Positions 1 to 64,000 of a stretch of DNA of 64,000 nt are shown piece by piece (the first letter of the stretch is position 1; every line of letters begins with the position of its first letter). The stretch lies in assembly GCA_022385755.1 (NCBI GenBank), contig MU278367.1, forward strand, positions 310,001-374,000, read 5' to 3'. Under the pieces are notes generated by a model. It saw only the letters and a list, made by a program, of their open reading frames with translations. It ran no database searches and had not been told where the DNA came from. This stretch comes from Trametopsis cervina (Eukaryota; Basidiomycota; Agaricomycetes; Polyporales; Irpicaceae). A program made the translations under genes and the position numbers.

Positions 1-47
1 CCCTGTTAGGCCCGCTGCAAGACGCGACTCATAGCTCCAGGTCTCTT

Positions 48-3000
48 ATGACCACACGGCATGGCCAACAAGCATCTTCTGCAAGCATCCCGGAGTCACT
101 AACCTTTTCTGACGACGGTGATGACCTTGTAGACGATCATGAAGGCGACTACTCTACGCGGTTTGATGAGCTCATGAGCGATGAAGAAGAGGGACAAGAC
201 GCGACGGAGAAGCTTGGTGGAGATGAAGACGAGGACGGGGGATTCTTTTACAGCGGTGTGGACTCTCAGCCAACAGGAACCTACCGCGACCAACTCCGTG
301 ACGTACTTGGCCCGGATGGCGAAGACGACGAGCTCGAGGAACACGAAGTCGAAACTTCACTCATCCATACGATTGAAGAGAAGGAGGTCTATGAAGCAGC
401 TATGGACGATGAGGCAAGGGTGCGTAGTCCGCGCCTTTTGTAACAACACGCGCCTTACCCAAGCCTCGCAGCCACTTGACACGACCTCTGACCAGTCAGA
501 GGGATCCTCCCCAATATCTCACAGTGGCCATATGGTCCCTCCGAAGGTGGTGGTATCTGGTCCACCGACCTCAGAGCCGAAAATGTTGAGACCTTTTCTG
601 CATCCTACAGTGTCGAGACTACGATCCATCACGCCGCAGGCTTCCAGGTCTCCTTCCGTTGGTAGCGTAGGGACTGTGAACAGCCACCTGGAACTATCTA
701 CCCCAACCTCACATTTCTCTGCTTTGTCACCTGCATCTTCCCAATCCGACCTCCCCCACGCCCGCACTCAACAAGCAAACCAAAATACACCGGAGGAACG
801 CGAAGTATTCCGTTGGTCGCAGCTGCGCAGCATTAGTGATCTGATCTACGGCAAGCAAGCTCAGAAGGCGGCAGCAGTCCTTGGCACGCCAATAACTGGT
901 TCGCCTACTGTTCTTGCTGCGAACGGCTTGATTTGCATCGGGACAGACCAAGGGCTGATATTAGTATTTGACTTCAAGCAAAACCTGAAGTGTGTTTGTG
1001 CTCCACCGGGTAGGTACTGCGGCTACGACGGACGATATATGTGTATTCACGTCACTACTCGTAGACCGTTCTGTCGGCGCGGTCACCGCCCTTGCACTAT
1101 CCTATGACCATACCTTCGTTGCCTCAGGTCACTCGTCAGGGCATATCCAATTATTTGACGTCGAGAATCCGAAGACTCCGGCTCGTTTTGTCCCACCTAC
1201 GACACTTGCAGAGGTAGCGTCCGGCAGGGAGGAGGGCCACCTGGTCGGATCCAGAATTGTCAGCGTGGGCTTCATCGCTGGTCGCCACACTGCGCTTGTA
1301 TCAGCGGACGATTCTGGCCTTGCCTTCTATCACAGTTTGGGCAAGGTTCTGTTCGTTGACGCTACGGACACGCTTCGTATACTTGGTAAATACCCGGACG
1401 AGGACCCGCGAGAACCATCGGACGAGTCACCTATGCCAGGTCTTGCTGCAATCCATCCATTCCGACGTCGGAAGATGCGTAAGGCACATACGATCCTGTC
1501 CATGGCTCCCCTTCCTCTTGGACCATCACCGCATTCCACTGATGCCTACCAGTTGATTGCACTGCTCACACCAGCAAAGCTGGTTATGGTTGGACTGAAG
1601 CCTAGTCCTAAGACATGGTATAGGGCTCATCGCGAGGCTGACGATCAACATGGGCCCAAGTCTCGATTCAAAGGCGTTCTTGCTTGGTTCCCGAGCATTC
1701 CGTCCGGAACCACGGTCCAGCCGGCTCAACCGCCAAATGGCAAAGCCAGAACATCTCAACCAGAAGGGATGCTCCCCATGCTTGTCTATGGCTGGGGCGA
1801 CGCTCTTCATCTCTTACGTGTGTCTGAGTCCAAGACTACGCAAGAAGTCAAGAATCCGAAGACGGGCAAGGTTAATCGCGTAGAAGTCGGACGCATTGTC
1901 ATCCAAGAAGCAGGAAAGTGGACTGTAGGCGGTGACGTCCTCGCGCTTCAGTGGTTGAACGTCAATGTGGGTTCGTTCGACTTGCTTTCTGTTCTCGTTT
2001 GCAAGTCATCTTATATTAACCTTGCAGCAAATTCTTGTGCTCACGCCGGTTACCTTGGAAGTATACGACATTCATACCTTTCGAATGGTTGAACATGTAC
2101 TGTTCGACGCCTGGACATTAACCTCTCCCCTACTCGCGCATACCACAAATGGCTCTATCTCGTATACAGACGCTGTCACTGAGGTTTCACATAGCGTGCG
2201 CATCTATAAGGGCAAGATCTTCCTTATGGTACGTCACACTTGATTTAGCGTTGGCAACATCTCATCATGTTCTTCAGGGTCAACACGAAGTACTGGTTGG
2301 CACGCTGCTAACTTGGGCTGACCGAATATTGTCATTCGTCGAGAATGGCGACTTCTTGAGCGCGATCGAACTCACGCGGTCCTATTATCTGGGGGAAGCG
2401 CCTGGGAATCGCAATGGTCTCCCTGAAAAACCAGAAGAGCTACGGGAGGTCGTCGGCGAGAAAATGCGAGAACTCATGGTGGCTTCCGCGCGTTACGCGT
2501 TTTCAGAAGACCGAATGACCGACAGCACGCACGTGACGGCAGATGGCAGGGGTGTAGATCGTACCTCCTTATTCGAAGGCCTGGTCTTTACAAGTGCGCG
2601 GGCGTGCCTGGCGTTGGACGACTTCGACTTCTTATTCGAAGATCTCTATTCATACTTCGACGATTTCGGCATATCGAGGATATTCCTGGAGCAACTGGAA
2701 CCGTTTGTACTCGACGGTAAAATCCACTACGTTCCTCCCAGGATTACGCAGAAAATCGTCGCTCTTCACGAGGACAACAATAGGCCCGATTTAGCTGAAC
2801 GACTCATCTGGCACATTGACCCAGACTGTTTAGATATCAATCAGGCGATCACATTGTGTCAACACTACCGACTATATGACGCCCTGATATACGTGTACAC
2901 ACGCGCGCTGAACGACTACGTCTCGCCAGTCGTTGAACTCTTCACTCTCATACGAAACGTCCAACGCTACAGACGGGCACGCATGGAAACCTCGCATACG

Positions 3001-4983
3001 TCCGAGCGGGTAGGCAACGAATCCGCTATCGAGACCGTTGCGATAAACGCCTACAAGATCTTCCCTTATCTTGCAAATGTCCTTACGGGCCTCACATATC
3101 CCAGTGAAGAGCCGCTTTCCGAGGATGAAGCGCTGAGAGCCAAGGACGACGTGTACACCTTTTTATTCTTTGGCAGATCAAGTGTGTGGCCTGCGGGACA
3201 AGATGGGAAACTGGTCTTGACGTCCGACGAAGAGAATGGCGTCGAACCGACTTATCCTTATGCACGGCTCCTTCTCCGCTTCGACGCAGAAGCATTCCTC
3301 CACACTCTAGACCAGACATTCGAGGATCACTATCTCAACGACGAAGAACATGGTATGAGTCGTCTGGTCATCGTGAAGATATTATTGGAGATTTTGTCAA
3401 CGCCGGATCTTCCGCAACCTGACAAGACATTCATCAATATTTTTATCGCTCGCAACGTCCCTAAGTACCCTCAGTTCATAAAGATGGCGCCCAGTGCGCT
3501 TCACAACATCTTGATCGGCCTCGCAGAGGACGAAGATCCTTCGACTCGCGAGGATCGCCAACTGGCCGCTGAGTTCCTACTTTCAGCTTACACTCCTCAT
3601 GAAGGCGATCGAATCCTCAGCTTGTTCAGAGAAGCTGGTTTCTGGCGCATCCTTCGTACCTGGCATCGTCATGATCGTCAATGGGCACCTTTGATCGCCG
3701 CATATATCCACGACACAGACCTGGGGTCCATGGAGCTCTTCAATTCATTGGATGACGTTCTCAGTACTGCGCGCCGCAGTAACCATGGCTCGCTGCAACT
3801 GGATGTCCTTGATACCGTTAGTGACTCCCTTCCCTCGCTACTTCACGCAAGCATTGCCAGTACAGCGTCCCTTGTCAACAAACATGCATCAGCATTGCAC
3901 GACGACGTATGGCACCTCCTACAGGCGCGTTCTACCGATGATCAGCTAGTCTACCTTCGGGAACTGCTGGGCTCGCCGTTAGCCTTTGACGAAGGGGACC
4001 CATATATCCACTACAACCGACCAGGGCCTTCAGATAGAGTACCCCCATCTCTACGTCAAACATACATCTCTCTTTTATGCCAGCTCCAACCTCACTTGAT
4101 AACCACCGAACTCCAATATTTCTCTCCCGAACTTCTTGACTGGAAACAAGTGACAGAAACTTGTGAAGATCACAAGGCGTTCGATGCTGTAGTCTGGGCG
4201 CTCGACTGGCGAGGCGATACACGTGCTGCTTTACAGAAAACGGATTTATTCATCAGCCGACTTGCGTCTGACCTAGCAAGTCTCTTATTGAATCCCAATG
4301 AACAGAATACCGAGTCGTCTATCGATCGATCGCTTTCAAAGATGGACAATCTCAAAAGGACGGCGGTGGATGTATGTTTGCGACGGTCCAAGCAGAACGT
4401 ACAAGAGGGTGGTATTCCGATCGAAGAGATCTGGTTCCAGCTCCTCAGCAGTCAGATCAGCTGTGTCCATACAGTTTCTGCTATCGTTCCGTCAAATGAA
4501 GGAACAACTCCGACATCGGAACGCGTCATGAATGCGCTGCGGCTATCGATTCAAGAGACGTTCTCTGCGCTCATGTCGGCCAGCTCGTCGAAAGTGGTCT
4601 CTTTCCCTCGCCTCTTCAAACGACTCATCGACGCGGGCCACACGAACCGGGTGTCAAAGGGCACACAATACAATGAGTTCAGGACAATCTTGACGGGTAT
4701 GCTGGAGTCATATCGCTCGGACGGGGAGATGCTGGTGATCACCAAGCATCTCATGGCCCGAGACCTCTTCGTATCCGTTGAAGGGCTTGCAAAGGCTCGC
4801 GCGCGTGGATGGGCTCCCACACGGGGTGTGTGTTCGATGTGCAGGGAGCGACTTTATAATGTCGAAAAGCCGCAGCCATCAGAGGACGAAGAGGCGCAGA
4901 CTGCGGAAATCGTTGTGTCACGGACAGGAGCTATATACCATAGGGGCTGCTTCGAAGCAGAGGATACACCAAGCACTATCTAG
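48..4983 (+). CDS. VPS8: Vacuolar protein sorting-associated protein 8 (CORVET subunit)
   Basis: Five exons (48-419, 472-1009, 1065-1966, 2028-2228, 2278-4983) join in phase to give 1572 aa. Vps8 is a CORVET subunit that binds Rab5 and tethers early endosomes for traffic to the vacuole. Seen here: an acidic, disordered N-terminus; a beta-propeller-like region from about residue 260 with WD-type signatures such as SADDSGLAFYHS; a long helical solenoid filling the last exon; and a C-terminal zinc-binding stretch (C1523-x2-C1526 ... H1559-x2-C1562). Yeast and human proteins are about 1270 and 1430 aa, so this one is somewhat long. The frame stays open upstream of the chosen ATG to the window edge, and a possible acceptor AG lies at 8-9, so the true start may be outside the window. 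Identity is firm; the 5' end is not. Confidence 0.93.
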
Positions 4984-5411
4984 TAATGTATGATGCGTAC
5001 GTATAATGTTATCCCATTCATAATGAACACATTTTCTTCATACCGAGGCCGAATGGAAACATTAGGTAAGACTTTCCACTAGCACACAGGATCGCCGCTG
5101 ACCGCAATCTCCAGAATTGTCTAAAGAACAATACGACTGTTTGTTAAGTGTACGCTCGGAAGATATTGAAGGTCTGTGCTGCGTTGCTACCGATCACTGA
5201 TGACCGTGACACACGGTAGGTCTGCTCACAAGCCCTCACGTCGTTCTCACTCATGGACACGTCTAGATGTGCAAATTCTGAGTCATTTAAAAACAATACA
5301 AGATAGGGCCCTAGCTGAAGGCCCCTAAAACTACTTCGTGTGAGTCTCTGAGACACTCAACCACTGTCCAGACCATAACGACCGTCCTTGAACAATAATG
5401 TAAGATCTCCA
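4984..5411. other. Intergenic, no gene seen
   Basis: This stretch holds the 3' flank of VPS8 and the upstream region of the first orphan gene. Only short overlapping reading frames without family resemblance are present. Confidence 0.6.
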
Positions 5412-5484
5412 TATTCGACAGAAATGCCCCTTTTGTGGCGCTTGTACCTCATCGGCCATTTGTTTCCTCATGCTTCGTCTTACC

Positions 5485-5490
5485 TATATA
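5485..5490 (+). promoter_or_regulatory. TATA box of first orphan gene
   Basis: TATATA lies 59 nt before the chosen ATG and is conserved at the same spacing in the paralogous copy. It also argues against the upstream in-frame ATG at 5412, because the same position is ACG in the other copy. Confidence 0.6.
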
Positions 5491-5543
5491 ACCTCGATAT
5501 CAACTCCCATCCACGCCAGTTATACAGAACACATCTATCCCCC

Positions 5544-6684
5544 ATGACAGAATCTGGACCGTTGCACGAAGGCAAGGGCCACGCTCCCGGTCTGGAACCG
5601 AAGGTACCTACAGGGGAGGAGGTACTCGCTTTCCCGCAACGCGACGACCGACCGCGGCCCTATTACTACACTCCACCGTTGTGGTCTGTACGCAACCTCT
5701 GGACGATCCTCCGAACTCGGAATCTCCCAGGGGAACCCCATTCGGGTCATAAACCAGACTGCTGCTACGACAAGAGATTGATCCCGAAATGGAGTGTCCT
5801 CTACGACGCACTGGTAAATCGGAGGTTTCTATTCATGGACACCCCAGAGAAGAACTTTAGAAACCGACGGCCATTTTGGGGCCCAAAAGAGGAGTGAGTC
5901 GTTAAAAGAAGCATTATTTCATTGCTTACTGACCAGCCCTTTTGCCTTCTGTCCCCGATAGTGACGTGGATGCGCGGTTTGCAGGATATGGATACAACCC
6001 ACGATGTACATGCAAAATACCAGCAAAATTCGACTGGTATGACGATACTCCCTACCCGCTGCGTAGAAGTTCGGGAAAGCGCATAATGCTTGGGTATGTA
6101 CGGGAGAGATTCGACATGCAGAATATAGAGGTGAGTCGCCATTCTACCGTGATTCGTCTGCATATGAACGTAACGGATGTGTTGACTGCGTGTCGATTCT
6201 CAGGTTTTGGATTTGTCCTCTGATCCTGCACATCGTTCCTCTGCTCCTCCGCCTCATTTGTTCTACGGCAAGGACGAAGGGGTGCTGTCCGAAAAAGAGG
6301 TGCATCGTTTACTGAATAATAGAATCCATCACAAGTGCCTCTACTTCCTCGGTAAGCAGATCTTCGTTTCCACAAGCATAAATCAAGAAGCTCACGGACT
6401 GGGCAGAGTACCCTTCGCCGGGGGTTGTGTGGCTCCGCCACTGGCAGCCGCTGTTTTCCCCCTTTCTAAATTTCGCGGTACCAGCATACAATATCACCTA
6501 TCTGCTCTTGGTGCTAGGGATCTTCTGTCTCTACATGTATTTAGGTGCTATGCTTCTCCTCTTCGGCCAGAGTTTCCCATCCCTGGGATGGTACTCCGTC
6601 CGCCTGTGGCCCTCGAAGAGTGAACTCTGCATTATGACTGACCGCATGCTACGCTTTGTCGCCACACAGGAACAAGCTATGTAA
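5544..6684 (+). CDS. Orphan membrane protein, copy A
   Basis: Four exons (5544-5893, 5962-6130, 6204-6351, 6407-6684) give 314 aa. I do not recognise the family. The N-terminal part holds a conserved block shared with copy B: RPRPYYYTPPLWSV, then an LRTRNLPGEP stretch, then KPDCCYDKRLIPKW. Next comes a Cys-containing segment (PRCTCKIP). One strong hydrophobic helix at about residues 251-275 is preceded by RHW and followed by a GQSFPSLGW motif. This suggests a protein with a soluble N-terminal region and a C-terminal anchor. All intron positions match copy B. The coding frame is intact, so this copy may be functional. No function can be assigned. The start is set by the conserved TATA box and by alignment with copy B. 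Confidence 0.75.
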
Positions 6685-6928
6685 ACGATGTTCATCTGAA
6701 CACCGCCGCAATGTAGTACTCTTTACTTTACGACCACAACCTCTTGTATCCCTTCGTCCACTCAGAAAATAGAACGTATGATTTCCAGAGAGGTTGTGTC
6801 GTGTTCGGCTCGACGACGTTTTGTCTTACGAGGCTGGCTTACAGGCCAACTTACGGTAAATTTGAGACTCCCTAGTGTTTGCCAGTTATTTACGTAAAAT
6901 TTCTCATCAATGCAGCAATGTTCCACAT

Positions 6929-7340
6929 ATGTGCATCTTGCTCACTCCTCCCTGAACCGGCGCCTCAGGCCTCATCCTGATCCACCACCATACAGTACGC
7001 AGCCTCGCTCGCAGAGTCCCCGTCATCCTCTGAAACATGCTGCGGCACTGGACTTGCGGAGATTCGGGACACATCCGTCGCCCCCTGCGCTTTTACCGCC
7101 CTCCAATCTCGCCCTAACATCAACGAAAGGCTACCTTGCCTCGGGTGCACTGACGAACGGCTCCAGCCTCTCGCGCTGCACGCCGTTCCTATAAAAATCA
7201 TAAGGCAGCCAGTTAGACATGCTGACAACGACGCCGCCCATGCGCCAGAACCAGGAGAGGACGTCGGTTAGGAGCGTCGCGCTCGAGACGTCGCGAAGCT
7301 GTATTTCGTCGAATACGAGGAGCCAGTTTAAGAACTCCGT
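6929..7340 (-). pseudogene. AFG1 fragment (decayed duplicate)
   Basis: On the minus strand, 7340 to about 7135 encodes a clear match to the AFG1 Walker B region (LLVFDEIQLRDVSS, then FWRMGGVVVSMSNWLP and RNGVQRERLEPFV). The match then shifts frame to GRDWRAVKAQG and jumps straight to the C-terminal segment ending VSEDDGDSASEAAY. Compared with the intact gene at 8774-11034 it lacks the P-loop and the 5' exons, has lost about 870 nt internally, and has frameshifts. It is a dead by-product of the local duplication. Confidence 0.85.
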
Positions 7341-7412
7341 ATTCATGAGAAACGCCCCTTTTGTGGCGGTTGTACCTCATCGGTCATTTGTTTTCTTATG
7401 CTTCGTGTCAAC

Positions 7413-7418
7413 TATATA
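7413..7418 (+). promoter_or_regulatory. TATA box of second orphan gene
   Basis: TATATA lies 61 nt upstream of the ATG, inside a block of about 90 nt that is highly similar to the promoter of copy A. Confidence 0.6.
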
Positions 7419-7473
7419 ACATCGATATTAACTCCCATCCCCCTGTCAATTTTTCAGAACACATCTATTCCCC

Positions 7474-8638
7474 ATGACAGAATCTGAATCGTTGGTAACA
7501 GCTGTACCGTTGCACGAAAGCAACGACGACGCTCCCAATCCGCAATCGAACTCACCTACAGGGGAGGAGGCATTCGCTCTCTTGCAGCCTGACGACCGAC
7601 CGCGGCCCTATCACTACACTCCACCGCTGTGGTCTGTGAGCAACCTCTGGACGATCCTCCGAACTCGGAATCTCCCAGGGGAACCCGATTCGGGTCATAA
7701 GCCAGACTGCTGCTTCGACGATAGATTAATCCCCAAGTGGACTGTCCTCTACGATGCACTGTTAAATCTGAAGTTCCTGTTCATGGACACCCCAGAGACG
7801 AGCTTTCGGAAGGACATATACTCATTTGTGCACCCAACGTAAGTGAGTCCTTAAAGTATGATCCCATGCTTGCTGACCGCCCCTTTTTGTCTTCTGTCAT
7901 TAAAAGAGGCATATCGGTGAGGCTTGCGGGATGCGGATATAAGTGTGGATGCAGAATACCAGTAAATATTTACCGGGAAGACCACATCGAGAAAACTCCC
8001 CTCGTGAAGCCGAATTTGTTTGAACCGCATGTAAGACTTGCGCCTCTGCAGGAAAGATTCAACATGCAGAACTTAGAGGTGGGTCGTCATTCTGCCGCGA
8101 TTCGCCTGCATATGAGCATGGCGGGGGTGCTGACTGTGATTATCAGGTTTTGGATTTGTCCGCTGATACGCCTGCTTTCTTCCACGGCAAGGACAAAGGG
8201 ATGCTGTACGGAAACGAAGTGGATTATCTAGTGAGTAATAGTATCCGTCGTAAGTCCCTCTACATCATCGGTAAGCGGAAATTTGTTTCCACAAGAGTAA
8301 GCTGAGACGAGCTCACGGACTGCGCAGAGTACCCTTCGCCGGGAGTCGTGTGGCTCCGCCACTGGCAGTCTCTGTTCTCCCCCTTCATACATTTCGCGGT
8401 ACCGGCACGCAATTTCACCCATCTGCTCTTGGTGCTGTGGATCTACTTTCTCTATGTCTATGTGACTATTATGATGCTCTCTTCCGGCCAGAGTTTTCCA
8501 ACCCTGGGATGGCACTGCATCCGCCTGTGGCCGTGGCGGCATGCTCTCTGCCTCACGAAGCACCCAGAGTGGGATATCCAACGAGGTTGTGTCGTGTTCG
8601 GCTCGACGACGTTTTGTCTCGCGCAGGACAGTAGCTAG
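7474..8638 (+). CDS. Orphan membrane protein, copy B
   Basis: Four exons (7474-7838, 7907-8078, 8147-8270, 8328-8638) give 323 aa, paralogous to copy A throughout. Shared blocks are RPRPYHYTPPLWSV, LRTRNLPGEP, KPDCCFDDRLIPKW, CGYKCGCRIP, the VLDLS exon start, and the hydrophobic helix followed by GQSFPTLGW. It differs by a shorter third exon and a longer C-terminus that ends after WDIQRGCVVFGSTTF. Related DNA for that tail (for example GGTTGTGTCGTGTTCGGC near 6793) survives downstream of the stop in copy A, so copy A stops earlier than the ancestral frame. It runs tail-to-tail with AFG1, 135 nt away. The function is unknown. Confidence 0.75.
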
Positions 8639-8773
8639 ACTTTGAGTACGCAGACTGTTTACCTAGCTTTCCATAATTACAGTGATGTTCCACATCTCCC
8701 TCCGTTCATGACAGCGTGCACATGTTTCTACATCCACTAAAATACAGGGAGGGATCTTCGAGCACTTCGAAGA

Positions 8774-11034
8774 CTACGTCTCGCCGCCACCACCCTTCCT
8801 CCTCGCCCGGCGCGCCCTGTCCCTCTCACCCCAGTCCTCTCGCACACCCCACACATGCTCCTCCCTCAACCGCGGCGCCTCAGGTCTCTGCGCCAGATCC
8901 ACACGCCCCCCACCATCATACGCAGCCTCGCTCGCAAAGTCTCCATCGTCTTCATAAACAGACTGCACCGCCGGACCCGCAGAAGAGGGTCGAGACACTC
9001 CCGCCGCCGGAGTCGTGGACATCACTTCCCACTTGCGCAAAGCGTCGGGCAAGGGCCGCCACACCTCCTCGCGTCCGTACGCCCCGCTTGTCATCTCCAC
9101 GAGCCGCGAGAGCGCGCGTTTGAACGCGAATTGCTCGTCTTTGCCTGAGAAGATCGAGAGTGTCTCCAGTGCACTTTGACCCTGTGATGTTGAAGACGAG
9201 GACGAGGATTGTGGCGGAGGGGAAGGAGGAGAAGGCGCGTGCGCCATGTTGGGGGCGTCGTACGAGGACACGTTCGGTCTGTACACGTCGCGCGTCTCGC
9301 CGACCGCTTCTGCAAGCAGGACGTCTATCCCATCGCCCTTTCCTTCCTGAGCAGCCTCAGCGGCGTCGTCGGGAAAGAACAGCTCCTCAGGCCGTGCATG
9401 CGCAAGACACACGAGCCGACAACGCGCCTCGTACAGCGCGTCGATGAGCGAGATGAACCGCCGCGCCTCGTTCTTGCGCGAGAGGCGTAGTGTCGGAATG
9501 GAGGTGATCACAACGGTGTGGAACGCTGCAGCGATGGATAGATAGTCTGCAGGGCCGAGGGACTGTGGTTGGTCAGCGGTGCTGGAGCAAGCTGTAGGAG
9601 GCACGGACACGGACGTACCTCTTCGCAGAGCTGCTGGAACGTGAATTTAGAGATGCCTCCTGTGCTCCATGGCACGGTCAAGGTGCGTCCGAAGACTTGG
9701 AGCCTCTTGCTCGAAGGGCCTGTGAGAAGCACTAATCAGTATGGTAGCTGTAGCTGTAGATAGATGTGCCGTTACTTTCACCACCCTCAACGATACTCTC
9801 CACCTTCCTCTCAAACGCCTCCCTTTCACCATCATCAAACCATGTCCCCTCCCCACCCCCCTGCGCCCTCACTGCCCTCCAATCCCTTCCCCCTCCACTA
9901 ACATCAACACCCGGACACCGCACCTTCAACGCCTCCACAAACGGCTCCAACCTCTCGCGCTGCACGCCGTTTCTATACAAATCATCGGGGAGTCTATTGG
10001 ACGTGCCGACGACAACGCCGCCCATGCGCCAGAACCAGGAGAGCACGTCTGCGAGGAGAGTCGCGCTTGAGACGTCCAGCAGCTGGATCTCGTCGAATAC
10101 GAGGAGCCAGTGGCGCAGGAGGAGGCGACGTGCGACGGCGTGTGCGATCGTCGGCTGCTGATGCCCCGCGGACGTAGCAGAGTTTGTGGGCCCGCGGGTC
10201 CATTTTTTGGGGAGGGAGGCGGTGGAGACCAGCGCACGCCATTGGTTGCGGATGGTGTGCGTCCACGGTCGAACTGTCTGCGGAGGCGGGAGCGAGGAGA
10301 CCGAGGAGACGCGCATACGATGTTGCGTCTCCTCCCATACACCGCGGTACAGCTCTAGTACGAGCTCGTTGTAGTGCTTGCGCGCTTTGTAGGGCGTCGG
10401 GAGGGCGTCGTACCAGAGGTCTACGAGAAAGCTTTTGCCTGAGCCTGGTGGACCGGTGAGTAGGAGGCCCTAGTGGTTTGTGTGTTAGTTTACGGTGGCC
10501 ATTTGATGTCGGTATAATTAGGGGACGTACCTTTGGTGTGGTGAGAGCCGCGAGGTCCTCTGCGTGTGTCTTGACGCGGACGAGCGCATGATGGTTAACA
10601 TCTACTGCGCTCTCTTCCTCTGCCTTGCGAGTCCACCACGGCTCGCTGCTCGACTCGGCACCGTCGTTACTACGTGAGAGGTATTGTGAAGGCAACGCGG
10701 GCGGTGCGTAACCCTTCAATTCCCGATGTAGCCTCCTGAGCTTCAGTAGTGTCCGAACATAAAGGGGCGTGCACAACAGTCAGCTGTGGTCCGCGAAACC
10801 CACGCAAATGATCATGCGACGTACCTGCATGACCGCGCGTATCTGGCTCTCGTCGGACTGTATGCGGCCCAGTTCTACAAGCCCGCGGTATGTCTGGAGG
10901 AGGTCCTGCGACTGTAGAGCTGTGCTCTGCGCCGAGTGTTGTACTATACCGCGTCGGCCTCTTGCGGCCCATTTGAATGTCTGCGAAGAGAGCGTCGCAT
11001 TCCCATGCGAAGCTGCGTATCTCATGCTCACCAT
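8774..11034 (-). CDS. AFG1: AFG1/LACE1-type mitochondrial AAA-like ATPase
   Basis: Five exons on the minus strand (11034-10825, 10740-10531, 10469-9776, 9719-9619, 9562-8774) give about 667 aa. AFG1 proteins are mitochondrial inner-membrane ATPases that help clear or mature respiratory-chain subunits. The P-loop GPPGSGKS lies at about residues 146-153 and Walker B LLVFDE at about residue 265. The family motif SLGPADYLSIA follows the last intron. The N-terminus is rich in Arg, Ser and Thr with few acids, which fits a mitochondrial presequence. The protein is longer than yeast Afg1 (509 aa) because of disordered inserts, including a Pro/Ser run. The donor after 9776 could instead be 9782; both keep the frame. 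The ATG at 11034 was chosen because the more upstream open frame begins with GTG. Confidence 0.92.
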
Positions 11035-12429
11035 GTCATTGTACGTGTGTGAGCGAACTCGGAGAAGATTGGGTGTGGGGAAAGAGAAGCAGCGATATCG
11101 ATTCACTTGCCTTGCCTTATTCGGGTATGGCGGTAATACTATGGCGGTAATAGTCTGCCATAATCCACAAACATTCGCAACGCGCCTTCAGTACTGTCTA
11201 AAAAGTTGTAACACTGTCTATTGAATAATGCTACACGTGTAAAAATATATTATTCTAAAACGACACAACCTGTTCATTACCAAGAAGACTCACATGTTAC
11301 TGAAGTTGAAAGAAACTGCGCGCGTTCTACCGGATGCACACCTGATAGCATCATGTGTTTTCACAGGGCCTGCTGGGCCCACTGTATCATACCAGTGTCA
11401 GACGGAGACATCGACGGATGAACGAGAAGGGAAGGAGGCGGGTTATTGTGTGCGGAGTAGGGCGGACGACGCCAGCATGAATGGGCGAGTGGCCTAAGCA
11501 TATCTGGGTAGATTACTAAATGCATGTATATTGTCTGCGGTACAGTACAGGGGCTTACCCTGTACCCCCTGTACCAGGTGTGCACCCAGTCATTGTGCAA
11601 TGGTATCGAGACTTACCTTGCACCAGTCGCCTCATAACCTCTGATAACCAACCTCCGTGCTTCAAAGGGCAGCCGTCAAGAGAAAATGTAATGGGAAGAT
11701 GTGTAGCCGCGTAGCCGAGACAACTCTGCGTGTATATGCATTGAACCCACACATGTCGTGGTCGTGCTGAAAATCAAGTTGTGTCGTTTTCTTCCTATAG
11801 ACGTCTCTCAGTTCAGATGTACAATTAGACACCTGTCACATACTAGCATGCACAGATTTGACTTTGGTTGTGCGCGTTTCGCAGAGATAGAGTTGCGTCG
11901 GATATGTGCTTGGAGGTTGCGTCGGATATGTGCTTGGAGGTTGCGTCGGATATGTGCTTGGAGGTTGCGTCGATTCCACGCTTCATTTTCGACTTGTGTC
12001 AGCTTCCCTGACCGGATTGTCGGGTTGTGAGGCTTATGGGACAATTTTGGCTGAGTTACTTTTTTGTGGGGGTCAAAATGTGCTTACCATGTGTCAAAAT
12101 AAGGTGTGTTCTTGCATGTTGGGAACGTACTCAATAAAGGGAATGAAGTCGCGAGTTTGAATGTCACGCTCGACTGTGGGGACTGCAAGAAGTGCATCGA
12201 ACAGTTTTTGAATTATGAGACACTATTACCGCCAGACTGGTGTACTCGGGAAGCGCCGCCTGCGTCGGCAAAACCCTTGCTTGACTACTGTACCAATAAA
12301 TGCTGACCATATTTTCATTGAAATGGTAATTGCTTTACAGGCATTCTGTTTGTGCAAATTACAACCACTGTAAGTAGGTAATCAAAAGAATGAGGGATAA
12401 CACTGCATTCCTCATGCAGCTATTTGCTG
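11035..12429. other. Intergenic, gene-poor
   Basis: No reading frame here resembles a gene. It contains the 24-bp tandem repeat listed separately and scattered short motifs such as two near-adjacent ATGGCGGTAAT strings around 11127-11150. Confidence 0.5.
11892..11972. repeat. 24-bp tandem repeat, about 3.4 copies
   Basis: The unit GTTGCGTCGGATATGTGC plus TTGGAG starts at 11892, 11916 and 11940, with a partial fourth copy from 11964. The three full copies are identical, so the array is young or still slipping. The length is a multiple of three but no convincing gene covers it. Confidence 0.9.
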
Positions 12430-12679
12430 TTACAGTAGCGCCAGGAGGTGATGCACCCCTCCCAAATTGGGAAGCCACCCTCACGTCGTTTTGTCGTCTC
12501 ATTCTTTTTTGCGGGTAAGATCTGTGTCTACCCTTGTCAAACCAAGAAGCTCTTCAATATCAAAAAATCGTTCACTATTCTGCGAGAGCTCGAACATTAT
12601 GACTGCGGGCGGGGTAAGCGCACAGTTTTGGCCTGCCTTCCCAATTTAGGGGGTGCATCACTTTCTAGCGTTACCGTAA
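12430..12679. mobile_element. MITE-like element with about 45-bp terminal inverted repeats
   Basis: The left arm from 12430 (TTACAGTAGCGCCAGGAGGT, then GATGCACCCCTCCCAAATTG) matches the reverse complement of the right arm ending at 12679 (TTACGGTAACGCTAGAAAGT, then GATGCACCCCCTAAATTGGG). The interior of roughly 160 bp has no transposase. No clear target-site duplication is visible, so the superfamily is unassigned. Confidence 0.7.
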
Positions 12680-13458
12680 TCTCTTATATTTGTGTACACT
12701 ACAATGCTGTGGGTGCTCAAATGGTGTACAAATATTACTGTAACTTGCTCCTGCCTACTGTACAAAGAAGTGGCGCGCACCGCAGCAGGCCTTCGTGCCT
12801 GTCGGCACCCCGGCCAGCTGCTGCACGCGCTGTGTGAATAAGAGATGAAAAATATGCTGAAAATAATGTCAATATATTTTAATATATTTCTCCCAGAGCG
12901 CTGATTGCTTTCGGTATATTCCGTTCGGAATGATCCAGTGATCCAGTGAGTTAAGCGCTGGACAATTAAGACATTGCGAGAACCCTTGTCAAGCAAGGGG
13001 ACCCGCCGGCGGCAAGATCGAACGACTGGCCAACAGCGGCGTTGACACTCATCATTCTGCGCGCGTTCACTAGGATTTCGCTGAGGTGTAGGTCACAGGT
13101 AGTTGAAGGCAAAAAGACATATGACGGCGGTCAAAAGACGATGTCAAGGGGAACGGCACTGCGAGAGGAGCATCCCGATTAATCTTCCCTCAGAGCTTAT
13201 GTCTGTTATGGGCGTCTGCTCGGGATACGTTCGGTCACTGTCCGGTCGCCTTCCACAACTATCTCGACGCTGCGGAGGACTGTCCTGGAGAGGTGTAGAG
13301 ACGTTGTCTAGTCTGGCTGTGAGTTTCGCCTCAATTTCCTAAAACAATCTTTGCATCACCTCTTCACTGGTCGCGTGGTGACCGCGGCGCACTGTTGTAC
13401 ACCCAAACGCCTACACAAGAGGGAGAGAGGCAACACCACTTCCATAGGGAGCAAGAAG
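12680..13458. other. Upstream region of the CLC gene
   Basis: No gene is supported. An imperfect GC-rich inverted repeat lies around 12770-12835. Several short frames are present without family similarity. The last 100 nt are probably the CLC 5' leader. Confidence 0.5.
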
Positions 13459-16400
13459 ATGCCCCCGCCCCCGCCTAGTCCGACGCAGCTAAAAGGAAAG
13501 GACACGACCGCGAACGGCACGACCGACGATGAAGCCGCGCCCACTGGTCCACTGAGCGGGCCCTCGAGTCCCCGCTGGCGACGCTCGCGCCCACTCCGAC
13601 TCGGCTCTGGCGACGAGCACGCACCGCTGCGCAGCGACCTGCGGCACCAGCAATCATACGGGTCGATCCTGCGCCAGAAGACCAAGTCAAAACTGAACCT
13701 GCGGCGCGGCATTGTCTCGCTGCAGGGCATCCACATCCCGCGCGGTGCCGCGTCCGAGGCGTCGTCCCCCGTCAATCGCTCGCCTATCTCGTTCCGCGAC
13801 TCGTTTCCGTCGTTCAGGTCGCGCCCGGTGTCAGCGTACGACACGTCCAATTACCCGCACGCGGAGACGCCGGGAGAGGCGGAGAATGACGTGAAGACGA
13901 ATGGAATTCGAGTGTGGTATTCGTCCTTCACGTCGATTGACTGGCTGCACGACGCTATCAAAGATTCGGCGAGGCAGGCGCGATTGAGGAGACGGAGGTC
14001 GACGAGGGGGAGGATGAGGAGGCAGATGGACAGGAGCGTCGGGTGGGTGATCGTCACCATTGTTGGATTCCTCACCGCCGTCGTCGCGTTCATGATCGTG
14101 CGGGGTGAGCAGTGGCTGTTCGACTTGAAGGAGGGGTACTGTACAGACGCGTGGTATCGGTCGAAGCGGTTCTGCTGTCCAGTGGTAGACGAGTCTGCGG
14201 CACGCGTTTCCCGCCCGTTCTTCATTCGTGCGGACGAGGAGAGCTGTGCATCGTGGCGGACGTGGGCAGAGGCGTTTGGGCCAGTGATGGGCGATAGCAA
14301 GCCGGAGAGTGTCGAGTTCGTAGCGTGGACAATCATCGCCGTGAGTACCTTTCCATTTTGCGTCGCCACCGAGCCCGCCGTCACACAGTTTTTGCTTCTC
14401 CCATAACCTAGGTCACGCTCGCCCTGATCTCGTCTTTCCTTACGCTTCGCCTCACCGCGTCGACCTCGTTCGTCACACGCAAGGACTCTGGTGTGCTCGC
14501 CCCGACGTTCGCAGAACAAAACGAGCATCAGAAGGTCGACTCTGCGCCTGTTGCCCAGCCGAAGCGCAAGGTTCTCTACTACGTAAGTCCACTTCCTCGT
14601 CTTAATACACCATCACATCGTGCCGTGCCGTGTTATACAAATTTCGTACCCGAGTTCTGCAATACATACCAAAATCTTGCCGAGCTATGCGCATTTTCCG
14701 TCTCACTGCTTTCTTGATCTTCGAGGACGCTAATGTATTGTAACAGGCCGCCGGGAGTGGGATACCAGAAGTGAAGACCATCTTATCCGGCAAGTGCACT
14801 ATTTCTGATCTCTCACCCCACCCCCACTGAACGTCGTTCTCACTCATTAGGCTTCGTGATTCACGGGTACCTTGGCGCCAGGACGCTCTTTACAAAATCG
14901 GTCGGACTGGCGTTGTCCGTCGCATCGGGGTTGTCGCTAGGTGCGTCACCTCGTTTGGTCTGTTTCAAATATGCAGGGACCTACGTTCTGACATTCTCAC
15001 AGGTAAGGAAGGTCCGCTTGTTCACATTGCGTCTTGTGTGGGCAATATTGTCAGTCGGTGAGGCTCTTTGCGTACAATGTCCGTTTCGGCTGGCGCGCTG
15101 ACTTTGTCTCTGTATGCAGCTTCTTCGGCAAGTACGAACGTAATGAGGGTGAGTCTTCCCAATTTCCCCGTTGGCGTTTATTCAGTCGTGTTTTGTCCGC
15201 ATACAGCCAAGAGACGAGAGATCCTCAGCGCAGCATGTGCCGCCGGTGTTGCTGTGGCCTTCGGTGCCCCGATCGGCGGTGTGCTCTTCAGTCTCGAGGA
15301 GGTCTCGTACTTCTTCCCGGCCAAAGTGATGTGGAGGAGGTACGTTGTGTTGCAACAAGGTTCTATGTGGGTCTGTGATGCTAAACCTCGCCTTGCAGTT
15401 TCTTCTGTGCGATGGTTGCCGCCGTGACGCTCAAGTTCCTGGATCCATTCGGCAGCGGAAAGCTCGTCCTGTTCCAAGTCACGTACGACAGGGTACGTAT
15501 CGTCCCGCATACAACCACTCGCATTCATCTCTAACATATCCCTCAGGACTGGCACGCATACGAGCTGTTTTTCTTCCTCCTCCTAGGTGTCTTCGGTGTA
15601 CGTATATCTTCTCTCTTACACGGCCACCAGCCTCTGACACTCGCAATACAATCTCACAGGGCATCTGGGGCGCCGTCTTCTCAAAGCTCAACATCCGCTG
15701 GACCCGTCGCGTGCGAAACGGCACCTGGCTGCGCACCCACCCAATGTTCGAAGTCTTCCTCGTAACGCTCGTCACCTCCGTCCTCTGCTTCGTGAACCCA
15801 TATACGCGCATGGGCGGCACCGAGCTCGTGTACAACCTCTTCGCCGAGTGTCGCCAGGGCAGCGCGAACACGCACGAGGGCTTGTGTGTGCTGCATCCGC
15901 CGGAACAGGCGTTGCCGGTTATTAGGGCGATTGCTACTGCGCTTGCTGTGAAGGGCGGGTTGACGATTGTTACTTTTGGGGTTAAGCTTCCTGCGGGTAT
16001 CTTCATTCCTAGTCTTGGCGGTGAGTGTTGCAGTACTTGTGGGTATGGGAGGTTCTGAACGGCATTGTGTGGTACGCAGTGGGTGCGTGCGCTGGCCGAG
16101 TCCTGGGCATCCTCGTACAGTGGATGCAGTACTCGCACCCGGACAGCGCGATGTTCAAGGCGTGCAACGGCGACCTCAACTGTGTTATCCCCGGACTGTA
16201 TGCCATGGTCGGCGCCGCTGCTACCCTGTCTGGCGTCACGGTACGTTCCCTTCCTCCACGAATTTTCAAACATTTGCATCTGCTGAGGACGCTTGATGTA
16301 CAGCGGACAACAGTGTCGCTGGCTGTTATAATGTTCGAGCTCACGGACACGCTGACGTACGCCGTGCCCATCATGCTTGCAGTATTGGTCGCGAAGACCG

Positions 16401-17334
16401 TGGCGGATGCCTTGGAGCCGAAGGGGATATACGACCTGGTCATCGAGTACGTGTTTGATGATATTGACTTAGCCAGGCGAAGGGGGCGCTGACGAAACTA
16501 CCAGCGTGGCGCAGCTACCCTACCTCGACCCCAAACACGACTACATCTGGGTAGACCACCACATGAGCGATGTCGTGCGTCCTTTCTCTCCTTGCCTCCC
16601 CTCCCCTCCCCTACCCTCCTGACCTGATACCCGCAGACGGACCGCGACGTAGACGTGATCCACAGCGACGAGGGCAACACCGTGAAGAGCCTGCGTGACA
16701 AACTTCAGAAGCTTGTCGAGTCGGGAAACGACGACAGCGGTTTTCCGGTTGTGCGCGAGGCCAAACGCGGACCGCGTCTCGTTGGGTATATAGGCACTAA
16801 CGAGCTTGAGCATGCGCTTTGTACGTCTTCGCTCCCTTTATTCCTCGCATGTTGTGATACTGAATGGCATCGCGAAATGCAGCCATCGTAGCAGACATGC
16901 CTGACCAAGAGGTCACCTTCCACGCAACAGAGCCGTACGGGCACGCCCCAGGCATGATGTCTGAAGTGTCTGAAGTGTCCGCGGGCGACAATAGCTCAGT
17001 CATCGGTGCCGGCTTGGACCGGTTCGACTTCAGCTACTATATGGACCAGGTGCGTCTCCTTTGCTCCGTCCTCGGAGGGTGCGCTGACTGGAATGTACAT
17101 TGTAGGCGCCGCTGACAGTGCAATCGAACTCGCCGCTCGAGCTCGTGCAGCAGCTCTTCACGAAGCTCGGGGCGCGATATGTGGTCGTTACGGACACGGA
17201 GGGATTCTGTAAGTGTTTATTTGCAGCTCTCTCATTTGAATCGGGTCGCTGATGCGTTGGGTTGCATAGATGAAGGCGTGATTGACAAGAAGGCGTGGTT
17301 GGCGTTCCTTGGGCAGTTGGATGAAAAGCAATAG
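13459..17334 (+). CDS. CLC-family chloride/proton exchanger (GEF1-like)
   Basis: Seventeen exons join in phase: 13459-14340, 14412-14582, 14747-14789, 14851-14940, 15003-15057, 15120-15148, 15207-15339, 15399-15492, 15547-15597, 15660-16020, 16080-16240, 16304-16446, 16505-16574, 16637-16820, 16883-17049, 17106-17208, 17270-17334 (933 aa). Signature motifs are GSGIPE (354-359), GKEGP (396-400, gating Glu398), FSLEE (451-455) and GIFIP (629-633). Glu455 sits 57 residues after the gating Glu, the same spacing as the proton glutamate of mammalian CLC-5. This supports a chloride/proton antiporter of an internal compartment rather than a channel. Two CBS domains fill the last five exons. The N-terminus is long, basic and Pro/Ser-rich. 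The intron after 14789 starts with GC rather than GT. Confidence 0.95.
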
Positions 17335-17646
17335 TTCTGGTTGACGAACACGCAGATTATATCTGCGCGCTACCAGACATAATTCTTGGTTTTCTCTCCT
17401 CAGTGTTATGGCTACTAACGGTTGTGTTCATTTATGGACTATTCGGCTCATCGCGTTATCACAAGGCACACATGTTTCTATTCCCACATTTTCATACCAC
17501 ACATCACACAACTACTCCTACAACTCCTATCGCTCTCGCTATCCAACTGTACTTGTAGGCCTTTCCGGGTTCGTTTCGTTTCCCCATGTGCAACATTCGT
17601 CTTTCCGTCCATCATACTACAGCTACGCATACGTACACACGCCAAT
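17335..17646. other. Convergent 3' region
   Basis: This is the space between the 3' ends of the CLC gene and the hydrolase gene. Nothing else is seen. Confidence 0.5.
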
Positions 17647-19179
17647 TCAATATTTATACCTCCGGCCCTCTGTGCCCGTCAAGAACGGCACGAGCTCCTC
17701 AAGTACCTGCGCGGACGACTCCGCGTCCAACGGTAAGTAGTGGTCTGCGCCCTTGATGGGGACGAGCTTCGCCTGCGGGATGAGCCTCTTGATCTTGACG
17801 GCTTCGCCGTATGGGACGACTTTGTCTGCTGTGCCCTGTGCGATCGTATGGCGAATATGCAATTAGATTTCCATGGCTGATAATGTATGGGAAAAGGGAT
17901 CAGACGTACGTGGATGATGATGAAGCGTTTCTTGCTGTTCAGCCCTAGGTCGTGGTATACAGGCTGGAGGGCGGTGAGGACCCCGCTTGCGATGGAGAGG
18001 TCAAAGGCTTTCTTTGCACCTGGGAGGAGGGACCATTGGAGGTCGCCGATCTTATTATAGTCAGCTAACGTCCACGAGAAGAATTATTATTGTGGGAAGT
18101 AGGGTACCTTGTCTGCGAATGCTTTGGCTTTGGCGGTCGCTTCGGGGTTGGATTCTGGATCTGTAGGGATTTCCTATGTGTATATGTGGATGTCAAGGTT
18201 AAGAGATAAAATAAGGGCGGGAGTTCTTACGCTGATAGGTCCTTTCGGTCCAATCTGTTTCAAAATTTCTGAGTGATGTGGGCTGCGTAGATATACGACG
18301 AAACCTGTCAAACCTCAAGCATGCCACCCGGCGCCAGGAAAGCTACGTTCTCCCTGACAAGGTGGGGGAATAGGTGCGTGAACGCGGCTGCTATGGCTCC
18401 TCCCTTCAAAGTGTGGTGGTGAGCCCGGATACATTATATTGATGCCTTTGTGAGCAGAACCGCACCATAGAGAAGCCGACAACATCAACAGAGCTCCAGC
18501 CGATGTACTGCAACAGGAAGGCAAGCTGGAACGTGTACAGATGGGCGTCGAACGGTCGATCTTCTGGTGTCTCAGAGTAGCCGCGACCGTACAGATCTAT
18601 TGGCATGATTGTCAGTAAACGTGCTTGATCATGAGTGCATGCGCCCGATGTCTGACCGTAGACGAGAACGCGGAGTCCTTCTTTGACCAGAGCATCCACG
18701 ACAGATTTGAAACCCAGTGCTGGGACCTTAATTCCATGGATCAAGACCACCTTATACCTACCGTCAGTGCATGTTCTGACACCTTTGGATAGTTCGAGTC
18801 TGAGCATCTACCTTTTGTCCATCTTCTGGCCCGACGATCCAGTACTTGGTTCGTCCGAAGGGCGAGGGGTAGTACGCGCCTGCAGAATTGTTTAGCGTGA
18901 AGTTCGAAGAGCATGCACTGTTTGACGGTACCTCCTGGATAGGTGTCCTCTGGGTATAACTCTCGCAGAGGCGAAGACTCCGGAAGGGTCTCGATTGAGG
19001 AGCTGACTTTGGTAAAAGACGACTGCGGATGATGACCTGGAAGTCTATTATGTTGTTCAATCAGAGTTCGAGGTACGTACCATTGTTAGTGAGAAACGCT
19101 GCTGTGAGATATTGTTCAGTAGTTGTTTTCTAACTGGCCAAGTGCACCTTGTCGTCAGTCGATAACACCAACTCAGCAT
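17647..19179 (-). CDS. Alpha/beta hydrolase-fold protein
   Basis: Eleven exons on the minus strand (19179-19173, 19101-19081, 19036-18932, 18879-18812, 18750-18657, 18596-18466, 18403-18314, 18254-18231, 18173-18108, 18050-17910, 17835-17647) give 311 aa. The fold is clear from the oxyanion-side motif VVLIHGIKVPALGF, the nucleophile elbow VGFSMGG (Ser), the acid in GTADKVVPYGEA and the His in GADHYLPLDA. The substrate cannot be told from sequence; it resembles fungal serine hydrolases of the abhydrolase type. Exon 8 is only 24 nt. The first two exons (7 and 21 nt) are the least certain: they were picked because they restore the frame into HHPQSSFTKVSS. Confidence 0.85.
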
Positions 19180-19423
19180 GCAGTTCACGCAGCAGCCTTA
19201 AGTATACGCAAAAGCACAACACTCAAGGATTGCACGCTTGGTAAGCATCCGTGTGATAGTCATCTACTCAGGCTAGGGCCTGTGAAGGCTTGACGAAGCC
19301 CAAACGTCGTGGTGGCAATTGCGGCCAGACGGAATTTGCCGCAACCATGCCGCGAGCGCTAAACGTGAACACACCTGCAGCACATTTCCAGTCCGGTACG
19401 CGCACCATCCTCACGAAACAACC

Positions 19424-20054
19424 ATGGCATCAGGTCTCGGTGTCCCCGTCAAGCTCCTCCATGAATCTCTCGGACACATCATAACCGTAGAGCTCAAGAC
19501 CGGGCAGCTGTACCGAGGAAAATTAGCCGAAGGTGCATGTTTGCGTCTTGCCGAGCTCGATGCACAAGTACTCAACATTATCTGCGATTTTGCTAATGAA
19601 CATCGCACAGCCGAGGATAACCTGAACATCTCTCTCAAAGATATCACTGTCACTGGACGCGATGGTCGTGTATCACAACTGGACCAGGTGTACATCCGCG
19701 GCAGCATGGTTCGCTTCTTCATTGTACCCGACATGCTGCAAAATGCGCCCATGTACGTCCTTCAGAAGTCGGATTCGCTAGTATTGCTAGTACTAACAGG
19801 CTCTGCAGGTTTAAGCGTGTAGGACCCAACGCGATGAAGGGAAGAGGTATCGGTACGGCTCGTGGAAGGGCTACGATTATGCGCGGTACGCCTCATTTTT
19901 TGTGCATGGCATGGGCATCCTTACTGATCACTCTTATCCTCTACAGCAAACGGTACGTTACTATTAATCTCTGCATCATGTTGCTGTATCTCATCCTTGC
20001 TTTGTAGCTCGTCGTGGTCGTGGTGTCCCCGCTGCTCGCGGTATCAGACGATGA
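19424..20054 (+). CDS. SMD3: Small nuclear ribonucleoprotein Sm D3
   Basis: Exons 19424-19532, 19611-19752, 19809-19885, 19947-19952 and 20008-20054 give 126 aa. SmD3 is one of the seven core Sm proteins that ring spliceosomal snRNAs. The Sm1 motif ([19 protein letters not shown]) and Sm2 motif ([17 protein letters not shown]) are complete. They are followed by the usual basic Gly-Arg tail ([13 protein letters not shown]) that is commonly arginine-methylated. The proposed fourth exon is only 6 nt. Leaving it out keeps the frame and removes two residues (Asn-Ala), so both forms are possible. Confidence 0.93.
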
Positions 20055-20457
20055 GGAAGTCAGGCGATCTTTCTCAATCTCATCTTAGTGAAAACATTGT
20101 ACAGCGCTGTGTCAGTAGATTCCGTCTTTTCAATTCATGGTTGAGTTCACATTTGTACAAGATAGCTAGGTGGCTGGGGACCACATCGCGAAGACTATCA
20201 TATTCTTTTCTGCATCAAACTCTACGCTGTGTAACCGCAATTGCAGCAGATATGTCCACCCATGCTGTACGGTTTCGTCTGTAGGAACCCGTAAGGTCAG
20301 CTTGACGCGAGTAGCAAGTAAAACGTACAACTGGGGGCTTCGTACGGACCAAATTAAAATGCTACTGGCCGCCTCAACCATTGTCTTGCCAGCGCGACGA
20401 TTTCTTGCGTCTCTCTGTAGCACACGGTCAGGTGACGCAAACAAGTAGGAAGCGAGC
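20055..20457. other. Convergent 3' region
   Basis: This lies between SmD3 and the minus-strand F-box/NTase-like gene. No supported feature. Confidence 0.5.
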
Positions 20458-21548
20458 TCACTTTGACTGCTCCGTCTGCGAGGATGGCCAAAACGTTTGT
20501 TGTACAACCGCATGCGCATTGGGGCCATACAATGCCCCCCGCAGAAAAAGTAGCAAGGGCTCATCAGAGACTACGATGGGAAACAGCCGGTTGCGGTCTG
20601 AAAGAACACTGGGGCGTATTCGCATTCGACCTAGGATAGTTTTCTGCAGCTTCCATGTCGCAACTTCTGCAGGGTGGATATAGGGAGCTGGAGCCTCACC
20701 CGTGAGGCCACGGAGACACAACCTCCAAGTACGGCGGTCTTGCATAGATCTGACGGACAAATCGAGATTGAAGTCCGGAACCGAAGGTTTTCGCACTAAC
20801 GACCAGCCTCGTCTAGCGTACTTTGCAAGAGGGGCTTTCTGTGACGCATTGTCCAGGACTACCAAACTGGTCATGTCTTCAAACGTGGCGCGCGGGTAGA
20901 GTGAATAGGCCGTATCATACGTGATGACATTCATTACGCATGCTGCGACAGGGGGTCAGTTCGGTGGACAAAAAGACAAGGGTGAGACATACTGGAATGG
21001 AAACCCAAGATTAATTCCATTGGCGTACTCCGGGCAATAATGAGCTGAATGGTTGTTGGCGGCGCCCCTTCGACGTTGCGCCTCCGAAAGGTGACAACGG
21101 TGAAGATCCCCGCTAACCGGTAGGCGTGCTCATGTTGCCCCACCTCCTGACCGCCCAACGCGGTTTCCAAGTGCGCACTCTGTCCCTGCATTCCGCTTGG
21201 AGCAAATACATAACCTTGTGTCTGAAGCCACAAGGCCACCTCGAGTCTGGAATGCCTGGGTAGGAAAAGGTCCAGGTCGGAACCTTCGTAGTTCAACCGT
21301 CCCATGAATTGTAACGCAAACGACCCGGAGATTAGGAGCCCAGACCGATGTTGAAGTCGTCGAAACTCGTGCACATCCTCAAAAAAGACGGCAAGCGAGC
21401 GGTCGATGTTGAACGCGAACTGGACGTATCCTTCCACCACCTCCGATAGGACGTGGCAAGTCATCCCGACCTTGAAGATGGTTGCTGGGGTACAGTACGA
21501 CAGTATCGAGTGGGCGAGCCCATAGTTTATGAGCAGTTCTATCAGCAT
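20458..21548 (-). CDS. F-box-like protein with nucleotidyltransferase-fold motif
   Basis: Two exons (21548-20993, 20942-20458) give 346 aa. The first 60 residues look like a degenerate F-box (ILSYCTPATIFKVGMTCHVL). From about residue 70 there is a pattern typical of the minimal nucleotidyltransferase fold, GSFALQF followed by SDLDLFLP, in which the DLD pair would be the metal-binding acids. The second exon continues with a short conserved segment (NVITYDTAYSLYPRATF) after the intron. Proteins of this layout are common in mushroom-forming fungi, from memory, but I know of no proven activity. F-box status is inference; the NTase-like motif is visible directly. Confidence 0.7.
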
Positions 21549-22735
21549 AGGGGCTGTGCGATAGGCCTAAATATATGGCCAAGTCAACGCTGCAATGACA
21601 CTTCTGCTGTCGTTGGATAAATTAGAGTTCACGTACGACGGTCAAGGTCGCCAGTGTACTTGGAGAGAAGAGACAGCCTGAGGAGAGTGACAGTTAGCTA
21701 CTGTGCGACCTCGATCCTTAAGATCCCATTGGCATAAGCGCCCCATGTGTGGCGGGGGCTAATACATAGCGGAACACGACCATATTTTATACCACTGTCA
21801 GGAGCCACTGCATCTTTTACGCGGGAGCCATCCACGGCGGGATCCTCGCGGTTGCACAGCGTACGTCCTCCCGAGTCGACCGCTGAGGCGTGTAAGAAAT
21901 ACGGTACGACAGAGCAATAGAGATCGTTCTTACCGTGAGCGTCGACGCGGAATATTTTCGCCCTACGATAGTGCGGAATTACGGAATGGCCCGCCTCATC
22001 GTCGCTGCACCATGCACAAAAACACTCGATCGTGTCCATTTTGCGCTATCTGCGTTCGCTGCGAGCTTCACAAATAACTTTGGCTTAGCCATTCTGTTGT
22101 GTTTGCGCACCTATATGCTCGACGTAGCCCATATATACTGGGAGGCCCAAGGCGAGTTAGACTGATACAGCTTGTAGTCCACGACTTAGCTTTGCAGGCC
22201 GTCGAGATAGCTATTCGCTCAAACTACGATCAGAGACACGTTCAGACCGTGATGTTGAAAAGTCTTGATCCTCTGAAGCGGATCAGAGAAACGGGTCAAA
22301 GCGTCAGTGATTCAAAATCATGATGCAGGTACAGAAGTAACAAAGATACGCAATACTGCGGTAGTACGGTCGAACAAGCACTCGCCAGTGCCACTACCCA
22401 ATGAAAGAAGATACGATAGAATTTCGCGCACGCAAGCCGAAACGACACGAAACGAAACAATCAGAAGACCGTTACACTGGCCGATCGAGCGCAAACAATA
22501 TATATGCACCGTCGTATCACCGTGGACGACCAGTGCATCCATCCTGTAACATGCCACCACGCATTGTCATCGGATGGCACGCACACTTGCCTGGTCCGGT
22601 TCCGAACCTCTCTCGGACTGCAGGGACTCTGAATCGATGTTATACTGTTAGAAGCCAGGGAGAAAGAAAGGTAAATTACAGAAGTGAGCGATACATCCAT
22701 AGGAAAGAGTGTGTGATCAGAATATCAGTGGCTGA
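21549..22735. other. Intergenic, about 1.2 kb
   Basis: A 113-codon minus-strand frame at 21698-22039 is the longest here but has no recognisable domain or splice support. No other feature is seen. Confidence 0.5.
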
Positions 22736-23511
22736 TTAGTGGCAAGCCACTCCTTTGCCAGTGGTGGGTGCGCCAGCTAGCACGCTTTCCACGTCCATCT
22801 GGCCGTTGAAGATGTAGTGTCCCAGTGCAGCACCGGCCACGGTGGCAAGGATGAGGTAGGCCTAGAAAACAATATCATGAGCATACACACGTGCACGTAG
22901 ATCACTGAGACTCACGTTGTATGTCATAAATACCAGCATAAGGAAGAACGACAGGAACACCTGAGCACCGTAGAATATCGCCCGGCTTGCGCGCATGGTG
23001 AAAGGAATGGCAGTACTGGCATAACTCTCAGTACACCCGAACCTTATGATTCACTCCAAGCATGAAATCATATACTCACCCGCTGCCAACCTTCAGAACA
23101 GGCAAACCAGTCAACAACCCCGCCTCTTCGCTGTCTATCTCGGGCGAGTCTCTGCTACTCACCAGTCCGCCGCTTCGGGCTTTGCCCTTGCCCTGCGCAC
23201 TGAGAGTCGCTGCAATCTTCCGGTCGGCAATCTTCTGCACCTCGCGCAACCACTCATAGAGGACACCAAGGGCCATGACCGCGAGGCAGGAGAAGAAGAA
23301 GGCTTGCTTGCTTGAGATGTGCCAGGACTCGAAGACGATGCAGGTATCCTCGATCTGGGTATTCCTGGGTAGGATTTTAAGTGCGCATGAGTATGCTAGG
23401 GACGCTTGTATGCTGAGTATGTGCAGTCGCTGCGCACCATAACATGTGCATTGTGCACTTCATCATGGGCATCTCATGGCCGCCATGACCTCCATGGTCT
23501 CCGTGATCCAT
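22736..23511 (-). CDS. Ctr-family high-affinity copper transporter
   Basis: Four exons (23511-23438, 23364-23080, 23024-22916, 22861-22736) give 197 aa. Ctr proteins form trimers that import copper(I) across the plasma or vacuole membrane. The N-terminus is His/Met-rich (HGGHGGHEMPMMKCTMHMLW). It is followed by TM1 (QAFFFSCLAVMALGVLYEWL), a Ser-rich loop, TM2 with the selectivity MLVFM motif (M-x3-M), and TM3 with GAALG (G-x3-G packing motif). The C-terminus ends Ala-Cys-His instead of a Cys-rich tail. It is divergent from the proteasome gene, with 281 nt between the two starts. Assignment to plasma membrane versus vacuole is not possible. Confidence 0.93.
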
Positions 23512-23792
23512 AATGAGCGTATATGAGTTTGTTTATGTGAGTTTCCCTCAAGGGCGTTGAGGCGAGCAGAGAGAGCAGGCGACGATTGGTATGTTATAAG
23601 CAGTAGAGTCTAGAAGTGGTCCAGAGCACCGTTGCAGCCAAGGCTACAACAGTTACTGTAGATGATCGCGCCTATTGCGTGTAATTCGGCATCTCCCGTT
23701 CGACGCGTACGCACAGACCGACGCGTAACTTGATTCTACCAATCTCAGTCTGCTCGTACACACATCCTCCCTTCTCTCTCAAGACATTAGCC

Positions 23793-24961
23793 ATGGTACG
23801 TCTGATACTACTTGATTCTGACTTATTTAACAGATCTTTATCTAGGCCAGACGTTATGATAGTGCGTGAACAAGTTGCAGAGATCTAAACATGAGCATGA
23901 GCACTGACATCTTGTACTCGACCTATAGGTCGTACAACAATATTCTCCCCGGAAGGTACGCGACACTCTGATGGTGTCTGTTCTATACTAATTTATATAT
24001 AATCAGGGCGGCTGTACCAGAGTGAGTATATCACACCCTGCGTTCTACTCGTCCTCACATGCACGAACAGTCGAGTATGCCATGGAGGCCATCTCCCATG
24101 CCGGTAGCGTCCTGGGAGTTCTCGCGAAGGACGGTATCGTCTTGGCTGCAGAGAAGAAGGTGACGGGCAAGCTGCTTGATCTGTCGAGTACGAAGGAGGG
24201 CGGGTACGGTGGTAGTGGCGAGAAGATCTTCTTACTCAACTCGTGCGTGATATAGATGTTCTTTCGACCTGCATGAATTGACGTACGCATATTTGCGGTA
24301 TAGAAATGTGGTGGCAGGAGTTGCAGGTATCACCGCCGATGCTAACTCGTTGGTGAACTACGCCCGTCAAGCAGCTCAACAACATCTCTACTCGTACAAC
24401 GAAGATATCCCAGTCGAGTCTCTGACGCAAAGACTATGCGATCTAAAGCAGGGCTACACACAATACGGAGGTACTATCATGTGCTTTTTCATATTGATAT
24501 TCCTCAAATAACTTCGCACGCAGGTCTTCGACCATTTGGTGTATCACTTCTTTACGCCGGCTACGATGTGCACTACGGGTACCAGCTGTATCACTCAGAC
24601 CCTTCAGGCAACTATTCTGGATGGAAGGCGACATGTATCGGCGCAAACAACGGCACAGCGCAGAGTCTGCTGAAGCAGGAGTACAAGGACGACATCACGA
24701 TAGAGGAGGCGATCGCTCTGGTTCTGAAAGTGATGAGCAAGACTATGGATAGCACAACGCTAGGCAGCGAGAAAGGCGCGTCGTTATTTTTTTTGTTTAT
24801 TTGAACATGTGGCTCACAGGCCTGGTGCAGTCGAATTTGCTACCCTTACTCTTGACGCAGAGAAACAACCAAAGGCGAAGATCTACCGACCGGCAGAAAT
24901 CGACGCGCTGCTCAAGAAGCACGACTTGGCGAAGAAGGAGGATGAGAACGACACGAAGTAA
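23793..24961 (+). CDS. PRE9: 20S proteasome subunit alpha type 3
   Basis: Eight exons (23793-23795, 23846-23861, 23929-23955, 24007-24021, 24071-24242, 24304-24470, 24524-24779, 24820-24961) give 265 aa, the expected size. The alpha-ring N-terminal signature is intact: [18 protein letters not shown], then the YAMEAI helix. This is followed by the [14 protein letters not shown] core strand and the Lys-rich C-terminus usual for alpha3. The first exon consists only of the ATG, and exons 2-4 are 16, 27 and 15 nt. The donor of intron 7 (GTCGTT) is weak but gives the only in-frame join to [11 protein letters not shown]. Confidence 0.94.
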
Positions 24962-25108
24962 ACGTGAGTTTATGGCTAGAAGTCGGCGGACTAATGTTCT
25001 TTGCTTGTACAACAATGCATTTTCATTTTTCACTGTATTGAGTAGACCAGCGATCGTCCAAACTCATAGGTTGTGAAGATTAATAGGGAATAACTTATAC
25101 TTCCTCCT

Positions 25109-25901
25109 CTATAAAATGTGCTCCCCGCGAACATCCTGGGGCTGACCCTTCTCTCGTGTCTTCATCGGCACCAAGTTCAAATCCCCGATCAGCTTCTCTA
25201 AGCCCTCGATGGCTATCCGCACCTGCTCGTCCGTCGTAGCGTCAAGAGGGATAGGGACGACATTCTCCTCTCCCTCCGGGCTTTCGAGGGTCGCGAGCTG
25301 ACTGTCTAGCATAGTCGTCTTCATGAAATGCCCCTCCCGTTGCGCCATCCTCTCCCGCAACAACTGTTCTTCGGCCTTGATGTACACGAAGTAGGTCGGA
25401 AGTTTTTCCTGCGAGATAGCATGCAGATGCTCCGGCATGTTCGGGAAGCGGTTGTACGTTCCGCGTAGGATGTCGCGATAATACCGCTTGAGGGCCGAGC
25501 ACGTCGCCAGGACGCCGTACCGGCCCTCCTCTCTCGGATCTATCTCGCCCTTGCTCTCAGCTTCTGTAACCGCCTTTGCTTCCTGCTCTGCCACTATGTT
25601 CACCGCCGTCGTTCGTATGAGCTCGAGCCATGGCTCGCGATCCTCGTCCGTGAGTGGGATGTTCTGCGACATCTTGTCAATGTTGGCTTTAGGGTGCAGA
25701 TCATCGCCTTCGATGTACGGTAGGCCAAGTTTGTCGTTGAGAGCTTTCGCTATTGTGCTCTTCCCTGTGCTCGCTACCCCCTGCAATCTCGAATGTCAGC
25801 CTCCGACCTTGGGCACTGTCCAAGTTTGTGCTCACCATGACCACGATGAAGACGGGGTGCAGTTTGGTGTCATCGCTGTTCGATACGGTGGGCTCGGACA
25901 T
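25109..25901 (-). CDS. Gluconokinase-like carbohydrate kinase
   Basis: Two exons (25901-25836, 25780-25109) give 245 aa. The family phosphorylates D-gluconate to 6-phosphogluconate with ATP, feeding the pentose phosphate pathway. The P-loop is MGVASTGKST at residues 22-31, split by the intron after Met22. Family motifs follow: YIEGDDLHPKANIDKM (substrate and metal binding), DREPWLE, CSALKRYYRD and REGHFM. The order and spacing match the GntK type. An insert around residue 85 (EAESKGEIDPREEGRYGV) is longer than in bacterial enzymes. Confidence 0.9.
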
Positions 25902-26740
25902 GGCTATGGTGGATGGTGTCTATGGGGTATGCTGCACACGAGTGGGTCGGAACGATGGGACGCGTCTGCGTATGACATGTCTGACTGGTATAAAAGGCAG
26001 CCAACGCCGGCCTGCACAATCTGGTGAGCTCATCGATTTCGTCGGCTCGGGGCGGCCCGATCAGGCGGAAAGTGCGCTGGCCAGATAAGGCATTTCTTCA
26101 AGTTGAACCTCGACGGTCTTGACTATCTGGTAACGAACTGCGACGTCGTCGTGAGAGCGCATGATGGGGCAGCGTATGTCCTCATCATTGAAAGGGAAGG
26201 AAACGTGACTTGGGAGCTGTCCGAAGTTATGGGGGTAGAGCGGATGATGCTCACGGCGCCAAGATTGTTGTCCAACGGCTTTGACCGCAGTATACGTGTC
26301 CATTTCTCCAGTGAGAATGGCTGAAGTTCCGGTGAGCCAAGGTAGAGCCACCGGAAGAAACCTACCCCCGATGGGCAACTGTGGGGTAGAAGGACCCCAG
26401 GTGGATGTCGAAACCATAGCAGAATTACATGGACGTCGATAGATAGGGATAATGAACAGAGGTATGTAAGGTTTCTGCGCTTCCTTAGGAGTAATGCTCA
26501 TCATACATCACTCCAGATTGCAGGCCCTCTAGGGGCCAACAGATGCTGTGCAGTAGACCTCAGGCCGAGCCACCCAGATTTCTCGGAAAGTATGGTTATA
26601 TTCGGCGAACGCGCATAAAAGAGATGGAGAGCTCGTTTGGTTCTCCGGAACGGCTCTAACGTGATCGTTCCACTAACGCACATGTTAAAAAAGTACTTGA
26701 CATGATGCAACACATACGTCACACTCACCGTTCCAGTAGT
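25902..26740. other. Intergenic, about 0.8 kb
   Basis: A 147-codon minus-strand frame (26061-26504, ATG start) is open but shows no known motif. I do not call it a gene. Confidence 0.4.
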
Positions 26741-27711
26741 CTAGCATCCATCTGGATCGAAGCTACCATGGCACTGAACCTTGAACTCCACCTGCGAGCA
26801 CCGGCCAATCAGTTGTCCGAGCGCAACGCGCTAAAACAGGTGAAACGTACCGCAGTTACTGCCTTTCGGATCTGTGCCTCAAGCACCGTGGCAAAGCGGT
26901 GCATATCGGCTTGCGCACGAGATTGACAGTTCTTGCAAGGGACGCGCCCGACTTCGAGGAGGGGCGAGGTGGAAGTGAGACGAGTCATGGGTGGCATTTT
27001 GTGCAGCAATTCGTCTGCAATCTGCGCCATCTTGGTCTGCCACCACGAGCACACGAATCCGCCACCCTCGAAGAGAACTGGATCCCAATGTCCCCAACAG
27101 TACTCCGTGGCTTTGTCAGCACCCCAATGAGAGACGACAGACGCTGCGGCCTGGCGACATCTGAAGTGGTAATCCAAGAGATTTCTGTATGCAGTGGCTG
27201 AAAGGCGGCAAAGGGCGGGATTGTCGTAGACGATGATTTCAGATGGCGATAGTGAGAGACAGTGGAATGCTGCGGCCTGTGCCTCCTCTGTAGCACCTGC
27301 GCGGCGGGCGAGGACATAAACAAGGATGGGGTCCTTCGCCATAAAGTTTCCGAGGGTGGTCATAGCCAATCGCTTTGCAATGTCGTCCATCTGGTACTTC
27401 TCGCATACGTCCATCAACTTCGTGACCTGCTCTATGGTTTCGAGGCGAGAGTCGTATGTCGGATAGCATAGTCGCAGCAGCTGGGTCATCGTCTCCCCAT
27501 CCTCCGAGACCTCGACTACGGGGACTTCCTCCCCCGGTGCGGAGCAATTGCCTGTCGGAGGAAGAGTGAACATACCGCCAAACACGGGGGAGGCTTTCTT
27601 GAGGATGACCTTGAAGACACGAAAGTACACCTGGTCACTGGAACATATGACCACGTCGGCGTCGGCGTCGTCGAAGGGCGCAGGATACAGAGGTTCCAGT
27701 ATCGGCGACAT
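26741..27711 (-). CDS. BTB/POZ domain protein 1
   Basis: Two exons (27711-26851, 26791-26741) give 303 aa. The BTB fold is recognised from DADVVICSSDQVYFRVFKVI followed by KKASPVFGGMF, the LLRLCYPTYDS helix region and the post-BTB segment YQMDDIAKRLAMTTL. A C-terminal extension carries Cys pairs (CKNCQSRA). In fungi such proteins often act as adaptors or oligomerisation modules; the specific role is unknown. A small last exon begins VEFKVQ, mirrored in the other two BTB genes of this window, which supports the splice model. Confidence 0.82.
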
Positions 27712-28961
27712 AACAAAGAACGCTTAGGAGGGGGATGTGCTGCGAATGTGGGGATGCGTCTAGACATCCAGGGACGGCAACAGCCGCTGTGGGGGTCCAG
27801 CTCCGGTCCACTTCGCAATTATAATCACTTGCATTCTCATCACCACGTGAGGAAGCCATCTATCAGTACGACTTCGGTGTCATTACGCGCTATGCTTTGG
27901 GCTATGTAGGTTATTCTGAATGAATGGCTCACTTTTATCGCAGGTGAGAGCTTTCGCGAATGAGCTGTCGCAAATCACTCAGACGCAGTGCTCGCTTGTC
28001 GAACAATTCGATGAATGGAAGTGAGTATGAGCTACGAAAAGTCAGCGATGTAAACAATAATGAGCTCCTGTACTTACCGCTTCAACCCTCACTTTGGTTA
28101 AACACCTGTAAGTTGTGGAAGAAAGGCTGCATCACTTCGCTTGGGCACGCGTTGAATCTCCGCGATCAGAAAGTCAAAGGAAATGGTCGTATGCGAATAT
28201 TGGTCAACGTTCTCAAAGTAATCAAATGCTAATGCCGTATCTCTGTGCTACAATATTGAAACTGTGCTATAACATGCCTGTGCTAGGGTCATTTATTTTT
28301 GGCGAGCTCCTTGGTGGAGTTAGAGACTACAACGTCAACGCTTGCTTAGTAGGTACATCTGTGATTGGGGATAGGCCAATCACAAGTACCATAAGCGGTG
28401 GAGTTGAAGAATCCCTGTTGAGGCCGTCCAGCTGGGATGGGGTGCGTGTTGACCGGACATCCAGGAAAACCATTGTCTTCAAGAACGCATCGCTAGGTGG
28501 GTGAAGTCTAGCGTCGCAGTATTGAGAGCGATTGATGGCATCGAGGAGTTGCGTAAAGGGTCGGCGGGGTGACTGGTATAGAAGGAGGCGTTGCAAAGCT
28601 GGAGGCGGGAGATGGGCGGTAGCCGGAAGCCGGATAGTTTTACATCTATACGGGTTGAGTTCAGCCACAAACTGTGACAATGTGCAGGGGACATACCTAT
28701 CGGAGAACCGGCAGAGACGATGAATGGGCTCGATAGTTTCTCGTTGTTTTGATTTGTTTTTTGGCTTATGACTATGAGGTTTTTTGACAGTTTCTTTGGA
28801 TGTATTTTCTTGGAAGATCTTGTAGTCTTGAAATGTTGACAGCACCAGAATAAACGAAACAAAGCTGCAGAGTAAAAGTGGTCAGAGACACGCCAAAGTC
28901 AACACCTGAACGGAGCTCACCAAGAGCAAAGCAAATCAAATATCACGACTGGGCCAATTCA
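27712..28961. other. Intergenic, about 1.25 kb
   Basis: Long minus-strand frames around 28327-28862 overlap each other and start with non-ATG codons or lack any motif. No gene is supported. Confidence 0.45.
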
Positions 28962-30827
28962 CTAAAAGCACGGGCTTGGTGAGAGCGTCCTCCATCTAGC
29001 TCTCTCTTTCCGTGTCGGTGTTGAAGTCGGGTCGAAGGTAATGCGAATCTTGCCTGAGGGTGGCTGCCTCGGCGATGGTGTGAATAAATGAGCACCATTC
29101 GGTATCGCATAAGAGTTCGGATCCGACAGACAGTTCGAGAGAGGTTTTTTCGTGCAGATCGGCTGCGCTTGATAGGCCCAGTAGGAAACAGGAGACTCGG
29201 GGTTCGGAGTTGAGGGCGCTACCGATGGTGACTGTGGTGTGAAGAGCATGATTGGGGTGAATGGTGCTTGACGTGGCGGGGGAGATATTGGAGGCGAGCC
29301 TGTCCACGAGGAACCCGAAGCTGACGGCCAGCGATAAGTAAATGTACCACAAACGAAATACAAGAACGTACTAGGACTACGACCAGTGACTTGTATAATC
29401 CTAGCATCAATGACGTCGAGCTGTGGCTCGGGTGACCAGCCGTAGTCGGACTTGGGAGAGGTATACCCAGTGACGGCCGCAATGAGCGAGTCGACACCGT
29501 CGAAGTCTTCGGAGTCATTCCCCCTGACAGAGGAGCCCGTGATAGAAGCAATTCGGGCATCAACGGGGTCCACCGGCAGGAGAGCGTCGCCGAATGCTCT
29601 CTGAGACCTAGGAGTTGTAGGCGGTATCTTGGAAGGAGTGAAGCCAGTAACTCGTGCAATGACTTCCTCAACGGGGTCCATGTTGTGCTCATCGAGTATG
29701 AAGGACTGATTAGCCTCCACCTCGATGCCCTCATCTGTGTGCTCCTGGTATTCAGGCTCCCTGGTTGTGTACCACAATGCCAAAATAGCCGGGGCCGATT
29801 TGCAGGGGCTGATCGGATTGACGTCGGGTAAGGCAGGGGTATGCGGTGGACTGCTGTCGTCGTCGTCGCCATCAGTGTCAGAGCTGGTGTCGGAGAGAGA
29901 AGGGGTGCGAAGGATGGAATTGTCGATTTGCTTCTCGAGTTCAAGAGAGTCGTCGTAGGTCTCCATGACTTGGTCAAGGATATCGGTGAGTGTACCGCAG
30001 GATCGGTCCTCAGGGATGCCCTCCTCGACTTCCTCTACTCGAACCACAGTCTCTATAGCTTCTATCACCTCTTCGGCGAGGATAATTTGCTCTTCCACCT
30101 GTATGGCCTCGACGTCTTCTGCATGTAGCCCCTGGGCATTGGTATCCGGGTACTGAGTGTCCTCCTGCCGGTGGTCGTGAGTCGGCGGAGGCACATCTTC
30201 TTGGAAGTTCAGCTGAGACTCCCAGCTGGGATGCGGCATCTGCATTGGTAGATCCATGGTCTCGGAAGGTTTAATGGTAGCCGGTGTGAAGAGGCGGCTG
30301 ACCATACTTGACAGCCATGATTGACGAAATGGTGTTTTGAGGGCCATTTCGACGTCAGGAGGAGTGGTGCGGCGGAAGAAAGAAAGTTTGACCCGCTTCA
30401 ATGTCGGCTGAGGTGGGTTTGAAGCATTCTCGCTGCTGTCTTTCTTTTCCCCAGCATCCTTCTCATCAACAGTCTTTTACAGATGAGGATGAGTCGGGCC
30501 CGGCAACATCAGAAGTGCACTTACCGCGTCAGCCAATGGCACCTCCTGCATCTCACATCTGACGTCAACGGCAGCCTCCCTGACTTCGGGCCTCCAGATG
30601 GGAAGGAAGACGTCCCTCGGGGTGTATGAGTCGACGTGTGTCGGCAACGTCATCTTGCGGTCCTCGGCAGTCTCCTGTGACTGGAAGCGAGCCTTCAGGG
30701 ATCTGATGCTCCAAATGGCGACAAAGCCGAAGAGGAGGAATGCGAGAATGGCGATGATGTAAAGCCACACCGCGCTGAGCGCCCCAGGCAGGATAGGCTG
30801 CTGAGCAGTGAAGGGGATCGGGGCCAT
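28962..30827 (-). CDS. Single-pass membrane protein with acidic repetitive tail
   Basis: Three exons (30827-30525, 30473-29372, 29320-28962) give 587 aa. I do not recognise the family. Residues about 14-42 form one transmembrane helix (ALSAVWLYIIAILAFLLFGF), followed by a basic patch (SIRSLKARF). The rest is long, acidic and probably disordered, with an Asp-rich stretch (DTDGDDDD). Four diverged copies of a motif of about 15 residues occur between 29684 and 29381: DPVEEVIARVTGFTPSK, DPVDARIASITGSS, DGVDSLIAAVTGYTSPK and DVIDARIIQVTGRSP. The second intron is 51 nt and in frame, so its removal rests on splice-site form. The C-terminal exon may be spliced differently. Confidence 0.6.
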
Positions 30828-32030
30828 GTCGGTTTCTTGATTCTTGTTGGGATTCTTGCGGGGTTCGGTGATAAACGATAGAGTACGAAAGCAAAATGAA
30901 CTGGCGGAAGCAGCATCCTGCAGAGGGATCTTTGTAGGCTCGGAAGTGGCTGGCGGGGCTGGCAAGCCGACGTACCAGCCTCAGAAAACCAGTCAGCTGG
31001 GGGCTGGCATACCGATTATGTCCCACTCGGAAAGCTGAAAGAGTACTTGTCAACTGTTAGCAGCATCGTATTCACAGAAGTGCTTACCTCCAAGTTAACG
31101 TGGACTTTCCCTGAACACTGAGCAAACTATAAGCATACAGCTTGATGACAGGACCCAATACATAAGGATGTATCATTGCAGTCTGGGGAAGATATAGATT
31201 GTTAACATGCGAATAAAGAGCATACATGCACATACTTTCAGTGTAGCTATTTGCTGGGAGCATTCATGTCGACCTTTGAGTTACTAGTGAGATCTCTTCA
31301 CAGTAATCGCACCACTGTTTAGAGCTACTCAGTTCAATCCTGGCGGCGATCACCGCGCCACAACGCTGGCTATGCCGAAGCGGGTGTGATCATCAGTATG
31401 CGGCACATAGATAAATATGGTTCGCAGGTCTGTGACGGAGACACGGTTGGGCCGTGAAGGACGTGTATATAAGAAGTGTATGAGAGCACTAATATGGCTC
31501 GCTTTTGCCCTGTTGTAGAGGAACTCGTGGTTTTGCTTCTGAGGACCAGACGCATGCAGCCTCTATCTGGGCCTCAACTTACGTGAAAGCGTGAGTGCTC
31601 AACCTGAAACGTACGATTCCTGGATCCAAGCCTCACACGCGTCATTGCGCGCACAAATCGGTGCTCACGCTGATCATTACAATCGTTATATTACGGTACT
31701 GTGTAAATTGTTAGTAAATGCGGACCATCCGGCAGCAGAGGGTGAAATCGCTCACCTCATATTAAATATGGTGAACTAGTGGATACGGATTAGATTTCAT
31801 GTGCTACTTTCAATTTACAAAGTAGTAAGTGTCTGCAAGTTTAGATGAGGGTATACAAGCCAGCTCACCTCAACGGATGTTTGGTACTGATAGGCGATGA
31901 AAGGGTATAAACTACGAGATTAAATTCCATAAATACTGGCCCAGACGTCAACACAAATACCATATGGAAGAATAATCATCCGCTGCTCACCGTGTTCTCC
32001 GATTCCCATGTAAACGCAGCTCGTCATGAG
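30828..32030. other. Intergenic, about 1.2 kb
   Basis: Only short frames without motifs are present. Nothing supported. Confidence 0.5.
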
Positions 32031-33053
32031 CTACCATTGGAAAGTGAACTCCACCTGTATAACATGAGTACAGTGCGCTGCATGCAGAATAAGACTTACC
32101 GCATGCAGCGCTTTCTCGATCCCGGCTTCCAGCACTGTGGCGAAGCGATACATGTCCACTTGGGCGCGAGGCTTGCATTCCTTACAGGAGATGTCTCCGA
32201 CGTCAAGCAGGGGCAAGTTCGACGTTATGGGAGCCATCGGCGGCAGCTTGTGAAGCAGCTCGTCTGCGATGACCTTCATAGTGCCAGTCCACCACGGACA
32301 TACATATTCCTGGCGCGGCGCTCTATAACCATAGGACCGCTGCGAATGAACCCAACAGTATCGCTCTGCGTCTGTCTTGTAATCCCACTGAGCGACGACA
32401 GATGCTGCGGCCTGGCGACATCTGAGGTGATACTCCAGAAGGTTTCTGTACGCAGCGACGGAGATTCGGCAGAGGTCGTTGTTATTATAGACTACGATGT
32501 CGGATGGCGAGATGGAAAGGCAGTGGAAAGCCGCTCTTCCTGCCTCCCTCGAGGCACCTGCGCGGCAAGCCAAGGCATAGGCGTGGATCGGATCCTTCGA
32601 CATGAAGTTCCCGAGTGTCGTCATAGCCACCCGCCTTGCGGCGTCATCCATCTGGTACTTTCCGCAAGCGTCCATTAATCTGCTGACTTGGTCAAGCGTC
32701 TTGAGCCGGGAGTCACAGGTCGGGTAGCATAGCCGAAGGAGCTGTGTCATTGTCTCGCCGTCTTCTGACACGTCGACACTAGGGATTTCCTTCGAGCCCG
32801 TCGAGGGCAGCGAGAACATCCCGCCAAACACTGGAGAGGCTTTCTTGAGGATGACCTTGAAGACACGGAAGTGAACATCGTCGCAAGAGCGTATGATGAG
32901 ATCTGCGTCTTCGTCATCAAAAGGCGCGCTACACGTGATTTGCGAAGGCTCCGACTCCAGGGACTTGCTAACCTGTGCGGGGGATGAGTGGGATGAAGGA
33001 GATAGGTGAGATACACGGGGTTCCACCGGACGTTGGTTATGGTAGTGGGGCAT
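32031..33053 (-). CDS. BTB/POZ domain protein 2
   Basis: Two exons (33053-32100, 32054-32031) give 325 aa, closely paralogous to BTB protein 1. Shared blocks are DADLIIRSCDDVHFRVFKVI, KKASPVFGGMFSLP, DGETMTQLLRLCYPT and KYQMDDAARRVAMTTLGNFM. The N-terminus is longer and Ser/Pro-rich. The last exon encodes only VEFTFQW; reading through the intron instead gives an unrelated tail, so splicing is favoured. It lies about 4.3 kb from BTB protein 1, on the same strand, with the membrane-protein gene between them. Confidence 0.82.
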   Translation of the reverse strand: MPHYHNQRPVEPRVSHLSPSSHSSPAQVSKSLESEPSQITCSAPFDDEDADLIIRSCDDVHFRVFKVILKKASPVFGGMFSLPSTGSKEIPSVDVSEDGETMTQLLRLCYPTCDSRLKTLDQVSRLMDACGKYQMDDAARRVAMTTLGNFMSKDPIHAYALACRAGASREAGRAAFHCLSISPSDIVVYNNNDLCRISVAAYRNLLEYHLRCRQAAASVVAQWDYKTDAERYCWVHSQRSYGYRAPRQEYVCPWWTGTMKVIADELLHKLPPMAPITSNLPLLDVGDISCKECKPRAQVDMYRFATVLEAGIEKALHAVSLILHAAHCTHVIQVEFTFQW

Positions 33054-33444
33054 GGTGACGGCGGGGGATCAATTGCGAGGTCTGAGTTGCCAGCTTGCAA
33101 CCAACAGCTATTTGAGGCCGCCACAGCATTTTAGATCACGGCCGAGATTGGACAGCTCTGTACCCACCGCTCACAGGAGGGGAAAAAAGAGTTAGCTTTG
33201 TCAGGCGGGCTGACCTATTTCCATGGGATATAATCCCTGTGCGAACTGCACGCTCTTCGTCACTGAGAGCTGCTCCCATACCAGCTGATTCTCAAAGCTC
33301 CGACTGGCTCACTGGCGTGTTCTTCGCACACGTCATACCACGCTTGGGACCGTTGTATTGCTGTAACAGGATTCGTAAATGACGACATTCCCACGGGAAA
33401 AGGTTAGAAGCACACCTCACACAGAAAACTTAAAGTACAACATA
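33054..33444. other. Short intergenic region
   Basis: This is the space between the start of BTB protein 2 and the end of BTB protein 3. No feature is seen. Confidence 0.5.
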
Positions 33445-34459
33445 TCAGATCTTGAATTCCACCTACACATCCACTATGGTGAGTTTTTGCTCCGTCAGTT
33501 TCCACTTCGACTCAACTCACCCCACGTGTTGTTCCTCGTATTTGGTCCTCAAGCAGAGTGTTGAACCTCGCTATATCCTTTGCAAACGCTCTGCCGCACG
33601 GACCCCGGCAATCCACCTTCGTTGGGATGTGAACATCGGCTATCGATTCAGGCACGGGCTTCTCTAACAAGGCCAATGACACTTGATCCATATACTGCCT
33701 CCACCATCGCCGTGGCTGGACCATTATCATCTGACATCGCATCGTGACCATCTTCGTATCTGCAGGAGGACAAGTGTTGCACCGGAACCAGCAGAAGGAC
33801 AAGTCCGTGACCCATGGTTCGCAATTACTTGCCGCCAAGCGAGACACGACCTTTGCGCATCGGTTGTGATAGCTGGGTAGAGCACGATACGCGGTGACGG
33901 AAAGGTCGCTGAACTCTGGAACGTCTGGTTCAAGGATATAGGACATGGGTTTGGAGAGGCAGCGCTGTGCTGCCTCATTGGCGGTCTTGGAGTACTTGCC
34001 TCTGCATGCAATGGCATACACACGCAGAGGAGAACTGTCGAGGTATCCCCTCAGAGGCCTCTCAAGATTCTTCGTGATGCCTTCCATCCCGTACTTATCA
34101 CATATCACTTGAAGGTGGCCAATGTCGCTCAACGTGTAGCTTTCGGGGTCGGAAATGGGGTAGCAGAGGTGAAGCAGCCTGTCCAATGTCTTGCCGTCCT
34201 CTGCGAGAGCGACTACGGGTATCTCGGCATCCTCTCCCTCCGTACCCTGCTGCCCTGGCTGCGGGACGGCAAACATGTCCTTGAAGACCTCCGAAGCCTT
34301 CGCGAGAATGACTTTGTATACTTGGAAGTAGAAGCCATCGGAGGAGCGGACGATCAGGTCCGCGTCGGCGTCGTCAAAAGGCGGGACGAAGGTTCGTGTG
34401 GGCGCACTTGGCGAATCGTCGGAGGACGCGACATTTGCTATGACGATGTCGGCATCCAT
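33445..34459 (-). CDS. BTB/POZ domain protein 3
   Basis: Two exons (34459-33521, 33462-33445) give 318 aa. The BTB domain is evident from DADLIVRSSDGFYFQVYKVI followed by AKASEVFKDMF and DRLLHLCYPI. It is more diverged than the first two. The C-terminus again carries a Cys motif (CRGPCGRAFAKD) and a tiny last exon (VEFKI). The ATG at 34459 is preceded by TTTTACTTCAGGC, which looks like an acceptor, so an upstream in-frame ATG at 34576 was treated as lying in a leader intron. Confidence 0.78.
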
Positions 34460-34644
34460 GCCTGAAGTAAAATCAGGAGGTAGCACAAGTGCAGAACCGG
34501 GTTGGAGCGTACGTTCAGTCGCTCGTCTCCTGTACCGCTTTGAAGAGAGGTGTACTAGTACAGCATTGATTTCCATCCGTCTATGCCTGCCCTTGAATGC
34601 TATCCCACTCCGAGTTTACCGTCATCTTTCCCAGGAATTGCCTA

Positions 34645-34871
34645 CAGGGTTTTGCATAACGTTGGAGCGGTTGCGTTTGGATAGTGGTGGGTGCTGAGTT
34701 CGATTGGAATCGATCCGAGAGGTCGGCACAGGCCTGATTGAATGCTGGAGCAGGCGGAGCATATTCTTTGTTACGCGACGTGCAGGTGCCGACGCTTCGG
34801 ATCACAAATAGCTTGAAGTCCGCACCCACCACAACGAAGGTGCAAGCGCTCCAACGTTATGCAAAACTCTG
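34645..34871. mobile_element. Mariner-like MITE with TA target-site duplication
   Basis: Terminal inverted repeats of about 48 bp: the left arm begins CAGGGTTTTGCATAACGTTG and the right arm, reverse-complemented, begins CAGAGTTTTGCATAACGTTG. Both inner ends reach GTGGTGGGTGC. The element is flanked on both sides by TA (34643-34644 and 34872-34873), the duplication made by Tc1/mariner transposases. At 227 bp with no reading frame it is non-autonomous. Confidence 0.8.
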
Positions 34872-35892
34872 TAAATCAGTCGTTCGTGACCGTCCGCCGA
34901 CATGCAGAGATGGTAGGTTGTACATCTTGCACAGTAGTTTTCAATTTTCTTGCTCGTCGTTCTGGATAATGCTCCACGCGGCATGGCGCATGACGAGGCT
35001 GCTAGGTGGTGGTTATGGTCGAAGGTGATCTCAAGTCGGGAACGGCCGAGGTTGTTTTGTTCGACATGAAGTGCATCGGGGACGGAATTGACGTTGGGTA
35101 CTGTGGATTTATTGCAGTCAATATCTATCAATGGATTATTCACAGTTGTTGCAGAAGACCAGCACATCATAAACTGTCTGGGCTAAACAGTTCGTTACAA
35201 ACGGATAGTACTGCCTGTGCGCATAGATACACCTCCCACATACACTGTAAAGCCAGCAACCCAGTCAGGATGTCTTACAGACCTTCGGCCCTCACCATGT
35301 TACCCAGTTGTTACCCGCGATTTCACGACTACGCAACGCGGTGAGATAGTGCGCTTGAGATGTTGCTGCAAAATCTTGCGAGCCTTGCGGTTCCACACCG
35401 ACTGGTGAATACGCAGCCTCCGCCACGAAGTGTGGATATTGATCACAGTTATATTCTCGATGGTGCATTTATTCGCATCCAGCACCTGCAGCTGGGCCTT
35501 TTGTAAGTGACACTTCTTGCTAAATGATAGATGGGTGGTTGTGCATGCATCAAAATACGGGTGGCCACACGCTTGTGCCCTCGATGGCCATACCACTGGT
35601 CACTCTAGCGCTTGTGAAACAGGTCAGAGCAGCAGCATGCCCGAGCAACAACGGTTCAGGAAACAACACGTTCTTGAACAGGGCCGGTTCGTACCCCATG
35701 TCCATGAGATTTGGGCCGCACACATAGGTCTTTGGGCTTGGGTCGGCACGAATGATGGGCGGCCCGTCCCTGTGGCCATACAATGACGGGCTTGTCGAAT
35801 AACGCATGCTTGCGCCCATTGGTAGTGGGACAAAGACCCATGAGGCGTGGTTGCGACATCAAGGCCCGCGGATGGCCCAAAGTGCTCCTGCA

Positions 35893-35898
35893 TATATA
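35893..35898 (+). promoter_or_regulatory. TATA box
   Basis: TATATA about 98 nt upstream of the ATG at 35991. Confidence 0.4.
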
Positions 35899-35990
35899 AG
35901 CACACAACAAATCATCGTAGAGGGCACCATCTCTCACCGTATCGCCCAAAAGTCCTCATCCCGCCTTCTCACTCTGATCGACGTCCTACC

Positions 35991-36821
35991 ATGATTGCCT
36001 CCCCTGATACTCCTTCCATACCTATCCCCGAGTACGAGCCCGCACCGTACAGGTTCTCCGGACTTGCTTTCGCTGATTTGCCGCCTCTGGCCCAATACTA
36101 TCTGGCCGATGTCGTTGGCGTTACTTCTCCAGCACATGCCACCGCCAAGCACCTGCAGGATCACCGCGCCATCTTGCAGTGTAGCTTCTTCCGATCATTA
36201 CAAGGAAACGACGAATGGCTGGTCAAGGAGTGGATAGCGATCCAGGAGGCGCGTTCGGCTGTGATCCGAGACTCTGAGTGCGCGGCTGCTGCTCTCCAAC
36301 GCGAGAGCGAAGAGCAATTCTTGGATGTCCTACTACCAGAGAGAGAGCGCCACTTCAAGGAGTTCATAATCAAATTCGACGCGCTTGTATGGCTGGACGT
36401 AGAAGGGCGAAGGGAAAAGGAAAAGATGAGTGAGCAGGAGCAACGGAGGTATCGGGATGAAGAATGCGGCTTGCAACAGGCTCTGGAGTATACAAAGAAG
36501 GCGCTGCAAGTTCTGGACCGTGAGGTCGCCCGTCTACTCCTTAGCAGCGCCAGTGGTCCAGTGAAGTCCTACTTCGACGAGAATGTGTTCTCCGTGATCG
36601 GTGCCGGGAGTCAAAAGGAGCGGTTAGTCGAGGACAACACGCCGCAAATCCAGAAGAACCTCGAGCGGCCCTTCCGGTCGCCTGACTTCAATCGGAGGCG
36701 TCCAGCTAGGTCGCAAGGTGCCTTTTCTTGTACGGGCGACAGGTGGAGGAGGTTGGGTAAGAGGGAACATTCTGCAATAAATGTATTCAATAGAGTCCCA
36801 GGGCGGTCATTAGTTCAATGA
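35991..36821 (+). CDS. Hypothetical protein with coiled coil
   Basis: A single exon of 276 codons. No known family was recognised. The N-terminus is Pro-rich (PDTPSIPIPEYEPAPYRFSG). The middle third is strongly charged and helical (REKEKMSEQEQRRYRDEE), consistent with a coiled coil of about 60 residues. The last 50 residues are Arg-rich and may be non-coding if an intron has been missed. The ATG at 35991 was preferred over an upstream non-ATG extension because it follows a TATA box at normal spacing. Confidence 0.6.
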   Translation: MIASPDTPSIPIPEYEPAPYRFSGLAFADLPPLAQYYLADVVGVTSPAHATAKHLQDHRAILQCSFFRSLQGNDEWLVKEWIAIQEARSAVIRDSECAAAALQRESEEQFLDVLLPERERHFKEFIIKFDALVWLDVEGRREKEKMSEQEQRRYRDEECGLQQALEYTKKALQVLDREVARLLLSSASGPVKSYFDENVFSVIGAGSQKERLVEDNTPQIQKNLERPFRSPDFNRRRPARSQGAFSCTGDRWRRLGKREHSAINVFNRVPGRSLVQ

Positions 36822-37527
36822 TGGCACTGTGACTTACAGTATACTACCACTTAACGCACAATACACTCCTTCGCGAATATTGACAGTCCCTGGAACCAGT
36901 GCGCTATTGCACGGATTCTGACAATCGGGTCTCATGGTGCATGCGTGCAGGCCCTAAAACCATGCCTATGGATATCACGTTAGCAATCATGTCTGTCGCG
37001 CCATGGAAAATAGACAGCGTACCTTACCGGTCAATGGGGGCTATGCCGATGTTCACGCAAACCTGGACTAGACAGCGCAGCTGGTCATCTCACGAGAGCA
37101 GAGGCAGAAGTGGAAGATTAAGCACCACACCAGTCTTAGATATACAACAATTGTAAAGGAAAGTCTAACCTAGTGAGGAGTATCGAACAAGGCAGAAGGT
37201 ATCGAGGATGGGACGTCGCATTGATATCATAGTGTAGTGGTCCTGGGGGCCCGCAATCTACACGAAAGGTGCAGAAGGCGAGGTCATGCTACTACCATAC
37301 TTTCTAGTGAGAATACACTCGAGTCCGAAGAAAACCGACTATACCACACGTCCACCCACCAGCGTCCGGATGGACGAGGTCGATGTACTGGCCCTGAGCA
37401 GCGGTCCGTAGAAAGTGGAAACGTAAGATATCGTAAAGCGCATATAAAGCGTAGCGCCTTGGGCTGGCGCAGATGATAAGGACGGCAGGAAGAGTCTCTT
37501 CCATAAAGCGGTGCACGTAGGACAGAG
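36822..37527. other. Intergenic, about 0.7 kb
   Basis: No gene or repeat could be supported. Confidence 0.5.
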
Positions 37528-38718
37528 TTAATGTTTTCGGCCTTTGGCCTTCTTTGCTCCGTCGACGATGGCGCCTGCTGCACTGATAGTCTTCGCAAGC
37601 TCGCCCTTATGGAACGCGTATTTGATTTCTTCGAATGTGCCTACTGTCTTCCCGCCGACCAGTAGAATGGGGAAGCCATCTGCTTTGGTAAGCCGCAGAA
37701 GCAATGGCTTGAGGACATCTTCGTCAGCTGGAAATCAAAGGGATGTAGTTAGCAAAGGGAATGGAAAGGAAAGATGAGCCATTTCCGAGAGCCCCACAAC
37801 ATTGTGCAAAGGCCGAAACTGTGCAGTCTCGGCTGCTGCGACACCGGCTTGCCACAGCTTCTGACCGGTCCTATTCACCATAGCACAAGGGACACAAGAT
37901 AGGTTGCCGTGATAACTAGCGCAGCACGTCCCATCAGAAGGTATACGAAACTGTCTACTCACGTCGGTGTTCGACTTCAATGATCGCTGGCGATGGCTTG
38001 AGATTTAACTCAGTCAACATCTTCTTGAGATCGCGTGCTTGAGGCGAGTGCATCTGTTGCATTGTTGGATATCAATGTATCCGGCACGTTCTGAACTGCG
38101 CACCTTAGAGAATAGCACAACAGGATAATGTACCCATGAATCAGCGACCAGCTGCTCTAGCTCCTGTAGAGCGTGGGGAGTCCGAGTATTGAAATCGACT
38201 ACAACCTCGGGGTCTATGGGATGCGACGGATCGATGTTTGAGGGAATAACGTTCTCCGGTAAGCTCGCAAGGAAGCTTGTCAAAACGGCGAGTTCTTGCT
38301 CAGGTGTAAGTTCCAACGACGGCACAGCCACATGACCGGAGCTCTCGGTTTGGCTCGGGCTGGAGCTGGTGGTTCCTGCAGATTTGACACGTCTATGGGA
38401 AGACGCTAGACGATACGCTTCTGAGGACAGTCGCGACAGGCGTTGGGCAGCCTTGCCAGACAGCGAGTGGTCGCCATCATTATGTGCTATCGGTGACAGC
38501 GAGGGCGGTGATACAAGAATCACATAACCAGAGATAAGGACTAGGGCGAATAGGGCAAGGAAAGTCATTCGCTGCCAGTAATGCCTCGGCTTGATGCTCG
38601 TTGCTTTCTCGTGCTGAAAAACATTGAACATCGCGAGGGCTGGTGTGACTGGCGGAGAGTCGAGAGAGAGCTTGTCCAAGCCTAGGGTGCGAGAGGAGTA
38701 GGTGCGACGATGCGCCAT
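37528..38718 (-). CDS. Membrane-anchored glutaredoxin-like protein lacking the active-site Cys
   Basis: Three exons (38718-38104, 38053-37963, 37727-37528) give 301 aa. An N-terminal signal anchor (MTFLALFALVLISGYVIL) is followed by a Ser-rich linker and a C-terminal glutaredoxin-like domain. The layout matches the Grx6/Grx7 type of secretory-pathway monothiol glutaredoxins. The active-site loop reads FSKMHSPQAR, where the family has FSK-x-x-C: the Cys position is Ser. Later parts of the fold are kept (RLTKADGFPILLVGGKTVG, where family members have a TVPN-like cis-Pro loop). A catalytically dead or redesigned member is inferred. The second intron (235 nt) is long for this genome and could hide another exon. 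Confidence 0.72.
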
Positions 38719-41237
38719 TGTGTGTGTGTAAAAGAGCGTGTGGGTTTAATTATGGTGCTGTTCACGTTGGTAGTGGACGAGATGATAGAAGAAACACAAA
38801 AGTCGTGGAGGCCATGAGCGTTGGTTAATCGCTTCATACGGCATTCGCCGAGATACCCTTTCGGGCGGCATCATTGTCCGAGCACTGCTGGCTATGTCTC
38901 TCACACTCTATGGCGAACTCTACCATCCGTCTCCACGAGCCTTTCTACGTCTGGTAGATCTGCAGAGGCAAATGAACCCTCACCACAACACGAGCAAGGG
39001 GCATGAAGGGTGCCCGGCTACAGTTATATGGTCCGTTGACTGATGAACTGTTCCGCACTTCTGGAGTGGACCCAGACCATTCCCAGCGAGGTGTAGTCTC
39101 GACAATGCCATTTTGGCTTGCTGGTTGACAGTTGGACTTCGTCCGAACCTGGTACAATGGTGGAGGACGTTGGCACCAGGCGGCGGAGATACAGACTGTA
39201 GTGTGGCTTGCTGTCTAGTGTTCATCATAGCGTGATCGCGTTTGACGGGATAGCTCTACCATGGCAGTATGCTACCTCTTGTCGCGTATATGTAGTGCAC
39301 TCGATTACCATGTGCAATCCGAATGGCCATCGGCAAGTACGTAGTTGCGCCATGATTTCTCAGTGCATATCATTGATCTTTCGTTCTTCTAGGGCGAATA
39401 TGAATCATATGACGATTGCAATGACCTCTCACTGTCACCTGGGTGTATTTGCCCCAATTTCTTGTCGGGATCTATCTTCAACAGCGAAGCTTGCGCAGTC
39501 TACATCTCGTCAGAATTTCTGATAACCAGCCACGTACTCTCAACGTATCGACTGTGTCAACGTGGAAGAATGAAATAGCAGTTCTTACGTGCGTTCTATC
39601 TCGTATTTCTGTGCGAACGCCAGTGGAACACACATTTTTCTACGGTACGTGTGTCCGTAAGAACGGTGTAGATGACAGTTAACGAGCGGTTATTGACAGT
39701 GCAATCGCCAGTGACTGCCGCACCGAACAATATTGCGCGGTACTCCTGACTGTCGGATGAGTAGCTGTCGTAAATTCAGCGCAGCGTTCCACGAAGCGGA
39801 CCGCTGGAGAATCATTTACAGTGGGCAGATGCGCCGCACTTGCAAGGTCGCGGCATCGAGATACACGTTCCAGCTACGTGCCAACGGGACGCCAGCGAGA
39901 GCAAGCATCGGCGTTCTCTCCGTCGTCAAAGACCGTAAGGTTTTGAACGAAATCAGTCGAACGAACGCGCTGATATTGTAGAATGCAGATGACCTCAGCT
40001 CAACTGCACGCTCCCGAAGAAAATACTTCAACCGCAACGCGTCCCCGAAAGTAGAGTTTGGTCCGCCATACACAGCAAACACTCCTCTCGTACAGTTCCC
40101 CATCGCCAAGCTCAGAGGCGCAGTATAAGTTCTTCAGCGCTTCGAGCTGCATAGCTTTCGTCAGAGTTACAAAATATGCTGTTGACGTGTTTGCTCTGCC
40201 GCAGTTTTTTCCATACAAACGTGCTTAGGATCCGCGAGCAGGCACAGAGCACCGTCGGTTGACTTCAAGTACCGCGGGCTGCATGGTTGAATAATGATTT
40301 CATCCGCGCAGTGTGGTGTGACAGGTGCAAGAAATACCCTCCACTTGCTGATGATATACTGATCGTATTCACCAGAAAAGAAGATACAGCAATGATTACC
40401 GCTATTTTTGTATGCGTTTGCCTCCGACTGCGTAATCCGAGCGCTAACTCAGCCGCCGTTTTTTTTCAAGAGGCGGCGGCACACGATCAGTACGGCGCAT
40501 CCACGAATTTTGTGTGCAGGAGATCCGACTCCGACATCTTGATGTGCCAGACTCCGATCTTGCCGATCATAAACATCTACTCTGGTGAGTCAAATTTGTT
40601 CCTTCGAGGTTCTTGATCTCACTGGTCACTTTAACGAACTAGGCTTGAGCAGAAGTCTGACTAATGTCGTTCTTGAGCAGAATTCGATACCACAGAACGA
40701 CAACAGCGACATTTGGGCGAATTTGTGGGGGGCGAAGAGGAAGCTCCTGACATTGTTGCCCTGACAGCCCATTCTCGTGGGGAATACTCATCAGCAAAGC
40801 ATGCACCGCCCTGGTCCAGTTAGCGCTTCCTGGCTTAAAGTGTAAGCAAGCGCCGTAGAAGCATCTTCGGTGTACGGTACATGCCCAATGCCAGTACTTC
40901 TCTTGGGAATTTCCGACCGTCCGAGAAGGTACCGCCTTCAACGGTCACGGCAATCTTGTATTGCGCGGGCCCTATTCATGACCACCGTCCGAGCGCGAAG
41001 TGCACGTCGTCTAACACTGTCTCAAAATTGCTTGCACTGCAATACAACATGCGTCCAGGGCGGTCAGAGTCTCAAGGTATAAAATCTATCGACCAGATGC
41101 CTCGGGAGGTCAGAACCTTCATCCCTACTACTCTACCCAGCTCATTCATACTACGCTTCTAGTCTAATAACTACATCTCCCACACATAGCTATACACCCC
41201 CGCAACACTCATCCTACTTTCGAATTAATCAGCAGTA
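38719..41237. other. Gene-poor region, about 2.5 kb
   Basis: Many short frames but none with a domain, consistent splicing or codon pattern. No terminal repeats were found by eye. Confidence 0.45.
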
Positions 41238-42742
41238 ATGGCCGCCTCTACCTCGTCTACCTCCAATATCTACCTCGCTAAGCAGAATGGCGAGCTTGTA
41301 CTCCAGCTGGGCGAAAACCCGAACAAGCTCAAGCACGCCAACGAACGTGTCCTTGTCGTAGGCGGTGGTGTCACGGGTCTGACGGTAAGAGCTTACCCTA
41401 CTAAAATATACGCGTCCCTGACGTAACCTCTGAATAGAACGCATGGACTCTACTCGATGCCGGATATTCAGTTACTATCGTTTCTGATCGTTGGGCCTCA
41501 TTAGAGAATCGTATCACTTCCCAGATTGCCGGTGCTTTGTATGTGTAATTTTGACAGTCATATGACTGCTTCTAACGCATTTTTTACAGATGGGAGTGGC
41601 CTCCCGCTGTCTGCGGCCGTCACACAGACGTTATCTCCTTACGCCTTTCCAAGACCTGGTGCCAGACTTCATATCGCGCGTTCCAGAAGCTCCATGAGGT
41701 GCTTCCAGCCGATGGACAAGCGGGACACGGTATTCGTCTTCGCACGGCCAATTTCTTCTTCGACAAGCCTATCGAGGAAAATATCGAGGAGTACGAGAAG
41801 ATGGTGGAAATCGAAGCGGCCCAGGTTCGTGGCTAGAATCGACCTTAATCAGCACCCTCATCAATAACCGTATGATTAGATTCCAGGGTTCGAGCGCGAC
41901 CCTCTGCTCGTGACCAAGCATGCTGTTAGCCAGCAGGCGGGCGTCGTTGATGCCTACAAACACATCTCCCCCGTCGTCGATACAGACGCCTACATGATGT
42001 GGCTCCGTGATCTCGTGGTCGCGAAGGGCGGCAAGCTTGAGACGCAGCATATTTCTGGGGACCTGCTCCAGCAAGAGGACGAGCTCCTCGCCATGTACGA
42101 CGCGCATTTCATCATCAACGCCACGGGTCTCGGCGCATTTGAAGCCGCGGCCGACAAGACGGTTTACCCTCTCCGAGGCGCGCTGATCCGTGTCGTAAAT
42201 GATGGCACCAAATTCCCGAAAGTCACTGAAGCTCTCGTTGTCGCCAATGACTATGCGAAGCGCGACGACGATGGAGGCATCGTCTTTATCGTGCCCAGGA
42301 ACGACCAAACTCTCATCCTTGGAGGTAAGCTCGTTTCCGCCAGGGGTAGCCATTTCCAATTAAAGCTCATCGGACCATAGGAATTGCGCAAGCGAACGAG
42401 GGCAACCTTGACCTCACCCTTGACAGCCCGGAAATCCGCCGCATGCGCGTTCGTTGCAATAGATTTGTGCCCGGCCTTGAAAACGCCGAGCTCGACCCGC
42501 ATTCGCCCATCGTTCAGGGGCTCCGACCCGTGCGCGGTGAGAACGTTCGAGTCGAGCGGGAGCTGCGTAAGAAGAAGGATGGTTCACTCAGCCGCATAGT
42601 CCACTCGTATGGCCAAGGCGGCTCAGGATTTACCCTCTCTTTTGGATGTGCCGGAGATGTCTTGGCTTTGGTAGAAGAGGCCAAGGCTGGTGTTGCTCCT
42701 ACTCCCATCAAGTCCGAGCGTGCATTGGCGGGTCTGGTATAA
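41238..42742 (+). CDS. FAD-dependent oxidase, D-amino-acid oxidase family, copy 1
   Basis: Five exons (41238-41384, 41438-41538, 41590-41824, 41880-42324, 42381-42742) give 429 aa. DAO-family flavoenzymes oxidatively deaminate D-amino acids to keto acids with hydrogen peroxide. The dinucleotide-binding motif VVGGGVTGLT lies at residues 40-49, the FAD-contacting INATGLGAFE in the middle, and the C-terminal family signature GQGGSGFTLSFGCA near the end. It is longer than animal DAO (about 350 aa) because of an N-terminal extension and an acidic insert (EENIEEYEKMVEIE). No C-terminal peroxisomal SKL-type signal is seen (the end is ALAGLV). The substrate is unknown. Confidence 0.88.
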
Positions 42743-45377
42743 GGAATGAACTTTTTTAACTGTCATTTACTCGGATGGTACATTTGCCGGGACATATCAT
42801 CTGGATGTTTATATAATACTAGATCATCGTGTGTAGAACAGCTGTAGCATGCACGGGGTTCAGAATCATAAACCGAAGCTATATATTCTTACACGCCTTC
42901 TATATTCATCCCTCGGGGGACCATAAGCGCCTACGCCATTTACCCCCGAACCACCACCATGCTCCTGGTTCTGGCCTTCAACTCTGTAAAGCCAATCTGT
43001 CGCGTGGATAGACTTGTTCCCAATATTTTCTCAGCATACTCAGCTGGTCAGGGTTAAGGACGATCTTACGTGGTGTCCGCAGCGCTGGCTACCCGGTCTG
43101 AACTCTGCATACCGTATTACAACACCGACTCGCGTCCAGCTACCGAATCGCAGCAAAGGCCTGTCTGGAATCGCTCTAGTTGCTATGGCAGTATGTAATG
43201 CTGCTTTCAGAAATGATTTTCTACCTCAAATCTTGCGTAATGACGTATAATTTTGACATCAGACCCTGGCTTCCCGCGGTGCCACACTCGGACTGCGTCG
43301 GCAGCCCACTAAGCCTTAGCAATGTTTATCAAAGACTACCGTACCCCGTGGGCCCGCAGCGGAGACATTCGTAGCACCCTCAGGGAGATTCATCAGCTAT
43401 GGTCTGTGTTGGCCCACTGGTACACCACGGTCTGTACTCAGCAGCTTACTTCGGTTCTTTCGTGCAGTCATGCTGAAGTATTTTTTCAGGGTGTTTCCAA
43501 CTTGAGGACCGCGACGCTCCGTAAGAATCGTCGTTCCGGTTAGTCATTGCCCCACACTGACGACGATGCTTCCGGTAACCTAAAACTTCAGCAACTTGGT
43601 ATGCTTGCTTGCTAATGATGACGGCTACCGCGATCCTCTCTATATCTTGAATGCACGAGAGCAAGCCATGGTTCCAAATCTCTCCCTCCCCTCCTATGCG
43701 TTGAATATACGTTCTCATTGTTTTTGCGCGTGCTTGCACCGGTGCAACGTCGGAGTGACGACGCCGATCGCTGTCCACTATTATTAAACCAGTGTCAGGC
43801 CTCAGTCGGGTGCGCACCTTATCGCCCTTTCTTATGCGCCTGAGAACGGATGGGGGCTGCTTACTGCGACGATTCCCAGCAAACGAAGGGCTACGGCACC
43901 TGGAGCATATGCACTCGAGCAGACCAGCCCATGGACTCACTTCTCCATCTCCTTAGTATCACACAACTTTCACAAAGCAACGCAAGTGGGAAGCTCATTC
44001 TCACACAGACATGTCATTCAAGCACATGATTGTTATGCGAAGTCAAACCTACAGTCACAATTCGTATAGGAAAGACGTTTCTGAAGGGTTCGTTCAGTTT
44101 CTTGTCGCTCATTACTCAGTATTGACTGCTTAACGACTCGTCTATTGTAGCTTTTGATCGGAATATCGTGGCAGTGACCTTGACGTAGTCAGGGGGGCTG
44201 CAAACGTCATTACCTGAATGCTTAATCCATCTGGGTCTGTTGTGCCAGGCGGGTAAACAGCGAGACTTATAGAACACATAGACCGCGCATGACCGCTTCT
44301 GGCCATACAAGCTGAGCTGCGATATCAGCGGGGAATCAATTCAGCACTGCTCTACCAGCTTGCTGACGATGCCTTCCGACTCGCCAGTAGTGCGCACATA
44401 TATCGCACATACTTACTAGGCAGCGGGCGACCTATCTACGCACTGTCACTGTGTTGATCGGAGTCCAGTAAGCCTCTTCAATTATGATTGGACAGACTGC
44501 ACTGCTCTTTGTCACTCGGCTTGAGGTGTGTGCCTTTCATCTTCCGCTCGCTCCTCTCACACAGAGTCCTTGCCTTACCATCTGAGCCACCAGCGTTGGG
44601 ATAAACTCTCGAAATTCATGTGCAACATCATAGCATACAGCGGAAACCATACGTTGGACGGTCAAGGGCGGAAGACAAAGCGGGCCTCCCATGCGCTGAT
44701 CAGCCATTCGGAGACGGATCACTGAAAGGCGTTGAAGCCTTTCGGTTTCACACGCAGCATGGTCCATCCTTCTTCACACTCCTGTCCCTGGCGTCTTTCT
44801 CCGTCTCTTCACCATGATTTATTGAGATCATATTTGTAGTAGGTCCATAACGTCGTTTGGCTGGTTATACATCACACCCAATCGATTGTCAGCAGACGCG
44901 CAGAAGAAGACAATCCAGCACAGCATTGCTTGAGACCTGACTATGCAATTGCTAAACTTCCGATATCCCATCGCTGCGTCACCCGACAGAATATGTCGCG
45001 AAAGGTTGAATCCACGCCTCAACGTCATGATTTCCAGCTCACGAACCCTTCATCCCGACACTCGAGGCTGACCGCTCTGCCGAATCGAGACTTTCTGACA
45101 GCTCCGATGATGGTTCACGATTGAAGCTGCCCTCCACGACGGATCGCGACAGGCCATAGCATTATTGAAGCTCTGCAAGCCTCCTATGCAGATGACTGTA
45201 GCTATATGCTTCCTTCTGCTACTCCGGTTTAGACTTCGTGAGCCCTTTAAAAGCAACCTACCGAGTGGCCTCTAAGACCAGGCAAACAGCTTCTCAAGTC
45301 TTCTCACATCCTCAGCTCTTCAGAGTTCTACTCTCAGCTTTTCAAAGCTTTCTCACATACTCGCAACAACAGCAACA
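42743..45377. other. Gene-poor spacer between the two oxidases
   Basis: About 2.6 kb with only short frames. The longest, on the minus strand at 43446-43940, has no motif and no homologue I recognise. No duplicated oxidase remnant is seen. Confidence 0.45.
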
Positions 45378-46872
45378 ATGCCAGGCCTTACCTACTCAAC
45401 TCCCAAAATCTACCTCTCCAAGCAGAAGGGCGAGCTTGTTCTCTGCCAGGGCAACAACCCAAACCGACTCAAGCACGCTGACCAGCGGGTGCTCATCGTA
45501 GGTGGCGGCGTTACAGGCCTAACAGTGAGTCGCTCGCACTACGCACAATGCAATTGGCTGACCTTCTACCAGAACGCCTGGGCTCTTCTCGATGCCGGAT
45601 ATTCCGTTACCGTTGTGTCCGACCGATGGGCGTCATTAGAAGACCGCATAACCTCCCAAATAGCTGGTGCTCTGTAAGTCTGCCCCATTCGACTAAGCAC
45701 CTGTCATCTTGATATTAAATCCGCGCGGCAGCTGGGAGTGGCCACCTGCAGTTTGCGGCAGACACACAGACCTGGTCTCCTTGCGCCTGTCGAAGAAGTG
45801 GTGCATGACGTCTTACCGGGCCTTTGACAAGCTGCGAAAGATTCTCCCCGCCGATGGCGCCTCCGGTCACGGTGTCCGCATGAGGACCGCCAACTTCTTC
45901 TTCGACAAGCCTATCGAGCAGAACGCAGAGGAGTACGAGAAGATGGTCGAGATTGAGGAAGTTCAGGTACGCTGATTTCGCCTTTTCAAGCGAGCTCGGC
46001 CCATGCTTACTCCTTTGGTATAACCAGATTCGTGGCTTCGAGCGCGACGCCTCTCTCGTAAACAAGCATGCGATTAGCAAAGAAGCCGGTGTTATCGACG
46101 CTTACAAGCACGAATCCCCCGTTATCGACACTGACGCCTACATGATGTGGCTCCAGGACCTCGTCGTGTCTAAGGGTGCCCAGCTCATCACCCAGCGCAT
46201 TTCCGGCGATCTGCTTGTGCACGAGGACAAGCTGCTCCATATGTTCGATGCGCAGTTCATTGTTAATGCCACCGGACTCGGCGGCTTCGAACTCGCATCC
46301 GACAAGACAGTCTACCCTCTTCGCGGTGCCCTCATCCGGGTTGTCAACGATGGAACAAAGTTCCCCCTCGTTACTGAAGCACTCGTTGTCGCTCACGACT
46401 ACGACAAGAGGGATGATGACGGCGGCATTGTCTTCATCGTCCCCAGAAACGACCGAACACTCATTCTTGGTGGTGAGTTAATATCTATACTGAACTAGTC
46501 GCTTGGATGCTCAATCCTTCATCTACAGGCATCGCTCAGCCGAATGAGGGCAAACTCGACCTCACACTCAACAGCCCCGAAATCAAGCGAATGCGTGCGC
46601 GATGCAACCGCTTCGTTCCCGGGCTTGCAAACGCGGAGTACGACCCTGTATCGCCTCTGGTTCAAGGGCTCCGCCCCGTACGAGGCGAGAACGTCCGCGT
46701 CGAGCGCGAGCTCCGCCGCAAACAGGATGGCTCCCTGAGCCGTGTGATCCACTCATACGGCCAGGGCGGCTCTGGCTTCACCCTCTCATTTGGATGCGCA
46801 GGGGATATCCTGAACTTGGTCGAGGAAGTAGCTGCTGGTCTCCCGCCTACTCCCATGAAGTCTGGCCACTAA
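45378..46872 (+). CDS. FAD-dependent oxidase, D-amino-acid oxidase family, copy 2
   Basis: Five exons (45378-45524, 45573-45673, 45732-45966, 46028-46472, 46529-46872) give 423 aa. The first four exon lengths (147, 101, 235, 445 nt) equal those of copy 1 exactly; only the last differs. Motifs are conserved: IVGGGVTGLT, RTANFFFDKPIEQ, INATGLGG-type (VNATGLGGFE) and GQGGSGFTLSFGCA. The active-site environment therefore seems preserved in both. The C-terminus is PTPMKSGH, again without a peroxisomal signal. The two genes are same-strand paralogues; different substrates or regulation are possible but cannot be read from sequence. Confidence 0.88.
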
Positions 46873-47009
46873 ACACTTCCAAAATCCGCCTCATTCTTAA
46901 TATATTATAAACTATTATTCACTCTGTATCATCATCACACATCCTATGTATCAACAACAACCTGCACTGTAGATCACTCCTGTACTATAGACACAGAATT
47001 GGCGGAACA

Positions 47010-47027
47010 ATCATCATCATCATCATC
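47010..47027. repeat. (ATC)6 microsatellite
   Basis: Six perfect ATC units upstream of the second glutaredoxin gene. Confidence 0.9.
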
Positions 47028-47169
47028 TCCTAAATTTGGTGGAAAGAAGCCTTCGTGGCGTTAGACGCTTGCTGTGGGATACCAGTGATCTCAGCCAACA
47101 CAACCTCATCAGCAACCACCATCTCCTAGCTTGATTACTTCAAAGACCCTATAAATCCAAAACATTACC

Positions 47170-47996
47170 ATGGCTGGATCCCCATATCGGCGGCGCCGCG
47201 TTGTCTGGTCAATTCTGTTACTCGCGCTGGGTTCCCTGCTGTTCTTGAGCACACGCGCCGACTATGCTCTTCCATTTAGCTGGTCGTTACCATCATACCT
47301 CAAAGACATGGGTCTCTCTTCCTCCTCATCTCCCGCCCGTCTTGTCGCTGACGCGAAAATAAATGAACTCGTTGAAGCAGGAACAAATGCAGGCGGCAGG
47401 ATGCGAGTGCAGGAGATCCATGGCTTGATGCATTTCGTCACAGCATACCCTGACCGGCGATTGAACGAAGCTGACGGCAAGATCAATGTAGTAGGGCTAG
47501 GTGAAGTGGAAGTAGACGGGTCGCAACCAGTCGACTTGAGAGTTTACGCGCCAGATGGGAAAGACGAATGGCAGCAGTATGTAACAACACTGAGAGACCA
47601 GCGTCCCCTCATATTGTTCAGCAAGTCATATTGCCAGTACGTCCCCACAGTCATACTCCTCCCATTCGAGCTAATGATCACTCCTAGGTTCTCAAGGAGG
47701 GCGAAGGCTCTTTTCCAATCACTCCAAGTGTCGCCTGCCCCCCATGTAGTCGAACTTGACCTCCGCTCGGACGGTCACATCATTCAAAGCATACTGAGAA
47801 GAATCACAGGCCGCGCAACGGTACCAAATGTTCTTTTACAGGTATGATACTCATTTGCTAGAATGGATGAGAATACTATTGTTGACCTCGAACACAGGGT
47901 AACTCTATTGGTGGTTCAGATGATATCCAAGAACTACACGCAAAGGGCCAGTTGCGGGCGATGTTACAGGAAGGAGGTCTAACCTTGAAGGGATAG
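47170..47996 (+). CDS. Membrane-anchored monothiol glutaredoxin (Grx6/7 type)
   Basis: Three exons (47170-47636, 47688-47841, 47898-47996) give 239 aa. After a short Arg-rich start comes a signal anchor (VVWSILLLALGSLLFL), a luminal stem, and a glutaredoxin domain. The active site FSKSYCQFSRRAK has one Cys in a C-x-x-S arrangement and is split by the first intron. The cis-Pro loop TVPNVLLQGNSIGGSDD is intact, as is the C-terminal helix. Such proteins sit in the ER/Golgi and handle glutathionylation or iron-sulfur cofactors (known for yeast Grx6/7). It is a diverged relative of the gene at 37528-38718, which has lost the Cys. Confidence 0.88.
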
Positions 47997-48523
47997 GCTC
48001 CGCGATATAACCTACCAGACCTGGTGTGTACTATTAGCATGGCTCTATAAGCCTCTACGAATAGGAACTTGATACATACGATCGCTCGGAGTTGGTGTTC
48101 TGACGCTGAATGTTGCCAGAGGTCAAGTTGCCACGGAAAGTCATTGCTCCCTCGAATACATGGTTGATGGTCGACATCCGGGTTAGACGAACATAGTCGT
48201 GTGACTATGTCGCCAGTGCTGGTTTAAGCAGTGGATGCATTGGCCGCACGATCGCTGCTCGTTGACAACCACGGAAGTTAAAGTCCAAAGCATGCTTGCA
48301 CGTTGTGGGCTATAACAGACCAACGGCCTCAGCCAAGTCCATCGTTCCTATCCTTCGTGGTTTGCTCCCTGGGAGGCCAGTGATACATCCGACGTTTGCA
48401 AGATGCTTTGTTCGCCTGGCAGCACGAAATCCTTTAAGTGTGCCGTCGCGCCATCCCCTCCTCCGCACCAATAAATCCCTATTGACATTTTCCACTTCGC
48501 TACCCGATCCCAAGCCATCAGAG
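47997..48523. other. Intergenic, about 0.5 kb
   Basis: Upstream region of the next gene. No feature could be supported. Confidence 0.5.
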
Positions 48524-49904
48524 ATGGACACGAAGGCGTTGAGAACCCTTTCTCGCAAGGATCTCCAAAAACTTGCACAGGTTCGTGAATGACCATATGG
48601 CTTGTCGACTAACGGATGTTCATACATTTTGTTCCTGTAGCGCGAGAAGATCCGTGCAAACCTGAAGAGCGAGACTATAATAAAAATGCTCATAAATAAA
48701 TTTCCTCAGGGCGTACCAAGGTATGTGCCGTGTCACGGCGCGGCAACGCATGCTTATGAACACATAAAGGCTGATAGCGCCTGCACCGAAGAGGGCTACG
48801 AGAATGATTATACCCATACCGTGTACGTCATTGGTGGAAGACAGGACCCAATCCCCAGCAAATAAAACGGGTTCGAACGAGATGGTGCATAACGAATCTA
48901 CCACCGAAGGCGCCACCAGTAGTTATACTAGCGGTGTTGGAGAAATTGGTCCTGGTGACCTATTTCGTGGTGGGGTCCGACAAACCACATTCAGTAGTGC
49001 AAGTCGACCGTCTCAGCCTACCGCTATCGTCGACACTCGATCCAGGCAATCCAGCAATCGAAGAGGTGACGAAGATGTAGCTCCAGGCAAGTGCCCGTGC
49101 AATGTACCTGCCGAGTCTGCTGTAAATCTGACAACCTCAATAGCCGGAATGAGCGGTGCAGGCCTTTCGGAAGAGTATTCTGGCAATGCCGCGGGGTCAA
49201 GAGACGAGCATTCGGGAATCAGGACAATATCGAGTCACCTTCTCGTGGCGGCAGAGAAGAGAATTCCGACATTGCCGCACCATGCACCGGCGTCATCGTC
49301 CGCAAATGCAGCTGCTGTGGTTTACACGCATGATGTCAGACCGTCGGGAATCAGGGACATAGAAGTACCTGATGCCCGTACACCGAGCTTCCCAGGAAGA
49401 CGGAATATCCTGCAATCCGCTGGATCGGATTCAAGGGGAGCTTCTCTATACCAGACATCAATGCGGATGCAGCCACGGAGGAGTTCTCCCCCTTCTGTAA
49501 CAATTCACCAAACTGCACAAGCGCAGGTTGTGACGATACTGCGGGAGTTACGGGAGATGGCAGATGAGATGGCAGACCTACGGCGCCAGGTGACGGACAT
49601 CCAAGAACTCCTAGAGATGGCGGAGGAGTGGAAAGCAGAAACTACAGCTGAACTGGCGCGGGCAAGAAAGCGACGGAAGGCGCTTGAACAGTTATTCGTG
49701 AAAACCTTCAAGCGGGATGAGAGGCTGCACGATGGCACGCATTCGTGGAGACTGAGACAGACAGATGAGGAAGATGTCGACTGTGAGTTTGTAGGGGAAG
49801 TTAGCGACGAGGAAGACTCGGATGCGTTCATGGAAGGTAGCGAAGAGCATACCTCTTCCGATGCCGCATCATCGGAGGAAGGCAACAGCCCACTGGAGTT
49901 GTAA
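48524..49904 (+). CDS. Hypothetical protein with SAP-like N-terminus and coiled coil
   Basis: Three exons (48524-48580, 48641-48720, 48845-49904) give 398 aa. The first two exons encode a helix-turn-helix pattern (LRTLSRKDLQKLAQREKIRA, then NLKSETIIKMLI) that resembles a SAP or related short DNA/chromatin-associated motif. The middle is Ser-rich and disordered. Residues about 275-330 form a clear coiled coil (REMADEMADLRRQVTDIQE), ending in a basic patch (RARKRRK) and an acidic, Ser-rich tail. A nuclear or chromatin role is plausible but unproven. The frame between the ATG at 48804 and exon 3 is intronic in this model. Confidence 0.6.
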
Positions 49905-50161
49905 CATTCGAGTAAACGTTTGCGTAGTGCCATATAATCTCTTATCCTTATATATTGCGAACTTGCGTCATAAGGCTGTCCATTGTATCGAGAGAAGAAA
50001 AAAGGGATGTCGCGCCGCTGTACCAACAAGGAGTTTATAAACGAACCCGTATCAGACTCTCATCTTTTCGTAGGCTTGCACAGCCAAAGGGAAAGGTGGA
50101 AAAACAATAGCTACACCATAATGCACACACATGATGGATCTGCGGAAATTTCGGCAAAATT
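49905..50161. other. 3' flank and Pol III terminator
   Basis: Downstream of the tRNA (minus strand) a TTTT run at 50159-50156 fits a Pol III terminator. Nothing else is seen. Confidence 0.5.
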
Positions 50162-50235
50162 TGAGTCGACCCAGGCTCGAACTGAGGACCTTCTGTGTGT
50201 TAGACAGATGCGATAACCAACTACGCCATCGACCC
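50162..50235 (-). tRNA. tRNA-Val (anticodon AAC)
   Basis: The minus strand folds into a complete cloverleaf. The acceptor stem is GGGTCGA with TCGACTC (one G-T pair), followed by discriminator A. The D-stem is GCG/CGC around TAGTTGGTTAT. The anticodon stem TCTGT/ACAGA encloses CTAACAC, giving anticodon AAC. The T-arm is CTCAG-TTCGAGC-CTGGG. There is no intron and CCA is not encoded, as expected for a nuclear gene. Confidence 0.93.
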
Positions 50236-50399
50236 ATACATGCACAGTCGCTTTTATGATCAGTATACGTCATAGGCACACGGAGAGCGCAATGGCTTGT
50301 ATTGCCCGTAACCCTTACTGTATATACAGCTGGGGACAGTGGGTTAATAGCCAGTTACATAACACGTTCTAATCTCATGGCTGCACAAACGACCGAGGC

Positions 50400-51999
50400 T
50401 TATGACTCTAAAAATTCACCTACAGCCTTGTAGATGAACTGAATATCTTCCTCATTAGCACCGCCTCCAGCTGGTCGTGGTCGTCAGTTAACAAGCAGAC
50501 GGATAGGGAGTATATACTCACCTGCATGTCCCCATATGGATGGGATGACTGCAAGCTTCGCGTTCCTTAAGGACTGAACCTCGTTCTCGCTGTCTTCGGG
50601 CTAGGGTACGAAAGGTTATCACACATTAGATCCTGAGGCCTGGGGACGGCAAATCTTACTGGGAAGTACAGGTCAGTCTTGCAAGGCATGATGAGGCCTT
50701 TAGCCGCGACGTTAGACAAGACGCCAGCAAGATCTCCCTGTAGTGAGGATCCTACGGTCTTCACACGGGAGATATCGCCTAATTGCCACGTCCTCAAGAG
50801 TGTGAGCATGTCGTTCGCATCCCAAGACGTTAGGAAGTCGGCTTCCCATTCGGCCCGAAGGAAATCGTCCAGGTCTGTGTACTTCCCATCGTAGAGATAA
50901 GACTTGTTGCGGAACCACTGCAGAACAGTCAAGATTGTGTCAGAAGAACGTCCCAGAATAGAGACGCACTGCTTGACTATATGCCCAGGCACTGTATACG
51001 CGCCCGAACGCGCGGATGCCGTGGGCAGGTGTACTGGTGTAATGACCACCCTGGAAATCCTGTGAAGCTACCAGGGCTGCCTTTGGTCCTTCGAGGAAAC
51101 TACCCATTTGTTCAGAGGCGAGATATCAGAGTGCACAAGGAAGCATACCAGATGTTGTGCGGACTTGTGCGAGCCGATCCACAGATAGGGACGAATCTAC
51201 GTTGTGTCGGTTGATATTAATCGCAGGGTCGTTCAGAGAAACGCACCGCTCGACAAAGTCGGGGTACACGACTGGCCAGTAATATGCCTTTGCGTTGAAG
51301 ATGAGTATGCGGGCAGTCATTGTGATACCCGAGACAAATCACCTGCTGGCCACCCATCGAGAAGCCGATGACACAATGGATCTTGGATACGTTCAACTCT
51401 TTTGTCAAGACTGCATATTGCGCGCGGCTGCCGACTCATGCAGTCATCTTCCCAAAGCGGGGATGGGATGGCACATACATGTTATCCTCATAAGTGACAA
51501 CGGGGAAGTAGGGGCCGTTGTACGGGATGGGCTGATGAGTGGTGAGCTTTGCCAGCTAACACAGTGTTCGGAACCTATGTACCGTATTGGATGGTGAAGA
51601 TGACTATAAGAGCCTTAGGTACGAATGAACTGGTGTCTCCTATATATTACGTACCTCTCCGTTGGAAAAGAGCGCAAATGTCACCACAAAATATTTGCTC
51701 GGTTTGAGGACCTGTTGAAGGATTAGGATACTCGGGACTGACTTAAGAGGCCGTGCTACCTTGTCATCACCAATCAGGTACAATTGACCTCCGAGGCAAT
51801 TCAGCACTTGTTAACATTCATCCCCCTTCTCAAGCCACTCACTATCGAGCCTGCCACCATAACACGTTGGGAATACTATGCATGGGTTCTTGGGGTCCCC
51901 GTAGGTCCTATACGCGGTGATGGCGTCCGGCAATGTGCCACCTTCGAATGTAAACCGCCCATGATGATAGTACTTGGTCTCAGAGTTCAACGAGGCCAT
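50400..51999 (-). CDS. MET2-like alpha/beta hydrolase (homoserine acetyltransferase superfamily)
   Basis: Eleven exons on the minus strand (51999-51843, 51788-51760, 51711-51655, 51546-51479, 51427-51343, 51287-51247, 51196-51149, 51099-50970, 50917-50660, 50600-50522, 50470-50400) give 340 aa. Motifs in order: FPTCYGG (oxyanion side), VIGFSMGGQQAYYW (nucleophile Ser), PCKTDLYFPPEDS (acid) and IPSIWGHAAGGG (His). The order and spacing follow the homoserine O-acetyltransferase superfamily. Basidiomycetes have several such proteins besides the true Met2, so methionine synthesis cannot be claimed. The very small exons were placed by phase and motif continuity. Confidence 0.85.
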
Positions 52000-52509
52000 A
52001 ATGTCACGGTTGCGCGGTTCAGCACTGGATACAAGGGCGAGAACAAAGTTGTACTCGGTGGGAGCGTAACCTGTGTTCGCGCCCTGGTATATATGCTGCC
52101 GTATCTTCCACTAAGATTCCGTGAGATATCGTTGGAAAGATAAGTGAGCCTGGCCACATTACACCGGTCATGAGGACTTGTGTCAATTTATCGAGCATCC
52201 GATACACACACCAACGTATCACGGGCACAGTACTGCATAGACACAATAACTCAAATGGAACGACATTTGCTCGCTTGCTTTTTTGTAGACCGTAGTGTTT
52301 TATGAGAATGGGAGTGACGTGCTTCATTGTGGTACAGGCCAGAGACGCTTCCGGCCATCTGAGGATTCGATCCGGGGCTCACCGGAGCAAAGCGGACCGA
52401 AAGCTCATCTCCGCGGGAATTGCCGTAGAACTGTAACAGTTTTTCTCACAATCCTGAATCAGGCAAGTGTGTCCTTCCCCCCTCATCGACATCGACCGCC
52501 ACCGCAAGA
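52000..52509. other. Divergent promoter region
   Basis: About 0.5 kb between the starts of the hydrolase and ribosomal-protein genes. No specific site is identified. Confidence 0.5.
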
Positions 52510-53241
52510 ATGGGCTGTACGTCGTTCAGAACGCTCTGTACTATGATGCTGGCAGCGTTATTGACGTTTATATGTAGCCAACAAACCTCGTGGATTGCAA
52601 GCAGCACGTAAGCTTCGCACCGACCGCCGTTCCAACCGCTGGGTCAGTCCGTGTTTGCTCTTATACAGGCCAGTTTCGCTCATACAGATATATCCTCTCA
52701 TCTAGGCGGACAAGTCGTACAAGAAGCGTGCACTTGGAAACACCTACAAGACCTCCCCCACAGGAGGATCTTCACACGCCAAGGGCATCGTCCTTGAGAA
52801 GGTCGGTGTTGAGGCCAAGCAGCCCAACTCTGCTATCCGCAAGTGTGTGCGTGTACAGCTCATCAAGAACGGAAAGAAGGTCACTGCTTTCGTCCCCGTA
52901 AGTTTCCACTACTTGCACTTCCATCGTGACAGCGGGAGCAGACCGCGTCTCCGTGGAGTTATACGCCTACCTGGCTTGAATTGGTACTGATCTGAACGTT
53001 ATTGTAGAACGATGGTTGCTTGAACTTCGTTGACGAGAACGATGAAGTCCTCATCTCCGGTTTCGGTCGCCGTGGTAAGGCCAAGGGTGATATTCCCGGT
53101 GTGCGTTTCAAGATTGTGAAGGTATCTGGTGTCGGTTTGCTTGCTCTGTGGAAGGAGAAGAAGGTTCGTTATCCTTGTGGTTCTACTTTATGTTCGCCAC
53201 TCATCTATTCACTCGTTACCTAGGAGAAGCCCCGATCATAA
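52510..53241 (+). CDS. RPS23: Small ribosomal subunit protein uS12
   Basis: Five exons (52510-52516, 52578-52642, 52706-52897, 53008-53163, 53224-53241) give 145 aa, the same as yeast Rps23. uS12 sits at the decoding centre of the 40S subunit. The conserved decoding loop [19 protein letters not shown] is intact, including the Pro that is hydroxylated in eukaryotes. The terminal KEKKEKPRS is intact too. The first exon is 7 nt (ATGGGCT) and the last 18 nt; both are required to give the family termini. Confidence 0.96.
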
Positions 53242-53559
53242 ATGTCTGGTCTTCTCGCCGTCATTATTTCGCATCGCACTCTCATCGTTGTGGTCTCATC
53301 ATGTGACGACATGCTTGTACATCCCCGCCCATGCCCATACGCTCTGTTTTCAATATATAAGCTCAAGCAAAAACGAGCAGTGCATGCTCCCATCCTGTGT
53401 ACGATATCGCAACTCGCTTGGGTCTAATGGAGCGCCGGCTACTTTCGCTGCAATCTGGGGACATTTGTGTGCAATTAAAAGTGACGTCTACGCATTATGA
53501 GATAGTCTATCGTGTGAGGACTTGAAGACGGAGACTAGTGGGGAACAACAGGATAATGT
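53242..53559. other. Convergent 3' region
   Basis: Between uS12 and the leucine-rich hypothetical gene. No feature is seen. Confidence 0.5.
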
Positions 53560-54786
53560 TCAATAGAAATCAGAATACGAACTGCAGTGGCAGATATCTA
53601 CATTGACGCAGACTTTGATAGATGCGTTGTTCTGCATTGCAGGCATCTTCGATAATACCCAGTGCTCGGTATCCACCGGAGTTACATCCTCTCCTGCTAC
53701 TTCCAGCACAACCTCGAATAAAAGGCTCCGCAGCGCCGGGAATTTGTCTCTTCGTAGTAGAATTTTAGACAGGGCGTCCAGACCAATCCTATCGAGGTTC
53801 ACACTTTGGGATGAATCGACCCGTATTTGGATCGTCATCTCTGCGAGAACCGGGGAGTTCAAAGAAGAGAGTAATGTCGGGAGGTAGCCTATAGGCACAC
53901 ACTCCGCTACAATATTGCGGATGCGTAGAGAACGAAGGCCTGTATTGTGCGATAAATCTGGGAAGCAGTCCGGAGAATGATAGTCTGGACGAAGAATAGC
54001 AGACTTGAGTACTAGCAGCGTGAATGAGAACCTTAGGTGTCACATACTGAGGTCCCAATCACTACCATCATCGCCAGTGAGTGTAACATCTGTCAACTTC
54101 GAACCAAGGGCGTAGAGGGCTCTGGCAGTCGGTGCTAGGTACCCTAACTGAAGTTGGAATTTCCAGTTTAGCACCTTGAACGTCTGATTGGGGGAGCGAG
54201 TAAGCCAGGTCGCGAGTGGCAGAGGAGCTGTAATGTCATCGAGTTCGACATTCACCACGCTCAGCGAAGCGGGAGCATACGCAGCGGAACATGTGTGGCC
54301 AGTTTCACTGGTACAGGCTTGCCAGACGCTGAAGTTAGATTCTTTCCATGAACAGCGGACGATTTCTAGCTCCTTGAGGAATGGGAAGAGGCCCAGAAGT
54401 CCGGTGAGATCAGTAAATTGTCTGAAAGATGCGTAGGACAGGTGTAATATTGTGATGTTCTCTCCGTAAAGCCGAGCGAATTTGATGACCTCAGGCGATT
54501 TTAACCAGAGCGCACCAGGGCTCCCGTCGCCGTTGATGTACAGTTCTTGAGGAAGAGTCGGCAACATGTCTTTCTGTTGGGATGGGCTATTGTATGGGCG
54601 TAGACGTGCTTTGTAGTGCTTGTAGTCGAGGGAAAGGCGGCGACCCAGACGAAGCCCTGCATGAGTGCGCCATTTCTTTTGAACACGAGAGAGCCTAGCA
54701 TTCGCGTGCACAAAACCGCTTTGACGGCTTGGCAAGGATCCTGCCAGTCTATCAGTAACCCCCGAGGGCGGTTCCTGTGATAGCAT
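53560..54786 (-). CDS. Leucine-rich hypothetical protein
   Basis: Two exons (54786-54048, 54011-53560) give 396 aa. No F-box is visible in the N-terminus, but repeated Leu-rich strands (ITILHLSYASFRQF, LKELEIVRCSW, LRSLRIRNIVAE, LRSLLFEVVLEV) at 25-40 residue spacing suggest an irregular leucine-rich-repeat solenoid like those of fungal F-box proteins. The first ATG used is at 54786, because the longer frame begins with GTG. An upstream exon carrying an F-box may exist but was not found. Confidence 0.6.
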
Positions 54787-55424
54787 GTTCACGCTGTTCT
54801 AAACAGTGTGTCAGTACAGTCACTTGCATTTACTAGTGAAAGGAGCTACTCACTCGGCTGGAGGAGAAATGGCTTGGAGAGGTCATAGATCTCCACTGGT
54901 AAATATGAGAGGGATGGTCAGTGTAATGAGAGCGTGATCAAAATTGTCTGTCCAGAAAGCGACTTTTATATGCTGGAAACACAAAGCCTGCGTGAAAATA
55001 AGGAGACTGAGGCCCAAGCGGCCCTAGATACATAGGGCCGGAGGCGTGTGGCCTATGTTTGACGATGGCCATAGTTACGTAGCACGGTGGCCCCATAGGT
55101 GGCGGTTCAGTGTGCTGAGCTAAAATTCGATGACATCGGCCTATAATGTGAGCTTGTCAACAAAATTTCTCAGAGGAAGTAGCACAGGTGTCGATTCGAG
55201 GATGAGCAATGGTCTGGATGTAGAAAGTGAACTGCTTGTGGCGTACAAAGGTCGTACATGCCGTGGTGAGTATGATTAGCGCCACGTAAATTTCTATGGG
55301 CGTCTGAGAACATGGATAGATCTACTGTACTTTCTTACGGTAAACTTTACCGTCAACTTTACGGATTCTTGTCAAAAGATTGCCTCGTAGGCTAGATCTC
55401 CTTGTCCTGTGACATTCCTCAAAC
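54787..55424. other. Intergenic with small palindrome
   Basis: Contains a near-perfect palindrome ACGGTAAACTTTACCGT at 55337-55353 followed by a third TTTACGG. It may be a regulatory site or a repeat relic. No gene is seen. Confidence 0.4.
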
Positions 55425-58329
55425 ATGGTGCAATCGGCGCATCATCACAGGCCAACTCTCAAACAAGTATGAGTTAGTGGCTACTTTGTATCTCCTCTAC
55501 TTACATTGCCACAGAAAAACAAATCTTTCAAGTCCAAGCATGCCACGAAGAGTTCCCTGAAAGAGGCTGCCAAAGGTGAGTACTTCAGGGCTCCCTTCCC
55601 TTATACACGATCTTCTTCTTTTTATAAGACACTCGTTGTATAAGCCTTGTTTCTTATGTGTATGTTCAGGAAAGCTTGACCGCCACTCGATCAAGTCAAC
55701 GTCTGCCTCAATCGCAGCACAGAGCAGACAAAACAGAAAGAATCAAGCAAAGCAAGTGCAGGCGCAGAAGCGCAGCGCTCTGGTCTCCGCTACTCGTGTC
55801 TTTACCGGCGTAGATGGTGCTCCTCGGATAGTGGCGATCGTACCGTTGACGGAGGATGCCGATGCTCGAAAGGTCGCGATATCTCTTAGCGAATCTCTCG
55901 ACATACCAACGGATGATTGTCCTGAAAATGGGTTGTGGCGCCTGAGGTGCGTCGTTATTTTGTCCCATTGGCATATTTGCTGAGTGTTATTGGGACTCTT
56001 CGCGGCTTCCGTAGAGCAGAGCGCTTCAAAACCTCCCTCCAATTCATCACACTCCCACACAGGCAATTTTACGCTACGTTAGACGCATGCAAGGCCGCCG
56101 ACTACGTGGTACTCGTTATGTCGTCGGATAATGAGGTCGATACATGGGGTGAAACGCTATTGCGGTCCCTGCAAGCACAAGGCCTCCCTGAAGTCGTCAC
56201 TGTCGTTCACACATCCGATATCGTGCCTAAACATATACCAGGGATCCTCAGGTCTTTGTTATCATTCATCCAATATTTTGTCCCCAGTCAAGCAAGGGTA
56301 TACGACTTGGACGCAAGCTCGGATAAGCTGAATGCGCTGCGCAGTCTTTGTGAGGGCAAACCGGAGGATGCGAAGTGGAGAGATGGCCGGTCTTACCTGC
56401 TCGCGGAGAATGTTCAGTGGTCGGACGGTACACTGGCTGTAACTGGCGTTGTGCGCGGTGCTTCTCTCTCCGCCAACCGTCTGATACACATACCGAATCA
56501 CGGCGATTTTCAAATATCCAAGGTATGTTCCTATCCGTTTGAACAGATCTCAGTATCTAATCTGACCGGACGCAGATTGTCTCTGCTCCGCTTGCCCGTA
56601 TCGCAAAACAGGGGCGCTCAAGCTCCATGGAAACTGAATCATCTTTGCTGGCCGAGCCGAATGCGGATGACGCAGACTCGCTTGTCTCAAGCAATGATCC
56701 AGATGATATGGCTAACGAACAGACATGGCCGACGGAGGAGGAGATGGGCGGTTCGACCAGTGGTGCCCGCTTCGAGAACGAGATTCCAGACGCCAAACAT
56801 GGTACCACCCCGAAAGTTGTCAAAAAGGTGCCCAAGGGTACCAGTGCGTATCAAGCAGCTTGGATAGTCGATGAGAGCGAAGATGAGGACGAGGAGGGGA
56901 AAGATAGTGACGATGATAGAGATGAGATAAAGGCGGAAGAAGAAGAAATGGTGGACGTGCCGGACAACGAAGAGGATGACACCGAAATGGAGACAGACGG
57001 CCGGGGGAGTGTTGCGTTCGAGGATCTTGATGTAGATGAAGAGGACCGACAGTGAGCTGGCTTTGTGACTGGTCTCATCGGATAATGAGCTGACAGCGCC
57101 GTAGATTGCAGAAATGGCGTAGCCGCAAGAGGGAGGAGGAAGACGATTTGCAGTTCCCCGATGAAATTGACACGCCAATGGAGGTCCCCGCACGAACTCG
57201 TTTCCAGCGGTACCGCGGGCTGCGATCGTTCCGAACGAGTCCCTGGGATCCGTACGAGAACCTCCCGAGAGATTATGCGCGGATATTCCAGTTTGAGGAC
57301 TTCAAGCGTACCGAGCGTGCTGTGAAGCGTCGTGCCGAGGAAGATTCCTCCGCGGTGCAGGTACGTACCGGATACTTCTTCGCACGTTCTCCGTTTTTGA
57401 TACAGGTACTCGCTAGCCTGGAAGCCGTGTGACCGTGTTTTTGAGCGATGTGCCGGTGGAAGTCTCACAGAACCCACTTCACCCCTTTGTCATATTTGCC
57501 TTGCTTCAGCATGAACACAAGAAGTCAGTGTTGAACTTCACAGTCCAAAGAAATACTGAGTATGATGGCTCCGTACGCTCAAAGGTATAGCTTTCTCTCA
57601 TGTCATGTCCGACTTGAATATACTCACTCGGTAAACAGGATCCTCTGATTCTATGTATTGGACCGCGCAGACTACGAATAAATCCCGTATACAGCCAGCA
57701 CACTCGAGGCGGCGGCAAGGGTGCCAATAACGTTCACAAATTCGAGCGATATCTGAGACACGGCGTGACCAGTGTCGCAACAACGTACGGGCCTATCATA
57801 TTCGGCACTCAACCTTGCGTATTCCTTACAGAGACTCAGGACTCCCAAGGTATGTCGGCGAAACTCGTGGACCAGAGTGTAGCCTGACCATGATTCCGAT
57901 AGCCCCCGAGCTGGTCGCTATGGGCAGTTTCTTGAATGCGGATACTACCAGAATCATCGCGAAGCGCATTGTCCTCAGCGGGCATCCCTTCAAGGTTCAT
58001 CGAAAAACCGCCACCGTGCGGTACATGTTCTTCAACCGGGGTAAGACATATGTTTTTATTGCTTCCGTCGCACATGGCTCACATTGTCCCTTGCAGATGA
58101 TGTCAACTACTACAAGCCGATACAACTTCACACGAAGCTCGGTCGGACTGGGCACATCCGAGAATCTCTGGGTTTGCACGGCTATTTCAAGGCTCACTTC
58201 GACGGGCAAATATCTCAGATGGACACTGTGTGCATGGCGCTCTACAAGCGAGTGTACCCGCGATGGAGTGAGCTGTGGCAGGAGGGCGTAGCACTTGACC
58301 AGGACGCCGGAGATAAGATGGAGGAATAG
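55425..58329 (+). CDS. TSR1: Ribosome biogenesis protein Tsr1
   Basis: Ten exons (55425-55466, 55515-55575, 55670-55946, 56015-56522, 56576-57051, 57105-57360, 57417-57584, 57639-57849, 57903-58040, 58097-58329) give 789 aa, almost the yeast length. Tsr1 is a GTPase-like factor without GTPase activity that blocks premature assembly of pre-40S particles. Seen: a basic N-terminus ([20 protein letters not shown]), the AARP2CN region, a long acidic tract at about residues 400-455, and the conserved C-terminal half ([20 protein letters not shown], then [13 protein letters not shown] and [10 protein letters not shown]). The acidic loop is expected for the family. Confidence 0.95.
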
Positions 58330-58955
58330 ATCATGAGGAAAGATCGACGGACGAAGTTGTGTCTGCTCCGGTTCTCTCATGCTCAGAGCCGCATATGTAT
58401 GATCTGGGCGCAATTTTAGGTTGGGTGTGAAGATCTAAAAATTATCGATTGGTCGTGCTGTTGATTACTCCCACAATACATCTCCCCGCCGAGCTGTACC
58501 AATGGTGGGTCCTACATTATACGATGCAGTTTCACCATGCTGTAACCAAAGCCGACTGTAACATTGCCATCCTTGAAAGCATCCAATATGCTCTTCTGTC
58601 GGTAGCTATGGCTTCTCCCTGCTGACTGCGAGTTTGCAGCGCATGATCACGAGCGTTTGCACCTCGCTATCTTTGAAAAACTTTTCGGGGAAATGAAGAC
58701 CGTCTGACCTGTGTCGGAGGCAGTGAGCGTTTGCTGAACGAGGGAAATTATTGATGGCAGGAACAGCATTGTTCGGCAAATGCCGAATGCAGACGTGTCA
58801 AATACGTGGCCGCAGTGAATTGACAACTCATTATCCTCCTCCCCTCCCGCCTCCACGTACGACCGCAGTTCACTTTCACCCATACAAGACCAGTTCACTC
58901 TTGGTTCTTTCCTCCACGTACTCTCAACGTTGACTCTCCCTCGCACTACTTCGTC
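58330..58955. other. Intergenic and likely HAC1 5' leader
   Basis: No gene is supported. The last 150 nt are C/T-rich, which suits a transcribed leader. Confidence 0.5.
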
Positions 58956-60034
58956 ATGACTTCCGTAAAACGATCAGCAGACTCTGCTTTCGTCGTCGAT
59001 GACTTCCCAGGGACACCTGAATCAGCACCCTCCCCAGCAGCCTCCACCTCAGATTACCCACCACGCAAGCGTTCGCGCTCAGAAGTCACACCTGAGGAAC
59101 GCAAAGAGGCTCGCGCCCACCGTAACCGTATCGCCGCCCAGAACTCCCGTGATAGGAGGAAAGCCCAATTCGCCCATCTCGAGCGTCGCGTAGCCGAGCT
59201 TGAAGAAGAGAACAGGCAACTACGGGCAGGCAAGAGTGTCAGTGTCACCTCAACATCACATGAGCAACAAACGAGAGACCTTGCACGAGAGAAAGAGAAC
59301 CATGAGCTCAGAGAGCGTATCAAGACGCTTGAGACTGGTTGGGACGCCGTCATCAAGGCCCTAGCGGCCTCCGGTCTTCCCTTGTCCATCCCCGCCCCAC
59401 CATCAATAACTGCAACGTCGTGTCCGGCCCCCTACACAACATCATCAATCACCCAACTCCCGCCTTCACCGGCACCCTCATCTACGAGCTCACATGGGTT
59501 TGAACTAGACGACTTCGATTCCGCTCGCCACCTAGCACGGGTGGCGACCACCGATGCCCCTCTTTTATCATCGGTGTCCCTGCAGCGGGCGGATTCGCAA
59601 CGAATCAACTTCAACTCGAGCTCTCCCCTTCCCCTTCTGCGTCGACTCCCCAACCGATATTCAGCGAGACATCGTCACCTTCCCCGGTCGACGAGGGCGT
59701 CATGGAAAATCTCCTCCGTGAGATCCTTGCGCCGTCACCCCTCCTCTCGTCAACGTCTCTACCTATCGGTATTACCAGCGAAGAGTCCCCCAAACCTCAA
59801 TCAGCGTCAATCGCGTCGCAGGTGACCTCCTCTTTGACGGAGACGACCCTGGATTGGGAAGGCGAACAGGAGATGCAGAGACTTTTGGACATGCTCCCCG
59901 ATGTCCACCCAGACATGAAGAACTTGGATGTAACCATTGACGCCGTCGACTTCTCAACATCGCTCGATCTGGACTTGAGCGGATGGGATTTGGGTTCGGT
60001 ACAACCGCCCCTTGTCGCAGTTGGCACGTTCTGA
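58956..60034 (+). CDS. HAC1: bZIP transcription factor of the HAC1/XBP1 type
   Basis: The frame from 58956 encodes a bZIP domain: basic region KEARAHRNRIAAQNSRDRRK at about residues 50-69, then a leucine zipper starting AHLERRVAELEEENRQL. Family members drive the unfolded protein response. This frame runs on to 59825 but turns Arg-rich and unnatural after about 59590. A second open frame (+2 relative) carries an acidic C-terminus with activation-domain character (TLDWEGEQEMQRLL, DLDLSGWDLGS) and stops at 60034. Joining them needs removal of a stretch of length 2 modulo 3, as in known Ire1-spliced fungal HAC1 introns. No convincing GT-AG intron does this. The span given covers both frames. Confidence 0.82.
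59549..59585 (+). promoter_or_regulatory. Candidate Ire1 splice-site region in HAC1 mRNA
   Basis: CACCGATG (59549-59556) and CATCGGTG (59569-59576) form an 8-bp hairpin with a 12-nt loop. Just after it, CTGCAG (59580-59585) followed by CGGG fits the CNG/CNGN pattern of Ire1 cleavage loops, and the flanking bases can pair (TGTCC with GGGCG, two G-U pairs). The partner site is not resolved. Confidence 0.4.
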
Positions 60035-60466
60035 AAACATTCTTGTTCTTAATTTATTCCACATTCCGGGTCATTAGGTCTTTTTCTTCGCATCCTCCCT
60101 CAATTTGTTTTGTTCTTGATCTTGGTTTCGTTTTTTTTTGGTTCATCATACCCCGCATATTCGCATATGATCGTCGCATTTCTTCCCCCAGGACTCGCTT
60201 CGTAGTTAACCTCCTTGGTACTGTCTCATCGTTTTCGTGGTCTTGATGCTGTCTCCCTTCGATCTCGACGGCTTTTCTCCCCTTTGGGTTGATGAATCGC
60301 CGTAGAGCTGTCGGTGAGCGCTCGAGTTTCATCGTCATGTTGTAGTACTGTCCGAGAGTGGTCATCTCTTAGCGATAATGAAGAAGATTGCGAACATCCA
60401 CACGTATTAGATGTGAAAGACCTGTCTGGATGAAGCAATCGTACGTACTGCTAGCAGTTGATCAAC
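60035..60466. other. Likely HAC1 3' region
   Basis: T-rich stretch with a T11-type run around 60130; no gene. Confidence 0.5.
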
Positions 60467-60879
60467 ATGGCTGATACCCAGTCTTGCTCAAGAACCCCCA
60501 GGTTGAAAGACATTTTCGGGGCTGCAACTGAGACGTGGCTTGGGAATTGGCCGCAACCAGTAGGCCCATCGTTCCTTTATATTCCCGAGATTCTTAAACA
60601 GACTATCGTTAGAAAGCCATTTTTCCATAAAACCATAAGCATCTGGATTTATGGACTAGTGGATAAGATGGGAGTACGTAAGCCCTACTGTATAGCGACT
60701 CAGTCTCATCTCACTATTTTCTTCGACAGTTCCTGTTATTTCGGATCTGTCAGCGATGTACTGCTATCCTGCCGAAGCTGATTCAGCAAGGCCGCGACGT
60801 CATCTTCAGGAAATTGGGAGACTTGCAAAATCCTTCCAAGCCAATCATTCTGTCTACAGCCCGCAACCAAAAACCGTGA
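60467..60879 (+). CDS. Small hypothetical protein
   Basis: Two exons (60467-60673, 60730-60879) give 118 aa. The intron has good borders (GTACGT ... CGACAG) and the frame continues smoothly (VDKMG to FLLFRICQRC). The protein is basic, with an aromatic middle (ISIWIYGLVDKMG). No family was recognised. The absence of stops across both exons and the strong splice sites are the only support. Confidence 0.45.
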
Positions 60880-61186
60880 CTTTATGGATTCAAAGGGATC
60901 ACGAAACAACCCTTGTTTCCGGTGTTGTTGGATTGCATGACCTAGGGGCGATGAGCTATGTATCATCGTTTGCTGGAAGACAGCGGCACGTCGGGTACCA
61001 ACCCTCTCAATAAATCGGTCATGTTCGTCTGATAGCCCACCTTGCCCTCCTTATCCTTCTGTCTATGGCCCCCAACACGACCCCACGTGTCTAAGGACCC
61101 TTGGCATATGGGACTATTAATCGGTGTTGCTTCAAGTCGACTACTCGTCCAGTGCCCCTACTCCCTCCATGCCTTAGTCACAACCT
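60880..61186. other. Short intergenic region
   Basis: No feature is seen. Confidence 0.5.
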
Positions 61187-62325
61187 ATGTTGCAGCGGGT
61201 AAGCTGGGTGTTGGCTTGATTTCAAATATCTGACAGTTGCAGATTACTATCAACAGCCTACCTAACGAGCTACACCGCATGATCATTCAACATCTCGGAG
61301 ACCTGCTGGAACAAGAGCCTCGATTGCCCCGAGGAGTCCACGCGGTCATCCGCAAAACTCTTGCTGCATGTGCACTCACTCAGCGGACATGGCGCCACCT
61401 GAGTCAAACATTCCTCCACCGTGTCGTCACTGTACACTGCGGCTCTTTCAAAAAGTCTTTGGGTCGTTACATTGAGGCGCCACAGGGATACCACCCCATT
61501 TCTGCTGACATCTCACGATACCCACGGCAATTGCGTATCTTGAGTAACGATGTCGGTCGTGGTGGCGAGGTCAACTCGGACGAGTTCAAAGCCTTCGTGC
61601 AACGATGTGGACCCCGTATCACCCGGCTCAGCTTCGTCGCAAATAGCTTTTCACACCCTATCCAAGTCCTAAACGTCCTTGGCCAATTCACGTTCCTCGA
61701 ACAGGTGTCCATCTATCAGCGCTGGCCGGCATCCGTACCTCAGTTCACGCTCGATACCTATGACTTGAGTTCTGTTGTACCACCCGCTCCTTCCTTGAAG
61801 AGTATTTGCGTACGAACCGATCACCAAGGCCTACTGCGTATGATCCGCGACTGGCTGATGCTCAACCCGAGCTCGACCACCCGATATATTGCCCAGTCTC
61901 TGCAGGAGGCTCTCGAGGTCCATAGCGACACAAAGTCTTCCGAAGCTCTAGGCGACTCGTTCTCAAGGCCGTCTCCTACCCTAGCCAGTTCTCAGATCAT
62001 CGGTAGGAGCGATCAGAAGGCACATATCCAATCAGGCATTGTTCTGGGTGGTCAACCTGCAGGCGCCGACGTCCGGGAGTTGAGTAGCTGTGATGGGTGC
62101 ATGAGGCTTGCTCACTGCTGTGCGGTGGGGGTCGGAACGGGGGGTAAATCTCCTCAAAGTGTCTCACCATGGACGGGTCGGCGTAACGAACCTCAGCTCG
62201 CGGTCCAGCGAAGTCGGATACCACTAAAATGTATGTGGTCAAGATATGCTGAACTTTCCAACTCTTATGCATTGGTCATCGGACAATCTAGGTTTAGTTG
62301 CCAAGCTGGCGTGTATATTACTTGA
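61187..62325 (+). CDS. F-box-like protein, possibly truncated or frameshifted
   Basis: Exon 1 (61187-61198, ATG TTG CAG CGG) joins exon 2 (61243-62325) across a GTAAGC...TTGCAG intron. An F-box-like start (INSLPNELHRMIIQHLGDLL) is followed by conserved features of the fungal F-box superfamily (CALTQRTWRHLSQTFLHRVV). Up to about residue 215 the sequence looks protein-like. After that it becomes low in hydrophobic pattern and rich in Ser/Arg/Gln, which suggests a missed intron, a frameshift, or a decayed 3' half. The 3' boundary given is simply the first stop. Confidence 0.5.
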
Positions 62326-63533
62326 AGACCCCCATCTAGTTCGCCGGAATAGCCTGCTCTATAAACAAGAACACGCTCTCAGAGCAATGATTAGGTGCCA
62401 GACAAGAACTGACCTTCTCGAGGCCAGATTTTGTTTTGAAGACATAAGGCCAAAATTGGCCGAATATCTGATTTTTGCGAGGACACAACCACTCATGCCG
62501 TCCGTTGCTCCGATCTTGTCAGGGGCATATGCGCGTTGGCTGCTGCTCGTAGCATACTTAGGTGCTGGAATGTTGAACCGTAGCCACCTCGGCATTCAAG
62601 CAAATTCGGGCCATTTGTGTCCGACCAAGCTGCGATTCCTCCGGAAAGTCTCTCAATGTATCCTCGCAGTCACACATGCATTACTATCAGTAGGACGAAC
62701 GACATTGAAGGGGGGAGAGGGTTGAGGGTTAAAGGGTATTGGGTAGATTGGTGTTCCGGGGTCAGGACTTTAGTAAATCATCCCAATCGCACCACTGCGA
62801 GGGGAGGGGCTCCGGTAAGATATACTCTCTCACCAATGCACCCCACACATGCCACCTGGTCGTTTGTCGCCGGGCTGCCGGACGAAACACGTAGCCTGTG
62901 TAAATCTCCACTCATGCAGCGATGGTGAAGCATACCAGCGGATTGCCCATATCCTCGAACCCCCCACACCACACGAAGCTTCCGGCCATCTCATTCAACG
63001 GCATAGCAGATGGAAATGATAACGGACCGCTGGAGAGTGCCCCCGGGGAGATTTATAGCAGCCTCAAGAATTTATGGTAACCACAAAGATTTATAGTAGC
63101 CTCAAATGTATGGTTCCAGTGGAAATCCCCCTCTCTGGGGGTTTGTGGCACTGCGGCTTCGAAATATTGCTCCTTAACATTGCTGAGTTTTCATAAATCA
63201 AAACATTAAGGATGACCAGAGTGGTCGAAGTGAGATGCGATACTCGCTAGCCGCCTCTTAATTATGCATGATATCCACGGGACTTTGGCATTGGCTAAGC
63301 TGGAAGAAACGGATATCTGTGCTGAAACTGGTGAATTATGTACGCGATTTAGCGGATGCCCCCACTCATAGACCAACCTTGTCACTCCATAGCTGTGACA
63401 TGGCACTGCACCTGCATGTCGCGGCTGATGACGAGATGGAACGGTCAATGACCAATACGTAGAACCTTGCGAATGAACATTGAAGTTTGTCGCACGGAAG
63501 CACAGTGATACAGATACGTCAGATGAAGCCTTT
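62326..63533. other. Intergenic, about 1.2 kb
   Basis: One 159-codon plus-strand frame at 62246-62725 overlaps the end of the F-box-like gene in another frame; it has no motif. No gene is supported. Confidence 0.45.
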
Positions 63534-64000
63534 TCATTCCTCTGTAAGGCTCGCGTGAGCAAGTTCCTTCAAGGTGCGGTAAGTGCTACTCTCATCTACA
63601 GCAACGCCGAAGGATCGTGCTTCCTTGCCAAAGGCCTCGACGTCAAGAATCATCTGAGTGCGGATCTTTTCTTCGTCTGCTCGCCCATCATCGTCTTTAC
63701 CCGGCGTCGAGCTGCCGAACAGCGAGAAGGCGGATTTCTTGCCCTTTTTCAGCCGTCGCAGTGACTCTTCTGTCTTCTTCATGGCTGTTAGAAAATAGAT
63801 GTACCTGGAATTACGGTCAGTCAAATGGGCAGATGAGCATATCAATGGTTGACTCACCGTTGAGCAACATTCTCGAAAACAGTCTCTGCGTAAGGCTGTA
63901 AATAGTCATGCAGCAGTGGAGCACCAGGCCCGTCAGCTGTGGCTATTCCAAAGAAGGCTTTGAGTGCTCGGAAGATTGAGGACACGAAATGGCTGGGCTC
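63534..64000 (-). CDS. COG2: Conserved oligomeric Golgi complex subunit 2, C-terminal part
   Basis: Partial gene on the minus strand, running out of the window at 64000. Two exons are visible (64000-63858 and 63804-63534). COG2 belongs to the lobe A of the COG tethering complex for retrograde Golgi vesicles. The match rests on the C-terminal family pattern: TVFENVAQRYIYFLTAMKKT, SLRRLKKGKK and DEEKIRTQMILDVEAFGKEA. The stop is at 63534. Confidence 0.8.

Follow-up and report, generated by a model that had tools for sequence, protein, structure and literature searches.

In yeast, the HAC1 intron is 252 nt long (PMC3154848, PMC6222058). Metazoan XBP1 carries a 26-nt intron bordered by loops of the form CNG^CAGN (PMC8674358; the caret marks the cut), and in C. 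neoformans HXL1 is interrupted by an unconventional, Ire1-dependent intron of 56 nt with CAG at both borders (PMC3154848). The HXL1 paper lists homologues in Coprinopsis and Laccaria and says that analysing these could give clues (PMC3154848). Ire1 is described as cutting 3' of the G at position 3 of a 7-nt loop (PMC4891664), and the decay sites of S. pombe Ire1 are UG^CU in stem-loops of variable size (PMC8674358). In the portion of the literature covered, no Ire1-type intron of this kind was found described for Agaricomycetes, and Hooks and Griffiths-Jones 2011 may cover some basidiomycetes.

The window analysed here, a stretch of 64 kb of DNA from Trametopsis cervina, a fungus of the family Irpicaceae in the Polyporales, holds a bZIP gene that is very probably the T. 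cervina HAC1/XBP1/HXL1 regulator of the UPR, with an mRNA that carries a 47-nt Ire1-type intron at 59536-59582. Support comes from the sequence, the reading frames, the loops, the conservation pattern, the junction in two Trametes gene models and the machinery genes. The original prediction had described a gene split over two frames, a bZIP frame at 58956-59825 and another running to 60034, and both proved to be open. The coding features are as follows.

58956-59825, forward strand: unspliced frame 1 (open reading frame; PF00170/PF07716), a Hac1u-like product of 289 aa with a bZIP domain and a tail that is basic and poorly conserved
59091-59228, forward strand: bZIP domain, residues 46-91 of frame 1 (PF00170, 3.2e-10; PF07716, 4.5e-10)
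59536-59582, forward strand: proposed Ire1-type intron, 47 nt, G^CACG...CCUG^CAGC (based on the loops, conservation and the junction in P0091/P0100)
59583-60034, forward strand: second exon in frame 2, reading AGG...LQLEL...VMENLLREILAPSP...EMQRLLDMLP...VAVGTF, with an acidic C-terminus

Frame 2 is open over 59504-60034 (176 aa), and the two frames are open together over 59504-59825. Joining frame 1 to frame 2 requires the loss of 2 mod 3 bases, as had been predicted; removal of 47 nt gives an open product of 343 aa, in which DSARHLA is followed at the junction by AGGFATNQLQLEL. The acidic C-terminus expected of the second frame was recovered, with 22 D/E vs 4 K/R in the last 149 residues of the joined product. 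The 80-aa unspliced tail of frame 1 is basic (20 K/R vs 1 D/E). With a training set of only 3108 nt, taken from open frames of the Ire1 locus, codon log-odds favoured frame 1 until about 59535 and, starting at 59583, frame 2: values for frame 1/frame 2 were +2.3/-9.2 bits over 59400-59535, -0.7/+5.2 bits over 59583-59625 and -16.0/+9.0 bits over 59626-59825. This agrees with the earlier statement that the bZIP frame loses protein character near 59590. An Rfam search of 58900-60100 returned four matches, each far under the gathering score.

Other genes were noted in passing. A second bZIP gene, with an open frame of 346 aa, is found on the same contig at a distance of about 109 kb (G000:C20:478601-478753), and a third is on C40. 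Within the window, the open frame 61234-62325 contains INSLPNELHRMIIQHLGDLL close to its start and is F-box-like by eye.

Three structures were identified around the proposed intron.

59525-59547, forward strand: candidate 5' cleavage hairpin, 8-bp stem UCGCCACC/GGUGGCGA with the 7-nt loop UAG^CACG (59533-59539), from RNA folding and a stem-loop scan
59549-59576, forward strand: internal intron hairpin, 8 bp, from folding (pair probability 0.76-1.0)
59575-59591, forward strand: candidate 3' cleavage hairpin, five pairs including two G-U, loop CUG^CAGC (59580-59586), which fits CNG^CAGN

The sequence CTGCAGCGGG lies at 59580-59589. The CTGCAG/CGGG site that the original prediction had singled out is the likely 3' cut, between 59582 and 59583 in the loop CUG^CAGC. 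That prediction had named the 3' site and missed the 5' site, which we place in the loop 59533-59539 with the cut after G59535. Cutting after the G in the loops 59533-59539 and 59580-59586 removes 59536-59582, and hence 47 nt. The 8-bp hairpin it had pointed to is present as an inverted repeat (59549-59556/59569-59576), but is internal to the intron and is no cleavage hairpin. Its remark that the borders in this lineage may be new is in line with the 5' loop: UAGCACG has 7 nt and G3^C4, but its positions 1 and 6 do not follow CNG^CAGN. Of the paired 7-nt loops expected from RNA folding, the 5' hairpin is strong, but the 3' hairpin is weak.

All eight pairs of the 5' stem are Watson-Crick, with pair probabilities of 0.97-0.99 for the inner four and 0.37-0.84 for the outer four. 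In the lowest-energy fold, a U59533-G59539 wobble pair leaves five bases in the loop. The hairpin was the single match on both strands of the window to a perfect stem of at least 6 bp closing a 7-nt loop NNGCNNN. On the gene's strand, only two 7-nt loops, at 59533 and 59580, have G in the third position together with at least five pairs (G-U allowed). Pair probability for the 3' hairpin in T. cervina did not exceed 0.09; forcing its three inner pairs gave -34.0 kcal/mol and forcing all five -28.2, vs -38.1 kcal/mol unforced, a cost of about 4 and about 10 kcal/mol. In silico, this hairpin appears possible but weak. Six stretches were compared with shuffles. Folding z was -3.5 for 59515-59600 (1 of 200 shuffles as good), -3.4 for 59520-59610, -2.6 for 59510-59630 and -2.0 for 59500-59640; the 5' hairpin by itself (59500-59560) reached only -1.4, and the 3' site by itself (59560-59640) was no better than shuffles (+1.0). 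A yeast-like pairing of the intron with the leader (taken as 58750-58955) did not stand out, since 105 of 200 shuffled leaders paired as well.

Conservation was assessed in 120 homologues listed of 510 found. These include named species that we take to belong to the Polyporales, Atheliales, Thelephorales and Agaricales, and many carry the automatic UniRef name X-box-binding protein 1. In 92 of the 120, frame 1 continues across both sites, and the other 28 are joined earlier; five of the 92 (P0028, P0037, P0048, P0055 and P0120) have frame-2 C-termini, giving 33 joined models. The 3'-site pattern matched 94 proteins, and P0007 and P0009 were dropped as false matches inside joined models. These two and the five late-joined proteins were left out of the alignment, whose 88 rows are 87 read-through proteins and the window's own. 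The mean share of the commonest residue was 0.96 over RHLARVA and 0.98-0.99 over Q-R-V at the 3' site, with some residues preset by the search patterns (for the 5' motif R and V/L/M, for the 3' site Q or P). It was 0.55 for residues 198-205 between the sites, 0.87 for the bZIP domain, 0.60 for the upstream linker and 0.46 for the tail. The RHLARVA and QRV islands are conserved but not unique in frame 1: a SPAPS-like linker motif reaches 0.80-1.00 at P169, S171, P172, A173 and S175, W250 in the tail reaches 0.93, and the S-L just upstream of the 3' QRV 0.65 and 0.75. The frame-2 C-terminus is conserved in relatives, whereas the frame-1 tail is not. A search with the frame-2 protein found eight proteins, seven of them C-terminal pieces that start past the sites.

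The 5' motif was matched in 111 of the 120 listed homologues; the nine without it are eight joined models and P0040, in which an A replaces the T that precedes RHLARVA. Proteins with the motif carry L-A-R (105) or S-A-R (6). These residues require U at loop position 1 (or C where Ser is encoded by TCN) and C or A at position 6, so that CNG^CAGN cannot hold at the 5' loop across relatives if this loop is the cut site. The departure from CNG^CAGN is thus apparently common to relatives, as judged from their protein sequences. A frame-2 protein of metagenome origin, P0126, shares 42% identity with that of the window and reads PPSTGGDHR; its loop would have to be UAGCACG, provided that its frame 1 encodes RHLARVATT. 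Model P0114 of T. coccinea (TTGGDHRCPSFIIGVPAAGG) agrees with CACGGGTGGCGACC.

Immediately before the 3' cut stands L in 68, Q in 21 and R in 3 of the 92 read-through proteins. These are residues that CNG codons can encode, which fits the loop rule while the residue itself drifts. One position further upstream, S (58) and P (32) predominate, with T and A once each, and S/P codons of the TCN/CCN type allow pairing with the G that faces them in the 3' stem. Residues facing each other in the 5' stem, scored in 91 of the 92 rows, were H-V in 87, H-M in one and Q-L in three, and no uncompensated H-L or Q-V was seen in these 91. A change from CAC/GUG to CAG/CUG would be a compensated one in the 5' stem; the three Q-L rows probably represent one lineage or event, and covariation was judged through protein sequences only. 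The spacing between the two motifs varies from 35 to 53 nt across relatives. Its 2 mod 3 length in the 92 proteins is fixed by construction, since each is one reading frame, and was not counted as evidence. The predicted intron between the two motifs is shortest in P0066 and P0079, at 38 and 35 nt. A search of viral and prokaryote contigs for DNA of relatives gave pattern matches and confirmed no relative.

Public models of this gene are joined in conflicting ways. P0016 (BDW22DRAFT_1486599) has 143 N-terminal residues in common with frame 1 and 174 C-terminal residues in common with frame 2, using the following intron.

59384-59508, forward strand: intron of the public model P0016, 125 nt, donor GTCCAT, judged spurious (translation of the join equals P0016 exactly)

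We regard this model as wrong because its GTCCAT donor is weak and it deletes a stretch conserved in relatives. Two of the 33 joined models, P0091 (Trametes maxima) and P0100 (T. elegans), have the Ire1-type junction TRHLA/AGG. The sequence TRHLAAGG corresponds to CTNG joined to CAGCGGG; if Arg is encoded next, as it is in the 111 proteins that have the stem motif, codon reasoning indicates that no AG acceptor can yield it. The junctions in the other 31 are DAPPGG-like (13) or HLAR/LEL-like (4), use frame 2 upstream (2), switch past the 3' site (5) or are otherwise joined (7); from their sequences, we read these as gene-prediction artefacts. A protein search with the P0091 junction returned 18 proteins, two of which, again P0091 and P0100, have it. 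P0083, from Trametes cinnabarina, which we take to be the same species as Pycnoporus cinnabarinus, is joined at HLAR/LEL. The P. cinnabarinus genome paper reports no clear Hac1 orthologue (PMC4101180); by its sequence, P0083 looks like the missing one.

Several GT-AG introns would join the two frames conventionally. One of them, 59574-59620 (GTGTCC...CGAG, 47 nt), is of the type that P0007 and P0009 appear to use, but takes out the frame-2 coding stretch AGG..LQLEL. The P0016 intron, 59384-59508, has CTNAY motifs ahead of its acceptor, and 59498-59535 (GTTTGA...CCTAG, 38 nt) has G at +5; both remove or cut the conserved FDS-RHLA stretch. G at +5 is absent from 14 of the 15 GT-AG candidates, and three others (ending at 59508) have CTNAY, so that none combines the two. 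Three introns in the Ire1 and Trl1 genes of this fungus were inspected by eye; two have the donors GTACGT and GTAAGT, and the third is unclear. Frame-1 conservation at RHLARVA and QRV is left unexplained by these introns, and we consider a conventional intron very unlikely. We judge it very unlikely that an Ire1-type intron uses the same 3' site with another 5' border, either G59556^C or G59553^A (26 or 29 nt) or the 23-nt DAPPGG form. CCG^ATG at 59551-59556 does satisfy C-3/G+3, and DAPPGG-like junctions occur in 13 public models. However, CCGATG sits in the stem of the internal hairpin, residues around such a border are variable (0.48-0.53 at 199-202), and the motif spacing of relatives counts against it. 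To judge from their translations, what the DAPPGG models take out is a 23-nt GT...CAG segment, which is too short for the spliceosome.

Dispensing with splicing altogether, either through -1 frameshifting into frame 2 or with frame 2 unused and the 289-aa protein as the product, seems highly improbable. The long overlap of the open frames would allow it, and the overlap contains one slippery-type heptamer in the right phase, CCCAAAC at 59789-59795. Conservation of frame 2 begins far upstream of this heptamer (AGG..LQLEL, VMENLLREILAPSP), no other slippery-type heptamer occurs within 59500-59819, and the conservation of the frame-2 C-terminus rather than of the frame-1 tail (0.46) also argues against it. 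The Ire1-type intron that had originally been predicted is supported as the best reading, by the frames, the loops, conservation and the P0091/P0100 junction.

The genome has one Ire1 RNase locus, adjoining a protein kinase domain, and one Trl1-type RNA ligase locus. An open frame further upstream gave a luminal-domain-like propeller match under the family cut-off. The RNase stretch reads KYRKYDGKSVQDLMRALRNK and, past a GTACGT intron, KHHYQDL; we take it to carry the catalytic residues. In the mechanism suggested by the 59536-59582 intron, frame 1 would be translated without stress into the 289-aa bZIP protein with its basic, poorly conserved tail. Under ER stress, Ire1 would cut behind G59535 in the 5' loop UAG^CACG and behind G59582 in the 3' loop CUG^CAGC. 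The Trl1-type ligase would then seal ...CTA G^CA GCG GGC..., giving the 343-aa protein with the conserved acidic C-terminus. Cleavage, ligation, stress dependence and activator function of the spliced form are what the sequence leads us to expect.

It is also reasonably probable that two unequal loops are present across Agaricomycetes, a canonical 3' loop of the CNG^CAGC type and a fixed, non-canonical 5' loop UNG^CN(C/A)G, and that the RHLARVA and [LQR]QRV codons are kept by selection on the RNA and not on the protein. If so, Ire1 in these fungi accepts a loop without C1 and G6, perhaps with G7 replacing G6, and the 5' loop UAGCACG would serve to probe the strictness of the loop rule for Ire1. 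The Ire1-type intron itself, with the borders proposed here, is of a known kind; the variant 5' loop is the new point. The proposal specifies an Ire1 intron to the letter for mushroom-forming fungi, and such an intron could account for the disagreement among public models of this regulator. A UPR regulator of this kind would be expected to matter for enzyme secretion in white-rot fungi.

The T. cervina gene, described from its DNA, resembles yeast HAC1 in encoding a bZIP regulator with a predicted Ire1 cut, Trl1 ligation and border hairpins (PMC3154848, PMC6222058). Unlike yeast HAC1, its intron is short, and its leader pairing is no better than shuffled. The 3' loop CUG^CAGC fits the CNG^CAGN of XBP1, and the 7-nt loop cut between positions 3 and 4 and the frame switch are likewise shared; the length of 47 nt, the extra internal hairpin and the non-consensus 5' loop are not (PMC8674358). 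The ligase also differs, RtcB for XBP1 and, by our search, a Trl1 type in T. cervina. S. pombe provides a precedent for a fungal Ire1 accepting sites beyond CNG^CAGN, although its sites serve decay and those proposed for T. cervina splicing (PMC8674358). Like the T. cervina gene, HXL1 is a basidiomycete bZIP gene with an intron of 2 mod 3 length downstream of the bZIP domain, a changed C-terminus and predicted stem-loops at the intron borders (PMC3154848). HXL1 is set apart by CAG at both borders and 56 nt, against a 5' border G^CAC and 47 nt in T. cervina, and by an additional conventional intron of 55 nt, whereas the T. cervina frame needs none (PMC3154848).
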